A stretch of 62,470 nt of DNA from Opitutia bacterium (lineage in GTDB: Bacteria; Verrucomicrobiota; Verrucomicrobiia; Opitutales; Opitutaceae). The translations under genes were made by a program, and so were the position numbers. The stretch's first letter is position 1. Each line of letters starts with the position of its first letter. Shown here piece by piece: positions 1 through 62,470 of this stretch. The DNA lies in assembly GCA_002737275.1 (NCBI GenBank), contig NSIG01000029.1, forward strand, positions 1 to 62,470. Reading direction: 5' to 3'. The notes below the pieces were generated by a model. That model was not told the origin of the DNA and searched no databases. It saw nothing but the letters and a program-made list of their open reading frames with translations.

Positions 1-1220
1 CCCTATCGTCCCCGTCGGCCCTGCCCCCACAAACGCAGGCGCTCGCCGGCGTGCGGGTGGTGGAAATGGGGCAGCTGATTGCCGGTCCATTTGTCGGCAA
101 AACCTTGGGCGAGTTTGGGGCCGAGGTCATTAAGATCGAGCCTCCCTTGAACGGTGATCCCCTCCGGCAATGGCGTCTCATCGAAGGCGGCACGTCCCTC
201 TGGTGGCAGGTGCAGTCGCGGAACAAGCAATCGCTCGCCCTCGACGTGCGGACCGCCCAAGGCCAGGAAATCGCCCGGCGGCTGATCGGCGAGTGCGATG
301 TGTTGATCGAGAACTTTCGGCCCGGCACGATGGAGAAATGGGGGCTGGGTTGGGAGGTCCTCCAAGCCATCAACCCCGGCCTGATCATGCTGCGGATTTC
401 CGGTTATGGACAGACCGGTCCCTATCGTGATCTTCCGAGCTTCGGCGCCATCGGGGAAGCCATGGGCGGCCTGCGCCACCTCACCGGCCAACCGGGACAG
501 ATTCCGGTGCGCTGCGGCATCTCCATCGGGGACACGTTGGCCGCATTGCACGGTACCATCGGCGTGCTGATGGCTTTGCACCACCGCAAGGTCAACGGCG
601 GTGCCGGCCAAGTCATCGATGTGGCGTTGCACGAGTCGGTCTTCAACACGATGGAAAGCATGCTGCCCGAATACAGCGCGAGCGGAGTCGTGCGGGCGCC
701 GGCCGGAAGCGCCTTGCCCGGCATCGCTCCTTCCAACGCCTATCGCTGCCTGGACGGCGTGGTGCTGATCGCCGGCAACGGGGACGCGATTTTCACCCGC
801 TTGATGACCGTGATCGGCCGGGATGATCTCGGCCGTCGTCCCGACCTCGCCAGCAACCAAGGCCGCGTGAAAGCGGCCACCGAACTCGACCAGGCTATCG
901 GCGATTGGACGGAGCGCCACACGGTCACCGACGCCCTCGCGCAGATGGGCGCAGCCAGTGTGCCGGCCGGAAGAATCTACGATATCGCAGACATCGCGGA
1001 GGACCCGCACTATCGGGCCCGCGACATGATTCTCAAACAACGCACGCGTCAGGGATTCGACGTCGAGGTGCCGGGCATCGTGCCGAAGCTCCTCTCCACC
1101 CCGGGTGCCATCCACTCACCGGCACCCGTGCTCGGCGAGCATACCCGAGAAATTCTTGATGGACTCGGCTTCACTGAGGAACAGCAGGCGCAACTCAAAG
1201 CCGAGGGAGTCATCGCGTGA
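1..1220 (+). CDS. CaiB/BaiF family (class III) CoA-transferase, 5' end cut by window
   Basis: Class III CoA-transferases move CoA from one acyl-CoA to a free carboxylic acid through an aspartyl-CoA thioester. The reading frame is already open at the first bases, and in-frame codons upstream of the GTG at 51 give a normal-looking lead-in (PPQTQALAG before VRVVEMGQLIAGPF), so the true start probably lies outside the window. Family features seen: the N-terminal GPFVGKTLGEFGAEVIKIEPP stretch in pieces (LGEFGAEVIKIE), NKQSLALDV, IENFRPGTMEKWGLG, and ISGYGQTGPY in the first 140 residues. About 390 residues is the usual length. The stop overlaps the start of the HMG-CoA lyase by four bases (GTGA), so the two are translationally coupled. 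The lyase suggests a branched dicarboxylic acid as acceptor; that substrate is an inference. Confidence 0.9.
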   Translation, partial: LSSPSALPPQTQALAGVRVVEMGQLIAGPFVGKTLGEFGAEVIKIEPPLNGDPLRQWRLIEGGTSLWWQVQSRNKQSLALDVRTAQGQEIARRLIGECDVLIENFRPGTMEKWGLGWEVLQAINPGLIMLRISGYGQTGPYRDLPSFGAIGEAMGGLRHLTGQPGQIPVRCGISIGDTLAALHGTIGVLMALHHRKVNGGAGQVIDVALHESVFNTMESMLPEYSASGVVRAPAGSALPGIAPSNAYRCLDGVVLIAGNGDAIFTRLMTVIGRDDLGRRPDLASNQGRVKAATELDQAIGDWTERHTVTDALAQMGAASVPAGRIYDIADIAEDPHYRARDMILKQRTRQGFDVEVPGIVPKLLSTPGAIHSPAPVLGEHTREILDGLGFTEEQQAQLKAEGVIA

Positions 1221-2167
1221 GCCCGTGGTGCGGCCAAGGCAGGGAAATCCACGTGCAGGAGGTGGCGCTGCGCGACGGTTTGCAAAGCGAGGTCGGCTTC
1301 GTTCCGACCGAGGAAAAAATCAAATTGGTCGACCAACTCGCCGCCTGCGGGCTGAGAAAAATCGAGGTGAGCTCTTTTGTTTCGCCCCGTGCGGTCCCGC
1401 AACTGGCCGATGCAGAAGCGGTCTTCCAAGGCATCACCCGCCGTCCCGGTGTGATTTACGCGGCATTAGTGCCCAACGTCCGCGGGCTGGAGCGGGCCAT
1501 CGCCGCCCGGGCCGATGAAGTGAACCTCGTTATGTCGGCCAGCGAGAGCCACAATCGCGCGAATCTGCGCAGGTCGGGCGACGCCTCGTTCCAAGCCATC
1601 AAGGAGGCCGCCGCCCTCGCCGCCACGGCGGGAATGCGGGTCGCCGCGTCGCTTTCGTGCAGCTTTGGCTGCCCGTTCGAAGGCGAGATTCCGGCCGCCG
1701 CGATTTTGCGGTGGTGCCGACGGTTGCAGGAGGAGGCGGGGATCCATTCGATCAGTCTGTGCGACACGACCGGCATGGCCTATCCGGCGCTCGTGCACGA
1801 TCTCGTCGGACTCGTTCGCCAAACTTATCCGGCGGTCAACCTGGCGCTCCATTTCCACAACACGCGGGGACTCGGCCTGGTCAACGTTTTCGCGGGGCTC
1901 GATGCCGGCGTGATCCACTTTGACGCCGCTTTGGCCGGGATCGGCGGCTGCCCGTATGCGCCCGGAGCCACCGGCAATATCTGCACCGAGGATCTGATCC
2001 ACGCGCTGGAAGTTTCCGGCTACCGGTGTGGCGTCGATCTGGATGCGTTGATCGCGACGGCGGGAGATTTTGAAAAACTCCTCGGCCACGCGACGCCGGG
2101 CCAAGTGATGAAGGCGGGCCGGCGATTGCGAGGGCATCGCGCCGACCAGCACGGGCCGGCCGCCTGA
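1217..2167 (+). CDS. Hydroxymethylglutaryl-CoA lyase (HMGL-like)
   Basis: TIM-barrel lyase of the DRE-TIM superfamily that cleaves 3-hydroxy-3-methylglutaryl-CoA (or a close analogue) to acetoacetate and acetyl-CoA, cytoplasmic, divalent-metal dependent. Seen: the substrate-binding RDGLQSE near residue 20, IEVSSFVSP, the metal-binding HFHNTRG near residue 214, and the catalytic cysteine loop GIGGCPYAPGATGN followed by CTED. Length 316 residues is normal. The metal motif reads HFHNT rather than the HFHDT of well-known HMGLs, so it belongs to a variant subgroup and the exact acyl-CoA may differ. The GTG start overlaps the CoA-transferase stop, giving a two-gene operon. Alternative: a citramalyl-CoA-type lyase. 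Confidence 0.88.
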   Translation: MSPWCGQGREIHVQEVALRDGLQSEVGFVPTEEKIKLVDQLAACGLRKIEVSSFVSPRAVPQLADAEAVFQGITRRPGVIYAALVPNVRGLERAIAARADEVNLVMSASESHNRANLRRSGDASFQAIKEAAALAATAGMRVAASLSCSFGCPFEGEIPAAAILRWCRRLQEEAGIHSISLCDTTGMAYPALVHDLVGLVRQTYPAVNLALHFHNTRGLGLVNVFAGLDAGVIHFDAALAGIGGCPYAPGATGNICTEDLIHALEVSGYRCGVDLDALIATAGDFEKLLGHATPGQVMKAGRRLRGHRADQHGPAA

Positions 2168-2187
2168 AATCTATGTCAGGCAGACGC

Positions 2188-2238
2188 TCAACCGCGCCAA
2201 CGGAAGCCGCGGTTTGATGGTTGCCGACAACAATATAC
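2188..2238 (-). pseudogene. Remnant: 3' end of an isomerase-like gene
   Basis: Read on the minus strand this stretch ends YCCRQPSNRGFRWRG-stop, which aligns with the last residues of the intact isomerase-like gene at 3927-5036 (YCRKTLNLGVRWRG-stop) apart from one extra codon. DNA similarity continues through the stop codon for about 20 further bases. Both copies contain the 18-base exact match ctcaaccgcgccaacgga (2187-2204 and 3926-3943). Nothing recognisable of the rest of the gene is upstream, so only the last 15-17 codons of a former paralogue survive. Confidence 0.6.
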
Positions 2239-2294
2239 TCGCCTCGCGTCAAAGCCGTCCTTGGTTCCTCTAAGCCCTCCCTTTTGTCTTCGCG

Positions 2295-3821
2295 ATGACC
2301 ACTACACCCGCTGTTTCCAGAGTCCGCCTTGTCGGGCTGTTTTCCGGCCTCATTGTTTTCGCCGTCCTGCTCTGGGGCTGGGGTGGGCCGCCGGATCGCC
2401 CGCTCGTCGGCGCGATGGCCGCCGTCGCGGCGCTCATGTCCATCTGGTGGATGACCGAGGCCGTGCCGCTGGCGGTCACGTCCCTGCTGCCGCTCGTGCT
2501 ATTTCCGCTCCTCGGGCTCGGCGATGTGCGCCGCACGCCGCAGAACTATTTCAATGAGATTATCGTCCTCTATCTCGGCGGTTTCTTCATCGCGCTCGCG
2601 ATGGAGCAATGGCGGCTCCACCAGCGCATCGCCCTCGGCCTCCTCAACCGCATGGGTTCCAGCCCCGCCTCCGTTCTGGGCGGTTTCCTCCTCGCGACCT
2701 CCCTGTTGTCGATGTGGATCTCCAACACCGCTACCGCGCTGATGATGCTCCCCATCGGCTTGGCGGTCATCCTGAAGCTCGAGGCGACCTTTGGCGCCGA
2801 GCGTGTTCGCCCGCTCGCCCTCGGGCTCATGCTCGCCATCGCCTACGGTTGCTCGATCGGCGGCATCGCCACGCTCGTCGGCACGCCGACGAATCTCGCG
2901 TTCCTGAAAATCTACCGCGATACGTTCCCCTCCGCCCCCCCGGTCGCCTTCGGCGAGTGGATGCTCTACGCCACTCCGTTGGCCGCCATGTTGCTGGCCG
3001 CCACCTGGTTCCTCCTCGCGCGCGTCTTCTGCCGTTGCGATGCCACGCTCCGGCTCGACCGGTCCGTTGTCCGGGCTGAACTCAACGGCCTGGGCCCGAT
3101 GCGCTTCCAGGAGAAAGTCATCGGCACGCTCTTTATTACCGTGGCTCTGATTTGGGTTTTCCGCAGCGATCTCAACATCGGCCTCTTCACCATCCCCGGT
3201 TGGAGCCGGCTGCATCCGGCGCTTGCCGCTTTGGACGACGGGTCCGCCGCACTGCTCGTCGCCCTCTTGCTTTTCTTCATCCCATCGCGCGCCGAACCCG
3301 GCCGTGCGCTACTCGACAGCGGGACTTTCGCCAAGGTCCCGTGGGATGTCTTGTTGCTGCTCGGCGGCGGCTTCGCCTTGGCCTCCGGCTTTGTTTCCAG
3401 CGGCCTTTCCGAATATCTCGCCAAAGCCCTGCGCGACTTCGGCCATTTGCCGGCTTTCGTGATTCTCGCTCTTGTTTGCCTGCTCATCACTTTCCTGACG
3501 GAGCTCACGTCCAACGTCGCCACCGCGACCATGTTTCTTCCGGTGCTCGCCGCTTGGGGCGTGGCGGAGGGCATCAATCCGCTCATGCTGATGATCCCCG
3601 CCACTATCTCCGCGTCGATGGCCTTCATGCTCCCGGTCGCCACGCCGCCCAATGCTATTGTCTTCACCAGCCGACGCGTCCGCATCGCCGAGATGGCCCG
3701 CGTCGGCTTGGCGCTCAATCTCATCGGCGTCATCGTCATCGCGGTCTATTCCCATTATATCTTGCCGCTGATTTTCCGTTTCGACCCGACTATCCTCCCT
3801 GTCTGGGCCGTATCGAAGTGA
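2295..3821 (+). CDS. DASS (SLC13) family sodium/anion symporter
   Basis: Inner-membrane transporter of the divalent anion:sodium symporter family, whose members carry di- and tricarboxylates, sulfate or phosphate. The 508-residue protein is almost wholly hydrophobic with about 12 membrane segments. Diagnostic are the two inverted-repeat Ser-Asn-Thr type motifs that bind sodium and substrate: WISNTATALMMLP near residue 140 and LTSNVATATMFLPV near 400, each followed by a Thr/Pro-rich turn (GTPTNLAF; ATPPNAIVF). It follows the CoA-transferase and HMG-CoA lyase by 127 bases in the same direction, so it may supply their substrate; substrate specificity cannot be read from the sequence. It lies between two copies of an isomerase-gene 3' end. 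Confidence 0.88.
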   Translation: MTTTPAVSRVRLVGLFSGLIVFAVLLWGWGGPPDRPLVGAMAAVAALMSIWWMTEAVPLAVTSLLPLVLFPLLGLGDVRRTPQNYFNEIIVLYLGGFFIALAMEQWRLHQRIALGLLNRMGSSPASVLGGFLLATSLLSMWISNTATALMMLPIGLAVILKLEATFGAERVRPLALGLMLAIAYGCSIGGIATLVGTPTNLAFLKIYRDTFPSAPPVAFGEWMLYATPLAAMLLAATWFLLARVFCRCDATLRLDRSVVRAELNGLGPMRFQEKVIGTLFITVALIWVFRSDLNIGLFTIPGWSRLHPALAALDDGSAALLVALLLFFIPSRAEPGRALLDSGTFAKVPWDVLLLLGGGFALASGFVSSGLSEYLAKALRDFGHLPAFVILALVCLLITFLTELTSNVATATMFLPVLAAWGVAEGINPLMLMIPATISASMAFMLPVATPPNAIVFTSRRVRIAEMARVGLALNLIGVIVIAVYSHYILPLIFRFDPTILPVWAVSK

Positions 3822-3926
3822 GCGGCCACCTCGCCCGCGACAAGTGATGCCGCAGCGCGGACGACGACGAGAGTAGCGCGCCGATCAGCCCGGTCCCGTG
3901 GTCTTAAACCTAACGCAGGCAGGTTC

Positions 3927-5036
3927 TCAACCGCGCCAACGGACGCCGAGGTTCAGTGTTTTCCGACAATATTCCAGACTACGCTCCATGTGTTCAAGCT
4001 GCTGGACCTTGAGCTCTCCCGTGGGGCGGTCGCGACCTCGGTTGGTATCTTCAAGGAGCTGCGCCCGGTCGTAAGGACGACCGCGTTTGGCCAAGGCGAG
4101 GAATCGGGAAAAGTCGCGCGAACGACCACCGGGAAACCACCGGGTCCAGAACTCCTCCGTAAAAACCGGCAAGATCACCGGCGGACGTGCCGTGATCGGT
4201 TTGCAAAAGACATGGACGTTTGCCGGCATGATTTCGGCGGCACGCGCGACGATGGCCTTGAAGTCGGGCGTCCCCTCACCGAGTGGCACCCACTGCACGG
4301 CCACGCCGCCATCGACTTCGTAGACCACGGAATCGCGCAGGTGAAACGTCACGGCATAAGGGCCGAGTTCTTCCAGCGTCGTCATGGGATCTTCCGCCAC
4401 AAAGACCGGATTGCCCGTATCGAGGTAGGAGCCGACAAATTCCTTCCCCGCCGTTTCAATCACCTCGCGCGTTTCCCACGCGAAGAGATCTTTGTGATTC
4501 TCGAGCGCGATCTTTACACCGGCATCCATCGCCTGGCTGCGCACCTCCTGCAGAATCTTGATGGCCGTCTCTTTGTGGCGTTCGACCGGACCGGGCGGAA
4601 AATGGTAACGGTCGCCTGCGATCAAGGTGCGAACAAGGGGCGAGCCCATGGCGGCGGCGCGCTCGATGTTCTTGCGCAGCTTTGAGACCGCTTGCGGATA
4701 AGCCTCAGGGGAGCCCGGGAGCAAGACGCCACCCCCGGTCTCGAGGCGCAGGTCCATCTCTTTCGACCACGTGCGAACTCGCGCCCAGTGCTGTGGATCC
4801 ATCACACCTGCATCAAGCGAGTCCTGGAGAAAAAGGGCGTCGACCTTTTGCTTCGCACCGTAGTCAAAAAGCTGGCGGTCGCTCCAACGCTGAAAGCGGA
4901 GACAATAAGTATTGAGGCCGAGACGCCAGGTGCGGGCTGGCGGGGAAGCCGGTTCTCCCGCCATGAGGCGCGCCGTGGCGCCGAGGGCCAAGGCCGCGAA
5001 CTGCCGACGCGTCAGGGTTCCGGCGGCAGTGCTCAT
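3927..5036 (-). CDS. Tat-exported sugar phosphate isomerase/epimerase-like TIM barrel protein
   Basis: Member of the xylose isomerase-like TIM barrel superfamily (IolE/hexulose-phosphate isomerase type), predicted to act in the periplasm. An upstream in-frame ATG at 5096 exists, but the start at 5036 (MSTAAGTLTRRQFAALALG) puts a twin-arginine motif right at the N-terminus, as expected for a Tat signal; cleavage would be near the MAGEPASPP region. Metal ligands of the family can be picked out in order: Glu in IALENHKD, Asp in SYLDTGNP, His in VTFHLRD and Glu in PLGEGTPDF. About 370 residues. Many such proteins in Verrucomicrobiota and Planctomycetota are exported with unknown substrates. It lies downstream of the PhoD-like pseudogene on the same strand and may share its transcript. 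Confidence 0.8.
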   Translation of the reverse strand: MSTAAGTLTRRQFAALALGATARLMAGEPASPPARTWRLGLNTYCLRFQRWSDRQLFDYGAKQKVDALFLQDSLDAGVMDPQHWARVRTWSKEMDLRLETGGGVLLPGSPEAYPQAVSKLRKNIERAAAMGSPLVRTLIAGDRYHFPPGPVERHKETAIKILQEVRSQAMDAGVKIALENHKDLFAWETREVIETAGKEFVGSYLDTGNPVFVAEDPMTTLEELGPYAVTFHLRDSVVYEVDGGVAVQWVPLGEGTPDFKAIVARAAEIMPANVHVFCKPITARPPVILPVFTEEFWTRWFPGGRSRDFSRFLALAKRGRPYDRAQLLEDTNRGRDRPTGELKVQQLEHMERSLEYCRKTLNLGVRWRG

Positions 5037-5129
5037 GCGTTCTTTCAGGGCCAAGGGGGTTATTGCAGGAGGAATGGCCATCGTTGAAATGCACACGCTC
5101 CGCCGTTCCGGTTCAAATCCCCTTTCGGC

Positions 5130-6029
5130 CTATTTCTGCTCCCGGTAGACCACCCGTCCATCCACGTCGTGCAGGCGAAGCTCAAGGCTTGCTCCGGTGG
5201 CCGTGGGCGTGACGACCCCGGAGAAGAACCCGCCCTGACCGGTGCGCAGGAAGCGGTGCTCGGGTCGCGGTGTTTTTTCCTTCCAACCACCGGCGTGGGC
5301 CGCGGTCGACGGGCCGATGCTCCACTCGTTGACTGAGGTCGCGGGATCCGCCGAGACATACTGCCAATGCCGGTCTCCACCGCGAAGCCGGCGTTGGCGT
5401 AGTTGTCATCCTTGTTGCTCCTGTCCGGGATGGTCCAGTCGCTCGTATTTCTGGCAGGTCATGACGCAAAACGTCACCGGTTGGCGTTGGTCCGGCAGCG
5501 GCGCGCTTTTGAATTCGCCCGCCTGCTCATCCGGCTGGCGGTCAGCCGTATCCCAGCGTGCCTGCACCACGAGATCATAGTGGGTAGCCGGGACGAGCGC
5601 CGCTAGGGAATGCACGACGATTCCATCGCGCTCCAATCCCGCACTCTGCCATGGGGTCTCGGACCACGCGGCCGCCCCTTTGACGCGAAAGCGCACCCGG
5701 GTCTGGCCCGTGGCGGCGGGCGCCCCGCCGCTGGCGGCACCGAGGTCCAGCCCCGGGGGCATGTGCACGGTGATGCGGGTGTCCGGGAACACCCGATTCT
5801 CTCGCAGGGCCACGGGCTTTCCGGTCTTCACCTCGAACGCCTCGACCCGCGGCAACGGCGCATCGGCCGGATTCGCCGCCGACCGCAACGTGACGCGGGT
5901 CCAGATATCGGCGGCGGCCGACGTCACGTTGACGACCTTGAAACCGGTGGCTTGGTGCACCTCCGCCGCCACTGCGGGAGGCAACAGTCCCAACGTCAGA
6001 GCGACGCCGAGCCACCGAGCCGACCGCAT
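5130..6029 (-). pseudogene. PhoD-like alkaline phosphatase/phosphodiesterase with catalytic core deleted
   Basis: The first part encodes a signal peptide (MRSARWLGVALTLGLLPPAVA) and the N-terminal Fn3-like domain of PhoD-like metallophosphatases, ending with the typical VTFCVMTCQKYERLDHP. Eight codons after that proline comes an in-frame TGA (5406-5408). The same frame then continues with a classic PhoD-family C-terminus: GDRHWQYVSADP, EWSIGPSTAAHAGGW, PRPEHRFL and LELRLHDVDGRVVY before a proper stop at 5130. Full-length relatives have several hundred residues of metal-binding core between these parts; here there are only about 20 codons. The ends are intact and in one frame, so a single internal deletion is the simplest explanation. 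It sits directly after the TonB receptor, whose cargo enzyme it probably was. Confidence 0.8.
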
Positions 6030-6053
6030 TTTTTTTTCATCGGCTACCCGGTC

Positions 6054-9000
6054 TCAATGCGACCAGTTAACGCCAAACGTCCACAGCGAGCCATACTTGG
6101 TGGTCTGGAAAAACCGGGCGTTACGCGGCGTGCTGGGGCCGTAGATTTCCGTCGTCGCTCCCTGGTCGGTGACGTTGCGCAGATTGGCATAGACCGAGAG
6201 ATTCTTGCGCACGGTGTATTCGCCGATCACGTCGACGAACGTGGAGGGCGGCTGCCAGTTAAACGTGCCGGGCTCGATGCTGGCGCCCGGCGCCACCGCG
6301 TTCAGGCGCGTGCGGCCGCGGTGATTCGCATTCACCCGCAGGTTGTATTTTTCGCGGGTGAAGCTGAGGCCGGCGCTGCCGCTGCGCGGGATGTAGCCGG
6401 CGAAATTTCCGCCCGTATCGCCCACCGCGCGCTGGGAAGTGCCGTTGGCGAAGACCTCAAAACCCCGGGCCCAATACGGGAGAAAGGTGAGACTCTGGCG
6501 GTAGTTGAAGCTCACGCCCTCGAAGCGCACCGTGCCCGGAATATTGAACTGGGTCGAAACTCCGTAGCGGCCGTAGGCGTTGGGATCGAGACCGTAGGAG
6601 GCGAGAAATTCAGGGGTGGCCGCCTGCACGGTGCTGCCGAAAAAGTTGCGCACGTCGCGACGAAACGCCGCCACCGACACCACGCCGACGCCTTGGAAAT
6701 AATGTTCCAGGCGCAGGACGAGTGACTTGGCGGACCATGGATTGATATCGACGTTATTGACGATGATCCGATTCGCCGGGCTGTCACCGACGCTGGTATC
6801 CGGCAAAGTCAGGCCGCCGGCATATTGATTGTAGTCCGGCCGGCCGATGGACTCATAGGCGGCGACTCGCCCGATCAAGTTTTCCCGGAGGGCGTAGCTC
6901 GCGTTGAGGCTCGGGAAAAGTTTGTCGTAGGTCTTTTCAGTCGTGGACCCGCGCGCGATCCCGTTGGGGTTTCTCTTGGGATCCGTCAGGGGTCCCTGAG
7001 CTTGAACCTTGGTTCTTTCCCCGCGCACGCCGGTGACGATCTTCAGGCGTTGGTTGAAGAAGTCGAAATCTGAGCGCAGGTAGGGGGCAATCACCTGCTC
7101 CCGGGCAAACTTCGACGTCGCCGCGCGGTTACGCGCGATCGTGTTGGCGTTGGAGGTGAAGTAGGTCGGCTGCGCCTTGTAATGCTCCCACACCTTGCGA
7201 TTGCTGGGGGCCCCGGAGGCCGGAAATCCGTAAGGCATCACGCGCTGCGAAAACACCGGATCGAAAAAGGGCGCGAGTAAATTATCGCCCGTAACCGGAG
7301 TGGTGCTGGCGACGCCGTCCGCCCCGACGTAGTTGTAGGTCGCGGAGTCGTCGGTGATATCCCGCATGCCCTCCTGGAGATTGAATCCCGCCTTCAACGT
7401 CACCGGAATCGCCGTCGGGAGCTTCCGGCTCACACTGCCATAGGCGGTCTTCTGCGTGTCGTGGGTGGCGTTCTGCTGGCTCGCCGCCGAAGTGAGGGCA
7501 TAGTTGGCGATGAGGTAAGGATTCACGTCGGCACCGGCCGCATTCTTCACCGTGATCGCGCTGGGCCGCAGATAGGTGACATCGTCAAACGACACCGTCA
7601 GGCCGCTGCGGGTCGCATTCACCGCGCGGAAATATCCCTGGTTGGTGTCATGGTTGTCGTCCGTCGCCGACGAGTAACCGAAGCCGAGGTCGGCCTTCCA
7701 ATCGGGTCCCTGATGTTTCCACACGATGCTTGGCATGTAGGTGCGATTGAAACGATTTCGTTCGTTGTGGATCATCGAGACGTTGCCCGCCCCCGTGTTC
7801 CCGCGGACGAAGGTCGACGAGAAGCCGCCGGGCTGCACCCCGCCGGGGTTGAACGTCAGCGAGTGCAACGCGAACTGCACGTCGAAGGAGGAGTAAAGGA
7901 AGCCTACGGAAATGCGGTCATTGGGCGACAATTTGAAGTCAACGGATGCGGCGAAGGATTTGCGCTCCGTGATCTTGGGCTGATCCTCCACCCGGAAGGA
8001 CGACAGATAGGGCTGCGAAAACGCCGTCGCCGGGAAAGCCGTGCCGCCGGTGGCGACGCCCGTGCCGCGCCAGGTGGCCTGCACGCGATCCTGCGCCGAA
8101 TAGCTCGTGGAGTCGCCGGCTGAGATCGAAAACCCGAATTTCTTGTTCACCGGCGCCGAGTAGGAGAAATCGAAGCCCGGATAAATATTGCGGGTCAGGC
8201 CCGGTTTGGCCCCCGGAGCTTTCTTAAAGCTCTTCGCGTTGTCGCGCATGCTGAGATAGACGTTGGACTGGAACAAGGGTTTGGCGCGCTCGAAGGAACT
8301 CCGCGTCACCATGTTCACCGTGCCCGCCAGCGCGGAGGCCGGAGACTCGGGGGTGGGCGTGTTGAGCACCTCGATCCGCGACAGGTTGTTGATCGAAACC
8401 ATGTCCGCCATGACCGTGCGGTTGGTTTTACCACCGTCGGCGGAGGCGAGATTGAAGCTGTCGATCGTGACCGGCACATAGTCGGACGGGACGCCGTCGA
8501 TCGAGATGCCCCGGGCGTTGCCGCCGGTGTAGCTGATCGTGATTCCGGGCAGAAACTTCAGAAACTCGGCGGTGTTGCCTTCGGCTACGTTGCCAAACTG
8601 CTCCGTCGAGACGACTTGCTTGATGTTGGGCGCGAAGCGCTGCTCGTTAATGGCCAAGGCCGAGGCGTCCATCTCGCGCGAGGAGGAGACCTGAAATTCG
8701 GCCAGCTGCACGACGTCGCCGTCGCTCTTGGGTGACACGCCCAGCGCGATCGTGAGTTCGGTGGCCTTGCCCGCCGCGATTGCAGCGGAGCGCACATCGC
8801 GGGGCAGGCCCGTGTAGAACGTCTGCACCTTCACCGCGCCCGCCGGCACCTGCGTCAGGCGAAAATTGCCCTCGGCGTCGGTGAGCGTCACGAGTCCGGT
8901 GCCCTCGATCGAAATGCGGGCTCCTTCGACATACTGGGCATTGCGCTCGTTGAGCACGCGGCCCTGCAGGGTACCGAAGTTTTCCGGGGCGGCCGGCACT

Positions 9001-9530
9001 TGGGCTTGGGCGGAGGTTACGGCGAGAGCGAGCCACGCTCCGAGCACACTGAAGACATTTTGTTTTTTCATGGGGGATTCTTGAGAAATTTTGCTGGGTG
9101 TAGGGGCCTGATTTGATTTTGCGGCGGGCGACTCCTCGTGCCCCGCCCGGTTTACCATCAAAGCCCCCGACTTGGCGTCTTCCGCAAAGGCCAGTCCGGT
9201 ATCAGCAACGAGGCGCATAAGCGCCTCCCGCGCGGAATACTCGCCCCGCACGGGATTGGTCGTCACGCCGCGGACGGCATCGACCAAAAACACCACCTGC
9301 CGGCCCGATTCATCGGCAAAACGCTTCAGGGTGTTCACGGCATCGCCGCCTGCGATGTCATAGCTCTTGCGCACCGCCTCAGCGGCCTGCGCGGGCGCAA
9401 TCGCGCACGCCAGAGAACACACGGCAAATGCCGTCGCCGAGCCGGTGGAAATCAGGGGTTTCATCAACAGGAACAGTGGGGTCGCTCCTGAGACGCAGCA
9501 CCGGATGAAACGGGTTATCCACGCTCGCAT
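6054..9530 (-). CDS. TonB-dependent receptor with N-terminal signalling (STN) domain and two signal peptides
   Basis: Outer-membrane active transporter of 1158 residues. Order: signal peptide (about 1-50, ending ACAIAPAQAAE), STN domain (about 50-130, SYDIAGGDAVNTLKRFADE), a Pro/Ser linker, then a second complete signal-peptide-like stretch from Met154 (MKKQNVFSVLGAWLALAV...AQAQ), a carboxypeptidase-regulatory-like domain (about 190-260, LQGRVLNERNAQYVEGARI), plug (about 305-415, FLPGITISYTGGNARGISID) and a 22-strand-type barrel. The Met154 codon is at 9069-9071. STN domains talk to a FecR protein, and the FecR and sigma genes lie directly upstream, 27 bases away. The internal signal peptide suggests an STN cassette was joined to a receptor that once started at Met154; an internal start remains possible. 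An alternative long-form start is Met23 at 9464. Substrate unknown; the neighbouring PhoD remnant hints at a phosphoester. Confidence 0.88.
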   Translation of the reverse strand: MRAWITRFIRCCVSGATPLFLLMKPLISTGSATAFAVCSLACAIAPAQAAEAVRKSYDIAGGDAVNTLKRFADESGRQVVFLVDAVRGVTTNPVRGEYSAREALMRLVADTGLAFAEDAKSGALMVNRAGHEESPAAKSNQAPTPSKISQESPMKKQNVFSVLGAWLALAVTSAQAQVPAAPENFGTLQGRVLNERNAQYVEGARISIEGTGLVTLTDAEGNFRLTQVPAGAVKVQTFYTGLPRDVRSAAIAAGKATELTIALGVSPKSDGDVVQLAEFQVSSSREMDASALAINEQRFAPNIKQVVSTEQFGNVAEGNTAEFLKFLPGITISYTGGNARGISIDGVPSDYVPVTIDSFNLASADGGKTNRTVMADMVSINNLSRIEVLNTPTPESPASALAGTVNMVTRSSFERAKPLFQSNVYLSMRDNAKSFKKAPGAKPGLTRNIYPGFDFSYSAPVNKKFGFSISAGDSTSYSAQDRVQATWRGTGVATGGTAFPATAFSQPYLSSFRVEDQPKITERKSFAASVDFKLSPNDRISVGFLYSSFDVQFALHSLTFNPGGVQPGGFSSTFVRGNTGAGNVSMIHNERNRFNRTYMPSIVWKHQGPDWKADLGFGYSSATDDNHDTNQGYFRAVNATRSGLTVSFDDVTYLRPSAITVKNAAGADVNPYLIANYALTSAASQQNATHDTQKTAYGSVSRKLPTAIPVTLKAGFNLQEGMRDITDDSATYNYVGADGVASTTPVTGDNLLAPFFDPVFSQRVMPYGFPASGAPSNRKVWEHYKAQPTYFTSNANTIARNRAATSKFAREQVIAPYLRSDFDFFNQRLKIVTGVRGERTKVQAQGPLTDPKRNPNGIARGSTTEKTYDKLFPSLNASYALRENLIGRVAAYESIGRPDYNQYAGGLTLPDTSVGDSPANRIIVNNVDINPWSAKSLVLRLEHYFQGVGVVSVAAFRRDVRNFFGSTVQAATPEFLASYGLDPNAYGRYGVSTQFNIPGTVRFEGVSFNYRQSLTFLPYWARGFEVFANGTSQRAVGDTGGNFAGYIPRSGSAGLSFTREKYNLRVNANHRGRTRLNAVAPGASIEPGTFNWQPPSTFVDVIGEYTVRKNLSVYANLRNVTDQGATTEIYGPSTPRNARFFQTTKYGSLWTFGVNWSH

Positions 9531-9557
9531 GATTTTTCGCCGTAGCTGGCGAACGCC

Positions 9558-10673
9558 CTAACGCATCGCCTTCAAAACGACGGTCAATTCGTCGCCGCGC
9601 TCGACGGTGATCGCGCCGCTGCCTTCAAGCAGGCGGACAAAGCCTTCGACGTTGTCGGCGGCGAAGGTGCCGCCCACGGGGCGCTCGGCGATCGATGGAT
9701 CGCCGACGACAAGTTGGAGGCGGTTGCGGCGGTTGAACTGGGCGACGACGTCGCGCAGCGGAGTCTCGGAAAACACGAGTTTGCGTTCCTGCCACGAGAG
9801 GGCTTCGCGCAGGGCGTCGGCGGCGATTTTTTCCACGGTGGGCGCGGCGTTCGACGGGGCGGAGGGCAGCGTGAAAACGGTGCGCTCGTTGGCCGTCAGG
9901 AACGTCGGGCTACCGCTCGTCCGACCGACGGTTGGGGCGTTGCGTTCGTCGCGTGACCGCCCGGCGGAGGAGGAAAGCGCGTTAGGGACCACGCGCTCCA
10001 CCTCGGCGACGGAGACTTTGCCCTCGGTGACGAGCACCTCGACGGCGGTGGTGGCCAGGCGGACGTTAAACGCGGTGCCCACCGCGCGCACGGCAACGCC
10101 TCCGGCGGAAACGGTGAACGGTCGCGCGGGATCGGGTGCGACGGTGAAGTGGGCCTCGCCGGCGGCGAGGTCCACGCGGCGCTCGCGCGGGTCGAGGGAG
10201 ACGCGGAGCCGCGTGTCGGCGTTGAGCTCGAGGACGGAGCCGTCGGCCAGGACGACGCGTTCGTAGCCGCCGGCGGAGGTGGCGAAAATCTGGTCGGCCG
10301 CAGGATTTGGCGGCGTAAGCCAGCGGGCGCCGGCGAATGCGAGCGCGAGGCCGGCGGCGAGGCCGACGGCGACGCCGACGGCGACGCGCAGCGGGGTAAG
10401 GATGCGCCGGGTGGCAGGGGCGGGAGCGCGCGGCGCGCGAAGCGGCGCGGGGAACTCGACTACCGGCAGCAGCTCCGCGCGGACGAGCGGCATTTTTTCC
10501 AGCAACGCACAGGCGGCTTCAAGCCGGGCGACGGCGGCGCCATGGCGGGGATCGGCGCGGCACCAGCGGTCAAAATCGCGTTTCTGCGCCGATGAGAAAC
10601 CCTCGGCGCGCGCGGTCAACCAGTTGGCGGCGACCTCCTCGATCGGATCTTCGTAGTCGGATGCTTCGGTCAT
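9558..10673 (-). CDS. FecR-type transmembrane anti-sigma factor/regulator
   Basis: FecR proteins sit in the inner membrane and pass a signal from the STN domain of a TonB receptor to an ECF sigma factor. Seen: a cytoplasmic N-terminal domain with DFDRWCRADPRHGAAVARLE, one membrane segment near residues 95-115 (VAVGVAVGLAAGLALAFAG), then the periplasmic FecR domain with VVLADGSVLELNADTRLRVSL, RRVDLAAGEAHFTVAPDPARPF and VAVRAVGTAFNVRL. A C-terminal secretin/STN-like segment ends the protein (LVFSETPLRDVVAQFNRR). Its start overlaps the sigma-factor stop by four bases (ATGA), and the TonB receptor follows after 27 bases, giving a sigma-FecR-receptor operon. Confidence 0.9.
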   Translation of the reverse strand: MTEASDYEDPIEEVAANWLTARAEGFSSAQKRDFDRWCRADPRHGAAVARLEAACALLEKMPLVRAELLPVVEFPAPLRAPRAPAPATRRILTPLRVAVGVAVGLAAGLALAFAGARWLTPPNPAADQIFATSAGGYERVVLADGSVLELNADTRLRVSLDPRERRVDLAAGEAHFTVAPDPARPFTVSAGGVAVRAVGTAFNVRLATTAVEVLVTEGKVSVAEVERVVPNALSSSAGRSRDERNAPTVGRTSGSPTFLTANERTVFTLPSAPSNAAPTVEKIAADALREALSWQERKLVFSETPLRDVVAQFNRRNRLQLVVGDPSIAERPVGGTFAADNVEGFVRLLEGSGAITVERGDELTVVLKAMR

Positions 10674-11227
10674 GTGATGAGATCCTTGGCGGAGGGCGGA
10701 GTAGTTTCGAGCAGACCGCGATCAACGAAAAATGCGGCACAGCGCCTCATGCCTTTGGCCAGATGGACTTTTACCGTTTCGGGCGAGATGCCGAGTTGTT
10801 CGGCGATTTCTTTGTAAGCAAGGCCGTCGAGGTAGCGGAGCATGATGACTTGGCGGCACCGGTCGGGCAGGGCGCGGACGGCGTCGGCGAGCACTTCGAG
10901 TTCGTAGCCTTGGTCGATTTGTTCTCCCACTCCGGGCCGGTCCTCCAAAACCGTGAGTTCGACCAAATCCGTCACGGCCTCGGTCGGTTTCGCGCCACGG
11001 CGGCGGAAGAGGTCAAAGGCGATATTGCGCGCCGCGGTGAAGAGAAAGGCCTTCGGGTAATGCACGCCCACGGTGGCCTTGGCCCGGAGGAGCCGCGAAT
11101 AGGTCTCCTGCACGATATCGTCGTGATCGGCGAGAGTGGGGAAACGGGCTTGGAGATAGGCACGCAAGGCGGCCTCGTGGGGATAGACTTCTTCGGAGAA
11201 CCAGCGGGCTTGTTCGGTCGGGGGCAT
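10670..11227 (-). CDS. ECF RNA polymerase sigma factor, FecI type
   Basis: Sigma-70 family extracytoplasmic-function factor of 185 residues. Region 2 is visible at residues 20-90 (ADHDDIVQETYSRLLRA, FLFTAARNIAFDLFRRR) and region 4 at 115-165 (ALPDRCRQVIMLRYLDGLAYKEIAEQLGISPETVKVHLAKG), separated by a short linker and with no extra C-terminal domain. It heads the operon with FecR (overlap ATGA) and the STN-domain TonB receptor, so it probably drives receptor expression when ligand is bound. Confidence 0.92.
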   Translation of the reverse strand: MPPTEQARWFSEEVYPHEAALRAYLQARFPTLADHDDIVQETYSRLLRAKATVGVHYPKAFLFTAARNIAFDLFRRRGAKPTEAVTDLVELTVLEDRPGVGEQIDQGYELEVLADAVRALPDRCRQVIMLRYLDGLAYKEIAEQLGISPETVKVHLAKGMRRCAAFFVDRGLLETTPPSAKDLIT

Positions 11228-11423
11228 GGGGTGAGGCGGAGAAAGGGTTTCGCTTCGGCTCGGATTTTGTCGATGGGATTTTCGGTGAAAACCCGGTTCG
11301 GAAACTATTTCACGCGGCCGATAACCCGAAATAGCGGGCGCTGCGTCTCAATGTTCCGAGTAGTCGTTGGTCGGGACTTTTGGGGTCTTCGAAGCGGCTC
11401 GGGCCGGTGCGAGCAGTGGACAC
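11228..11423. other. Spacer between sigma factor and tmRNA terminator, no gene seen
   Basis: About 195 bases lying upstream of the minus-strand sigma gene; it should hold that operon's promoter. No convincing coding frame or repeat was recognised, and no promoter could be assigned with confidence. Confidence 0.4.
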
Positions 11424-11457
11424 AAAAAACCCCGCTACCTTTTGAGGGGAAGCGGGG
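11424..11457 (-). terminator. Rho-independent terminator of tmRNA
   Basis: Read on the minus strand: a C-rich arm (ccccgct), a loop with ccctcaaaaggt, the matching arm agcgggg, and then six Ts. It lies six bases past the CCA end of the tmRNA, where its terminator is expected. Confidence 0.8.
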
Positions 11458-11462
11458 GCTTT

Positions 11463-11815
11463 TGGTGGAGGTGGTGGGAGTTGAACCCACGTGTCCTCAG
11501 CCTTTGCGCGCCACATCTACCGGTATAGCGTTATATTGATCTCGTCGGGGCTATGCGTGAACGCGCGCTCAGTTCCCAACCAACTCCCGGATGAAGATAC
11601 GGTGCGCAAACCGCGAGTGGCTCCGCGCACTATTCCTGCTGTCGACGTTCGTTCCCCCTAGCAGGAGTTGAGGGACAAACGTGACTGCTAATTAGGCAGC
11701 CAGGGGCATTTCTTCGTTATTGCCTGTTATGTTTTTGAAGCGGGATTAACGAGAGAACTTCACTCTCGACCGGCAGTAACGCACGCCAACCAAGGGTCGA
11801 ATCCAGAACACCCCC
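11463..11815 (-). ncRNA. ssrA: Transfer-messenger RNA (tmRNA)
   Basis: One-piece tmRNA of about 353 bases that rescues stalled ribosomes and tags the unfinished protein for proteolysis. The 5' end reads gggggtgttctggattcgac and the 3' end carries a tRNA-like T arm (ggttcaactccc) followed by caccTccACCA; the 5' gggggtg pairs with the 3' cacctcc to form the acceptor stem, and CCA is encoded. The tag frame (11692-11724) reads GNNEEMPLAA then TAA; the resume codon may be this GGC or one to three codons earlier, which cannot be settled by eye. A terminator follows directly. Confidence 0.95.
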
Positions 11816-12030
11816 AAAGTGGGAAAATCCAAATGCAGCGTCTCAAAAGACGCCGCGGATAGGATTGGGCGCGAAACCAATCAAAGAACAGGAAGGGCAA
11901 CATGCTTCGACCGGCGTAGAATGCAAGGGCGGTGTGGGGGCAGGGAGACGGAGTTGGGAGTTGAGGGTTGAGAGTTGAGCGAGGAGGGCTGAGAGCGAAG
12001 AGCTGAGAGCCTAGTCCTTCGCGGTCTGGA

Positions 12031-12155
12031 GGTGGAACCCGATGTCCTCATCGGGGTTTTCAGGGTGCTTTCGGAAGGCTCGCCGAGGCGGCGGGCTGGG
12101 GCGGGCGCGGGCGCGAAACAAAGCCCGATGGGGACATCGGGCTCCACCTTGGAGT
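12031..12155. repeat. Inverted pair of small palindromic elements (CCCGAT...ATCGGG family)
   Basis: One copy (about 12031-12056) reads ggtggaacccgatgtcctca then tcgggg; the second (about 12125-12152) reads aagcccgatggggacatcgg then gctccacc. They are reverse complements of each other with few differences and lie about 70 bases apart. Each has its own short hairpin (CCCGAT / ATCGGG). A third member with different but still complementary arms lies inside the dehydratase gene at 15408-15435. Confidence 0.75.
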
Positions 12156-12230
12156 GACTCGGATCTGCGGCCGGTGGTTGCCGGCCTTTGGTCGTTGGGA
12201 GGGGCGCGAAGCGCGCCGGGGCGAGTCAGC

Positions 12231-12263
12231 TGGATTGCTTCGTCGCTGCGCTTCTCGCAATGA
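12231..12263 (+). repeat. Dispersed repeat (tggattgcttcgtcgct...), copy 1
   Basis: Starts tggattgcttcgtcgctgcg and ends with cttctcgcaatgac. The reverse complement of nearly the same sequence occurs at 26418-26452, so it is a dispersed intergenic repeat. Similar sequences are widespread in bacterial intergenic DNA. Confidence 0.7.
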
Positions 12264-12332
12264 CGGCGGTAGTTTTCCGGGCGCCCCGCCTGCTCTTATA
12301 CCGGCGACTTTTAAATTTTAGACTTTTTGAGC

Positions 12333-12388
12333 GTAGCCGCGAGCGTGAGCGAGTGGTCGAACCACCACTCGCTCACGCTCGCGGCTAC
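12333..12388. repeat. REP-like perfect palindrome, 25-base arms
   Basis: Left arm 12333-12357 starts gtagccgcgagcgtgagcga; right arm 12364-12388 is its exact reverse complement; the loop is cgaacc. It lies about 40 bases past the glpX stop, so the transcript could fold into a very stable hairpin. A diverged relative sits at the end of the dehydratase gene near 16440-16490. Confidence 0.85.
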
Positions 12389-12426
12389 GGATTTAAGTAA
12401 AGTCCAAAACCCAACAGGCGGCGGTA

Positions 12427-13515
12427 TTACACCGTGCGTTCGCGCGAGTCGCCGCGGAGGCGGATCGTTTTGTGGCGCAGGTCGTGCACGGTTTCGATGC
12501 GGCGCACGCTGCGGCTCTTGGAGCGCATCAAAATCGAGTGCGTGATCGCGCGGTGGCCGGTGACGCGCACACCTGGGAGCAACGGGCTGTCGCTGATGCC
12601 GGTCGCGCAAAAAATCACGCTGTCGCCGGTCACGAGTTCGTCGGCGCGGTAGATTTTCTTGAGCTGGGCCTCGGTCACGCCGGCCTTGAGTAGATCGGCG
12701 CGCTCGGCGGCGTCACGGGGCCACATGCGCAGCTGGATGTCGCCGCCGAGGGCGCGGAGGGCGGCGGCAGTGAGCACGCCCTCGGGCGAACCGCCGATGC
12801 CGAAGTAGAGATCGACCGCGGCGTCGTGCAAGGCGGGGGCGACGGCGGCGGTGATGTCGCCGTCGGAGATGAGGCGAAGGGCGGCGCCGGAGGCGCGGAT
12901 CTCCTCGATGAGCTTCGCGTGGCGGGGGCGATCCATCGTGCAGACGACAATTTCGCGCACGCGTTTGCCTAGGGCGAGGGCGACGATGTCGAGGATGTTG
13001 GTGAGCGGGGTATCAAGGTTGAACGCGGGCACGCGGCGCAACTCCATCTGCTCCACCACGCGCGGGCCGTAGGTGAGTTTTTCCGCGTAGAACGACGGCA
13101 CGCTCATCATCGCGCGCGGCGCGCCGGGCGGGGCAAACGTCGCCGCCATCACGGAGATGGAGTTGGGCATGCCTTTGGAGAGATTGGTGGTGCCGTCGAT
13201 GGGATCGACCGCGACGTCGACGTGCCAGCTGCCGGGCGCCCAGGTGCCGAGCTTGTCGCCGATGAAGATGCCGGGGGCGTTGTCCTTGATGCCTTCGCCG
13301 ATCACGCATTCGCCGCAGATGTCCACGTATTCGAGCACACCGAGAATGGCGCGGCTGGCGGCGTCATCGGCGGTTTCCTTGGCGTCGCGGCCGAGCCAGG
13401 GGAGACAGGCGAGCGCGGCGTTTTCGGTGGCGCGGACGAACTCGAACTGGAGCGAGCGCTCCGGGTTGCGCTCGAGGTCGCCGATGGCGGAAAGGTCGGG
13501 AGAAGGGGTAGGCAT
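12427..13515 (-). CDS. glpX: Fructose-1,6-bisphosphatase class II (GlpX type)
   Basis: Hydrolyses fructose 1,6-bisphosphate to fructose 6-phosphate in gluconeogenesis, cytoplasmic. The 362-residue protein shows the GlpX pattern: RATENAALACLPWLGRDAKETADDAA near residue 30-60, VIGEGIKDNAPGIFIGDKLG (metal-binding Glu/Asp), then the lithium-sensitive phosphatase motif VDPIDGTTNLSKGMPNS near residue 105, and later FGIGGSPEGVLTAAALRALGG. GlpX of other bacteria is about 320-340 residues; this one has a slightly longer N-terminus and a basic tail (KSRSVRRIETVHDLRHK). It is a single minus-strand gene; the strong palindrome at 12333-12388 follows its stop. Confidence 0.93.
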   Translation of the reverse strand: MPTPSPDLSAIGDLERNPERSLQFEFVRATENAALACLPWLGRDAKETADDAASRAILGVLEYVDICGECVIGEGIKDNAPGIFIGDKLGTWAPGSWHVDVAVDPIDGTTNLSKGMPNSISVMAATFAPPGAPRAMMSVPSFYAEKLTYGPRVVEQMELRRVPAFNLDTPLTNILDIVALALGKRVREIVVCTMDRPRHAKLIEEIRASGAALRLISDGDITAAVAPALHDAAVDLYFGIGGSPEGVLTAAALRALGGDIQLRMWPRDAAERADLLKAGVTEAQLKKIYRADELVTGDSVIFCATGISDSPLLPGVRVTGHRAITHSILMRSKSRSVRRIETVHDLRHKTIRLRGDSRERTV

Positions 13516-13725
13516 GAGGTGGTTGCGAGTGTCGGTCGATGTTGGTCAGCGAGTGGGCCGCGCCAATTCGAAAACGGCGGTCGGCAGCTGGGTATAAGCG
13601 GAAAAAATTGGTGCGGAAGTTGGGGTCTGAACTAAGGTTTAGAGTTGAGCGTCGAGGGCGCAGCGGGGTGCTTGGTTTCGGTTTCGTCTGGAAGCCGCTG
13701 CGGCGGTGCGCATCGTCGTCGACGT

Positions 13726-16443
13726 ATGCCCCAGACTCTTCTCCTGCAAGACGTCGGTCGCCTGCCCGCCCCCGGGGACAATGTCGCGATCGCGGTGCGG
13801 TCCTTGGAGGCGGGGACGGTGATCGAGCTCGACGGGGCGCCGCGCCCGCTCGCGCAGCACATCCTCGAAGGTCATCGCTTCGCCATCCGGGCCATCGCGC
13901 CGGGCGAGGCGTTGCTCTCGTGGGGGCTGCCCTTTGGCCATGCGCTCACGGCGATCACGGCGGGTGACTACGTGTGCAACGCCTCGATGCTCGAATCGCT
14001 CGCGGTGCGGCGGTTGCCGTTCGCGTTGCCGGCGCGGGCGAATTTCGCGGACCACCTCGAGCCGTTTGAGTTGAACGAGGCGACCTTCCGGCCCGGCCCG
14101 GCGGTGGCGCCGGCGCCGGTGGCGCGCACGTTCGCCGGTTATCGCCGGCCGGGGACGCGCGGCGTGGGCACGCGCAACACCGTGGTCGTCCTCGGCACGA
14201 CGTCGCGCACGGCGAGTTTTGCGCGGCAACTCGCGGCGCGGTTGCAGGTGATGGCGCGGGTGTTTCCGGCACTCGATGGCATCGTGGCCATCGCGCACAC
14301 CGAGGGCGGCGGGCCGGGCGAACCGAACAACGCGACCGAAGTCCTGCGGGCGCTCGCGGGGTTCATGGTGCACCCGAATGTGGGCGCGGTGCTCGCGGTG
14401 GATGCGGGCGGCGAGCCGATCACCAACGCCCGGCTGCGGGCGTTTATGGCCGCGCACGGCTACCCGCTCGGCGATGTGCCGCACGCGTTTCTCAGCAGCG
14501 GTGGCGGGCTCGCGGCGGCGCTGGCCGAGGGCGAGGCGCTCGTGCGCAGGTGGTTGCCGGCGGTGGCGGCGCAGCGGCGCACGGCGGAGCCGTTGAGCGC
14601 GTTGCGGGTGGCGCTCCAGTGCGGCGGGTCGGATGCGTTTTCGGGCGTGTCGGGCAATCCGCTCGCCGGGGCGATGGTGCACGAGTTGGTGCGCCACGGC
14701 GGTATCGGCGTGCTGTGCGAGACCGACGAAGTGGCCGGCGGCGAGGCCTACATCATGAAAGCCGTGCGCGACTTGCCGACGGCGCGGGCGTTGCTCGGGA
14801 GCATTGCGCGGTTCCGCGCGCGGCTCGGCTGGCACGGGCTTAGCCCCGAGGCCAATCCCTCGGCGGGCAACAAATTCCGCGGACTCTACAACATCGCGCT
14901 CAAGTCCCTCGGCGCCGTGCACAAAAAAGATCCGCGCACGCCGGTGAACTCCGTGATCAACTACGGCGAGCCGCTGACCGCGCCCGGTTTTTACTTCATG
15001 GACAGCCCGGGCAACGACCTCGAAGGCATCGCCGGGCAAGTGGCGGCCGGGTGTAACCTGATCCTCTTCGTCACGGGGAACGGCTCGATCACCAACTTCC
15101 CGTTCGTCCCCACGCTCAAGGTCACGACGACCACGCGGCGGCACCAACTGCTCATCCACGAGATGGATATCAACGCCGGCCGCTACCTCGACGGCGAGAC
15201 GATGGCCGCGCTCACGGAGGATTCGTTCAACCTGCTGGTGGAGACGGCGTCGGGGAAAAAATCCCGCGGCGAACACGCGGGCCACGCGCAGACCTCGCTC
15301 TGGCGCAACTGGCGGCAGACCGACGGCTCGCAGCTCGCGGCCTTGCGCGCGCGGACGGAGCCGGATGGCCGGCCGCTTGACGTAAAGTGCTCGATCGAAG
15401 GGGCGAATAAGCCCGCTAGGGACAGCGGGCTCCACCCATTGCATAATGGTGCGCGGATGGCGACGGAGCGAGTGGGGCTGGTGTTGCCGACGAGCATGTG
15501 TGCGGCGCAGATCGCGCGGCTCGCCGCCGACCGGATGAACGCGAGCGGGCGGGCGCAGGCGCTCGGGCTCGACCGGTTTGTGGCGCTCACGCACACGGAG
15601 GGCTGCGGGTTTGGCGGCGAGTCGATGTATCGACTGCTGCTGCGCACCTATCTCGGCTACGTGACGCACCCGAATGTCGCCGCCGCGCTCCTGCTCGAGC
15701 ACGGCTGTGAAAAAATCACCAACGATTCGATGCGCCAGCAATTCGACCGCGCGGGTCTGCCGCTGGCACGTTTCGGTTGGGCGAGCGTGCAGCTCGACGG
15801 CGGCATCGATCTCGCGCTCGGCCGGATCGAGGCATGGTTCGCCTTGGCCGGTGCCGCGCTACCGCCGGCGTCGGGGCGGCCGACGGATCTCGGCGCGCTC
15901 ACGGTGGGTTTGCTAAGCGCCGGCCCGGTGGACGCGACGAGCGCGGCGACGTTGGCCCGGCTAGCGCGCGCGATCCTTGCGGCGGGTGGCACGGTGTTGT
16001 TGCCCGAGGGCGACGGCTTGTTGGCGGCGGAGGAGTTTCGGACCGCGGTGCTCGGGGCGACGCCCGCGCGCGCGACGCTGGCCTACGGCCAGCCGGTGAC
16101 GGCGGCGGGCCTGCACCTCGTGGCGACCGAGACCGATCACTGGAGCGAGAATGTCGCGGGCCTCGGTGGCAGCGGCGCGCACGTGCTGCTGGGCTTGGTC
16201 GGTGATTCGCCGCAGCAAGGGCATCCAATGGTGCCGGTGGTGCAGGTAGCGGCGCCGGGCGCACTCGCACCGACGGCGGCGGGCGATGTGGATGTCGTGC
16301 TGGCGGGTGAGGTGTCGGTCGACGAGGCGACCTTGCGCGAACTGTTGTTGACGATCGTCCAACGCGAGCGGCAACCCGTCGCAAATATCGGTGGTTTCGT
16401 GGATTTCCAACTCTCGCGGGGATTGCTCGGGGTCTCGACGTGA
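13726..16443 (+). CDS. Altronate/galactarate dehydratase-like protein (UxaA family), double-module form
   Basis: UxaA-family enzymes dehydrate sugar acids such as altronate or galactarate to 2-keto-3-deoxy acids. Start chosen at ATG 13726 (MPQTLLLQDVGRLPAPGDNV), which begins the SAF domain; an in-frame ATG at 13645 adds an unlikely Arg/Cys-rich leader. Order: SAF (about 1-90); first dehydratase module with HTEGGGPGEPNN near 191 and HPNV; central core (CGGSDAFSGVSGNPLAG, ETDEVAGGEAYIMKAV, NPSAGNKFRGLYNIALKSLG, PGNDLEGIAGQVAAGCNLIL, GNGSITNFPFVPTLKVTTTT); then a second module with LPTSMCAAQIARLAADRM, HTEGCGFGGES near 624 and THPNV. At about 905 residues it is far longer than the common roughly 500-residue UxaA. 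Codons 562-579 contain an inserted palindromic repeat. It stands alone, divergent from glpX; no uronate genes adjoin it. Confidence 0.82.
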   Translation: MPQTLLLQDVGRLPAPGDNVAIAVRSLEAGTVIELDGAPRPLAQHILEGHRFAIRAIAPGEALLSWGLPFGHALTAITAGDYVCNASMLESLAVRRLPFALPARANFADHLEPFELNEATFRPGPAVAPAPVARTFAGYRRPGTRGVGTRNTVVVLGTTSRTASFARQLAARLQVMARVFPALDGIVAIAHTEGGGPGEPNNATEVLRALAGFMVHPNVGAVLAVDAGGEPITNARLRAFMAAHGYPLGDVPHAFLSSGGGLAAALAEGEALVRRWLPAVAAQRRTAEPLSALRVALQCGGSDAFSGVSGNPLAGAMVHELVRHGGIGVLCETDEVAGGEAYIMKAVRDLPTARALLGSIARFRARLGWHGLSPEANPSAGNKFRGLYNIALKSLGAVHKKDPRTPVNSVINYGEPLTAPGFYFMDSPGNDLEGIAGQVAAGCNLILFVTGNGSITNFPFVPTLKVTTTTRRHQLLIHEMDINAGRYLDGETMAALTEDSFNLLVETASGKKSRGEHAGHAQTSLWRNWRQTDGSQLAALRARTEPDGRPLDVKCSIEGANKPARDSGLHPLHNGARMATERVGLVLPTSMCAAQIARLAADRMNASGRAQALGLDRFVALTHTEGCGFGGESMYRLLLRTYLGYVTHPNVAAALLLEHGCEKITNDSMRQQFDRAGLPLARFGWASVQLDGGIDLALGRIEAWFALAGAALPPASGRPTDLGALTVGLLSAGPVDATSAATLARLARAILAAGGTVLLPEGDGLLAAEEFRTAVLGATPARATLAYGQPVTAAGLHLVATETDHWSENVAGLGGSGAHVLLGLVGDSPQQGHPMVPVVQVAAPGALAPTAAGDVDVVLAGEVSVDEATLRELLLTIVQRERQPVANIGGFVDFQLSRGLLGVST
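15408..15435. repeat. Palindromic element inserted in-frame in the dehydratase gene
   Basis: Reads aagcccgctagggacagcgg then gctccacc. It matches the copy at about 12125-12152 in both flanks and in the central ggac, but the arm bases differ in a paired way (GAT/ATC there, GCT/AGC here), so the hairpin is kept. In the protein it adds NKPARDSGLHPLHNG between SIEGA and ARMATERVG. A second small palindrome (cattgcataatg) follows it. Confidence 0.8.
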
Positions 16444-16490
16444 GCGCTTGGTGGTTCGCCCACTCGCTCACGCTTGAAGCTACGCTCAGA
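16436..16490. repeat. Diverged REP-like palindrome overlapping the dehydratase stop codon
   Basis: The stretch cgtgagcgcttggtgg pairs imperfectly with cccactcgctcacg just downstream, and continues with cttgaagctacg, which resembles the right arm of the perfect palindrome at 12333-12388. The left arm includes the TGA stop (16441-16443), so the element may also act as a transcript end. Confidence 0.55.
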
Positions 16491-16546
16491 AGACCCAAAA
16501 CGGGCAAAGCCTGGCCGGACGCCCGTGCCGTTTTAGACGGCGTGGC

Positions 16547-16615
16547 TCAGAAGCTGAAGGTGAGCGTCACGCGGCGGTTGAGGCCGGGTTGGGTGAAGCG
16601 TGGGAGGTCGACGCG
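16547..16615 (-). pseudogene. Remnant: C-terminal codons of a TonB-dependent receptor
   Basis: On the minus strand this reads RVDLPRFTQPGLNRRVTLTFSF then stop, nearly identical to the last residues of the heme-type receptor at 26567-28864 (RADLPRFTQPGLNSRVTLTFSF). DNA similarity continues past the stop for about 33 bases, through gacgcccgtgcc (about 16514-16615 versus 26534-26635). Similarity ends abruptly at about 16615. Confidence 0.8.
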
Positions 16616-16618
16616 ATG

Positions 16619-17098
16619 ACTGTGCGGCGGAGGAAAATGGCGGCCGTGAGCCCCCAGCCTGATCACCGGAGCCGGTCATCGCAGCGAATCTTCAGGCTCT
16701 GCGATCAGAGCGTCATTTGCCGGTTCCAAGTCTCGCCAACGGCCGCCAAATCGGCGGCCTCCAACACGCCGATGCGTCGCAGGAAAATAGGTTTCTCGGC
16801 GGTCACAAGTCGGAGGAATCTGCTGCACGATGGGCCGACCGGAAATTCACTCCAACAACGGTTGGTATCGACCTCGGAGGATCGGGCCACGTCGGCAAAA
16901 TGCCTAACGTTATCGCGACTGCATTTTTGTAAGCGGAAGATGTCGCTCGGCGGGGTCTTTCCGGACGAATACAGCACTAAACAACACTCCGAATGGGGGA
17001 GCGGGCCGCCTCGATTGTCATGATGGTTAACAATCGATGCCCGCCACCCGCACATTGCAGTTTTACTCCGGCCCGCGCCGGCGGTAGGAAACCCTCCG
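16619..17098. other. Intergenic region before the second sigma factor
   Basis: About 480 bases. A minus-strand frame (16705-17055) is the only candidate for coding content and is listed separately. The last 60 bases should hold the promoter of the sigma-FecR-receptor-peptidase cluster; no consensus was assigned. Confidence 0.4.
16705..17055 (-). pseudogene. Possible fragment of a PemK/MazF-like toxin gene
   Basis: An open frame of 116 codons. Only the last 45 or so residues look protein-like: FLRLVTAEKPIFLRRIGVLE then AADLAAVGETWNRQMTL resembles the C-terminal strand and helix of PemK/MazF-type endoribonuclease toxins (a phrase of the type 'iekslilrriG.L...dl..v'). The N-terminal part is rich in Cys, His and Ser and carries no MazF fold motifs, and no antitoxin is adjacent. 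It is therefore more likely debris than a working gene, and the family call is tentative. Confidence 0.25.
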
Positions 17099-17659
17099 AT
17101 GTCCGATCCCGATCCACGCCTTCGCGAGTTTACGTCGCTCTACCGCGCGACCCTCGCGCCGTTGCGGCGTTACCTCGCTCGGCTGCTGGGCAACCGCTCC
17201 GATGCACAGGACGTGGCGCACGACGCCTATGCGCGCGTCTACCGCACGATGGAGAAAGAAGCGGTCGGTCGGCCGGAAGGTTTGCTTTTCACGACCGCCC
17301 GCCGCCTTGCCATCAACCAGCTCAAGCGCCGCGAAATCGCCCCGGTGCAGTCGGCTGATAGCAACATCATTGAGCTTTCGCCCGCGCAGGCGCCCGGCGT
17401 TGAGCGCGTCGTGATGGCGCGGCAGGAATGGGCGGCGACAGAGTTGGCCATCTCGCGTTTGCCGCCGGGTTGCCGGGCGGTGCTTATACTATGCACTCTT
17501 CGTGGCTTCACGCATCCGGAGGCCGCAGCCCGGCTCGGAATCTCCCGCAAGACCGTCGAAAAACAACACTCCCGCGCGCTCCGGCTCCTGCGCGCGTCGC
17601 TGCAATCGGACGATGAACCATCCGCCGAAGACGACGTGCGCGGTGCCGCCGGACGGTGA
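17099..17659 (+). CDS. ECF RNA polymerase sigma factor, FecI type
   Basis: Sigma factor of 186 residues. Region 2: LLGNRSDAQDVAHDAYARVYR and LLFTTARRLAINQLKRRE at residues 30-85; region 4: LPPGCRAVLILCTLRGFTHP then EAAARLGISRKTVEKQHSRA at residues 120-170. It is the first gene of a plus-strand cluster: its TGA overlaps a GTG that can start FecR, and the STN-type TonB receptor, M16 peptidase and thioredoxin-domain genes follow. It is not closely similar to the sigma factor at 10670-11227, so the two sets probably answer different signals. Confidence 0.92.
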   Translation: MSDPDPRLREFTSLYRATLAPLRRYLARLLGNRSDAQDVAHDAYARVYRTMEKEAVGRPEGLLFTTARRLAINQLKRREIAPVQSADSNIIELSPAQAPGVERVVMARQEWAATELAISRLPPGCRAVLILCTLRGFTHPEAAARLGISRKTVEKQHSRALRLLRASLQSDDEPSAEDDVRGAAGR

Positions 17660-18660
17660 TCGCCATGACCGTGTCCCCGAACAACAATCGCGAAGAGACT
17701 GAAAAACAAGCGGCCCGGTGGACGGCCCGCCTTGAAACTGGCCCGTTGACCGCTGGCGAGCAGAGCGAGCTTGCCGGCTGGTTGGACGCGAATCCGGACC
17801 ATCGCTGGCTGCTTTCCCGCTACCGCGAGCTTTGCGCGCTGCTCCGCACCCAACTCCCCGTGCTCACCGATGCAGGCGAGGCGGATGCGCTCATCGACGG
17901 AGTCGCCGCCCGCCATCGCCGCTGGCGCTGGGCCGGCCGCGCGCTGGCCGCTGCCGCCTCGTTGGCCATCGTGGGACTCGTCTGGTCGATGTGGCCGCAA
18001 AATGCCGGAACGGGTTTCGGCGAGCGACGCGCCCTCGCGCTCGCCGACGGCTCCCGGGTCGAACTCAACGCGCAGACCGAACTCGTCATTACGCTCGGCC
18101 GCCACGAACGACGCGTCACGCTGGGGCGCGGCGAAGCGTTTTTCCGTGTGGCGCATGATCCCGCGCGACCTTTCTTCGTCGCGACCCCGGGGGGGGCCGT
18201 GCGCGTGACCGGCACCGTGTTCAACGTCCGCTCGACCGCGGCCGGTCGCGCCGAAGTCACGGTGCTCGAGGGCACCGTGCGGGTACAGTCGGCGGCCGCC
18301 GCCGGGGAGGCGCAAGTGCCCGTCCCGCTGGGTGCGGGCGAGCAGGCCATGCTCGATGCTTCCGGCGTGGCGGTGCGCACGCTTTCGCCCGAGAGCGCGC
18401 AGAACGTCACTGCGTGGCGGGTGGGCCAGGCCGCTTTCGAGTCGGAGCCGCTGGCTGATGCGCTCGGCCGATTCGCCGCCTACCACGTGAAGCCCGTCAC
18501 CGTGGCGGCCGATGCCGCCGCCCTGCGCGTGGGTGGCCGCTACAGCCTCGACGACCGCGAAGGCTTTCTCGCGGCCGTGGAGCAGGCGCTGCCGGTGGGC
18601 GTGGTTCACGGTGCCGACGGTTCGGTGCGAGTCGTCGCCCGCCCGCCCGCCCGGCGTTGA
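17656..18660 (+). CDS. FecR-type anti-sigma factor/regulator
   Basis: Inner-membrane regulator coupling an outer-membrane receptor to the sigma factor. Two starts are possible: GTG at 17656 (overlapping the sigma stop) or ATG at 17665. Seen: N-terminal domain with KQAARWTARLETGPLTAGEQ and LAGWLDANPDHRWLLSRYRE, a membrane segment near 95-115 (ALAAAASLAIVGLVWSMWP), FecR domain with LALADGSRVELNAQTELVI, RRVTLGRGEAFFRVAHDPAR and VRVTGTVFNVRS, and a C-terminal STN-like segment (FESEPLADALGRFAAYHV). Length 334 is typical. Confidence 0.9.
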   Translation: MIAMTVSPNNNREETEKQAARWTARLETGPLTAGEQSELAGWLDANPDHRWLLSRYRELCALLRTQLPVLTDAGEADALIDGVAARHRRWRWAGRALAAAASLAIVGLVWSMWPQNAGTGFGERRALALADGSRVELNAQTELVITLGRHERRVTLGRGEAFFRVAHDPARPFFVATPGGAVRVTGTVFNVRSTAAGRAEVTVLEGTVRVQSAAAAGEAQVPVPLGAGEQAMLDASGVAVRTLSPESAQNVTAWRVGQAAFESEPLADALGRFAAYHVKPVTVAADAAALRVGGRYSLDDREGFLAAVEQALPVGVVHGADGSVRVVARPPARR

Positions 18661-18753
18661 AAAATTTTCCCTCCAACGGGGGGGAGGCGCGCGTCTGGTT
18701 TGTCGTAATGCAGCAAGAGTCGCGTTCCTAATATCCCGCCCCACCAACACGCC

Positions 18754-21700
18754 ATGCTTCTCAAACGAATCCGCCTAGTTCTCGCCTTCGCCCTCGCGAA
18801 TCTGGCCGTTGCAGGCCTAGCCGCGCCCGTGAAATTCGAAATCAAGGCCCAGTCGGGATCGTCGGCGTTGATGGCTTTCTCCGCGCAGGCCGCCGTGGAG
18901 GTGGTTTTCTCCGCTGAAGATCTGAAGGAAGTCCGGGCCAACGAAGTCATCGGCCAGTTCGAGCCGGAGGATGCGATCGCGCGTTTGCTGCAAGGCACGG
19001 GATTCGCGGCCCGCCGTAATAGCGGGGGCAAGTTTGTGGTCACCGCGGTGCGTGGCGCCGCCACACCTGCGGTCAGCACCGTAGGATCGGTGCGTGGTTC
19101 GTTGGGTTGGGGTGACGGCCGCCCGGCGGCCGGCCTGACCGTGGCCGTCAGTGAGATTGGCCAGACGGTGAAAACGGACAAGTATGGCGAGTATTACTTT
19201 TCCGCCCTGAAGGCTGGCACCTACCTCTTGGTTGCCACGGCCGATGGCTACCAGCCCCTCCATATCGCGAATGTGGTGGTGGGCGCGGGCGAGAATCTCA
19301 CGCTCACCGGCCAAACCATGCGCAAGGCCCTCGATGTCACCAAGCTCGAGCCCTACCTAGTGCGAGCCGGTGCAGCGACGGTGCTCGATCCCTACGAGGT
19401 CGCGAGCAACCGGGTGCAACCGTTCCAGAGTGCGAACGTGGACCTGCCCCGCACGATGGATGACGCGCAGCCTTATCTTATCTTTGAACGCCGGGCCATC
19501 GAACAATCGGGTGCTACGAGCGTGGAGAATTTCCTTCGCCAGCGGCTGCCGATGGATGCGACCGAGGCACCGATGAATTTCTCCGCCAACAACAGCAATT
19601 TCAGTTCGTTCAACCTCCGCGGCCTCGGCACCGACCACACCTTGGTTTTAATCGACGGACGTCGACCCGCCGATTACAACCTGCTCGCCACCGGCAACCA
19701 GTCTGACATCAACGGCGTGCCCCTCGCCGCAATTGATCGCATCGAAGTGCTGCCGGCGGCCGCCTCCGGCATCTACGGCGCGAGCGCGGTCGGCGGGGTC
19801 ATTAACGTCGTGCTCCGCCGCAATTATGTCGGCGTCCAAGTGAGCACGTCCTTCAACAACACGTTTTCGAGCGATGCGCCGATCCGCAGCGTGAACTTTG
19901 CCGGCGGAATGTCGCTGGAAGGCGGCAAGACGCAGGTGATGGTGACGGGCAGCCACTCCGACACCAAGGCGCTGTTGGTTCAGGACCGGAGCTTCGTGCA
20001 GGACGGCCTCGCGTTGATCCGGCAGAATTCACCGGCTTTCTTTCTCCCGCCCAATTCGCAGCCCTTGGGCGCGACGCCGAACATCCGCAGCAACACCAAC
20101 ACGCCGCTGTTTGGCCCCGGCACCGCCACCTACACCACGGTGCCGGCCGGTTTTGCCGGAGGCAATCAGGCCGTCACGCTGGCTGCGCTGCAAAGCAAGG
20201 CCGGCACCTACAACTACGATCTCGCCCCCACCCACCAGAACGGAGCCGCCCGCTACATGATCGGGTCGCCGGGCACCGTCACGTCCCAGCAGGTGAAAAT
20301 ATCCCGGCAGTTCCACCCGTGGCTCGAGGCGTTCGTCGAATACCGCCGCAGCACTAATTTCAACCAAAACTCCGAGCAGACGCCGTTTTCGGCCACGGCC
20401 AATTTTTCCGTCGCCGCCGCAGCGCCTACCAATCCTTTCGGCCAGGTTGTGCGCCTTTCCATTCCCTCGGATCCCGCGGACGCCGTCGGGGAATTCGCGC
20501 TGCGGCTCGTCAACCTCCGCGCTCTTGCCGGCGTGATTGTCAGCCTGCCACATGAATGGCGGCTGCACGCCGACCTCACTTGGAACCGCGCCCAGACGAC
20601 TCAATCTCAGGTGGCGCTCAACACGACGTCGATGAACAACGATTTCAACAGCGGGGTGTTGAATCCGTTTCGCGATACGGTCGCATATCCGTTGAACCTG
20701 ACTCCTTACGTTGGGCGGCTCATTCTGAGTTCGAAGAATACCCTCGAAGAATACGCCTTCAGATCAGCCGGCCCGCTCTGGTCTCTACCTGCCGGCTCGA
20801 TCAAACTCGCCGCGACGTTCAGCTACCGCAAGGAAGTGATCCCCACCTATCGATCGGACACCGTTTACGACACCCCGCCCAACTCCTTCTTCGTCATCCC
20901 TGCCCGGAGCCGCGGCACGGACGCCGCCTATGCCGAAGTGTGGGTGCCGGTGGTGGGCGCCAAGAAGAACTGGCCGCTGCTGCGCCAGCTCGACTTTCAA
21001 GTGGCGGGTCGCGACGAGCGGTTCAAGGTCACCACCGCCACCGGGCTCGTGGTTTCTTCGACGCCCACCATCGTCCGCAACAAGGCCCGCTACAACGCCA
21101 CCACGCCGACCTACGGCCTGCGTTACCGGCCGTTTCAAGATTTGCTGCTGCGCGCATCCTACAGCGAAGCCTTTCGCCCGCCCACCTATAACCAGTCGGT
21201 GGCCACGCCAAACATATCCTCGACCCGCGTGACCGATCCCAAGCGCGGCAATGCCTCCACCACCGTCAACTTCACCTCGGGCACCAACCCCGACATCAAG
21301 CCCGAATGGGGTGAGGACAAAAGCCTGGGCTTGGTTTGGGAGCCGAAGAAACTCCCGGGGCTGCGCGTCGCGGTGGGCTTTTCTCAGATCAAGAAGATCG
21401 ACAACATCGCGACGCTGAGCGTGCAGAACGTGGTCAACTTCGAGGACTATCTGCCCGACCGCGTTGTGCGCGACAGACCGGCGACGGGCGATCCGTTTTC
21501 CGTCGGTTCCATCACGTCGGTCGATGCGCGCAGTATGAACCTCAACCAGGCGCTGACCGAGAGCTACGACGCCTCGGTCAACTACAGCCGGCGCACGGCC
21601 CGATTTGGGGTGTGGAATTTTTGGAGCACAGCCACTTGGTGGATGCACTACCGGGTGCAGGCCACCGTCAATGCTCCGCTTACCGAATTTATCGGCACTC

Positions 21701-22068
21701 CTGGTTACGTGAAACTTAAGGCCGGGGCCGGGTTGAGCTGCGACTACAATCAGTGGACGTTCGGCTGGTCGGCGCGGTTTGTGGAGTCCTCGCTGCAGCG
21801 CCTCGCTAGCGTGGCCGCACAGGGTTCCAACCGCATCCCAAGCCAGCATTACCATGACGTGTTCGTCGCGCGACGCTTCCCGCAAGCCGCGGCGGGCGAC
21901 GCGTCGTGGGTTCGTCGCGCCCTCAGCCGCACCGAGCTGCAGATCGGCGTGCAGAATGTTCTGAACACCGCCCCGCCCTTCGACGCCTTCCGCACCCCCT
22001 ACTACATCAGCTCCTATGGCGACGCGCGGCTCGCGACCTACACGCTCACCGTGCGCAAGAGCTTCTGA
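18754..22068 (+). CDS. TonB-dependent receptor with STN signalling domain
   Basis: Outer-membrane receptor of 1104 residues. Order: signal peptide (MLLKRIRLVLAFALANLAVA...), STN domain (about 25-100, FEIKAQSGSSALMAFSAQA, VVFSAEDLKEVRANEV, GQFEPEDAIARLLQGTGF), carboxypeptidase-regulatory-like domain (about 115-190, VRGSLGWGDGRPAAGLTVAV), plug (about 240-370, FSSFNLRGLGTDHTLVLIDG, IDRIEVLPAAASGIYGASAV) and barrel ending TYTLTVRKSF with the usual terminal Phe. The STN domain matches the FecR and sigma genes directly upstream. Ligand is not evident, but the following M16 peptidase points to peptides. Confidence 0.92.
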   Translation: MLLKRIRLVLAFALANLAVAGLAAPVKFEIKAQSGSSALMAFSAQAAVEVVFSAEDLKEVRANEVIGQFEPEDAIARLLQGTGFAARRNSGGKFVVTAVRGAATPAVSTVGSVRGSLGWGDGRPAAGLTVAVSEIGQTVKTDKYGEYYFSALKAGTYLLVATADGYQPLHIANVVVGAGENLTLTGQTMRKALDVTKLEPYLVRAGAATVLDPYEVASNRVQPFQSANVDLPRTMDDAQPYLIFERRAIEQSGATSVENFLRQRLPMDATEAPMNFSANNSNFSSFNLRGLGTDHTLVLIDGRRPADYNLLATGNQSDINGVPLAAIDRIEVLPAAASGIYGASAVGGVINVVLRRNYVGVQVSTSFNNTFSSDAPIRSVNFAGGMSLEGGKTQVMVTGSHSDTKALLVQDRSFVQDGLALIRQNSPAFFLPPNSQPLGATPNIRSNTNTPLFGPGTATYTTVPAGFAGGNQAVTLAALQSKAGTYNYDLAPTHQNGAARYMIGSPGTVTSQQVKISRQFHPWLEAFVEYRRSTNFNQNSEQTPFSATANFSVAAAAPTNPFGQVVRLSIPSDPADAVGEFALRLVNLRALAGVIVSLPHEWRLHADLTWNRAQTTQSQVALNTTSMNNDFNSGVLNPFRDTVAYPLNLTPYVGRLILSSKNTLEEYAFRSAGPLWSLPAGSIKLAATFSYRKEVIPTYRSDTVYDTPPNSFFVIPARSRGTDAAYAEVWVPVVGAKKNWPLLRQLDFQVAGRDERFKVTTATGLVVSSTPTIVRNKARYNATTPTYGLRYRPFQDLLLRASYSEAFRPPTYNQSVATPNISSTRVTDPKRGNASTTVNFTSGTNPDIKPEWGEDKSLGLVWEPKKLPGLRVAVGFSQIKKIDNIATLSVQNVVNFEDYLPDRVVRDRPATGDPFSVGSITSVDARSMNLNQALTESYDASVNYSRRTARFGVWNFWSTATWWMHYRVQATVNAPLTEFIGTPGYVKLKAGAGLSCDYNQWTFGWSARFVESSLQRLASVAAQGSNRIPSQHYHDVFVARRFPQAAAGDASWVRRALSRTELQIGVQNVLNTAPPFDAFRTPYYISSYGDARLATYTLTVRKSF

Positions 22069-22136
22069 GCTCAACTCTATTCCCGGCGTGCCGGCCGGCG
22101 CAGATTCGCGGCTTCCACCGTTCAACTTACTTCCGA

Positions 22137-25025
22137 ATGTATCCTCCAAACTCCATGTTCACCGGTGCCGCGACCATCCGTCGCCTGTTTCTTATTTTCG
22201 CGTTGTTCGTCGCGCCGCTGCTCGCGGTCACGCCGCCCTTCGCGCATGAGGCGAGCGATCTCAAACCCGACCCGACAGCGAAGTTCGGCGTGCTGGAGAA
22301 CGGACTGCGCTACGTCATCTACCCGAATCACGAGCCCAGGGGCCGGGCTTCGCTGCGCCTGCTCGTGCTCGCCGGTTCGCTGCATGAGGAGGACAACCAG
22401 CGCGGGGTCGCGCATTTCCTCGAACACATGGCGTTCAACGGCGGCGAGCACTTTGCTCCCGGCACGCTGGTCGAGTTTTTCCAACGTATGGGTATGAGTT
22501 TCGGCGGCGATACCAACGCTTCCACGGGTTTGGACCGCACGCAGTATATGCTGGAGCTGCCCGATACGAAGGAGGCCACGCTGGCCGAAGGCCTGCGCGT
22601 CCTGGCCGACGATGCGGGCGGGCTGCTCCTCAGGACGGAGGAAATCGACAAGGAACGCGGCGTCATCCTCAGCGAGAAACGGTCGCGCGACACGATCGCC
22701 TACCGCACGCAGCTCGCCCAACTCCAGTTCGTCTTGGGTACGACGCTTCTGCCCGCCCGCATGCCGATCGGCCTGCAAGAAGTCATCGAGCGGGCGCCGC
22801 GCGAACGTTTCGTGGAATACTGGAACACGTGGTATCGCCCGGAAAAGATGGTCGTCGTCGTCGTGGGCGACGTCGAAGCCCCCGAGGTGGAGCGCCAGAT
22901 CGTGGCGACGTTTGCGGCCCTCAAACCCCGCGCCCCGGCGAAACCTGAGCCGGCGCTCGGCACCATTGCGACGTTCGACGGCGTGCGCGCGGGCTACCAC
23001 CCGGAACCGGAAGCATCGTCCACCCGGGTGTCGCTGAAGTGCATCACCGCCTACAAGCCTGCACTGGACACGGCCGCCAATCGCATTCGAAAGCTACCCA
23101 GCGCGCTGGCGTTCGCCATCCTCAACCGGCGATTCTCCGAACTCGCGAAGAAGGAAGCGGCGCCCATCGTGCAGGCCGCCGCCTCGGTCAGCGAGAACTT
23201 CAAGTTTGTTCGCGAGGCCTCCATTGAGCTGACGTGCAAGGCCGAGCGTTGGCCGGCGGCCTTGGCGTTGGGCGAACAGGAACTCCGGCGCGCGCTGGAG
23301 CACGGTTTCCAGCCCGATGAGCTGAGGGAAGTGGTCGTGAGCTATGTCAGCGGGCTTGAGCAGGCCGTGAAGTCGGCCTCGACTCGCCGCTCCGGCACCG
23401 TCGCGGGCGTCCTGCTCGCCAGTCTCGTGGCCGAGGAGGTATTCACCTCGCCCGCCGACCGGCTCGCGCTGCTGAAACCGGCGCTTGAAAAGGTGGCCTT
23501 GGATGATTGCGTCGCCGCCCTTCGAGAGGCCTTCTCCGGCAACGGCCTTTACGTCATGGTCACCGGCAACGCGAAAATCTCCGGCGATGCCGTCGCCGCG
23601 ATCGACGCGGCCTACGAGGAATCACGGGTCGCGGCGGTGCTGCCAAAAGCCGCCGAGGAGGCCCGGGCTTGGGCCTACACGGATTTTGGTCCGCCGGGCA
23701 AAGTCATGAAACGCGAGCATGTGGCGGATCTCGATTTGACGCTCGTGACGTTCGCCAACGGGGTGCGGCTGAATCTCAAGCGGACCGACTTCGACGCCGG
23801 TCGAATCATGGTCAGCGCTCGCGTGGGCAATGGATCCATGACCGAGCCGGCCGACCAGCGCGGGCTGGCGCAGATCGGCAGCGGCGTTTTCAACGGCGGC
23901 GGCCTGGGCAAGCACAGCATGGACGACCTTCGGCGCATCCTCGCGGGTCGCAATGCCGGGGCTTCGTTGCAGACCACGCCCGACGCTTTCGTCCTCGCTT
24001 ACCCGACCGTTTCAGCCGCGCGCGGCGGCCGCGGGACCGGCCCGGCCGGGACCACCCGGGAGGATTTGTTGCTCACGTTGCAGTTGTTCGCCGCCCGCCT
24101 CACCGACCCCGGCTACCGGGCCGAAGGTTTTCGTCAAAATCAGCAATCGCTGGATCTGATTTACGGCGCCGTCGCAAATACTCCGACTGGACCGATCGCG
24201 ACGGAGGTGGCCAACCTCATCGCCAATGGCGATCCCCGCTTTGGGCTGCCGCCGAAGCCTCTTATCATGGCGCGCACGCTCGACGAGGTCCGCGCCTGGC
24301 TCGCGCCCCAGCTCACCCGTGGGTCGATCGAAGTCGCCATCGTCGGCGATCTCGACGTTGACGCCACCGTCGATGCCGTCGCCAAGACCCTCGGCGCGCT
24401 CCCGCCGCGCGAATCGAAGCCTGAGCTCGCGGAACTGCTCAAGGTGTCCTTCCCCACGCAGCCGTTCACGAAGAACTACACGATTTCATCGAAAATCCCG
24501 AAAGGCCTCGTCGCCCTCTACTGGCCGACCAATGACGACTTCGACGCCGGGCGTGCCCGCCGACTCACGCTGCTGGCGGGCATCTACAGCGACCGTCTGC
24601 GCGTGAAACTCCGCGAGGACATGGGTGGAACCTACAGCCCACGCGCCCAAAGCATGGCCAGCGATACCTATCCGGGCTACGGTTACCTCGTGACCTCGAT
24701 CGACATTGACCCTGCGGCAGCGGACAAGATCGCGGCGGCCGCGATCGCCCTCGCCGACGATTTGGCGGTGAACGGCGTCACCGCGGAGGAACTCAACCGC
24801 GCTCGCCAGCCGGCGCTCACCGCGGCGAGGGAATCCTCGCGCAACAACGCCTACTGGCTCAGCAACGTGCTCTCCCAGGCCCAGAAGAAGCCCGAGATGC
24901 TCGACCGGGCGCGCACGCGGATCACCGACCTCGAAGGCATCACCACCGATGAACTGAGCGCGCTGGCCAAAAGCTACCTTGGCCGCGACCGCGTGTCGCG
25001 CGCGACGGTGCTGCCCGGAAAGTGA
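22137..25025 (+). CDS. M16 family zinc metallopeptidase (insulinase/PqqL-like), two-domain
   Basis: Predicted periplasmic zinc protease that degrades small proteins or peptides. The reading frame is open further upstream, overlapping the receptor gene; ATG 22137 (MYPPNSMFTG) or 22155 (MFTGAATIRRLFLIFALFVA) gives a signal peptide, so translation starts at one of these. The inverted zinc motif is HFLEH (in GVAHFLEHMAFNGG) near residue 100, with the distal Glu in ERGVILSEKRSRD. A second, inactive M16 half follows from about residue 520 (LVTFANGVRLNLKRTDFDAG), and the C-terminal region shows the family's late arginine-tyrosine type motif (LREDMGGTYSP). About 960 residues matches PqqL-like peptidases. 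The thioredoxin-domain gene overlaps its stop. Confidence 0.88.
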   Translation: MYPPNSMFTGAATIRRLFLIFALFVAPLLAVTPPFAHEASDLKPDPTAKFGVLENGLRYVIYPNHEPRGRASLRLLVLAGSLHEEDNQRGVAHFLEHMAFNGGEHFAPGTLVEFFQRMGMSFGGDTNASTGLDRTQYMLELPDTKEATLAEGLRVLADDAGGLLLRTEEIDKERGVILSEKRSRDTIAYRTQLAQLQFVLGTTLLPARMPIGLQEVIERAPRERFVEYWNTWYRPEKMVVVVVGDVEAPEVERQIVATFAALKPRAPAKPEPALGTIATFDGVRAGYHPEPEASSTRVSLKCITAYKPALDTAANRIRKLPSALAFAILNRRFSELAKKEAAPIVQAAASVSENFKFVREASIELTCKAERWPAALALGEQELRRALEHGFQPDELREVVVSYVSGLEQAVKSASTRRSGTVAGVLLASLVAEEVFTSPADRLALLKPALEKVALDDCVAALREAFSGNGLYVMVTGNAKISGDAVAAIDAAYEESRVAAVLPKAAEEARAWAYTDFGPPGKVMKREHVADLDLTLVTFANGVRLNLKRTDFDAGRIMVSARVGNGSMTEPADQRGLAQIGSGVFNGGGLGKHSMDDLRRILAGRNAGASLQTTPDAFVLAYPTVSAARGGRGTGPAGTTREDLLLTLQLFAARLTDPGYRAEGFRQNQQSLDLIYGAVANTPTGPIATEVANLIANGDPRFGLPPKPLIMARTLDEVRAWLAPQLTRGSIEVAIVGDLDVDATVDAVAKTLGALPPRESKPELAELLKVSFPTQPFTKNYTISSKIPKGLVALYWPTNDDFDAGRARRLTLLAGIYSDRLRVKLREDMGGTYSPRAQSMASDTYPGYGYLVTSIDIDPAAADKIAAAAIALADDLAVNGVTAEELNRARQPALTAARESSRNNAYWLSNVLSQAQKKPEMLDRARTRITDLEGITTDELSALAKSYLGRDRVSRATVLPGK

Positions 25026-26257
25026 ACCAACCTTTACCCGATCACTCGCCGATGAAAACCATCCTTCTTTTTCGCGCGGCGCTCTTCGTGGTCGCCGCCT
25101 TGGCCACGCCGTGCCCGCTCGGCGTGGCCGCGACCACCGCGACCCCTGAGCTCTCGGCCGCCGACGCCGACTGGAAGGCATTTCAGGACGCGGTAGCGGC
25201 GCGACTGCCGGAAAACTTTACCGCTCTCTCCGCTCTCGAACGCGCGCAGGTCGTCGAGCAACTCTATGCCCTCACCCATTCGCGGGGGGTGGGTTTCATG
25301 GAAAAACATCCGTCCGATCCGCGCCGCTGGAATGTGGTGATGCGGCTTAGTCCGACTCAACCGCGATTTGTGAAAGCGTGGGAGATAGACGATCGAGGCG
25401 CACCCAAGCCCGTCATCGACGAGTCTGCCGCCGCGGCGTGGAAGACCCGTTTCGACGAATTGAAGGCCGCCATGCCAAAGGCCGCCGATCTGCCTTCCGA
25501 CGTGCGCGACCAACTCCTGGCGCTGGACGCCATGAAGCCGCTCAACGCCGCGACGACCGCGCTGCGCAACGGACAAAAGCTGGATCTCGCCTATCTCCGC
25601 GGAAAAGTGGTCGGTTTCGCGGCGAAAAACCCCGCCGCGGCGGGCGGCGTCGCGTTGCTCTACACCTACATGAATTTGGTCGAAAAGTCGGAGCCGGGAC
25701 GCGTCGAAGACGAGTGGATGTTCTTCACCGGCAGCCCCAACAAGGCGATGGCCGATATGGCGACGGACAAGTCCGGCGCCGCCGCTCTCCTAAAGCGGCC
25801 GCTCCAGATGGCTTTCACGGGCGTGGACGGTCGGGAGGTCGACCTAGCGAAACTCCGCGGCAAGGTCGTGCTGGTGGACTTCTGGGCGACGTGGTGCGGC
25901 CCATGTATCGCCGAACTGCCCAACGTGAAGAAGGTCTACGCGGCCTATCACGAAAAGGGCTTTGAAATCATCGGCATCAGCTTGGAAAACGGCCGGCTCC
26001 TGCCCGCCGACACGCCGGAGCAAACCGCAGTGAAACTGGCCAAGGCGAAAAAAATCCTCACCGACTTCACTGCCGCCAACGAGATGCCCTGGCCGCAACA
26101 GTTTGACGGCAAGCATTGGAAGAACGAAATCTCCACTCGCTACGGCATCGCTTCAATCCCCGCGATGTTTCTGCTCGATCAGGACGGCAAGGTCGTCTCG
26201 ACCAACGCCCGCGGTCAGGCACTCGAAGCCGACGTGAAGCGGCTGCTGAAATTGTGA
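25022..26257 (+). CDS. Exported TlpA/ResA-like thioredoxin-domain protein
   Basis: Periplasmic thiol-disulfide protein. GTG 25022 overlaps the peptidase stop, but ATG 25052 (MKTILLFRAALFVVAALATP) begins a clean signal peptide and is preferred; about 401 residues from there. The N-terminal 240 residues are an uncharacterised, partly helical domain of the type often found ahead of TlpA domains. The C-terminal thioredoxin domain has GKVVLVDFWATWCGPCIAEL (redox CGPC), IIGISLENG and the cis-proline region RYGIASIPAMFLLDQDGKVV. It ends the sigma-FecR-receptor-peptidase cluster. A role in reducing disulfides of imported peptides before or during proteolysis is an inference. Confidence 0.85.
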   Translation: MNQPLPDHSPMKTILLFRAALFVVAALATPCPLGVAATTATPELSAADADWKAFQDAVAARLPENFTALSALERAQVVEQLYALTHSRGVGFMEKHPSDPRRWNVVMRLSPTQPRFVKAWEIDDRGAPKPVIDESAAAAWKTRFDELKAAMPKAADLPSDVRDQLLALDAMKPLNAATTALRNGQKLDLAYLRGKVVGFAAKNPAAAGGVALLYTYMNLVEKSEPGRVEDEWMFFTGSPNKAMADMATDKSGAAALLKRPLQMAFTGVDGREVDLAKLRGKVVLVDFWATWCGPCIAELPNVKKVYAAYHEKGFEIIGISLENGRLLPADTPEQTAVKLAKAKKILTDFTAANEMPWPQQFDGKHWKNEISTRYGIASIPAMFLLDQDGKVVSTNARGQALEADVKRLLKL

Positions 26258-26566
26258 CCCAATGTGAGGGTTGACGTTCGGCCGGCGACGAGGCGGCCGC
26301 GGCTGCCGAACGGTGTTTGATCCGTGTAAGGTTCAGGCCATGCGGCGCCGACGTTTCGGAGGAGACCAGATTCTGCTCGTGGAGCAGGTAGTACCAACGA
26401 CCCTTGATAAACAGATCGTCATTGCGAGAAGCGTAGCGACGAAGCGATTCAGTGGATTACCACGGTGGTCTTCGCGCACCTCGCAACGACAAGCGTCTAG
26501 AAATTAATGGACGTTGGTCTCACAATCCCGCCGGCGGGACGCCCGTGCCACATTCGACGGCGCGGC
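26258..26566. other. Intergenic region with possible gene debris and repeats
   Basis: About 310 bases between two convergent genes. Minus-strand frames read GRWYYLLHEQNLVSS (about 26352-26396) and, after a shift, NVGAAWPEPYTDQTPFGSRG then RLVAGRTSTLTLGHNF (about 26255-26362), which resembles the last strands of a TonB receptor barrel. A dispersed repeat (26418-26452) and part of a ggcgggacgcccgtgcc-type repeat (about 26530-26550) are also here. The barrel-tail reading is tentative because its last codons run into the thioredoxin gene stop. Confidence 0.35.
26418..26452 (-). repeat. Dispersed repeat (tggattgcttcgtcgct...), copy 2
   Basis: Begins gtcattgcgagaagcgtagc on the plus strand; it is the reverse complement of the copy at 12231-12263 with only a few mismatches. 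Confidence 0.7.
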
Positions 26567-28864
26567 TCAGAAGCTGAAGGTGAGCGTCACGCGGCTGTTG
26601 AGGCCGGGTTGGGTGAAGCGCGGGAGGTCGGCGCGGGTGCTGCTGAGCTCGCGCACGTCTTGCCAGTGCCAGTATTGGCGGTCCGTGAGATTATAAAGCC
26701 CGGCGCTCAGACGGAGGCGTTTGGTGAAGTTCACATAGCCGGTCAGATCAAAAATCGTCGTGCCGCTGGGGACGAATTGCACGGGTACGGGCGGACGGCC
26801 GTCCCAGAGCGCGAGGATCGCGGAGGTGTCGACGCGGTCCTGGCGCGCGTGCGTCGTGGCGGTGAGGCGCAGGCCCCACGAATCTTTGGCTGCATAGCTG
26901 AGCGCGCTGACCCATTTCGGTGGCTCGATGGAGTTGAGGGGTTTGCTGTCTTGGCGGTTGTCGCCGCGGGACCAGGCGTAGGAGTTGGACCACGTGGCGC
27001 CGTCCAAGACTTTGGCGTAGTGGCCGAGGTTGACCTCAACGGTGGCCTCGGCGCCGTAGATGCGGGCGCGGGAGAGATTTTTCGACTGGTAGACGACGGG
27101 ATCGCCGGGGGAGCTGGGGAGCTGCGGGTTGCGCGTCGGGCTGAAGGTCTCGATGAAATCCGAGTAGTCGTTGTAGAAAACGCTCACGACGTAGGTGGCG
27201 CCGGGACGCCGGGCCCTCATGCCGAAGTCGAAGCTGTCGCTAGTCTCGGCTTTCAGCGCGGGATTCGGGGTGGTGCGGTAGAAAACCGGCGGGGTGGTGA
27301 GGTTCACAATCGAGCCGTTGAGGTCCTCGTTGGTCGGATTGCGGAAGCCGCGGTGATAGCGGATGAAGAACGACTCTTGGGCGCTGACGCGCCAGAGCAG
27401 GCCGAGTTTGGGTGCAACGGACCATTGCTCGAAGCCGACGGGCGCGGTGCCCTTGGCGAGGTTTTGGTAAAGGGCGTCGTTCTCGACGGAGAGTTCGTAG
27501 TGGTCGAAACGGAGGCCCCAGGTGGCGATCCACTTCTGGGCGACATCGAGGTTGAACTCATCTTGGAGGAAGAACGCATAGCGGCCGATGTCGCCGTCGG
27601 GAATACGCTTCAGCGGGAAGTTTTCGCCGACGAAGATTTTGTTGAGAAACGCGCCGGTGTTGCCGTCAAACTGGGTGAAATCTTCGTTGCGGGTCTGCTG
27701 GGTGACGGAGCCGTCGACGCCCCAGAGAATGCGGTGGGAGCCGCCGGCGATCTGCGCCGAGCTCTCGACTTGGACGGAACCGGACCAGCCGCGATTGCGG
27801 AAATTGGAGTCACGCACCCGGAGGCGCGGGACGAACACCTGCGGGGCTGGCGGTGGCGCGCCGGCGGGGATGGACTGCCGGGTGACGTAGGCCTCGCGGA
27901 CTTTGGCATCTTGCCACGAGACGCGGGTCTGGACGTTGCGGAAGTAGCCCGAGGCGCTGGTGAAGTCGTGGCCGAGGCTGAGGCGGTCGCGGGTGATGCG
28001 TTGGCGGCCGGTCTGGCCGGCGAAGGTGCTCGTGATGAGGCTGGGGAAGGAGGCCTCGGTGGTCTTGGTGAAGGTCTCGCCGGTGAGGAAAAGCGTGCTG
28101 CCGGCGGCGGGCGTGTAGTCGGCGCGGAAGAGCGCGGCATCGACCGTGAATTCGGACGGGTCGGCGGGATAGGAGCCGTTGGGCTCGGTCTCATGGCCTT
28201 CGCGGCGGGTGGCGGTGGCGACGGCGGCGAATTTGCCCTTGCGGCCGGCTGCACTGGCGGTGCCGGTCCACTCGTCGTTGGCCGAAGCGTAGGTGACGGA
28301 GGTGCCGGCGAGTACGTCGCGCTTGGCGTCGGCGAGGAGTGCGCCGGGCGCGGGGGTCAGGAAGGAGAGCACGCCGCCGACGGCATCGGAGCCGTAGAGT
28401 GCCGAGGCGGAGCCCTTCAGGATTTCGGCGGTGCGATAGAGCGACGGCTCGAAGTAGTCGCGACCGATGAGCTGGGCGTTGCCGAAGGTGAACTGCTCGG
28501 GTTGGCGCACGCCGTCGACTTGGATGAGGACGCGGTTACCGTCGATGCCCCGGATATTGAAGGAGCGCGTGGTGGGGAAATTACGCGGGGCGTTGCCGGT
28601 CGCGCCGAAGGCAGCGGGAGCCGAAACGCCGGGCTCGCGGCGGGCGAGGTCGGCGAGGGAAGCGACGGGATTGAGCAAATCATTGAGCCGGATGACGGAG
28701 ACGCTGGCCGGCACATCGGAGACGGGTTGGGCGATGCGCGTGGCGGTGACGGTGATCTCGTCGAGCGCGAGCGTGGGATCGGGAGCAAATTGGGCCAGGG
28801 CCGTAGCCCAGCTGGTGAGCGCAAGGGCGATGATCGTCGTTAGTCGGGCTTGGGTGTTTTGCAT
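26567..28864 (-). CDS. TonB-dependent receptor, heme/hemoglobin-type family
   Basis: Outer-membrane receptor. ATG 28864 (MQNTQARLTTIIALALTSWA) gives a signal peptide and is preferred over an in-frame ATG at 28915; about 765 residues. A TonB-box-like LDEITVTATR follows cleavage, then the plug: DVPASVSVIRLNDLLNP, RSFNIRGIDGNRVLIQVDGV, GSASALYGSDAVGGVLSF. The pattern 'VDGVRQPEQF...GSASALYGSDAVGGVL' and the missing STN domain fit the hemoglobin/transferrin/lactoferrin receptor family, so heme or a heme protein is a plausible ligand; a BtuB-like corrinoid receptor is the alternative. The barrel ends RVTLTFSF with terminal Phe. It is a single minus-strand gene with a palindromic site about 105 bases upstream of the start. 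Confidence 0.85.
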   Translation of the reverse strand: MQNTQARLTTIIALALTSWATALAQFAPDPTLALDEITVTATRIAQPVSDVPASVSVIRLNDLLNPVASLADLARREPGVSAPAAFGATGNAPRNFPTTRSFNIRGIDGNRVLIQVDGVRQPEQFTFGNAQLIGRDYFEPSLYRTAEILKGSASALYGSDAVGGVLSFLTPAPGALLADAKRDVLAGTSVTYASANDEWTGTASAAGRKGKFAAVATATRREGHETEPNGSYPADPSEFTVDAALFRADYTPAAGSTLFLTGETFTKTTEASFPSLITSTFAGQTGRQRITRDRLSLGHDFTSASGYFRNVQTRVSWQDAKVREAYVTRQSIPAGAPPPAPQVFVPRLRVRDSNFRNRGWSGSVQVESSAQIAGGSHRILWGVDGSVTQQTRNEDFTQFDGNTGAFLNKIFVGENFPLKRIPDGDIGRYAFFLQDEFNLDVAQKWIATWGLRFDHYELSVENDALYQNLAKGTAPVGFEQWSVAPKLGLLWRVSAQESFFIRYHRGFRNPTNEDLNGSIVNLTTPPVFYRTTPNPALKAETSDSFDFGMRARRPGATYVVSVFYNDYSDFIETFSPTRNPQLPSSPGDPVVYQSKNLSRARIYGAEATVEVNLGHYAKVLDGATWSNSYAWSRGDNRQDSKPLNSIEPPKWVSALSYAAKDSWGLRLTATTHARQDRVDTSAILALWDGRPPVPVQFVPSGTTIFDLTGYVNFTKRLRLSAGLYNLTDRQYWHWQDVRELSSTRADLPRFTQPGLNSRVTLTFSF

Positions 28865-28969
28865 AGAACGTTTGAAACGGGTTCCGACCATCCTGAAGCC
28901 AAACGGACAGCGCAACGCAGCATATCGGCCTGCGGCGATCAGCAGGGGACTACGCGTTGGCCATTAAAG

Positions 28970-28981
28970 ATGCTTAAGCAT
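28970..28981. promoter_or_regulatory. Perfect palindrome ATGCTTAAGCAT, possible operator
   Basis: AT-rich palindrome within AAAGATGCTTAAGCATAAA in an otherwise GC-rich divergent promoter region. It could be bound by a dimeric repressor controlling the heme-type receptor. It does not match the classical 19-base Fur box closely, so the regulator is unknown. Confidence 0.3.
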
Positions 28982-29083
28982 AAACTCGCTTTGCATTAGG
29001 CGAGGTTTTGATTGGCCGCGTGGGCGGTTGCCCATGGGCCGGGTGGCGTGGGGGCCGGGTCCTAAGGCCAAGGCCGTGATTTG

Positions 29084-29123
29084 ACTCGGCCGGCGTCGCG
29101 AGAAATGCTGGCCGAGTTTTTTT
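29084..29123 (+). terminator. Terminator-like hairpin 40 bases ahead of the thioredoxin-like gene
   Basis: Stem actcggccggc / gctggccgagt (11 pairs, one G-U) with a 12-base loop and seven Ts. No plus-strand gene lies upstream, so it either ends an unannotated small RNA or acts as an attenuator in the leader of the gene at 29164. Confidence 0.65.
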
Positions 29124-29163
29124 CGCTGCCACGTCGCCCCCCCCAACTCGATCAAAAACTCCC

Positions 29164-29604
29164 ATGAACTGCCGCTTATTTGCCCGCTCCTTCCTCCTCG
29201 CTGTCACGCTCGCGCTTCCGGCGATTGGGCTCGCCGCCGACCCGAAAACGAAAAGTCCGAAGCCGCTGCGCGTCGCGTTTGGCCAAGAGATCAACCTCGC
29301 GGACTATCTGGTGCCGGGGAAGACGACGGTTTTTGATTTCACGAGCAAGTATTGCCCGCCGTGCGTCGCCATCGCGCCGGACCTCGAAAAGCTTCACGCC
29401 AAGCGGGACGACATCGTCGTGGTCTTCGTAGACATCAATCGGCCGGAGACCAAAGGCATCGACTGGAAATCACCGGTCGCCGTGCAACACGGCATGCGCT
29501 CGATCCCGCATTTCAAAATTTTCGGACTCGACGGCAAATTGATCGCCGAAGATACGCCAAAAGATGCGAAGGCCCGGCAGATGGTGACGAAGTGGTTCGA
29601 GTGA
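29164..29604 (+). CDS. Small exported thioredoxin-like protein (CPPC)
   Basis: 146 residues with a signal peptide (MNCRLFARSFLLAVTLALPA, cleavage near GLAAD) and one thioredoxin fold: VFDFTSKYCPPCVAIAPDLE carries the redox CPPC pair, followed by DDIVVVFVDINRP and the cis-proline segment MRSIPHFKIFGLDGKLI. CPPC rather than CGPC suggests a different redox potential. Likely a periplasmic thiol oxidoreductase; partner unknown. A terminator-like hairpin precedes the start. Confidence 0.82.
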   Translation: MNCRLFARSFLLAVTLALPAIGLAADPKTKSPKPLRVAFGQEINLADYLVPGKTTVFDFTSKYCPPCVAIAPDLEKLHAKRDDIVVVFVDINRPETKGIDWKSPVAVQHGMRSIPHFKIFGLDGKLIAEDTPKDAKARQMVTKWFE

Positions 29605-29739
29605 AGTGTGGTCGATCGACCGGGGTGGAGCGGCCCCGCGACGGCGCCCGGTGGATTTGGCCGGAGGCGGTTCTTGACGACGACCAGGAGCGCGACCCGG
29701 TCGCTTGACTCTGCGAAACGGGGCGCTTCGGAGTAGGTC

Positions 29740-30384
29740 ATGTCGTTTTCATTTACCTCTTCGCTTTCACGGACGGTTCGCGGCGCCTTTACTTTGCTGC
29801 TGGTGGCAGGTCTGGCCGCCACGCTCGCGGGTTGCGGCGGTTCGCCGGGCGGTAATCCCAAGGTGCCGGCGGGCGCGAAAAGTTCCGGCGGGACCAAGGC
29901 CGCGCTCGAGACCGCGCAGGGCGTGATCGAGATCGAGTTTTTGGCGAAGGATGCGCCCAAGGCCGTTGAAAACTTCCGACTGCTCGCCGAGCACGGTTAT
30001 TACGACGGCGTCACGTTTCACCGCATCGTGAAGGGCTTCATGCTCCAAGGCGGTGATCCCGAAGGTACGGGCCGTGGCGGCATGAGCGCGTGGGGCGGGA
30101 AGTTTGAAGATGAGATCAAGGCCGACTCCCCGTTGTATCGGGCCGGTTACAAACGCGGGATTCTGGCGATGGCCAATTCGGGGCCGAACACCAACGGCAG
30201 CCAGTTCTTCATCATGCACGCGGACTATCCGCTGTCGCCGAACTACGTGATTTTTGCGCAGGTGACGAAGGGCCTCGAAATCGTCGACGCGATCGCCGGG
30301 GTAGCGACCACCCGCGGGATGGACGGGGCGATGAGCCAGCCGACCACGCCGGTGGTGATAAAAAAAATCACGGTGCGGCGTTGA
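29740..30384 (+). CDS. Lipoprotein peptidyl-prolyl cis-trans isomerase, cyclophilin type
   Basis: Catalyses proline isomerisation during folding of exported proteins. 214 residues: a lipoprotein signal with lipobox LAGC near residue 32 (TLLLVAGLAATLAGCGG), a Gly/Ser-rich tether, then a short bacterial cyclophilin domain with APKAVENFRLLAEHGYYDGV, TFHRIVKGFMLQGGDPEGTG, ILAMANSGPNTNGSQFFI and VIFAQVTKGLEIVDAI. Catalytic Arg (FHRI) and the QFF segment are present. It is convergent with the helicase gene 16 bases away. Confidence 0.92.
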   Translation: MSFSFTSSLSRTVRGAFTLLLVAGLAATLAGCGGSPGGNPKVPAGAKSSGGTKAALETAQGVIEIEFLAKDAPKAVENFRLLAEHGYYDGVTFHRIVKGFMLQGGDPEGTGRGGMSAWGGKFEDEIKADSPLYRAGYKRGILAMANSGPNTNGSQFFIMHADYPLSPNYVIFAQVTKGLEIVDAIAGVATTRGMDGAMSQPTTPVVIKKITVRR

Positions 30385-30400
30385 GGGGAATCCGGCCGAT

Positions 30401-33400
30401 TTAACCGAGGATTTCGCGGAGGCTGTCGAGGTCGAGGACGCTGGCGAGGGACTCCTCCTGGACGACGGCGTTGGCGAGGGCGGCTTTGTCTTTCTGCATC
30501 GCGAGGATTTTTTGCTCCACGGTGTCAGCGGCGACGAGGCGATAGGCGACCACGGGCTGGGTCTGGCCGATGCGGTGCGTGCGGTCGATCGCCTGCGCTT
30601 CCACGGCGGGATTCCACCACGGATCGCAGAGGATGACGTAGCTCGCGGCGGTGAGATTTAGCCCGGAGCCGGCGGCCTTGAGCGAGAGCAAGAAAACGGT
30701 CTTGGTTTTGTCGGACTGGAATTGGTCGACGAGTTCGCCGCGATTCTCCGTGGCGCCGGTCAGCATGAGATAACCGATTCCGGCTTCCTTGAGCCGTGGT
30801 TCGATGAGCTCCAGCAGGGAAACAAACTGGCTGAAGACGAGGACCTGTTGGCCCTCGTCGCGGAGTTCTTCGAGGCGTTCGAGCAGGGCGTCGAGTTTGG
30901 CGCTCGGCATCTCGCTGTGGGCGCCGGAGACGAGGGCGGGATGGCAGCAGATCTGGCGGAGGCGGAGGAGGCTCGCGAGGACGTTGAACCGCACGGCGTC
31001 GAGCGCGCGGGCGGTTTCGATGCCGAGCAGTTGGGCGCGGGCGCGTTTCAGCTCGGCGTCGTAGAGGGCGCGTTGTTCACCGTCGAGGTCGACGAGGATG
31101 ATGTCTTCGGTGCGTGGCGGGAGCTCTGGGGCGACCTGGGCCTTGGTGCGGCGCAACATGAAGTGACGAACGCGGCGGCGGAGGCGGGCGGGCGCGGTGG
31201 GGTCCTCGACCGGATATTGGCGCCGGAAACCGGCTTGGCTGCCGAGGAGGCCGGGCTGCGCGAAGGCGAACAGACTCCAGAGATCGAGGAGGCGGTTCTC
31301 GATCGGCGTGCCGGTGAGGGCGACGCGGTGCGCGGCGGGTATGGCGCGGGCAATGGCGGCGGTCTGACTCGTGGGGTTTTTGATGAACTGGGCTTCGTCG
31401 AGGATGACGGCGTCCCACTCGTGCCGTTGGAACCAATCGGTGTTGATGCGAAGTTGCGCGTAATTGACGACGAGGATCGCGCCGCGATCGGCGGGGCCGG
31501 GCATCCGCGTGGCGAGGGACAGCAACGGGGTAAACGCTTCGGCGGTGAGCTCGGGAGCGAAACGCTCGGTCTCGGTGAGCCAGCCGTGCATCACGCTCTT
31601 GGGGCAGATGACGAGGGCGCGGAAGGGCTTGGTCGCGCCGGCCGCCGTGTGGGCGTGCGATTGGTGAAGGAGCCAGGCGAGGGCCTGCACGGTTTTGCCG
31701 AGGCCCATGTCGTCGGCGAGGATACCGCCGAAGCCGCGGGCGGCCAAGTGGGTGAGAAAATGAAACCCTTCTTCCTGATAGGGGCGCAACGTGGCGCGCA
31801 AGCCGGTCGGAAGCTCCGGCGTCGGCAGGGCGATGAGGGCAGCGGCGCGCTCGCGCAGCGTGTCGGCGAGAGCGGTGTCGGCGGCGGCAAAGGTATCGGC
31901 CTCCGATACGAGTTGCAGGGCGTGGAGGCGGTGCTTGGCCGGTTTACCGGTGGTGAGCATGTCCTCGGCGCGCAGCCCGAGGCGATCGAGGGCGGCTTCG
32001 GCGTTGTGATTGGGATTGCCGGCGACCTCGAGGCGCCGCCAGCCGTGCGTGGCGAGGCGCACCCATTTGCCGCGGGCCTTCAGCAGGAGGGCGAGCTCGT
32101 CGGGTTTGAGGCGGGTGTCTTCGACCTTGAGTTGCACGGTGAGGTCGAACCAATCGCGGCCTTCGCCGGCGGGGGCGGCCTCGGTGGTAAATTCGACGTG
32201 AGCTCGGAGCGCGGGGCCGAGGAGGCCCTCGAGCATGGGCGAGGCCTCGATCTCGAGATCGGGCGGGAGGGTCTCGCGCCAAGCGAGGAACTCCTCGGGA
32301 AACGTCTTGGCCATCGAGCGCGACCAGACGTTGACCCAACGGTTCCAAGTGAGGCGAAACTCGGTGAAGGCGGCGGCGATGGCGTTGGCGCCGTTGAGAT
32401 CGAACTCCAGCAGTCGCTCTTCGCCAGCGCGGGGAGCCGGGGCTTTGCCGGCGGCCCATTGCCAGCCGCGTTCGCCGTCCCAGACCTGCTCGCACGCCGG
32501 ATTGCCCGAGCGGGCGAAGAGTTGGGCTTGGAAGTATTCGGACGCGTCGGGCTCGGTGTCGGCGGTGCTCCAGCACTTGATGACCGGGCGCAGCGGCACG
32601 CGGCGCACGCGACCCTCTAGGGCGGCGGGCAGACGCAGACCGGACGCGCGGAGGCGGGACATGAGGCCAGCGTCGGCCAACACCGCGGCGGGAATGTGCC
32701 GGGCGGGCAGCGGCGGCGGTCCGCGGAACACGCGTCCGCCAAAAAGATAAAGCGCCGTGGGTTTCTTGACGATGATCCGCGCCTCGTCGGCGGGCTGACC
32801 GTCGGACGTGAGGAGGCGGAGTTCGAGGCGGTCGCGTTGAACGGTGGAGACGGCGGCTTCGGGCACGAGCGGTTCGGGCTCGATCACAAACGGGGTCTCG
32901 TCGGTGCGAAAGATGGCGTCGCGGGCTGCGGTGGTGGCCAGCAGCGCGGCGGCGGCGTCGGCCGAAAGGGCGAGGCGATGGGTGTATTGCCAGCCGTAGC
33001 CGCGGCTCTCGGAGATGAGCAGAGCCGCCAACGCGGCCTCGGCGGGCGGACGATCGGCGAAATCGGCGGGGCGTGAGGCGGCGAGCGCGGTGAACCAACG
33101 TTGCGTGGGCGGACGCCACGGCTTGTCCACGGCGGGTTTTACCTCGACGAGAAAACGGCCAAGGGGATTCAGGCGCGCGCGAAGCCCGGTGATGTCGGTG
33201 GCGATGTTGTCGGCGTGAGCGGTGCCGGTGGTCTCGGGCGCGGCAAAGGCCGTGCGCCACACGGCGAGTTCTTCCTGCACGAGTTGTTCGTCGACGGCAG
33301 CGTGAACGGCGGTGGTATCGGTGAGAGGCTGCAGGAAGGCCGGGATTTCGCGCCCGCTCTGCTCGTAGTGGTAGGCGATATATTGCCAAAGTGCCCACGG

Positions 33401-34057
33401 ATCGCGGGGCGGGTTGTCGATATTCCACCAACCCTGGAAAATCGGCGAGTGCAGCTCGTGGCCGGGCGGCGGCACGAACGCGAGGCCGTGGGTGCGGAGT
33501 TGGCTGGCGTGGAGCTTGCCGGAGCCCCGGGCGAAGTCGGCGAAGAGCGCGGCGAGATTGCCGAGTTGGCGAGTCTCGCCCTCGGTCAGGGCACGGCCGA
33601 GTTTTTCAACCAACACGGGCGACCATTGCACCCGGAAGGTGTGCTTGTTGACGGGCGCGGCGGGCGTGGCCGCGGCGACGACGGGCGCGGCTTTTTTCGC
33701 GGTGAGCAGGGCACCGGGATCGGCGGCGGGCGCCCCGGAATTCGCCTCGGCGAGCCACGTGAGACCGGCGGCATAGATGTGGCGGCAGTTGTGGCGCTGG
33801 TCGCAGGCGCATTTTGCCGTCCACTGGCCCCGCGTGAGAAAGAATGTGAGCGGGAATTTTTCCTCTTCGTCGGTGACGACCGTCTCGATGTAGTGGTCGG
33901 CGTTGGCGACGATTTTCTTGACCTGGCTGGTGGCCGAGAGGGCTTCGCCGAGCTTGCGGGCGCGGGATTCAAACGTGTCGAGCCACGTGCGCAGCGCGGC
34001 GAGCGCGTCTGGAGTCTGGACGCTGCGGATGACGGGAGGACGGGCTTTGGCGCACAT
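30401..34057 (-). CDS. SWIM-domain SNF2/Rad54-type ATP-dependent helicase
   Basis: Large superfamily 2 DNA translocase of 1218 residues. An N-terminal SWIM zinc finger is formed by C83-A-C85, C91 and H93 ([11 protein letters not shown]). A long middle region of unknown fold follows, then the SNF2 motor: Walker A in [20 protein letters not shown] near 785, Walker B DEAQ in [12 protein letters not shown] near 887, [18 protein letters not shown], and the helicase C domain with [43 protein letters not shown] near 1150. This architecture is typical for bacterial SNF2 helicases of unknown cellular role. The glycyl-tRNA synthetase gene lies upstream on the same strand. Confidence 0.93.
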   Translation of the reverse strand: [1218 protein letters not shown]

Positions 34058-34140
34058 AGCGAAGAGGGAAGGGGCCGGCGGTGAGCCGGCAGGCGGAGAA
34101 AACGGACAATGCGCCGGCGGGCAGCCGGCGCGGAATCGGC
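34058..34140. terminator. GC-rich hairpins between glycyl-tRNA synthetase and helicase genes
   Basis: Two short palindromes, gccggcggtgagccggc (34074-34090) and gccggcgggcagccggc (about 34113-34129), resemble each other. They lack a T tract, so they may be small repeats rather than intrinsic terminators. Confidence 0.3.
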
Positions 34141-35700
34141 TCAGTAAACGTGTTCCTCGAGCAAGGCGAAGAGTTCAGCCTCGGTGACGCGGCGTTGTTG
34201 CATCGAGTCGCGTTCGCGGAGGGTGAAGGTGTCGCCGGGCTTTTCGATCGTGTCGAAATCGATGGTCACGCACCACGGCGTGCCGATCTCATCCTGCCGA
34301 CGGTAGCGGCGGCCGATGGCGGCGGTCTCGTCGTAGAAAACGGCGTAGCGTTTCTGGAGTTTCTTGTAGAGCGCCTGCGCGCGGGCGACGAGGACCTCTT
34401 TGTTTTTGAGGAGCGGCAGCACGGCGACCTTCACCGGCGCGAGGCGCGGGGAGAGGCGGAGCACGGTGCGCGTCTCGGTGTTGCCCTTCTCGTCGGTGAC
34501 GGCCTCTTCGGCGTAACCGGCGCAGAGCACCGCCAAGAAAATGCGGTCGACGCCCACGGCGGGCTCGATGACGTGCGGGACGAATTTCTTTTTCGTGGCC
34601 TCGTCGAAGATTTCCTGCGGCTTGCCGGAAGCGTTGGCGTGCTGCGTGAGATCGTAGCTACCCCGGGCGGCGATGCCCCAGAGCTCCTGCACGCCGAACG
34701 GATACTCGAACATGATGTCGGTCGTGCCGCGCGAGTAGAACGCGAGCTTCTCTTTCTTGTGCTCATAGAGCGAGAGCTTCGCTGCGGGCAGGCCGACGGA
34801 GAGCAGCCACTGCCGGCACCACTCGATCCACTCTTGGTGACATTTCGACCAGTCGGCGTCCTCGTGGATAAAATATTCCATCTCCATCTGTTCGAATTCG
34901 CGGGAGCGGAAGATGAAGTTGCGCGGCGTGATCTCGTTGCGAAACGATTTGCCGATCTGGGCGATGCCGAAGGGCAACTTCACGCGGCCGGTGTCCACGA
35001 CGTTCTTGAAATCGACGAACATGCCCTGCGCGGTCTCGGGGCGCAGGTAGGCGACGGACGAGCCGTCGGTCATGGCGCCGACGTTCGTCTGGAACATCAT
35101 GTTGAACGCGCGCGGGGCGGTGAGGCTGCCGGGCTCGCCGGTGGCGGGCGAAGGAATGAGCGCGATCTCGTCTTCGCGGGCCTCGGTGAGATCTTTGGCG
35201 ACGACGGGCGAGAGCGTGCCTTGGAGGGCTTTCTTGCGTTTGAACGTCTCGGCGGCCGATTGAAGCTCGCCGGCGGTGTTTTCGCTTTCGAGGGCGGAGA
35301 CGTAGCCGACGGTTTGGGCAACGCCGTCGGCGCCGGTGACGATGATCGGGGAGAAGAACAACTGATCCGCGCGGTAGCGTTGTTTGCTTACCTTGCAGTC
35401 CACCAGCGGATCGGAAAATCCGGCGACGTGGCCGGAGGCCTCCCAGACCTTGGGGTGCATGATGATCGAAGTTTCGATGCCGACGACATCGTCGCGGCGG
35501 CGCACCATGTCGGCCCACCAGCAGTCGCGGATGTTTTTCTTCAACTCGGCGCCGAGCGGGCCGTAGTCGAAGAAGCCGTTGAAGCCGCCGTAAATCTCGG
35601 AGGACTGGAAGATAAACCCGCGGCGCTTGGCGAGCGCGACGAGGTTTTCCATCGAAACGGGAGCCGGAGCCGGCGTGGTGGAAGAGGGAGCGTCTGGCAT
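34141..35700 (-). CDS. glyQS: Glycyl-tRNA synthetase, single-chain class II type
   Basis: Charges tRNA-Gly with glycine. ATG 35700 ([20 protein letters not shown]) is chosen; an in-frame ATG at 35826 would run into the HtrA promoter. About 519 residues, homodimeric alpha2 form as in Gram-positives and eukaryotes rather than the alpha2beta2 GlyQ/GlyS form. Seen: [20 protein letters not shown] and [19 protein letters not shown] near the N-terminus, [15 protein letters not shown], motif 2 [20 protein letters not shown], motif 3 region [14 protein letters not shown], and the anticodon-binding domain ([38 protein letters not shown]). Divergent from the HtrA gene. Confidence 0.95.
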
Positions 35701-35863
35701 AGCCGGCGAGCAATGCCCTAATGCACGCACGGGGTCAAGGTTCAGGGACGGAAATTGCGGGGGTCGCGGAAGTTTTCCGTTTTTGGGGCGGAAGCTCGGG
35801 CTAATGGAACCTCGCGCGCTGGACAAAGTCGGAGGGGCGGTTCCCTTTCCCTTCTATCCAGTC

Positions 35864-37354
35864 ATGAAACTCCGCACGCTTCGCTCCGCCTCTCTCACCC
35901 TGCTCGCTTCGGTCGCCTTCCTCGCCGCCACGCCTTTCGCGCTCCGAGCTCAGGAAAAAGCTAATTCCAAGACCCCCGAGCGCCCGCCGCTCGTCCTCAA
36001 GTCCGACGCCAAAGCCGTCAATCGCGAGGCCGCCGACCGCGTCAGCTACTCGGCCGTGGTCAAGAAAACGGCCCCGAGCGTGGTCAATGTGTTCTCCTCG
36101 AAAAAAGTCCGCGCGCAACGCGAGATGTCGCCGTTTTTCAACGATCCGCAGTTCCGCCGTTACTTCGGCGTGCCCGAACAGGATGACCGCGGCGGCCGTG
36201 GCCCCACCCAGGAAGGCCAAGGCTCGGGCGTCATCATTTCGACGGACGGCTACATTCTCACCAACAACCACGTGGTCGAGGACGCCGACGAGGTGAAAGT
36301 CGCGTTCGGCGAGCCGCGCCGCGAATTCAAAGCCACGATTGTCGGTCGCGATCCGAAAGCGGACATCGCGGTGATCAAGATCGATGCCACGGGCCTGACC
36401 GCGGCGACGCTCGGTGACAGCGACCAACTTGAAGTCGGCGATGTGGTTCTCGCGATCGGCAACCCCTTTGGCGTCGGCCAATCGGTGAGCAGCGGCATCG
36501 TGAGCGCGCTCAGCCGCGGGGCGATGCGGCTCACGACCTACGAAGATTTCATCCAGACCGATGCCGCGATCAATCCCGGCAACTCCGGCGGCGCGCTGCT
36601 CGACAGCGACGGTCGCCTGATCGGCATCAACACCGCGATCCTCAGCCGCAGCGGCGGGTTCAACGGCGTGGGTTTCGCCATCCCGATCAACCAAGCGCGC
36701 GCCATCGCCGAGCAACTGGTGAAAACCGGCCGCGTGGACCGCGCCTATCTCGGCGTGCAGACGCAGCCGCTTGATGCGGAACTCTCCCAAATGTTCGACG
36801 TCACCCAAGGCGCTTTAGTGGTCGAAGTGCAGGCCGACACGCCGGCCGAAAAAGCGGGCCTGAAAAACGGCGACATTATCACGAAGATCGACGGCACCGC
36901 CATCCGCGACCAGCGACATCTTCAGTTGATGGTCACGCGCCTGACCCCCGGGGTGGAAGCGGCGGTGGAGTATCTGCGCGAGGGCAAACCCAAGACCGTA
37001 AAAGTAAAACTCGCCTCGCTCCCCGGCCAAGGCGGGGCCGTGGCGGGAATCGGCGGCAACGACATCGGCGTGCTCAATGGGGTGGGCGTGGCCGACATCG
37101 GTGCCGAGCAACGGGCCGAGCTGAATCTGCCGCGCCGGACCGAGGGTGCGATCATCACGGGCGTCGAGTCCGACAGCGCTTCGGCGCGGGCCGGCCTGCG
37201 CGAAGGCGACATCATTTTGGAACTCGACCGGAAGACCGTGCGCAACGCCGACGAAGCCGTGAAGCTGAGCGAAGAAATCAAAGGCCCGAAAGTCCTCGTG
37301 CGGTTCTGGCGCGCCGGCGTGATCCGCTTCCTCGTGGTGGACGAGACCAAGTAA
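35864..37354 (+). CDS. htrA: Periplasmic serine protease of the DegP/HtrA family
   Basis: Envelope quality-control protease with two PDZ domains. ATG 35864 (MKLRTLRSASLTLLASVAFL) begins a signal peptide and is preferred to upstream in-frame starts. 496 residues. The catalytic triad is visible: His136 in ILTNNHVVEDADEV, Asp near 167 in DPKADIAVIKI, and Ser240 in NPGNSGGALLDSDG. PDZ1 at about 300-390 (YLGVQTQPLDAELSQMFDV, ADTPAEKAGLKNGDIITKID) and PDZ2 at about 400-495 (GAIITGVESDSASARAGLRE). Single plus-strand gene. Confidence 0.94.
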   Translation: MKLRTLRSASLTLLASVAFLAATPFALRAQEKANSKTPERPPLVLKSDAKAVNREAADRVSYSAVVKKTAPSVVNVFSSKKVRAQREMSPFFNDPQFRRYFGVPEQDDRGGRGPTQEGQGSGVIISTDGYILTNNHVVEDADEVKVAFGEPRREFKATIVGRDPKADIAVIKIDATGLTAATLGDSDQLEVGDVVLAIGNPFGVGQSVSSGIVSALSRGAMRLTTYEDFIQTDAAINPGNSGGALLDSDGRLIGINTAILSRSGGFNGVGFAIPINQARAIAEQLVKTGRVDRAYLGVQTQPLDAELSQMFDVTQGALVVEVQADTPAEKAGLKNGDIITKIDGTAIRDQRHLQLMVTRLTPGVEAAVEYLREGKPKTVKVKLASLPGQGGAVAGIGGNDIGVLNGVGVADIGAEQRAELNLPRRTEGAIITGVESDSASARAGLREGDIILELDRKTVRNADEAVKLSEEIKGPKVLVRFWRAGVIRFLVVDETK

Positions 37355-37658
37355 GCCCCGGCGGGCGCCGCCACGTGTTTTTCCGCACGGCTCGGTTCGA
37401 TGTAGGAGCGAGCCTGCTCGCGATTCAACGTGTTTCACGGCCGCGCGGCCTCAGAATCGCGAGCAAGCTCGCTCTTACTGGCGCGAGATTCGGGCAACGT
37501 GGCTTTCATCGGAGAGAAGTCTTACAAGGCTGGACGCAGGTTAGCTCGGCCGTGACGACTTCCCCGCATGGTTCGGGCGATGATTCCGTCGGAAAAATTG
37601 TGCAGAAATCGCGAGTGCAGTTTCTGAAGTGCGGCCGGGCGTGGCCGCGCGTCCACGC
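37355..37658. other. Intergenic region with REP pair
   Basis: About 300 bases between convergent htrA and asparaginase genes. It carries an inverted REP pair (37401-37478) and a short GC hairpin gcggccgggcgtggccgc (37631-37648) just past the asparaginase stop. No coding frame was recognised. Confidence 0.5.
37401..37478. repeat. Inverted pair of REP elements (BIME-like)
   Basis: Left copy 37401-37426 starts tgtaggagcgagcctgctcg; right copy 37454-37478 starts gaatcgcgagcaagctcgct and is its near-exact reverse complement. The loop of about 27 bases contains ggccgcgcggcc. Each copy is also an imperfect hairpin (gcgagc / gctcgc). This motif resembles REP sequences known from Pseudomonas genomes. 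Confidence 0.8.
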
Positions 37659-38726
37659 TCAGTAGGTGAAGAACATGTCCTGCAACGTGCGCGGGTCGCG
37701 CGTGCGCGTGAGGCCGAGCATGAGGAGGACGCGAGCTTTTTGCGGGTTCAACTCGTCGGCGGCGATGAAGCCGAGGCGGTCGTCGTCGATCTCAATGTTG
37801 CGCTCGACCACGCCGCCGCCGGTGCGGGACGCGCGCACGATCGCGACACCCTTTTTCGCCGCCGCCGCACAGGCGGCGAGGGCGGGCGCGCCGAGGTTGC
37901 CGTCGCCTACGCCCGCGATCACGAGGCCGCGCGCGCCCGCCGTCACGGCGGCGTCGATCAGTGCGCGGTCCATGCCGGCGTGGGCGAAGATGAGGTCGAC
38001 GCGGGGGAGCCTCGGGAACAGCGCGGGCTTCCGGCGTGTAAGCCCAGTCCCGACCACGGGCGGGACGCCCGTGCCACTTGGGGCACTTGCTGAGGAGAAC
38101 TCGCTCGCCGCGGTGTGGCGGCGGACGGGTGGAGCGTAGAAATGGGGGCGGCCGGAATTGACCAAGCCGGCGAGGCCGCGTTGGCCGCTGGCAAATGTGC
38201 CGAGCTGCGTGGTATTGGTTTTCGCGACTTCACGGGCGAAGTGAATTTCGTCGTTGGCGACGACGAGTACGCCGCGGCCGCGGGCGGCGGTGGCGGTCGC
38301 AACGGCGATGGCGTTGAACAGGTTCATCGGGCCATCGGCGCTCATCGCGGTGGCGGGGCGCATCGCGCCGACGAGCACGACCGGCTTATCCGAGCGCACG
38401 ACGAGGTTAAGAAAATAGGCGGTCTCCTCCATCGTATCGGTGCCGTGGGTGATGACGACGCCGGTGAGCGCGGGATCGTCGACGGCGGCCTGCACGCGCG
38501 CGGCGAGTTTGCGCCAGACGGCCTCGGTCATGTCTTGGCTGCCGAGTTTGGCGACTTGCTCGACGTTGATGCGGGCGAGGGTGGCGAGCTGGGGGACGGC
38601 GGCGACGAGCGCCTCGATGGAAAGAGCGGCAGCGCGGTAACCGCGGCCGGTGGTGTGGGCGCCGGCGATGGTGCCACCCGTGGCGAGCAGGCGGACGCAG
38701 GGGAGCGGAGCGGCGGCGGGCGGCAT
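37659..38726 (-). CDS. L-asparaginase (type I/II family)
   Basis: Hydrolyses asparagine to aspartate and ammonia. 355 residues without an evident signal peptide, so probably cytoplasmic. Active-site elements: LLATGGTIAG (first catalytic Thr) near residue 13, VITHGTDTMEETAYFLNLVV (second Thr and Asp) near 92, GAMRPATAMSADGPMNLFNA, and NDEIHFAREVAKTNT with the catalytic Lys. The later sequence GRPHFYAPPVRRHTAASEF is followed by an unusual stretch, SGTGVPPVVGTGLTRRKPAL, encoded by an inserted palindromic repeat, before the family pattern resumes at LPRVDLIFAHAGMDRALI. The insert lies in a loop between the two domains' core elements and may be tolerated. Confidence 0.9.
   Translation of the reverse strand: MPPAAAPLPCVRLLATGGTIAGAHTTGRGYRAAALSIEALVAAVPQLATLARINVEQVAKLGSQDMTEAVWRKLAARVQAAVDDPALTGVVITHGTDTMEETAYFLNLVVRSDKPVVLVGAMRPATAMSADGPMNLFNAIAVATATAARGRGVLVVANDEIHFAREVAKTNTTQLGTFASGQRGLAGLVNSGRPHFYAPPVRRHTAASEFSSASAPSGTGVPPVVGTGLTRRKPALFPRLPRVDLIFAHAGMDRALIDAAVTAGARGLVIAGVGDGNLGAPALAACAAAAKKGVAIVRASRTGGGVVERNIEIDDDRLGFIAADELNPQKARVLLMLGLTRTRDPRTLQDMFFTY
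38055..38073. repeat. Palindromic repeat CACGGGCGGGACGCCCGTG inside the asparaginase gene
   Basis: Perfect 8-base arms around GGA. Related gacgcccgtgcc sequences occur between genes near 16516-16530 and 26538-26552. Here the element with flanks adds about 25 in-frame codons to the asparaginase. Confidence 0.75.
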
Positions 38727-38747
38727 GGGGAGAGGACGGACGGTGAA

Positions 38748-39692
38748 TTACGGCTGCGCGCCGGCCATGATCCACTCGGCGATGAGCTTGATCTCGTCGG
38801 GTTTGAGCGCGGGCTTGCCGTCGGTCGGCATGAATTCTTCGTCGTCGGTCGGCAACGTGATGCGGCGGTAGAGGTCGCTCTTTTCCAACGAGCCGGCGAT
38901 CACGGGCGGGCCGCTGTCGCCGCCCTCCATTAGCAATTCGTAGGTGTCCATGCGGAGGCCACCTTTGATCTTCGAGGGCTTGTGACAGGCGACGCAGTTT
39001 TTCTCCATCAGCGGAGCGATTTTCTCCGCGTAGAGCGATGGCGCGGCGGTCAAGGGCTCAGCGGTGACGCCGGCCTTCGGCTCGGCGGCGGGCTTGGCGG
39101 GCGGCACCGCGCGCTTGAGGCCGAGAAACTGTTTCAGGCCAGCGGGCATGTGCTTCGTGAGGTAGTCGTCGCCGTGCGTGATGACGCTGCCTTGATGACT
39201 CGTCCACGACATGAGCGCGATCGTCGCGAACAGCAGCGGCATGTAGCCGAGGCGAATAAACAGATAGCCCTCACCCGCCATGTAGCCGCGGCGGAACCAC
39301 GTGAGCACGATGCAGGCGGCGCTCAACCAGACTCCGCCCCACAGATGGTCCATGATGGTCTCGCCCTTGTAGCCGCCGCTCCAAGCGAGCAACCAGCCGA
39401 CGGCCGTGGCGAAGACCGCGCCGGTGGTGGCGAGGGCGAGCACGAAACCGGCGGTTTTTTGCAGGTGACGCGAGACGTGGAGCAGGCCGCCGATTTCGAG
39501 CACCGGCACGAGCAGCAACAACCCGATGGGCAGATGCACGAGCACCGGATGAAACCGGCCGACGAACTGGGCGATCGAGGCGCGTTCGCGTCCGTCGGGC
39601 GGCGCGATAAAAGGCAAGGCGAGCAAAAGCGCGATCAACCCGAGCTGAGCGAGGATCGGATTCAGGCTGCGGGGGCGGGGAGTGTCGGCCAT
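38748..39692 (-). CDS. Membrane-bound cytochrome c protein with DUF2231-type domain
   Basis: 314 residues from ATG 39692 (MADTPRPRSLNPILAQLGLI); upstream in-frame codons run into the neighbouring divergent gene. Five or so membrane segments occupy residues 15-195, including FHPVLVHLPIGLLLLVPVLE, the DUF2231 signature. The C-terminal part carries one heme c site, CVACH, in MEKNCVACHKPSKIKGGLRM then DTYELLMEGGDSGPPVIAG, which is the planctomycete-type cytochrome c pattern, ending with PDEIKLIAEWIMAGAQP. Likely electron transfer at the periplasmic face; partner unknown. The start is 22 bases from the asparaginase start of the same strand. Confidence 0.82.
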   Translation of the reverse strand: MADTPRPRSLNPILAQLGLIALLLALPFIAPPDGRERASIAQFVGRFHPVLVHLPIGLLLLVPVLEIGGLLHVSRHLQKTAGFVLALATTGAVFATAVGWLLAWSGGYKGETIMDHLWGGVWLSAACIVLTWFRRGYMAGEGYLFIRLGYMPLLFATIALMSWTSHQGSVITHGDDYLTKHMPAGLKQFLGLKRAVPPAKPAAEPKAGVTAEPLTAAPSLYAEKIAPLMEKNCVACHKPSKIKGGLRMDTYELLMEGGDSGPPVIAGSLEKSDLYRRITLPTDDEEFMPTDGKPALKPDEIKLIAEWIMAGAQP

Positions 39693-39760
39693 GGCGAGGA
39701 AAGACGCGGAGAGAGAAAGGGGATTGATACGAACCGAATTTCTTCGCGCAATCGACTTCC

Positions 39761-42019
39761 GTGATTTTTTGCAATGCTCCCCAACTTGGCCGCTGGCTTG
39801 CGGCCGGCCTGAGCGCAGCCGCGTTGGCGCTGCATGCCCAGCCGCTCGCACCCCCGCTTCCGATCCGGCCCCTGCCCGTGCCCGGCGCCTCGCTCGAGGC
39901 ACCACCGACGGAGGCGGACGAATTGATCCAGCTGGGGAGGTTCAAGGTATCGGGCGCTATTCTCGATGAAACCATCGATCCGACCGGCATGGACGCGCCC
40001 GAGGCGGAACGCGCTGAATCGCCGTTTTCCAACGACCTCATTATGGTCGAGACCGCCGATGACGACCCGCTGCACGACATCGGAACGGAACTCTCAGCCA
40101 TCGCCGCCGCGTCGCCTGCGGACACCGCCGCCGGCGTGAATCGCGTTAATCTTAAGGGCTTCCCCACGCCGCGGCAGCGCAACGGTTTCACCCAGGTTGG
40201 GATGCCTGAGATTCTTAACCCCGGGGGCTCGGAGTCGATTCAAGGCCCGCTCACGCCGGTCGTCGGTCGGGCGGCGCCGGGCGGCATCCAAAACTTCATC
40301 TCGGCGCGACCGAAGGGGCGCAAAAGCTCGCGGCTGAGTTTGGTCGCGACCAGTAAGGATTATCTGGGGGCGGATTTTGAGCTGAGCGGTCAGCTCGTGC
40401 CCAAAAAAGCGTGGTACCGGTTCTCCTTCGCCGCCGACCAGCGGTTCGGGCCGCAACCCTTCACCTACAATCGCCACCGAGCGGCCAACGGTGCGGTCGT
40501 CTGGAAATTGAACCGCGCGTGGAGCTCGATGGTGCAGTTCGACTACGACGAGCGCGCCGCCAACGCCCCACCCAACCTCGCCGATTACCGGGCCACGGCT
40601 TCTTCCAAAATTCTCGGCCCCCACCGTCCCTTGGCGGATTTCAACATCTACGGGCCCAACGCGGGCTACCGCAAACGCACCGCCAGCGCGGTGCTTCAAC
40701 TCGAGGGCCAGATCGGCCGGCGAGTGAGCGTGCGGGCGAGTCTGCAAGGCTTTACCCGGAGCTTCGACGAAGATCGCTGGACCACCGGTCCCTACCTGCT
40801 CGACACGAAGAAATTCGGCGGAATCCGCGAGCCCCAGCACGTTGAACAGCCGTTCTCTGCGGTCACCGGCCAGATCGACGTGACCACGCGGTTTTTCGTG
40901 TTAAACGCCGACCACAAGATCACCGTTTCACTGGACACCACGAGCACCGACTACGAGCGCGTGCAGAGCGCGCTCACGATCGCGGATCGCAACGTGCTGC
41001 CGGCCGATGTGCGCTTCTTCGATCCCGCCGCGCCGAATTATTTCCGGCCGGCCTACGAGCCGAGACGTTTTTCGCGGTTTATCACCCATCGGGCCGAGGA
41101 GAATCGCTACACGGGGATTTTCGTGAGCGAACGGGCGGCCTTCATTAAGGGACGCCTCGTGGTGACGGCGGGGGTGCGGCGGGATTTCGTGACGATCGAT
41201 GTGGCCGACCGGAGGCCGGGCGCGGTGCAACCGAAAGTAAGCGATGAAACGGGAGAGCTTTCGGGACATTTCGGGGCCAACTACGTGGCGGTGCCGGGCA
41301 AGATATTGGTCTTCGCCAACACGAGCACGGCGTTTGAGCCCTCGTCGCGCGTCGATGCGCGCACCGGCCGAGTGCAGGGCAACGAGACGACCCTCGGCTA
41401 CGAGGTGGGCGGCAAAGGGCTGTTTTTCGAGCGTCGGCTGGCTCTGATCGCGATGGGCTTCGCGTATTTTAACCAAAATATTTCGCGGCGAAATCCCCTT
41501 TACGACGATCCTATCTTCGACGCCAACCAGACCCAGCCGCAGTTGGTCGCGGCCGGTGAAGAGCGATTTACTGGCGGCTCGTTGGAAGGGAGATACAAAG
41601 TCTCGGAAGCGCTTTCGCTCGGGGCGAGGGCGACCTACAACCGCGCGATCACGACGGCATCGCCCGATCTGCCGGAAGAGATCGGCCGGGAGCTCTCGCG
41701 CTTCCCTTGGCTCACGGGCGGACTCACCGCGCGTTACACCTTTGGTCGGAATGGCCGCTGGTCCGGGTTGGGCCTTGCCGCCGGGTTGACCTACGTGAGC
41801 GACACCGTGTCGAGCTACGAAAACAAGACTCACGTTTATCTCGCCTACCCGAGCTATACGTTGGCGAGCCTGAGCGCGAGTTACCGCTGGAAGGCGGGGA
41901 ATTTCAATCACAGTCTGACCGCGACCGTCCGTAACGCTTTGGACCATGACCTACTCGCCAGCGTCGCCCGCGTGGGCGGAGAACGCGACTATGGTCTGAA
42001 TTACGGGCTGAGTTGGTGA
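39761..42019 (+). CDS. TonB-dependent receptor-like protein with degenerate plug
   Basis: 752 residues. N-terminal signal peptide (about 1-26, LGRWLAAGLSAAALALHAQ), a Pro-rich segment and a TonB-box-like ELIQLGRFKVSGAIL. A plug domain is recognisable only in part (NRVNLKGFPTPRQRNGFTQV, PEILNPGGSESIQGPLTPVV, GRAAPGGIQNFISARPKGRK); then a barrel with alternating aromatic strands (FFVLNADHKITVSLDTTSTD, IFVSERAAFIKGRLVVTAGV, ALIAMGFAYFNQNISRRNPL). It most resembles siderophore-type receptors. It ends YGLNYGLSW rather than with Phe. Divergent from the cytochrome gene 68 bases away, so the two may share a control region. No STN domain or adjacent FecR. Confidence 0.78.
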   Translation: MIFCNAPQLGRWLAAGLSAAALALHAQPLAPPLPIRPLPVPGASLEAPPTEADELIQLGRFKVSGAILDETIDPTGMDAPEAERAESPFSNDLIMVETADDDPLHDIGTELSAIAAASPADTAAGVNRVNLKGFPTPRQRNGFTQVGMPEILNPGGSESIQGPLTPVVGRAAPGGIQNFISARPKGRKSSRLSLVATSKDYLGADFELSGQLVPKKAWYRFSFAADQRFGPQPFTYNRHRAANGAVVWKLNRAWSSMVQFDYDERAANAPPNLADYRATASSKILGPHRPLADFNIYGPNAGYRKRTASAVLQLEGQIGRRVSVRASLQGFTRSFDEDRWTTGPYLLDTKKFGGIREPQHVEQPFSAVTGQIDVTTRFFVLNADHKITVSLDTTSTDYERVQSALTIADRNVLPADVRFFDPAAPNYFRPAYEPRRFSRFITHRAEENRYTGIFVSERAAFIKGRLVVTAGVRRDFVTIDVADRRPGAVQPKVSDETGELSGHFGANYVAVPGKILVFANTSTAFEPSSRVDARTGRVQGNETTLGYEVGGKGLFFERRLALIAMGFAYFNQNISRRNPLYDDPIFDANQTQPQLVAAGEERFTGGSLEGRYKVSEALSLGARATYNRAITTASPDLPEEIGRELSRFPWLTGGLTARYTFGRNGRWSGLGLAAGLTYVSDTVSSYENKTHVYLAYPSYTLASLSASYRWKAGNFNHSLTATVRNALDHDLLASVARVGGERDYGLNYGLSW

Positions 42020-42160
42020 GGTCCGCCGACGGGCGGCAGCGCCCTGAAGTTTGGAGGCCGGAGATCTGCACTCGGCGGGCATGGTTTTGACTACGCTCGG
42101 TCGCCCGACCGCGGTAAGCTCGCGTGGGCGTTTGCGAAATTGGAACTCCGACTTGGGTGT

Positions 42161-42700
42161 CTATCTCTTCTCCGGCCAGCGCTGCGGCACCTTCCTCAGT
42201 TTTTTCAGATCGTAGCCTTGCGCGATCAATTCCGTGAGCAGGCTTTGATAGTCGGCTTCCGGGATCTGCGGGGTGCGGGCCATGATCCAGACGTAGTCGC
42301 GTCGGTTGCGGCCGATTACGGTCTGCGTGTAGTCGGCGTTGAGGTGCGTGATCAAAAACTCGGCCTTGAACGGCCAGACGAACTGCATGCCCCAGGTCGA
42401 GTTGTTGACCGTGTCCACCACGAAGCCGCGCGGGTTGTGGCGTTTGGCGGGACCGTCGAAGCCGCCTTGGTTGAAGGTGAACACGGTGTCGATGGAACCG
42501 TCGGGCTCGAGGCGGTAGGTCTCGATGCCGTTGTAGGCCTCGGTCTCGATAAAGGTGGGGATCGCCGCGATCACATACCATGCGCCCATGTAGCGGGGCA
42601 GGTCCACGCGTTCGACGGTCTTGAGCGGGGGCAGGGGAGTGGCGCAGCCGGACATAAAGAAGAGAGTGCCGAGGAGAGCGAGGAGAACGAGTTTGGACAT
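42161..42700 (-). CDS. blc: Outer-membrane lipoprotein lipocalin (Blc type)
   Basis: Start chosen at 42700 (MSKLVLLALLGTLFFMSGCA), which gives a lipoprotein signal with lipobox MSGC; an in-frame ATG lies at 42733. About 179 residues. The lipocalin first conserved region is LPRYMGAWYVIAAIPTFIE (Gly-x-Trp), later NPRGFVVDTVNNSTWGMQFV, LITHLNADYTQTVIGRNRRD and YVWIMARTPQIPEADYQSLL, as in bacterial Blc. Likely binds lipids or other small hydrophobic molecules at the outer membrane. Confidence 0.92.
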   Translation of the reverse strand: MSKLVLLALLGTLFFMSGCATPLPPLKTVERVDLPRYMGAWYVIAAIPTFIETEAYNGIETYRLEPDGSIDTVFTFNQGGFDGPAKRHNPRGFVVDTVNNSTWGMQFVWPFKAEFLITHLNADYTQTVIGRNRRDYVWIMARTPQIPEADYQSLLTELIAQGYDLKKLRKVPQRWPEKR

Positions 42701-42872
42701 GGGTAAAGGTATCCCGGTTTCGGTGTCGCCCACAATGGGTTCTACACCCCAGGAGCCGAACCGTCCTCATGATCGGTGAATTTGCCAGCGAGTTTTGACC
42801 GATGGCAGGTTCCGCGCCGGCCTTGCCTCGCCGGCATTCTCTGGAAATGTTACCGAAGGAATCTTCGAACCC

Positions 42873-43937
42873 GTGGGAAAAACAAAACTAACGAAAAAGC
42901 CCCGCGGGCGCGCGACCGTCCGGAGCATCGCGGCGGCGGCGGGTGTCTCGATCGGTTCGGTGTCTTCGGTGCTCAACAACCGCCACGTCGAGCGCCGGAT
43001 TTCTCCGGCGACGGTGGAAAAAATCCGCGCGGCGGCGGCGGAGTTGGGTTATTTGCCGAACATCAGCGCGCGGCGGTTACGCAGCGGCGGGTCGAGTAAA
43101 AACACGGTCGTGTTGGCGTTGATCACCAGTTTCGAGGCGCCGATACCGCTCGTGAAGCATTTCATCGCTGCGTTGCAGCGGGCGGTGGCAGCGGGGAGCG
43201 ATCATTCGTTTTCGTTGTTGATCGAGATGTTTCCGGCGGGGCATCTGCGCGAGATGCCGGGTTTGCTCACGGGTGATCATTTCAACGCGGCGTTGATCAT
43301 GAATACCACGGCGGCGGATGATGCGTTTCTCACGCGGGTGCACTTGCCGTATCCATCGGTGCTGGTGAATCGAGCGATTCCAGGGTATGCGTCGGTCGTG
43401 GAAGCTACGACGGGGGGCCGGCCGGCGGAGATTCTTTTTCGCAGTAAGCGCCAGCGTTTGGCGGTGTTGCACGGCAGTCCATTGACGCAGAGTACGCGCG
43501 CGCGCGTGGATACATTTATGCAGCGTTCGACCCAGCTGACGGGGAGTGCTCCGGCGGAGATCGTTGCGGAGAATCTCTCCGAGACCGCGGGTTATGAGGC
43601 GTTGCAGGCTTTTCTTGAGCGCGGGGGGAAATGCGATGGGTTGTACGCGGTATCGGATGCGTTGGCGTTGGGTGCTTATCGCGCGATTAAAGAGCGCGGT
43701 CTAACGATCCCAGGGGATATGGCGGTGATGGGGGTGGGTGACTACGATATCGCGCCGTTTTTTGATCCGCCGCTTTCGTGTGTGGGCGTGTCGCATCGGG
43801 AGTTTGCGGAGCAGGCGAGTGCGTTGTTGTTGCAGCAACTTGCGCGCGGGGCCGAGCCAGGGCGCAGCGTGGCGGTACCGTTGGTGGAGGCGCTGCGGGC
43901 GTCTTCGGGCCACCGGGAAACGTCCTCGCTCGGGTGA
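42873..43937 (+). CDS. LacI family transcriptional regulator
   Basis: DNA-binding repressor or activator with a sugar-binding-protein-like sensor domain. The GTG at 42873 (VGKTKLTKKPRGRATVRSIA) follows a GAAGGA sequence and puts the helix-turn-helix close to the N-terminus as usual; an in-frame ATG at 42795 is the alternative. HTH: TVRSIAAAAGVSIGSVSSVL then NNRHVERRISPATVEKIRAA and AELGYLPNISARRLRSG, with the hinge helix. The effector domain runs to the end (FDGLYAVSDALALGAYRAIK-like segment, GDMAVMGVGDYDIAPFFDPP). About 354 residues. It is convergent with the glycosidase-aldolase-dioxygenase operon and is the obvious candidate regulator of that operon and the receptor at 48731. Confidence 0.9.
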   Translation: MGKTKLTKKPRGRATVRSIAAAAGVSIGSVSSVLNNRHVERRISPATVEKIRAAAAELGYLPNISARRLRSGGSSKNTVVLALITSFEAPIPLVKHFIAALQRAVAAGSDHSFSLLIEMFPAGHLREMPGLLTGDHFNAALIMNTTAADDAFLTRVHLPYPSVLVNRAIPGYASVVEATTGGRPAEILFRSKRQRLAVLHGSPLTQSTRARVDTFMQRSTQLTGSAPAEIVAENLSETAGYEALQAFLERGGKCDGLYAVSDALALGAYRAIKERGLTIPGDMAVMGVGDYDIAPFFDPPLSCVGVSHREFAEQASALLLQQLARGAEPGRSVAVPLVEALRASSGHRETSSLG

Positions 43938-43968
43938 GGCGCGGGGCCTCACCCGAGGGGAAATTAGT

Positions 43969-46494
43969 TTAGCGGGCGATTGGGGCAGCGGTCTTTTTCT
44001 CGAGCCAGACTTCGCTGATACTGCAACCGCTGCCGTTGCCACCAAGACCGGGCTCACGGGTCCAGTTCAACGAGAGTGTGCCGGAGGCGGTGGCGGCGCG
44101 CGGGATATCAAAGGCGACTGGCGCGATGGGGTTGGCGCGCGTGATGTAGGGGTGGACTTCGATCGTGCCGTTGGCGACGAGTCGGATTTTGGCCTTGGAG
44201 CGGATGTCGGGGTAGACGACGCGCACGCGGTATTCGGCGGTGGGATCGAGTTGGGTGTAATTGAGGGTGACGCTGTTGTCGTTGAGACCCCAGGCGAAAT
44301 CGACCCACGAGGTGCGCAGAGGCAGGGGCGAGCCGACGCCGGCAGCGATATGACCGTCAAGAGGGGTGCGGAGGAAGGCCGGGTCGTGTTCGTGACCGAG
44401 GCCGCGATCGAGGTGCGGTGAGGCGGAGGCGTTGCCGAGGTCGTCGTAGAAACCGCCCGGGCCGGGATTGGTCCAGGTCGTGATTTCCTGGAGTTGGGCG
44501 AGGCGCGTTGGTTCGCGATCGATTTGGCGAATGGCGGCGAAGCGGGCGGTGAGCCATGCGCGGTTGTTGAGGGGGTAATCGAGGGTGTCCAAGCTAGCGC
44601 CGCGGCCTTGGCTAATCGCGCGGTAGAGCGGCACGCTGAGTTTCATTTTAATACTTTGAAACAGCGCTTCGGCGAGTTGGTGGGTGCGGGTGCGCCAGGC
44701 CTGGGCGGTAGGTTGAGTGATGGTTTGGTTGAGGATGTCTTCGGCTCGGGTCATCGCTTGGGCGGCTCCGAGGGTGGGCGCGGTGCGGAGTGTTTCCATC
44801 GCGCTGGCCTCGAGCGCAGTTTCGTGGATCAAGCGGGCGCGCACGGTGGCGTCGAAATACGCGCGGTAGAGCGCCATCTGAAAGCGCCAATTTTGGAGAT
44901 CGCGCGGCGTGGCGGCGCGTTCCATCGCTTGGAATTGAGCGAGGGTGGTATATACCTCTTCGTGAGGCAGGAGTGGGCCTTGCCAGTTGCGTTCGAGGGC
45001 AAAAATACCTTGGGCGAAATCATCAGTGAGGCGTTCGCTGATGAAGTAGCGCCCGTAGTCACGCAGAACCTCTTGAAGCGAGGCGTCGGGATCCCAGCTC
45101 AGGCGGGACCAGACGGTTTTATTAATATCATCGGTGCAGCCTTCGGAGTAGGTGACGGCGCCAATGGTGTGGGGTTGGAGTAGGCGGATGATATTCGCCA
45201 TGTCGTGCGGCCGGGTGGTGATGGGCTCGCGCGTCTGGGTGAGCACGAAGGCCCGGTCCCAATCGGCGATCGGGTATTGGCAGCTGCGGGTGTGGGTGAT
45301 GTCAGGGTAGTAGCGGATCGGGTAGGAGGCGGGGACGCGCCGGCGGAATTCGGCGAGGTCCATGTGGACCCAGGGTGCGAAAACAGCACCGGCGAGCCAG
45401 GCAGGTTTTTGCTCGGTGAGGTAGCCGATGAAATAATCCATATCGCTCTGGTTAAAACCCTGTGGCGAGAGCCACATCGTGGCTTTGGGATGAAAACGGC
45501 GAAGGCTGGCGGTTTGCTTTTCTAACAGCGGAAACATGAGGCGAGGCGGGGTGTGGCCGGGGTCGCCGCCGGGTACGAGAATGGCATCGATGCGGGGCAG
45601 AGCGCTGAAAACTTCCGCCCACTCTTTGAGCGCGAAGGCGACGGTCTCTGGCTTGCTGTAATCTTCATCCATCGCGGGATACCAGATCCACACATCCAGG
45701 CCGTATGAGGCGGCGATGCGGGACATGCCGACCATCATGTCCAGTTGGGGCCGCGGAAAATGAGGGCTATCTGCATCGTCGTCGGTGCGCGGCGGGAGCA
45801 GCTCGATCGCGTTACATCCAAAGATAGTGAGCTCGCGGATGTAGCGTTCCCACTGAGGGAGATCCCAGCCGCTGTAAGAGTTGGGTTTGGGGCGGTAGGC
45901 GAGTTGATGGCCGCGTAAAGAGTAGCGCGGTGAGGTGGTAAGATTTAGGGGGCTCAGTAAGCCGGCCCGGGCCGGCCCGAAATGAAGGGTGCGCAACAGG
46001 TGGCCTACGCCGAAGAGCACGCCGCGGGCGTCGCGACCAGCGATGATGATTATGGGTTTGGCTGAACCGGCGGCGCCTAAGGTGATGAGCTGATAGCCTT
46101 CGGCGCCGACGGCGTTTTCATTGAGTGCCGCCTCGGGCGCGCGGGCGCCGAGGAGCGTGCGCACCTCCGCAAAGCGCCCCACGATGATCGTCGGTGAGTC
46201 GCCGGCCGGCAGCGTATGGGCGACGGGCCATCGCACCAAGGTGCGTGATTCCGTTTCCTCAACCAACATGGCCACGGCTTTCTGTTCGGGGCCGGAGACG
46301 GTTGGCGGGGTGATGACAGTCGCTCGGGTCAGATCATAGCTTAGAGCTGGAAGTCCGACGTTACGAGCGGCCGCAAATTTTTCTAGGGCGGATGAAATCT
46401 GCGGTTGGGCTGAGAGAACCGTGGCGCACACGGCCGTGGCGAGACTCATGAGCGCTATGAGTCGATGGGAGGGGGGCAGGGTAGGGGTATACAT
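43969..46494 (-). CDS. Large exported glycosidase-like protein (GH67/GH20-like N-terminal and barrel)
   Basis: 841 residues with a signal peptide (about 1-30, RLIALMSLATAVCATVLSAQ). Residues 40-190 look like the alpha/beta domain that precedes the catalytic barrel in GH67 and GH20 enzymes (DSPTIIVGRFAEVRTLLGAR, IIIIAGRDARGVLFGVGHLL). The middle looks like a TIM barrel (SPRYSLRGHQLAYRPKPNSY, FGCNAIELLPPRTDDDADSP, YGLDVWIWYPAMDEDY, VPGGDPGHTPP, ATMWLSPQGFNQSDMDYFIG). The C-terminal 150 residues may be a beta-sandwich. Acidic residues are abundant but I cannot assign catalytic ones. Last gene of an operon with the aldolase (18 bases apart) and PhyH dioxygenase. Best guess: an alpha-glucuronidase-like exo-glycosidase; family membership is tentative. 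Confidence 0.62.
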   Translation of the reverse strand: MYTPTLPPSHRLIALMSLATAVCATVLSAQPQISSALEKFAAARNVGLPALSYDLTRATVITPPTVSGPEQKAVAMLVEETESRTLVRWPVAHTLPAGDSPTIIVGRFAEVRTLLGARAPEAALNENAVGAEGYQLITLGAAGSAKPIIIIAGRDARGVLFGVGHLLRTLHFGPARAGLLSPLNLTTSPRYSLRGHQLAYRPKPNSYSGWDLPQWERYIRELTIFGCNAIELLPPRTDDDADSPHFPRPQLDMMVGMSRIAASYGLDVWIWYPAMDEDYSKPETVAFALKEWAEVFSALPRIDAILVPGGDPGHTPPRLMFPLLEKQTASLRRFHPKATMWLSPQGFNQSDMDYFIGYLTEQKPAWLAGAVFAPWVHMDLAEFRRRVPASYPIRYYPDITHTRSCQYPIADWDRAFVLTQTREPITTRPHDMANIIRLLQPHTIGAVTYSEGCTDDINKTVWSRLSWDPDASLQEVLRDYGRYFISERLTDDFAQGIFALERNWQGPLLPHEEVYTTLAQFQAMERAATPRDLQNWRFQMALYRAYFDATVRARLIHETALEASAMETLRTAPTLGAAQAMTRAEDILNQTITQPTAQAWRTRTHQLAEALFQSIKMKLSVPLYRAISQGRGASLDTLDYPLNNRAWLTARFAAIRQIDREPTRLAQLQEITTWTNPGPGGFYDDLGNASASPHLDRGLGHEHDPAFLRTPLDGHIAAGVGSPLPLRTSWVDFAWGLNDNSVTLNYTQLDPTAEYRVRVVYPDIRSKAKIRLVANGTIEVHPYITRANPIAPVAFDIPRAATASGTLSLNWTREPGLGGNGSGCSISEVWLEKKTAAPIAR

Positions 46495-46512
46495 AAAAAA
46501 GCTAAAAGGACT

Positions 46513-47331
46513 TCAGTCGATGGTCGTACCCTCGTCGGTGGTGGCGCGGCCGGCGTCGCTCAGGTGTTGCCGGAGGGCATTCACCTCCGCGGTGAGCGTG
46601 GTGCGGGTGGCGATGATATCGGAGCTATGGATAATAAAATTTGCGCCGGCCGCGCACCAACTGGCCTCCCGGGAGGCAGACATCCAAGAGTGAATCCCAG
46701 CCCCGATACCGGCGGCGCGGGCGCGCCGAAAAATATCCGTTACGGCCGCTTCGAATTCGGGCGTATCGTAGCGTTCCGGCTGGCCTAAGCTGCACGACAA
46801 ATCATGGGGTCCGATGAGGACGGCATCGAGCCCGTGCACCGCTAGAATTTCATCTAGAGCGTCAATGGCGGGCACGCTTTCGATATTAACAATCAGAGAG
46901 TGGGCGCGATTCTGCGTGGCGACATAAGCCTCCAGTGCAGGCTCAAAGGGCGTTTGGCCAGAAAGCGCCGCCCGGAGTTTGGCGCCTTTGACCGGTCGAC
47001 GTTTGACGGCGCCCACCAGCTCGCGCACCTCCGCCGCGGTTTCCACGTAGGGAGCAATTAAACCACACGCGCCGCCGTCGAGGATTTGGCAGGCGGCATA
47101 AGGATCCGGGGAGCCAATGCGGACGACCGGGGCGAGGCCGGCGTAGCGGTAAGCTTGGCACATCCAGGACAGTTTTTCGCGATCAATGGTGATGTGCTCG
47201 GTGTCGATGAAAACAAAATCCAACGGCATGCTGGCGAGCAGTGGCACCCAGCGGGGCGAGGTGGACGCGATCATGGTGCCATAGACGCGCCGGCCTGAAT
47301 GGAGCGCGTCGCGGAATTCAGAACCGTTCAT
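46513..47331 (-). CDS. HpcH/HpaI family aldolase
   Basis: Metal-dependent class II pyruvate aldolase that cleaves 2-keto-3-deoxy (or 4-hydroxy-2-oxo) acids to pyruvate and an aldehyde; cytoplasmic. 272 residues: VYGTMIASTSPRWVPLLASM, LDFVFIDTEHITIDREKLSW (catalytic His region), PVVRIGSPDP (substrate Arg), the metal-binding Glu in IVNIESVPAIDALDEIL and Asp in VLIGPHDLSCSLGQP. Relatives act on 2-keto-3-deoxy-L-rhamnonate, 2-dehydro-3-deoxygalactarate and similar acids. In an operon between the dioxygenase and the glycosidase-like gene. Confidence 0.88.
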   Translation of the reverse strand: MNGSEFRDALHSGRRVYGTMIASTSPRWVPLLASMPLDFVFIDTEHITIDREKLSWMCQAYRYAGLAPVVRIGSPDPYAACQILDGGACGLIAPYVETAAEVRELVGAVKRRPVKGAKLRAALSGQTPFEPALEAYVATQNRAHSLIVNIESVPAIDALDEILAVHGLDAVLIGPHDLSCSLGQPERYDTPEFEAAVTDIFRRARAAGIGAGIHSWMSASREASWCAAGANFIIHSSDIIATRTTLTAEVNALRQHLSDAGRATTDEGTTID

Positions 47332-47391
47332 ACAATAAAGGATGACACCGGGGATGCCGTTGCGGAAGGAAGGGCATCAAGGTAAACTTAA

Positions 47392-48327
47392 TTAGCATAC
47401 GCGCCCGAGTCTTTGCGCGTTAGTGTGGCCCGGGGGGTTATCTCCGATCCAGCGAGGATCGACGGGTTCGGCGGCGAGTTGATAGCGCGTGTCGGTGGAC
47501 AGGCGGAAGCGATCGGTCTGATTATCCAAACTGCCGTGCACGAGCGTCATGTTGAAAATCATGGCATCGCCCAGTCGAAATTCAGGTGAAGTCAGCCAAC
47601 GGCCGCCCAAGCTTGCTTGGAGAGCGGTGGCGTTTTTTGAAAGCGTGCCATCCCACCACTTTTTCCCGGAAGCGTAATCGGCGGCGTCCTCGCGGTTGGT
47701 GCAGTACTCATCAACGTCGCGGGAGAGATAGGGTTTGAGCTCGGCGTTTTTCTTGTGCGAACCCTCGAGCACCAGTAACCCGCCGAGATCTAGGCTCACA
47801 TCGCCGAGGGGGACCCAAGTCGTGTAAAGATTATGGGTGCCTCGGCCCATGTAAACGAGATCACAGTGGATCGGGCTGCCGAGACCGGGGCCTTTGGTGC
47901 GAAACCAGACGAAGTCGAAATGCCGCACCGACCCGCCGAGAAAGCTTTTGAAAAAATCGATGATGCGCGGACCAAAAACGAGGTTTTGCAGTAAAGGATC
48001 CTGTTGATTGAGCGGGTTGCCCATGGCTCGGCCCACTTCACGGCCATGGAAGCGGGCCTCATCGGTCGGGGCTCCAGGTTGTAGAAACCCCAATGCGTCC
48101 AATTGGCGAGTGATGGAGTCACGCACTGCCTGGACCTGTGCGCGGGGCCAAAATTCGCGAAGGTAAAGATAGCCGTCTGTCTCCATGCGTTCTTGCAGAA
48201 TCGCCGGCGACTCCGCCGGATTCGATTCTACGAGAAAGCCGAACTTATCGTCACTGAGCTCAAGCGGAAGCCCGTGGGCGTACAAGTGCGGCGGCGCGAC
48301 CGAGACAGAGGGGTTCGTTGCAGACAT
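47392..48327 (-). CDS. Phytanoyl-CoA dioxygenase (PhyH) family protein
   Basis: Fe(II)/2-oxoglutarate-dependent oxygenase fold. 311 residues; the iron-binding facial triad appears as His-x-Asp in GSPIHCDLVYMGRGTHNLY and a distal His in MTLVHGSLDNQTDRFRLSTD, with an Arg in place for 2-oxoglutarate. Other family segments: YLYLREFWPRAQVQAVRDSI and DVSLDLGGLLVLEGSHKKNA. Substrates of bacterial PhyH proteins are mostly unknown. First gene of the minus-strand operon; 61 bases separate it from the aldolase. A GAAAAAA..TTTTAGC motif lies about 50 bases upstream. Confidence 0.85.
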   Translation of the reverse strand: MSATNPSVSVAPPHLYAHGLPLELSDDKFGFLVESNPAESPAILQERMETDGYLYLREFWPRAQVQAVRDSITRQLDALGFLQPGAPTDEARFHGREVGRAMGNPLNQQDPLLQNLVFGPRIIDFFKSFLGGSVRHFDFVWFRTKGPGLGSPIHCDLVYMGRGTHNLYTTWVPLGDVSLDLGGLLVLEGSHKKNAELKPYLSRDVDEYCTNREDAADYASGKKWWDGTLSKNATALQASLGGRWLTSPEFRLGDAMIFNMTLVHGSLDNQTDRFRLSTDTRYQLAAEPVDPRWIGDNPPGHTNAQRLGRVC

Positions 48328-48372
48328 GAAGTGATAACGGTTTGGTCTTAAAACGTCGCCGCACCCGCCACA

Positions 48373-48392
48373 AGAAAAAAGGTTTTAGCAAG
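48373..48392. promoter_or_regulatory. Operator-like motif, PhyH operon side
   Basis: Reads agaaaaaaggttttagcaag, about 50 bases upstream of the PhyH start on the minus strand. It shares GAAAAAA..TTT.GC with the sites at 48648 and 53134. The centre is GG instead of the CG usual for LacI-family sites. Confidence 0.35.
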
Positions 48393-48647
48393 ACGCGAAT
48401 CAATCGTTCTTATAAAGCAGTAGTGCGCCTTAGCCTAGTCTGATGAAAGTCTGGGCGCGGGGGAACTAAGTGGTTTCGACCTACTCTCGCTTAAAGATTA
48501 GTACACGGAAAATAAGCATTGCTTAGGGTGTCCCGGGTCAAGGTGCAGCGCGTCCACAGCACAAAGGCCAAGGGCTCATCCGGGTTCCTCGAACGATGCG
48601 GGCTGTTCGGGCTAATTAGAAAGTCATTGACCTTTATAAAGTCTCCC

Positions 48648-48667
48648 TCGAAAAAACGTTTTTGCTA
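48648..48667. promoter_or_regulatory. LacI-type operator candidate, TonB receptor side
   Basis: Reads cgaaaaaacgttttttgcta with a perfect palindrome AAAAAACGTTTTTT (48650-48663) centred on CG, as in LacI/GalR-family operators. It lies about 70 bases upstream of the TonB receptor start, and a LacI regulator gene is 5 kb away in the same locus. Confidence 0.5.
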
Positions 48668-48730
48668 AGCAGGCCTAAACGCTTGTAAGCTCGTTTTACC
48701 TCGAAATCCCCCAATCCCTCCGACCTATCC

Positions 48731-51697
48731 ATGAACATAGTTATTCCTGTTGAAATCCGTCGTGCCCAGGCATTGACGCTTTGGTGTGCGTTAGTTTTTG
48801 GCGTATTCAGCGTCGTGGCGCCTCTACCTTCACGGGCTCAAGCGCCGGCCGAAGGCGCGGTTAGCGGTTCTGTGCGCAACGTGCAAACAAACGCTTTTCT
48901 GGAAGGAGTGGTGGTTTCATTGGAGGGCACGGCTTTCACCACCACCTCCCAACGTGGCGGTGGCTTTAACTTTAACCGAGTGCCGGCGGGTCGTTACACA
49001 CTGAAGGCCTTTTACACGGGCCTAGATGCCAAGGATACCGGGGTGGTCGTTGTGGCGGGACAGGCGGTAGAGGTTGCCGTCGGCTTGACCTCCGATGTTT
49101 ATAAGCTCGAAGCCTTTACGGTGGCTGGCGCGCGCGAAGGCAATGCAGCCTCAATCACTAAGCAGCGTAACGCCCAAAATGTAGTCAACGTCGTCTCCAT
49201 GGATGCCTACGGTAATGTGAACGACGGCAACATCGGTAACTTCCTGCAAAAACTCCCCGGTGTCGCCGTCCGTAAAGAAGCGGGCGAGATCGTCGGCGTC
49301 GGCCTGCGTGGCACTCCTCCGGAATTGAACTCCGTCATGTTGGACGGCGTGCGCACGGCCGCGGCCATCGCCGGGTTTACCCCGCAGGGCGACCGCGCCG
49401 CGTTGATCGACCAGATCCCCTCGGAGTTCATCAAGGAAATCGAAGTCGTGAAGGGCAACATGCCGGAGCAACCCGCCGACTCGCTGGGTGGCTCCATCAA
49501 TCTGGTGACCAAATCGGCCTTTGATTATCCCGGTCGAGTGGTGAGTTATCGCACGGGCCTCGCGCAAAATAGTTATCGCAGCACGCTCGAAAACAAATTT
49601 GGCCCGAACGCAGCGCTCACCGTGATGGACACCTTTGGACCAGACCGCCGACTCGGCGTCGCTATTTCTGGTAGCTATTCAAAGACCTATAGTTTTCGTG
49701 ATCGCGTCCAGATGCAACACGCTGAGCTCGATGGGCGCAACACCCAGGCTCGTACGCTTGATGACTTGTATGAGCGCGTCCGCGCCGGCATCGGCTCTAA
49801 ATTAGAGTATCGTTTTGATCCGACCACCCGCATCTATCTTGATACCAGTCTAAATTATTTTGCCTCCGACCTCAATCGAGTGAACTGGCAGGGTGCGGCT
49901 AGCAACCGTCTGGTGGCGGACTACAATGTGGTCAGCCGAGCGGCCATTGAAGCGGGCGCCGTGCCGCGCACCACCGCAGGAGCGGCAGCGGGCGTTGCTC
50001 CCGGCTATACTGACACTTATACGGAAATGTTGAACATGAATTGGACGAACCAAGTCGCCAAAGAGCACAAGCGTTCGCACCAATACAAAGTCGGTGTTGG
50101 AGCTGAAAAAAAATGGGCCGATTCCAAATTGGAATTCTCGGCCTCCTATAACCCTTCGTCCTACGATAATAATTTTTACGGCTTCACGACGACGCTCGCG
50201 GGCATCGGCATGGCTGTAGACACGCGTAATGATGCTACTCGGCCTAATTACATCCAGACCTACGGCACCTCGGTTGCGGCGGGTACCGATTTCAAGCGTT
50301 ACCTCGCGTTACGCTTTGAACAGCCCGACATCACGCGCGAAGAGGTCTCGTCGGTTCGTGCTGACTACGAGAAAAAATTTACCGATTTAAAATTCCCCAT
50401 TACCTTCAAGAGCGGATTCAATTATCGGCACCAGCACCGCTGGTATCGCACCTATCGGCCGGTTTGGAATTATGTCGGGGCCGATGGAGTGCGCGGCACC
50501 GTCGCTGCCACCGGAGTCAATGACGACAACATCGCTCAATTCCGCGATGCAGCTCCCGGCTATGGTGTTTTTAATAATCAATATCCTAAGCGCGATAAAT
50601 TGAATCTCTCCCCCGTCGAAGCCCAGTTCCGCAGCACGCCGGCGTATTTTGTGCCTAACGGCACCAGCGTCTCTTTCCGGGCCCCGGCCAGCATCGCGGC
50701 TGAAAGCGTTCCCGCCGCCTACGTTCAAGGCAACGTGAAGTTTGGCGCCCTCTCGGTGTTGGGCGGCGTCCGCCACGAAGCCACCAGCGTGGAGGCTCAA
50801 GGTGTCTTCAGTGATTCACTCAATCCCAACCAGACCGTGCTCCGCAAAGAAGGTGATTACGCGAAATATTTCCCCAGTATTCATTTCCGCTATGAACCCC
50901 GGCGCGATTTGGTCATGCACGCGAGCTACTCGACCAGCAGCGCGCGCCCAGCGATCAGTGTAATCGTTCCTGGCACCACGGTGAGTTATAACTCCTCTAC
51001 GGGCCTGGGTTCTGTTTCCCAAAACAATCCCGGCCTCAAACCGCAATACACGGAGAATTACGACCTCTCGCTGGAGTATTATTTCGAACCTGCGGGTGTC
51101 CTTTCGGCCGGCTGGTTTCACAAGGACATTCGTGATTTCATCCAAGGCAGCTCGCGGATCATCGGCACGGGCGCCGGCAACGGCTTCAACGGGAACTACG
51201 CTGGCTTCGATTTTTCCACCCGAACCAACTTGGGCGAAGCTAAGATCGACGGCCTCGAGTTTAATTATAATCAACGCTTCACCAGTTTGCCCAAACCCTT
51301 TGATGGTATCGGCCTCTTTGCTAATTACACGAAACTCACGACTTCCGGTAAATATTCCGACGGGGCCAACGTTTTGGCTAACTTTGTGCCCAAGACTTAC
51401 AACGTCGGCCTCAGTTATGACTGGCGTGGTTTCGGCGCTCGGGTCGAATACCACTACAAGAGCGCTTATGTGAGCGGCGTAGATAATTCCAACTTCCTGC
51501 TCAGTAACACCGTGACGGATGATCCCACGGTCGACCTCAACCTGTCCTACAAGTGGAAGCCCTGGCTCACGGCATTCGTCGACGTCGTAAATATCTACAA
51601 CAACTCGCCCGATTGGTATATCGGCAACAGCCAGCGTATCGTCATGAGCGAGCTCTACGGCACTCGCCTAAACTTCGGTATCAGCGGCCGCTTCTAA
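48731..51697 (+). CDS. TonB-dependent receptor with carboxypeptidase-regulatory-like domain
   Basis: Outer-membrane receptor of 988 residues. Signal peptide (about 1-37), carboxypeptidase-regulatory-like domain (about 40-125, GSVRNVQTNAFLEGVVVSLE, FNRVPAGRYTLKAFYTGLDA), TonB-box-like YKLEAFTVAGAREGNAASIT, plug (about 140-260, VVSMDAYGNVNDGNIGNFLQ, VGLRGTPPELNSVMLDG, SLGGSINLVTKSAF) and barrel ending RLNFGISGRF with terminal Phe. It is a close relative of the receptor at 59749. By eye its codons are richer in A/T at third positions than the flanking genes. A LacI-type operator candidate is upstream, tying it to the LacI-PhyH-aldolase operon. Confidence 0.92.
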   Translation: MNIVIPVEIRRAQALTLWCALVFGVFSVVAPLPSRAQAPAEGAVSGSVRNVQTNAFLEGVVVSLEGTAFTTTSQRGGGFNFNRVPAGRYTLKAFYTGLDAKDTGVVVVAGQAVEVAVGLTSDVYKLEAFTVAGAREGNAASITKQRNAQNVVNVVSMDAYGNVNDGNIGNFLQKLPGVAVRKEAGEIVGVGLRGTPPELNSVMLDGVRTAAAIAGFTPQGDRAALIDQIPSEFIKEIEVVKGNMPEQPADSLGGSINLVTKSAFDYPGRVVSYRTGLAQNSYRSTLENKFGPNAALTVMDTFGPDRRLGVAISGSYSKTYSFRDRVQMQHAELDGRNTQARTLDDLYERVRAGIGSKLEYRFDPTTRIYLDTSLNYFASDLNRVNWQGAASNRLVADYNVVSRAAIEAGAVPRTTAGAAAGVAPGYTDTYTEMLNMNWTNQVAKEHKRSHQYKVGVGAEKKWADSKLEFSASYNPSSYDNNFYGFTTTLAGIGMAVDTRNDATRPNYIQTYGTSVAAGTDFKRYLALRFEQPDITREEVSSVRADYEKKFTDLKFPITFKSGFNYRHQHRWYRTYRPVWNYVGADGVRGTVAATGVNDDNIAQFRDAAPGYGVFNNQYPKRDKLNLSPVEAQFRSTPAYFVPNGTSVSFRAPASIAAESVPAAYVQGNVKFGALSVLGGVRHEATSVEAQGVFSDSLNPNQTVLRKEGDYAKYFPSIHFRYEPRRDLVMHASYSTSSARPAISVIVPGTTVSYNSSTGLGSVSQNNPGLKPQYTENYDLSLEYYFEPAGVLSAGWFHKDIRDFIQGSSRIIGTGAGNGFNGNYAGFDFSTRTNLGEAKIDGLEFNYNQRFTSLPKPFDGIGLFANYTKLTTSGKYSDGANVLANFVPKTYNVGLSYDWRGFGARVEYHYKSAYVSGVDNSNFLLSNTVTDDPTVDLNLSYKWKPWLTAFVDVVNIYNNSPDWYIGNSQRIVMSELYGTRLNFGISGRF

Positions 51698-51886
51698 GCC
51701 CCTATTGCTATCGTACTACGGCCGGTGCGCCACAGGCACGCCGGCCAGGCGCGTGCGCTGACTGCGCGCTCCGAGCAATTGCCCGAAAACGCCGTGTGGT
51801 CGCACGATGGTAAAACTATCGCGTTCAACCGTCGCGTCTTCACCACCGGCCGCTGGCGGCAGCAGATCTTTCTCGTCGAGCCGTAA
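51698..51886 (+). pseudogene. Remnant: C-terminal end of a PD40/TolB-like beta-propeller protein
   Basis: Directly after the receptor stop and in the same frame, the translation reads ...LPENAVWSHDGKTIAFNRRV then FTTGRWRQQIFLVEP and a TAA at 51884-51886. AVWSHDGKTIAFNR is a typical PD40/WD40-like propeller blade motif (x-W-S-P-D-G-K-x-I-A-F). Only one blade and the tail remain, and there is no start codon for it, so it is the leftover 3' end of a lost gene. Lipid or oligogalacturonate lyase-type propellers have comparable ends. Confidence 0.6.
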
Positions 51887-51928
51887 CGATAAACGTCAAC
51901 CGCGACACCACTTAACCTTTCCCCTATT

Positions 51929-53056
51929 ATGAAAAAATTCCCTCCAATCACAACCTTCGGCCTCGCGCTTCTAGCGACAACCCTCGCCAGTTTCGCCGCG
52001 CCTACTCATCCGGCCATCGTCACGGCGGAGTTCATCCACGAGCCGGGCGCTTACCCGCAATGCCATGCCTCGACGATCGTCGAGACCGCGCGCGGCGAAC
52101 TCCTTGCGGCGTGGTTCGGCGGCACAGCGGAATCCAATCCTGATGTCTGCATCTACGTCGCCCGGCTCGAGAGCGGTCGTTGGACCCCGGGCGTAAAAGT
52201 CGCCGACGGCGTGCAACACGGTGCGAAGCGTTATCCATGCTGGAACCCCGTATTGTTCCAACCGCGCGACGGCCCGCTTCAGTTGTATTACAAGGTCGGC
52301 CCCTCGCCCGAGACGTGGTGGGGCATGCTCATGACCTCCGCCGATGGCGGACGCACCTGGGATCAACCGCGCCGTCTGCCCGAAGACGTGCTCGGGCCGA
52401 TCAAGAACAAACCCATCCAACTTGCCGACGGCACGCTGGTCTCGGGCTCCAGCACTGAGAATCACCTCACGAAACGCTGGGAGGTCCATGTCGAGCGCTC
52501 CGCCGATCTCGGGCGCACGTGGCAAGTCACCGGCCCGCTCGATTCCGGCGGGAAGTTCAATTCCATCCAACCCAGCGTTCTCACTCACGCAGACGGTCGC
52601 TTGCAGATCCTCTGTCGAAGCAAGGAAAAGACCATCACCATAAGTTGGTCGCGCGATCAGGGGCGCACGTGGAGCCCCCTCGTCTCGTCGGGTTTGTATA
52701 ATCCCAATTCTGGCAGCGACGCCGTCACTCTCGCCGACGGCCGGCAACTGCTCGTTTACAACCTGCGTGAACGTGCCGGCGGTGCGCCGAGTAATCCCAA
52801 AGCCAACGCCCTCGGTGGCGCGCAGCCCAACATTGCTGACGCGAATGAAGATTGGGGCGTGCGCTGGCCGTTGAATGTCTCGCTGTCAGCTGACGGCGTG
52901 AAATGGGATATGCGCGTGACGGTCGAAGACCAGCCGCTCCCGCACGGCTACGCCTATCCGGCGGTGATCCAAACGCGCGACGGCCTCGTCCACCTCACCT
53001 ACACGTGGAACCGGGAGAAAATTAAGCACGTCGTGATCGACCCCAAAAAACTCTGA
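51929..53056 (+). CDS. Exported sialidase-fold (BNR repeat) protein
   Basis: Predicted periplasmic or secreted glycosidase-like six-bladed propeller, 375 residues. Signal peptide MKKFPPITTFGLALLATTLA (cleavage near FAAPTH). Asp-box (S-x-D-x-G-x-x-W) repeats: SADGGRTWDQP, SADLGRTWQVT, SRDQGRTWSPL. Conserved blocks of this BNR_2 family: CHASTIVETARGELLAAWFG, YPCWNPVLFQ, YYKVGPSPETWWGMLMTSAD, GPIKNKPIQLADGTLVSGSS, YNPNSGSDAVTLADGRQLLV and YAYPAVIQTRDGLVHLTYTW. True sialidases have an Arg triad and a Tyr/Glu pair; I cannot confirm those here, and family members are also linked to other deoxy or plant-type sugars. It lies between two TonB receptors. Confidence 0.8.
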   Translation: MKKFPPITTFGLALLATTLASFAAPTHPAIVTAEFIHEPGAYPQCHASTIVETARGELLAAWFGGTAESNPDVCIYVARLESGRWTPGVKVADGVQHGAKRYPCWNPVLFQPRDGPLQLYYKVGPSPETWWGMLMTSADGGRTWDQPRRLPEDVLGPIKNKPIQLADGTLVSGSSTENHLTKRWEVHVERSADLGRTWQVTGPLDSGGKFNSIQPSVLTHADGRLQILCRSKEKTITISWSRDQGRTWSPLVSSGLYNPNSGSDAVTLADGRQLLVYNLRERAGGAPSNPKANALGGAQPNIADANEDWGVRWPLNVSLSADGVKWDMRVTVEDQPLPHGYAYPAVIQTRDGLVHLTYTWNREKIKHVVIDPKKL

Positions 53057-53133
53057 CGGCACCACGACTCCGGCGAGGGGTCCTCGTGAAATTATCCGCC
53101 TATTTTTCCTCAAGGGAAAATTTGCCTTGATTT

Positions 53134-53150
53134 GAAAAAACGATTTAGCA
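53134..53150. promoter_or_regulatory. Operator-like motif upstream of the siderophore-type receptor
   Basis: Reads gaaaaaacgatttagca, about 65 bases upstream of the receptor start at 53214. It matches the left half of the 48648 site (gaaaaaacg) and the right half of the 48373 site (tttagca). Confidence 0.4.
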
Positions 53151-53213
53151 TCTGATGATATTTGAGTTCGTAACCGTGCCGGTTTTGCCGGCTCAATCCA
53201 AACTCCCCGATCT

Positions 53214-55496
53214 ATGAAACCCATTGCCCTACTTCGTCTCGTCTTAGCTCCGCTGTCTGCCGGCGCCTTAATCACCGGCCTGTCTGCTCAAACGACTCCG
53301 GTCGTCGACACCACCGAAACCATCAAGCTGACCCCCTTCGCCGTCACGGCGGAGAAATCCTCTGGCTACAAAGTCTCCTCCGCCTCGGCCGCGACGCGCA
53401 CCAACACGGCCATCATCGATATTCCCCAGACAGTGGACATCGTGACCAAGGAGTTTTGGAACGACATCGGTGCGACGAGCTTCGACGAATCTTTTCGCTA
53501 CGCGGCCAACGTCTACGTCCGCAACCGCCACGCGGGTTCCGGTGACGGAGTGAATCTCCGCGGGTTCGAGACGAACGGATCTATCTCCGTCGACGGCGTG
53601 CGCATGGGCAACTATAAGCGGGATCTCGTGGGTTATGAGCGACTGGAGATAGTCAAGGGCCCGCCGTCCGCCGTGCAGGGCCGCGCCGGAGGCACAGGGC
53701 TACTCAACTACATCCTGAAGAAGCCTGACGCCACTCGGCGCGGTGGCTTCGTCCGCGCCTCGGTGAAGTGGGATGAGTTCGACGGGATGATGACCCGGGG
53801 TGAGCTCGACGCGAACTACACGCTGAACAAAAGTGGATCGTTGGCCGCTCGTCTCGGCGCCTCGATTCAGAAGGGGGAAGACTACATCAAGTTTAATGAA
53901 TTCGAGAACTATACTGCCTATCCGTCGCTCCGTTGGCAGATCGGACGAAATACCGAGCTCATCGTGGCGAACGAGTTCCTTAATCTGACGACCCCCTCTC
54001 GCGACGAGGGCCACGGGTTCGCCATCTACCCGGAAGCCGCCCGACGCCTGATCCCACGGTTCGACACATCAACCGATCCGATCACCGCCCTCCGCCTTCC
54101 GTACAATTTTAATCTCATTGGGCCCAACAATATCGACAAGCAGCGCATCGCCGCATCTACCTTTTTTTTCACCCATCAGTTTAGCGAAAACCTTTTTTTT
54201 CGGCAAGTCGCCAACGCGCGTTACCTCGGACAAGACAGCTTCACCTACGCGGCCGAGAACAATCTTGTGACCAACATGCCCTCGCAGTACTCGGGCTTCG
54301 AGACCACGACGCAGGGATCCACCGCCCAAGGCGACTTGGTCGCGAAGTTCTCCCCCCTCAGCTGGCTGACCAGCCAGACGCTCGTCGGCTACTCCTACGG
54401 CGATGTCGATTCAATCAACTCCAACTATGCCGGTATCCCGGACGCGCCGTTCAACTTCCTCAACATTGCAGCCATAGGTGCCAGCGGGAACAGCCGCGCT
54501 TTTTACGACGGCCGCCGCGTCAGCAATCTGAACCGCTCCAGCTACACAAGCACCGACTCCTATAGCTTCGGCATGTACGTGCAACAGGATGTTGGACTCT
54601 GGGGCGAGCGCTTGCTTCTCACTGGTGGCATTCGTTCGGATCGTGATCGCACAGAGACCACGAATCTCTCCACCAATTTGCGCACTGCGGGGGGGGACAC
54701 CACGCTCAACTCGTACCGTTACGGCGCCACGTTCAAGGTCGCCCGTTGGCTCGCCGCCTACGCCGTGCAGAGCGTGCAGAACGACGCCACACGTACGATC
54801 CAGCGGTATAACGGCCTCCTCGCCGGCGACCCTCGCGCGAACGAGTTCTTCACGGTCAGCCCCTATACCGAGCTCCAGGAGGGAGGACTCAAGGGAGAGG
54901 TCCTCGGGGGGCGCATGTCCTTCGCAGCCGCCTACTGGCAGATGACCCGCACGGGCAGCGTGGTAAATATCGTCGCCCCCGGCGTGTCTCAGGGGCAGAC
55001 GGTCAACATCGGCACGCAGGCCGAGCTTCAAGGCGCGCAGTCCAAAGGTTGGGAACTGACCGCCTTCGGTAGCGTCACCGATCGGCTGAGCCTGATCGCG
55101 AACTATACGCGCATGACCACCAGCCAGGCCTTCACCGGCCAGCAGAACGCCCAGGGCTGGAACACCACCACTAATCGCCCCGCCACTGTCCCGCTGCGCT
55201 TCGCGCCCGACTGGAACGCGAATCTTTTCTCTAAGTACAGCTTCCGCGATGCCCAAGAGCAGGGTTTCGAGGTGAAGGCCGGCGTTTCCGCGATTGGCCC
55301 CTTTTACGCTCAAGTCACCGGTCTCGGTCTCACCTACGTTCCGCACACCCAAAGTAGCTTCGATGCCGGAGTAGCCTACCGCTGGCGCCGGTTCTTAGTC
55401 GACCTCATGGTCACTAACCTCGGCAACGATCCGATGCTCGTTACCCGCGACCAGCCGCCGCGAACCTACAACCTGAGCATCTCGACCACGTTCTGA
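53214..55496 (+). CDS. TonB-dependent receptor, siderophore-receptor-like (FhuE/FecA type)
   Basis: 760 residues. Signal peptide (about 1-25, LVLAPLSAGALITGLSAQ), TonB-box-like IKLTPFAVTAEKSSGYKVSS, plug with IIDIPQTVDIVTKEFWNDIG, GVNLRGFETNGSISVDGVRM and YERLEIVKGPPSAVQGRAGG, barrel ending YNLSISTTF. The 'TxTxTxxxDIPQTVxVVT...NxRGF...xDG...ERxEVxKGPxSxLxGxxxxGG' order is the TonB-siderophore receptor pattern, but in this locus the ligand may equally be a carbohydrate. Operator-like motif upstream; a sulfatase remnant follows it. Confidence 0.9.
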   Translation: MKPIALLRLVLAPLSAGALITGLSAQTTPVVDTTETIKLTPFAVTAEKSSGYKVSSASAATRTNTAIIDIPQTVDIVTKEFWNDIGATSFDESFRYAANVYVRNRHAGSGDGVNLRGFETNGSISVDGVRMGNYKRDLVGYERLEIVKGPPSAVQGRAGGTGLLNYILKKPDATRRGGFVRASVKWDEFDGMMTRGELDANYTLNKSGSLAARLGASIQKGEDYIKFNEFENYTAYPSLRWQIGRNTELIVANEFLNLTTPSRDEGHGFAIYPEAARRLIPRFDTSTDPITALRLPYNFNLIGPNNIDKQRIAASTFFFTHQFSENLFFRQVANARYLGQDSFTYAAENNLVTNMPSQYSGFETTTQGSTAQGDLVAKFSPLSWLTSQTLVGYSYGDVDSINSNYAGIPDAPFNFLNIAAIGASGNSRAFYDGRRVSNLNRSSYTSTDSYSFGMYVQQDVGLWGERLLLTGGIRSDRDRTETTNLSTNLRTAGGDTTLNSYRYGATFKVARWLAAYAVQSVQNDATRTIQRYNGLLAGDPRANEFFTVSPYTELQEGGLKGEVLGGRMSFAAAYWQMTRTGSVVNIVAPGVSQGQTVNIGTQAELQGAQSKGWELTAFGSVTDRLSLIANYTRMTTSQAFTGQQNAQGWNTTTNRPATVPLRFAPDWNANLFSKYSFRDAQEQGFEVKAGVSAIGPFYAQVTGLGLTYVPHTQSSFDAGVAYRWRRFLVDLMVTNLGNDPMLVTRDQPPRTYNLSISTTF

Positions 55497-55570
55497 GGCG
55501 TCCCCGAGGGATTCCCCACGGTGTCTCCGCTCCGAGTACCACCTCAACGCTCGCCTGATGGGCTGTGTAA

Positions 55571-55780
55571 TCGGCCTCGGTACTCATCTTTGGCGGCGAC
55601 TAGAAACTGCTGCATTTCTACGAAGACACCCGCGACGAACCTTACGACCTCGCAACCGATTCATCGGAACAGCGCAACCTCGTCACGCAGGGGCCCACGC
55701 TCTCCCGTCCCGAAACACTTCCCATAAAATATCTCGCCCTCTGCCTCCTGCTCGTGGGCTCCTTCCCCGCCTCCTTATGA
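55571..55780 (+). pseudogene. Remnant: C-terminal end of a sulfatase
   Basis: In one frame the sequence reads GGD-stop-KLLHFYEDTRDEPYDLATDS then SEQRNLVTQGPTLSRPETLP. This is the signature C-terminus of type I sulfatases (GDYKLLxFYEDGRxELYDLxxDPxExxNL). The stop TAG (55601-55603) stands where a Tyr codon (TAC/TAT) is expected. No catalytic C-x-P-S-R region or anything else of the enzyme is upstream; the receptor gene ends only about 75 bases before. The frame runs on to a TGA overlapping the next gene's ATG. Confidence 0.7.
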
Positions 55781-57786
55781 AACCGTTCCTCCTCGTTGCC
55801 TTGGTCCTCGCCGCTCCTTTTCTCCGCGCGGCCGAGGAGAAATTGCCTCGGCTTCAGCACCACAATCCCGCCCTTCTCACCGATCTCGGCGTCGGACTTT
55901 GGGCGTGGCCGCTGCCCATGGACTACAACGGCGACGGGTTGATGGACCTCGTCGTTGTCTGCACCGATAAACCTTACAACGGCACTTGGTATTTCGAGAA
56001 CAGCGGGCAGGTCGACGCGCAGCTCAAGCTCCCGATTTTCAAGCCCGCCGTCTTCATCGGCAAATCCGCGCCTTCGGTCGGCATTTCCTACGTCACGGGC
56101 AAACCCGTCGTCACCGCGACGGCCAGCGTCAAGACCGACGCCGCTTACGATTATCGCGGCAACACCTACCCGGATTTTCTGAATTCGCAGTTCACGAAAC
56201 CGAAGCCGCTCGGCGTGCCGGAGAAAGTCCTCACCGAGCCCGGCAACATCCGCCAAAACCAGTGGCAGCTCGTGGACTTCGACGGCGACGGCGCGCTCGA
56301 CGTCTCGGTCGGCATCGATTTCTGGGGCGACTTCGGCGCACTCAACGGCGGCGTGGGCGCGTTCAACGCCGAGGGCGAGTGGACCCGCGGCAAACTGCGC
56401 GGCTACGTCTATGTGATTCGCAACACCGGCACCACGGAGAAGCCCATTTACGCCGCGCCGTTTCGTCTGCAAGCCGGAGGCAAAGACGTCGATCCCTTCG
56501 GCATGCCCTCGCCGTGCTGGGGCGACTTCGACGGCGACGGCGACCTCGATCTTATCACCGGCGAATTCCTCGACGGGTTTACGTTTTTCGAAAACACCGG
56601 TATGCGCACGAAACCGGTTTACGCCGCCGGCCGCGCGCTGCTGCACGCGGGGCTTCCGCTCAAGATGGACCTTTGCATGATCACGCCCACGGCGGTTGAT
56701 TTCGACGGGGATGGCGATCTCGACTTGATCGTCGGCGATGAGGACGGCCGCGTGGCGTTCATCGAGCACACGGGCAAAACGGTCGGCGGCATGCCGCAGT
56801 TTCTCTCGCCGCGCTATTTTCGGCAGTTCGCCGCCGACGTAAAATTCGGGGCCCTCGCCACGCCCTACGCCGTCGATTGGGACGGCGACGGCGATGAGGA
56901 TCTCATCTCGGGCAACACCGCCGGCTACATCGGGTTCATCGAAAATCTCGGCGGCACGCCCGTGCGCTGGGCCGCACCGGTCTATCTCTCGGCGGGCGGC
57001 AAACTCGTCCGCGAGCAGGCCGGACCCAACGGCTCGATCCAAGGGCCCGCCGAGCCGAAGTGGGGTTACTCTATCCTCAGCGTCGCCGACTGGGATGGCG
57101 ACGGCCTGCCCGACATCATGACCAACGGCATCTGGGGCAAAGTGGTTTGGTATAAAAACATCGGCACGCGCACCGCGCCCCGCCTCGCCGCGGGCCGCCC
57201 CGTCGAGCTCGCCCTGCCGCCCGGCATGCCGAATCCAGCGCCGGCGTGGAATTGGTGGAAACCGGTCGCCAACGAACTGATTTCCCAGTGGCGCACCACG
57301 CCGCAGATGATCGATTGGAACGGCGACGGCCTGATCGACCTCGTGATGTCCGACCCCGCCGGCTATCTCGCGCTTTACGAGCGCAAGCGCGCTGCCGATG
57401 GCTCGCTCGCGCTCCTGCCGGCGCAACGCGTGTTCTGGAGCGAGGGCGCGAGCGTATTCAACAGCAACGGCATCCCGCAGAACCAGGAAGCAGGTCTGCT
57501 GCTGCTTAATAACGGCGAATTTGGTCGGGGCGGACGGCGCACGTTCTGTTTTGTGGATTGGGACGGTGACGGAAAACAGGACCTCATGTTGAACAGTGCG
57601 CCGAACGTAAACTTCTTCCGCAATCTCGGGAAAAACGCCGCCGGCCAATGGGCCTTCCGCGACGAGGGCCCGGTGAGCACGCACGTCCTCGCCGGCCACG
57701 CGACGAAGCCGACCTACATGGCCTCCACGCGCGAACTCCTCATCGGCGCAGAAGACGGGTTCTTCTACCGCCTGAAACAAAAATAA
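55777..57786 (+). CDS. Exported beta-propeller protein with DxDGDG (VCBS/FG-GAP-like) repeats
   Basis: 669 residues from ATG 55777 (MKPFLLVALVLAAPFLRAAE), which starts a signal peptide; upstream in-frame codons are not convincing. Eight calcium-binding-type loops are spread along the chain: DYNGDGLMDLVV, DFDGDGALDVSV, DFDGDGDLDLIT, DFDGDGDLDLIV, DWDGDGDEDLIS, DWDGDGLPDIMT, DWNGDGLIDLVM and DWDGDGKQDLML. This indicates a seven- or eight-bladed propeller stabilised by calcium. Similar secreted proteins bind or cleave polysaccharides, but no catalytic residues can be named. Eleven bases separate it from the next gene, so the two are likely co-transcribed. Confidence 0.78.
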   Translation: MKPFLLVALVLAAPFLRAAEEKLPRLQHHNPALLTDLGVGLWAWPLPMDYNGDGLMDLVVVCTDKPYNGTWYFENSGQVDAQLKLPIFKPAVFIGKSAPSVGISYVTGKPVVTATASVKTDAAYDYRGNTYPDFLNSQFTKPKPLGVPEKVLTEPGNIRQNQWQLVDFDGDGALDVSVGIDFWGDFGALNGGVGAFNAEGEWTRGKLRGYVYVIRNTGTTEKPIYAAPFRLQAGGKDVDPFGMPSPCWGDFDGDGDLDLITGEFLDGFTFFENTGMRTKPVYAAGRALLHAGLPLKMDLCMITPTAVDFDGDGDLDLIVGDEDGRVAFIEHTGKTVGGMPQFLSPRYFRQFAADVKFGALATPYAVDWDGDGDEDLISGNTAGYIGFIENLGGTPVRWAAPVYLSAGGKLVREQAGPNGSIQGPAEPKWGYSILSVADWDGDGLPDIMTNGIWGKVVWYKNIGTRTAPRLAAGRPVELALPPGMPNPAPAWNWWKPVANELISQWRTTPQMIDWNGDGLIDLVMSDPAGYLALYERKRAADGSLALLPAQRVFWSEGASVFNSNGIPQNQEAGLLLLNNGEFGRGGRRTFCFVDWDGDGKQDLMLNSAPNVNFFRNLGKNAAGQWAFRDEGPVSTHVLAGHATKPTYMASTRELLIGAEDGFFYRLKQK

Positions 57787-57797
57787 ACGACGATCTT

Positions 57798-59663
57798 ATG
57801 AAACGACTCTATCTCGCCGCCCTGTTGGCACCGCTGCTCTCCGTCCTAAGCGCGCAGCCGGGTAGTCCGAGCGAGCCGGTGCGCTTGTTGAGCGCCGGAA
57901 TTGATCTGCAAGTTCACGACGGGCGACTGCGCCCGGCGATTGGCGTCGAGAACATCCAAGTCATGCGGGCCAATCGCACGCACCCGGATTTGGCCGACGG
58001 TTTGGGTTGGACCTATAGCCACGCGCCGTCGCTCGCCTACTGGAACGGCCGATTCTTTTTGCAGTATCTCAGCAATCCGTTCGGTGAGCACCACGCCCCG
58101 GGCCAGACGCTCGTCGTCACCTCCCGGGACGGGCGCAACTGGGACAAGCCCCAGACGGTTTTTCCGATCTACTACCTGAAGCCGGGCCCCATCTCCGGAA
58201 ACGAATCGGGCATGGCGATGATGCATCAACGCATGGGTTTCTACGTCGCTCCCAACGGACGATTGCTCGTGCTGGGGCACTACGGACTGGCGCCGGATCC
58301 CATGGGGGATAAGGGAATCGGGCGGGTGGTGCGGGAGGCTCTGGCGGACGGGACTTACGGCCCCATTTATTTCATCCGCTACAACTCGCTCGCCGGAGCG
58401 AATGAAAAAAACACGACCCGGTTCCCCTTCTATCGTCGCGCGCCGGACGAAGGGTTTGTTGCAGCCTGCGAGGCTCTGCTCGCCGACAAATTGAAGACCA
58501 TGCAGTGGCGCGAGGAGGATCGTAGCGAAGACGGTTTCTACACCGCCCCCGGCCCGAGCTCGAAGGCCTTGTCCGCGTCTCACCCGATCCTGCAGGCCCC
58601 GGCCGTGTATCACCGCAAAGACGGGAAGGCCGTCGTGCTCTGGAAATCGTCGTGGGCGGCGCTCTCGGCGGACGAGGGCAAGACCTGGAGCACGCCGGTC
58701 GAGCTGCCGACGGTGGTGACGGGCACGGCTAAAACCTGGGCCCAGCGCACCGACGACGACCGCTACGCCATGGTCTACAACCCGGCGAAGATCGGTCGTT
58801 GGCCGCTCGCGGTCGCGACCAGTGATGACGGCGTGACTTTCGATAACCTGCTCCTCGTCAACGGCGAGGTGCCGCCGCGGCGTTTCTTCGGCCGGGCGAA
58901 GGATTTTGGGCTGCAATACACCCGCGGTATTTCGGAGGGGAATGGCAATCCCCTGGGGAGCGATCTGTGGGTCACCTACAGCAACAACAAAGAAGACATC
59001 TGGATCAGTCGTATCCCGGTCCCGGTCCGTTCCGCGGTCGTGGGTCCGGTGGCCGATTCGTTCGATAAACTGGATGTGGGCGGCACCATCCCCGAGTGGA
59101 ACGTTTACCGCCCTCGCTGGGCCAACGTGAGCATCGCGGATTTCCCTTCGGCCGCGAACAAGAGCCTGCTGCTCGAGGACCGCGATCCGTATGACCACGC
59201 CAAGGCGGTGCGGGTATTCGCCGAGGCGAAGTCGGTCCGGATCGCTTTCCGTATCTTCGCCCGGCAGGTGGATGCGGGGCGCATGAAAATCGAGGTGCTC
59301 GACGGGGCGGGACACCGGCCGGTGCGCATTGCACTGGGCGAAGATGGTCGGGTGCGTGCGAGCGACGGTGCGGGTCAGGTAGACGCCGGGCCTTTCCTCG
59401 CCGGACGTTGGTATCAGGCCGAACTTTCGATCAATGCGGCAACGGGACGATATGATCTATCGTGGGATGGCCGGGTCATCGTGCGTGAAGCGGCCTTCGC
59501 CGAAGCGGCGACTACGGTAGAGCGGCTCTCCTTCTGCACGGGCGCCTTCCGCACCGAGCCCACGCGGCAGACCAACCGTTATGGCGTGCTCGCGGACGTC
59601 GCTAACCCCGACACAGCGGTCGCTCCGGCGGCCTACTATCTCGACGACGTGGCGATCAAATAA
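57798..59663 (+). CDS. Exported sialidase-fold glycosidase-like protein with C-terminal sandwich domain
   Basis: 621 residues from ATG 57798 (MKRLYLAALLAPLLSVLSAQ), a clear signal peptide; upstream frame overlap with the propeller gene is ignored. Residues 40-430 look like a five/six-bladed propeller: THPDLADGLGWTYSHAPSLA, YWNGRFFLQYLSNPFGEHHA, VVTSRDGRNWDKPQTVFPIY, YVAPNGRLLVLGHYGLAPDP, VLWKSSWAALSADEGKTWST and VATSDDGVTFDNLLLVNGEV. SRDGRNW and SADEGKTW are Asp-box-like. The last 180 residues (PVADSFDKLDVGGTIPEWNV, DRDPYDHAKAVRVFAEAKSV, AGRWYQAELSINAATGRYDL) resemble a LamG/concanavalin-like binding domain. Substrate unknown. Confidence 0.72.
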   Translation: MKRLYLAALLAPLLSVLSAQPGSPSEPVRLLSAGIDLQVHDGRLRPAIGVENIQVMRANRTHPDLADGLGWTYSHAPSLAYWNGRFFLQYLSNPFGEHHAPGQTLVVTSRDGRNWDKPQTVFPIYYLKPGPISGNESGMAMMHQRMGFYVAPNGRLLVLGHYGLAPDPMGDKGIGRVVREALADGTYGPIYFIRYNSLAGANEKNTTRFPFYRRAPDEGFVAACEALLADKLKTMQWREEDRSEDGFYTAPGPSSKALSASHPILQAPAVYHRKDGKAVVLWKSSWAALSADEGKTWSTPVELPTVVTGTAKTWAQRTDDDRYAMVYNPAKIGRWPLAVATSDDGVTFDNLLLVNGEVPPRRFFGRAKDFGLQYTRGISEGNGNPLGSDLWVTYSNNKEDIWISRIPVPVRSAVVGPVADSFDKLDVGGTIPEWNVYRPRWANVSIADFPSAANKSLLLEDRDPYDHAKAVRVFAEAKSVRIAFRIFARQVDAGRMKIEVLDGAGHRPVRIALGEDGRVRASDGAGQVDAGPFLAGRWYQAELSINAATGRYDLSWDGRVIVREAAFAEAATTVERLSFCTGAFRTEPTRQTNRYGVLADVANPDTAVAPAAYYLDDVAIK

Positions 59664-59748
59664 CTCCGGCAAACGTGGCAGCGGGCGAAGTCACCCTGCG
59701 ACGTTGCCGAAAAAATCTCAGAGCCCCGAACAAACTTACCCCAAAAAC

Positions 59749-62470
59749 ATGATCACATCAACGACCTCCTGCCGAAATTCCTCCGATAATCAGAGGCCTG
59801 GCTGCGCTGCAACCCGCGCGTGGACGGGTTTCCGGCGCAGTGTATTTTTCTGCGCCAGTCTGATGCTGGGTTTTGCGCTTCAAGCGCAGACCGGTGGAAC
59901 CGGCACGATCAACGGCAGGGTGAGAAACGAGGGCACGGGCGAATTTCTCGAGGGCGCGGAGGTGCGGATCGTCGGCACCGAGCGGGTGGTGACGACGCAA
60001 CGCGACGGAAGTTTTGCGTTCGCCGGAGTGCCGGTCGGCCGCCAACAGCTCCGCGCATTTTACACCGGCCTTGATGTGCAGGAGACGGCCGTGGTTGTTA
60101 CCGCGGGCCAAACCGCGGTGGTGCCGTTGGCGTTGAACGCTGCGATCTACAAACTCGAAACCTTTTCGGTGGCCGGGCAGCGCGAAGGCAACGCCGCCGC
60201 GATCACGCGGCAGCGCACCGCCGAGAATATCAAAAGCGTCGTCTCCATGGATGCCTACGGCAACGTGGCCGACGGCAACATCGGCAACTTTCTCCAGAAC
60301 CTGACCGGGGTAGCCGTCACCAAAGAGGCGGGTGATATCGTGGGCATCGGTCTGCGCGGCGCGCCGCCGGAACTCAACTCCGTCACGCTGGACGGCACCC
60401 GCACGGCGGGGGCGACTACCGGATTTTCGCCCCAAGGCGACCGCGCCCCGCTCATCGACCAAGTGCCATCGGAGTTAATCAAGGAAATCGAGATCACCAA
60501 AGGTAATACCCCAGACCAGTCGGCGGATTCCTTGGGTGGAACCGTCAATCTCGTCACCAAGTCCGCCTTTGATTTTAAGCAGCGCGTCATCACCTACCGG
60601 CTGGGCATCAATTTGAACACGTATCGGGACGGGAACTTCCTGCGTGACGACCACGGTTGGGTGGATTTCGGCAAATATGGACCGACGGCGGCCCTGACTT
60701 ATCTGGATACTTTTGGGGCCGATCGGAAATGGGGTGTAGCCCTCTCCAGTTCCTTTTCTCAGACCATCAACACCCGTGACCGGGTGCAGATGACCCGGCC
60801 CAACGTTGACAACTTGATCTCCACCCGGGCCCGCCAGCTCAACGACATCGACACGCGCGTTCGCGCCGGTATCGCGGGCAAGTTGGAATATCGGCTCGAT
60901 GAGACTCTGCGCATCGGGCTCAACGCCTCGTTTAACTATTACACATTCGGCGGCGACCGTTCGGATTGGGACATCACATCCACCAACGGAGTGGCGGATT
61001 ATAACCGGGTCAGTCGCGCGGCCATCGAGGCCGGAAGCACGCCGCGTAATTCCGCCAATGCGGCCGCAGGGATCGCTCCGGGGTTCACCGCCACTTACAA
61101 CGAATTGCTGCATGCCACGATTCGCAACCGCACAAGCAGCGGGAAAAAGCTGTCCCAACAATCCAAGTTCGGCCTGGAGGCCCAGAAGAAGTGGATCGAC
61201 ACACTTTTGGTTGTGAAGGCCTCCTACAATCCTTCGAACTCGCGTCAAAAGAGCTACCTCTTCGAAGCACGGCGGACCGGCGGAGTGGGCATCGGTATCG
61301 ACACATCAAACGACCCTACACGTCCGGTCTACACCCAGACCTATGGCGCCACGATCGGGCCCGGCAGTGATTTCAACAATTATTCCGGCAGCAATACACG
61401 GCGGATACTGACCGACGATTACACGTTTGAGGACATCACAAACGCGCGGGCAGATCTCCAACACACGTTCAACCGTTTTACTTTTCCTGTGACCCTCAAG
61501 ACGGGCGTCGATTATCGAAGCCAATATCGTTGGTATACCGTGTTCGGGCCCAATTGGAATCTCGTGGGTGCAGACGGCGTGGCCGGGTTAAATCCTGCGA
61601 CGGGTCGGAATGACGACAACATCGGTTCGTTTGTTAATCCAAACTACCGCTACACCCTTTTCAATAATTCGATGATGCGGAGAGATCATCTCGACTACCG
61701 GATCGCCGAAGATTTGTTTCGCACAAATCCCAGTTACTGGGTCCCAAGCAGTGCAACAACATTGGTCCGTGGGGTAGCACGCCGCATCACCGAGGGTGTG
61801 AGTTCCGGCTATGCGCAAGCCACGGTCACCGTAGGTAAGCTCAATGTGCTCGGTGGTGCCCGGCTTGAGCATACGGCTGTCAAAGGCACAGGCTCCCTGT
61901 CCGATCCCCAAGCTGTGACCCAAAGCACGACATCGGTTGAAAGCTCCTATCAGGCGTGGTATCCCAGCATTCACCTTAAATACAATCTGTCGTCCGATTT
62001 TCTTCTACGGGCCAGTTATTCAACGAGCGGCGCCCGACCCGCAATCAGCGCCCTCGTGCCCGACACCTCGGTCTCGTATATCGCGGATGGACGCGGTCTC
62101 GGCCGCGTGACCAGAAGCAATCCCGGTTTGAAACCGCAGAATGCCCAGACTTATGATTTCTCCGCAGAATACTACATCGAGCCGGCGGGCGTCGTTTCGG
62201 CCGGTGTGTTCCGTAAGGACATCACCGATTTCCTCTACCGGACCACTTCGATTATCGGTGATGGCAGTAATAATGGTTTCGACGGACGGTATGAAGGCTT
62301 TGAATTGACCTCCACGGGCAACCTCGGATCCGCGCTGGTGGAGGGGATTGAACTGAATTACAGCCAGCAACTGCGCCGGCTACCCAAGCCGTTCGATGGC
62401 TTGTCGGTCTTTGCGAATTACACCCGTTTGCGCACGGAAGGCTCTTATGCGGAGGGTGTGGCCGAACTCG
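59749..62470 (+). CDS. TonB-dependent receptor, 3' end cut by window; paralogue of the receptor at 48731
   Basis: The frame is open from ATG 59749 to the last base (907 codons). An unusually long leader precedes a hydrophobic signal segment (SVFFCASLMLGFALQAQ, about residues 35-51). Then a carboxypeptidase-regulatory-like domain (about 57-140, GTINGRVRNEGTGEFLEGAE, LRAFYTGLDVQETAVVVTAG), YKLETFSVAGQREGNAAAIT, and a plug (about 160-270) with VVSMDAYGNVADGNIGNFLQ, IGLRGAPPELNSVTLDG and DSLGGTVNLVTKSAFDF, followed by most of the barrel. The plug is very similar to that of the receptor at 48731, so the two are paralogues flanking the sialidase-fold genes. A later ATG at about 59863 (MLGFALQAQ) is too short for a signal, so the long form is kept. 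Confidence 0.9.
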   Translation, partial: MITSTTSCRNSSDNQRPGCAATRAWTGFRRSVFFCASLMLGFALQAQTGGTGTINGRVRNEGTGEFLEGAEVRIVGTERVVTTQRDGSFAFAGVPVGRQQLRAFYTGLDVQETAVVVTAGQTAVVPLALNAAIYKLETFSVAGQREGNAAAITRQRTAENIKSVVSMDAYGNVADGNIGNFLQNLTGVAVTKEAGDIVGIGLRGAPPELNSVTLDGTRTAGATTGFSPQGDRAPLIDQVPSELIKEIEITKGNTPDQSADSLGGTVNLVTKSAFDFKQRVITYRLGINLNTYRDGNFLRDDHGWVDFGKYGPTAALTYLDTFGADRKWGVALSSSFSQTINTRDRVQMTRPNVDNLISTRARQLNDIDTRVRAGIAGKLEYRLDETLRIGLNASFNYYTFGGDRSDWDITSTNGVADYNRVSRAAIEAGSTPRNSANAAAGIAPGFTATYNELLHATIRNRTSSGKKLSQQSKFGLEAQKKWIDTLLVVKASYNPSNSRQKSYLFEARRTGGVGIGIDTSNDPTRPVYTQTYGATIGPGSDFNNYSGSNTRRILTDDYTFEDITNARADLQHTFNRFTFPVTLKTGVDYRSQYRWYTVFGPNWNLVGADGVAGLNPATGRNDDNIGSFVNPNYRYTLFNNSMMRRDHLDYRIAEDLFRTNPSYWVPSSATTLVRGVARRITEGVSSGYAQATVTVGKLNVLGGARLEHTAVKGTGSLSDPQAVTQSTTSVESSYQAWYPSIHLKYNLSSDFLLRASYSTSGARPAISALVPDTSVSYIADGRGLGRVTRSNPGLKPQNAQTYDFSAEYYIEPAGVVSAGVFRKDITDFLYRTTSIIGDGSNNGFDGRYEGFELTSTGNLGSALVEGIELNYSQQLRRLPKPFDGLSVFANYTRLRTEGSYAEGVAEL

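Follow-up and report, generated by a model that had tools for sequence, protein, structure and literature searches.

The dehydratase gene and the repeat in its linker

The stretch of DNA analysed here (the window, 62,470 nucleotides) carries on its plus strand a two-module gene at 13726-16443, whose ATG lies at 13726 and whose stop codon ends at 16443. Pfam matches the product to SAF, GD_AH_second and GD_AH_C, the latter two each in two stretches. It consists of two related dehydratase modules in tandem, and the galactarate dehydratase 6u7l is matched over residues 18-514. The score against the NCBIfam galactarate dehydratase equivalog is 204.5 and its cut-off is 730.85, so galactarate is a candidate substrate, and the product is called galactarate/altronate-dehydratase-like. 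The named records among the closest relatives of the gene (best 80 of 569 loci) include Opitutaceae, two of them labelled Lacunisphaera.

The modules are joined by a linker with a variable core, W529-G584 (15310-15477, plus strand), which was compared across 102 orthologue hits (99 distinct linkers) and measures 40-70 aa, with a median of 53. The orthologues were taken from the best 80 of 569 related loci in one search and from another 30 related loci, of which L047-L054 were omitted because they covered only part of the protein. Inside the genus its length is 56 aa in the present gene; the two nearest relatives, G010 and G005, have 58 and 54, G004 has 55, G011 52 and seven other members 43-47. 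An AlphaFold model built with 40 sequences reached a mean pLDDT of 89.0, with neither a 4-residue helix nor a 3-residue strand in 541-572; confidence was lowest in 551-570 (block means of 67 for 551-560 and 60 for 561-570), and the sole stretch under 50 was residues 558-561.

A REP element occupies positions 15410-15436 of this linker (minus strand), with arms at 15410-15417 and 15424-15431 and a loop at 15418-15423. The plus strand reads AGCCCGCT AGGGAC AGCGGGCT CCACC, so that in the minus-strand reading a GTGG tag lies at the 15435 end and directly adjoins a perfect stem of 8 bp. The element is in-frame in the open reading frame and encodes about 9 residues, K562-H570. Folded as single-strand DNA, 15396-15450 gave -12.4 kcal/mol (z -2.57), and 5 of 200 shuffles folded as well. 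When the insert is mapped on the structural model, as had been proposed, it is predicted to lie in the least ordered and least confident stretch of the protein, between the modules. The consensus of the dispersed family to which it belongs has no stop codon in any of the 6 frames, and the gene copy has stops in 2 of 6; an element of this family is usually open to translation, so that the frame is kept or lost chiefly through its total length.

The original prediction of a palindromic repeat lying in-frame in an enzyme gene was therefore correct in its core, at 15410-15436, but most of what it attached to the repeat has to be given up. It had credited the element with about 16 additional residues, and a clean gain of that size is not seen: the REP part accounts for about 9 (562-570), and at 56 aa the linker lies between those of the nearest relatives (58 and 54), the nine further members measured in the genus having 43-55. 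PLHNGAR, to the right of the REP-encoded part, aligns with native linker (LFQNGAR in G035, LFPIGAR in L153). The suggested target duplication, ggggcg/ggtgcg, is unsupported on both sides, since the right ggtgcg also occurs in G010 (ggtgcc in G035) and is hence native, and G010 and G005 both lack the left ggggcg. No relative with a clean empty site came to light, the linker being about equally long in the nearest ones. The original prediction fared better against orthologues of other genera, as the same residues were not found there among the 102 linkers compared. About 30 nt to the left of the element (15387-15409 included) are unlike G010 and G005, whereas the 1500 bp upstream of the variable core are 97% identical to both; a query of 15380-15465 matched elsewhere solely over the REP part, with no repeat recovered from this left flank.

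The dispersed family and a putative transposase partner

The family was searched with the pattern AGCCCGNNNGGGACNNCGGGCTCCACC, allowing up to 3 mismatches, in the window and in the genome that holds it (2.65 Mb, 68% complete). The window contains 4 matches, where 100 shuffles averaged 0.00. The genome-wide search gave 18 matches spread over several contigs, against 1 with the reversed control; one of them, C20 with 3 mismatches, appears to match by chance, which leaves a low copy number of about 17. The gene copy agrees with the consensus at 24 of 27 bases, loop and tag included. Two of the other copies in the window form a head-to-head pair, whose right member has consensus arms and lies in intergenic DNA at 12122-12148 (minus strand; previously placed at 12125-12152) and whose left member is at 12031-12057 (plus strand, 3 mismatches to the pattern). 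The remaining copy, at 9976-10002 (minus strand, 2 mismatches), lies in-frame in a FecR-like gene (9558-10673, minus strand), where it sits just past the FecR domain and encodes VERVVPNAL. This peptide is nearly the same as VERVDPNAL, found in the dehydratase linker of two Opitutae MAGs (L155 and L159). Across the genome single 27-bp copies are common, and three head-to-head pairs (C7, C10 and C91, six places) have their tags outward.

Covariation was assessed on 14 distinct rows, after the 18 matches had been reduced by C20, which is doubtful, and by three duplicates of the most frequent copy. The 8-pair stem is 94.6% paired in this alignment, and two-sided changes occur at 3 stem pairs, a number as high in 22 of 500 shuffles; the covariation score was reached by 0 of 500, which bears out the earlier claim that the arms co-vary with other family members. 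The most variable stem pair is A-U in 9 rows, U-A in 4 and C-G in 1, the C-G row being the gene copy.

With 27 bp in total and an 8-bp stem, the element falls inside the range given for the GTAG superfamily (a palindrome of 20-40 bp with a stem of 6-13 bp), and it is best read as a REP of that superfamily carrying the GTGG form of the tag, a new element of a known kind. The 2013 survey of Di Nocera et al. describes most GTAG-20 elements of Opitutus terrae as having the tag mutated to GTGG, and reports many intragenic REPs in that species (PMC3733652). As described in that survey, GTAG-20 elements have in common with ours the tag, perfect stem, short loop and complementary stem sub-families, as well as head-to-head pairs, dispersal and some copies in-frame in genes; the likeness to GTAG-20 in particular is drawn from the description of its GTGG tag, and the copy number here is low. 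Palindromes in-frame in protein genes are reported there from several species (PMC3733652). The Rickettsia palindromic elements are likewise palindromic repeats in-frame in protein genes (PMC10969869, PMC3733652), but a review gives their length as about 150 bp (PMC10969869), far from the 27 bp found here, and the present element differs from them also in its GTGG tag and in having a RAYT-like partner in the genus.

With a looser pattern (up to 2 mismatches), 39 of 57 genomes had matches, many of these genomes at or under the control level (for example 7 against 16 in G018 and 4 against 11 in G034). A clear excess over control was seen in G015 (95 against 9), G029 (59 against 5), G035 (58 against 8), G028 (48 against 6), G005 (24 against 2) and the genome under study (19 against 3). 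In G005, which belongs to the same genus as the window and has a dehydratase protein 95% identical, two head-to-head pairs of the element flank a Y1_Tnp gene (L115). The product scores 29.3 bits against Pfam Y1_Tnp (cut-off 23), and among the Y1_Tnp loci fetched from relatives, 20 in all and small or partial, L115 is the sole one with the element on both sides. Twelve of the remaining 19 have their own, different tagged hairpins on both sides and 7 do not, and those 12 serve as positive controls. L115 is likely to encode the transposase partner of the family, with a putative, RAYT-like activity. TnpA-REP proteins are described as binding and cleaving a single-stranded hairpin, the tag being able to help in the choice of cleavage site, and in one system put to the test cleavage also took place with a GTGG tag (PMC8266576). 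The arrangement in G005, a small gene for a putative Y1-type transposase flanked by paired elements, resembles the REPtrons described in the same work (PMC8266576), with the difference that the transposase was not found in the incomplete genome of the window.

This genome, 68% complete, yielded no transposase gene with the element at its flanks. Its own Y1_Tnp gene, at the locus L055, was rejected as a partner because the element is absent from that 3.3-kb locus, and the top-scoring Y1_Tnp loci of the search (L085-L113) were set aside with just one 3-mismatch match among them (L086), taken as chance. The L055 gene (1398-2413, 311 aa), the sole Y1_Tnp gene detected in the genome, is bounded by inverted repeats containing GGGGTCTGGCCGTT, which are not REPs.

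Decay of the element, the arm change and the origin of the repeat

The dehydratase genes of G010, whose protein is 97% identical to the one described here, and of G005 hold decayed but recognisable versions of the element in their linkers. Bases identical to the consensus number 24 of 27 in our gene copy, 22 in G010 and 20 in G005, and by hand count about 5 of 8 contiguous pairs are left in each relative, the inner five in G010 and an outer five, with one G-T, in G005. A full stem is thus not required in the gene, though some pairing remains. With a matrix derived from the intergenic copies the linker scored 30.8 in this gene, 20.0 in G010, 14.9 in G005 and 14.3 in G004; elsewhere in the 102 genes, away from the linker region, the highest score was 13.4.

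The intergenic copy has GAT/ATC where the gene copy has GCT/AGC, so that one pair differs on both sides, from A-T to C-G. Since this state is common to the gene copy and G010, it is older than their split. The GCT/AGC variant was not found elsewhere in 13 genomes of the genus with up to 1 mismatch, and a GCT/AGC sub-family was rejected as donor, a ready-made donor copy being absent from those genomes. The double change could have arisen by a template-switch correction between the arms or by the insertion of a variant copy. Template switching during replication can, as described, copy one arm onto the other in a single event and without selection (PMC8794818), and most REP families are reported to hold sub-families with alternative complementary stem residues (PMC3733652). 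Selection for the hairpin is unnecessary to explain the double change and is the least likely of its origins. The original prediction had taken the changed arms as a sign of selection on the structure, or of a mechanism requiring it; this is not borne out, given the decayed stems of G010 and G005 (about 5 of 8 pairs kept), the position of the change at the most variable pair of the family, the norm for REP families and the availability of template switching. Matched arm changes in such repeats are alone no evidence for selection on structure.

We consider it probable that the element is a GTGG-tagged REP of the GTAG superfamily that entered the linker DNA before the split from the two nearest relatives and was tolerated there. 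The spread of such elements is attributed to REP-associated tyrosine transposases (RAYT, TnpA-REP); a RAYT would have placed this copy in interdomain-linker DNA, and it may have persisted there because the reading frame was kept and because an unstructured linker accepts very different peptides. The repeat is presumably of no use to the enzyme and gives the impression of genomic clutter that is tolerated, not of a selected device. It is unlikely that no insertion took place and that native linker DNA resembling the tag side was turned palindromic by template switching or chance. The motif GC(G/C)CTCCA(C/G) at the corresponding linker place in L153, G035 and G004, together with a linker no longer than in the two nearest relatives, would agree with such an origin, but the agreement with the consensus extends to loop and tag (24 of 27 bases, with 22 and 20 in the relatives), 0.00 matches are expected in the window, and the motif in L153, G035 and G004 may in turn derive from an earlier copy of this family.

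Maintenance of the hairpin by selection in the gene, as an mRNA or DNA structure with the arm change as a selected compensation, strikes us as quite improbable. The perfect stem of this gene, the two-sided change shared with G010 and the roughly five pairs still kept in each relative speak for it; against this, three of the 8 pairs have been lost in G010 and in G005, at different ends, orthologues with intact reading frames are without any such hairpin, and the change fell on the pair that varies most in the family. A MITE-like element or an insertion-sequence end with target duplication, in place of a REP, is very improbable: inverted pairs can be read as the ends of a small element, and a Y1 transposase is associated in G005, but single 27-bp copies are common, the flanks support no target duplication (the right is native and the left absent from the two nearest relatives), and the combination of tag, hairpin and small Y1 transposase fits REP/RAYT anatomy. 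Read as a tolerated REP, the suspected device becomes an anchored example of a mobile repeat of known kind inside a protein gene, and the genus also offers its likely transposase partner.

Different repeats in the same linker

The linkers of other orthologues hold repeats of other kinds. Those of L155 and L159 contain a perfect GGTGGAGCGCGTTGACCCCAACGCGCT on the opposite strand, a repeat with 44 and 48 matches in the respective genomes against 2 and 3. The linker of G035 contains GTGGAACCCGACGTCCCGGCGGGTTC, with a 7-bp stem, and a second, inverted copy to its right by eye; as the left copy scored 7.9 in an ungapped matrix scan, under the best outside site of its own gene (9.7), this case rests on the tagged stem and on the reading by eye. 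L153 (Lacunisphaera sp.) carries GTAG-CCGGGGTC-GGT-GACCCCGG and a shorter tagged stem of the gene element's family, which is scarce in that genome (4 against 1); the GTAG-CCGGGGTC-GGT-GACCCCGG type of hairpin flanks Y1_Tnp genes in G005, G001 and G015 and is common in G015 (67 against 0). In G029 a pair of GGGCGGG-type hairpins was read by eye, of which the script detected one 8-bp stem, and elsewhere in its genome there is one 23-bp match (E 0.001) besides weaker ones. The G034 linker (L037, 3125-3245) contains a longer dispersed repeat with three further genome copies, 83-88% identical over 64-98 bp.

In a tree of 35 genes built without the linker the repeat carriers fall in separate places, and several have tree neighbours without the respective element: L186 beside L155 and L159 (100/100), L171 beside G029 (100/100) and L151 beside G035 (80/80). 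Independent gains of the linker repeats are likely on this sequence evidence; the right-hand copies of the genus, of G035 and of L153 could instead go back to one old insertion followed by losses and replacements. Tagged hairpins were counted after identical linkers had been dropped (99 of 102 kept). The 35 genes with at least 55% identity have 7 in 3480 linker bp against 25 in 87813 other bp (p 1.7e-4) or, with stems of at least 8, 5 in the linker against 20 elsewhere (p 0.002); the p value becomes 0.001 without L159, a near-copy of L155, and 0.005 when L151 is also removed. No enrichment was found in the 64 genes below 55% identity (2 against 39, p 0.44; stems of at least 8, 2 against 24, p 0.24). 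The rows are related, so that these p values are too small, and the enrichment suggested by the sequences is modest.

These observations suggest a tolerant site that was filled repeatedly, by REPs or by a dispersed repeat, in Opitutales orthologues. Whether the linker is a recurrent landing site, in which at least four Opitutales lineages independently acquired different dispersed repeats in-frame (REPs of several families, single or paired, and one longer repeat) and REP traffic keeps providing raw linker peptide for one enzyme, seems to us evenly balanced. Our search of the literature on intragenic REPs, linkers between domains, REPINs and Opitutus listed no case of a single linker that holds different repeats in different genera; the nearest precedent comes from recB, where X. 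campestris and X. oryzae are described as having different REPs at roughly one position (PMC3733652). The site is unusual but precedented, and the repeated filling of one linker is the part that deserves more work. Different repeats in one linker in several lineages form a natural series in which to follow the entry of mobile repeats into coding DNA, the preservation or decay of their arm pairing, and a possible effect of repeat-derived linker peptides on the enzyme.

In a more distant orthologue (G056, L044) the linker shows a stretch of tandem-like CATCAGCCATCAACC units, seen by eye only. Close to the dehydratase gene, a perfect 26-bp inverted repeat at 12332-12389 has GTAG at its outer ends and folds at -38.7 kcal/mol, and a stretch 78% similar to it lies at the dehydratase stop codon (16439-16484); together they probably represent a further REP family in pairs.
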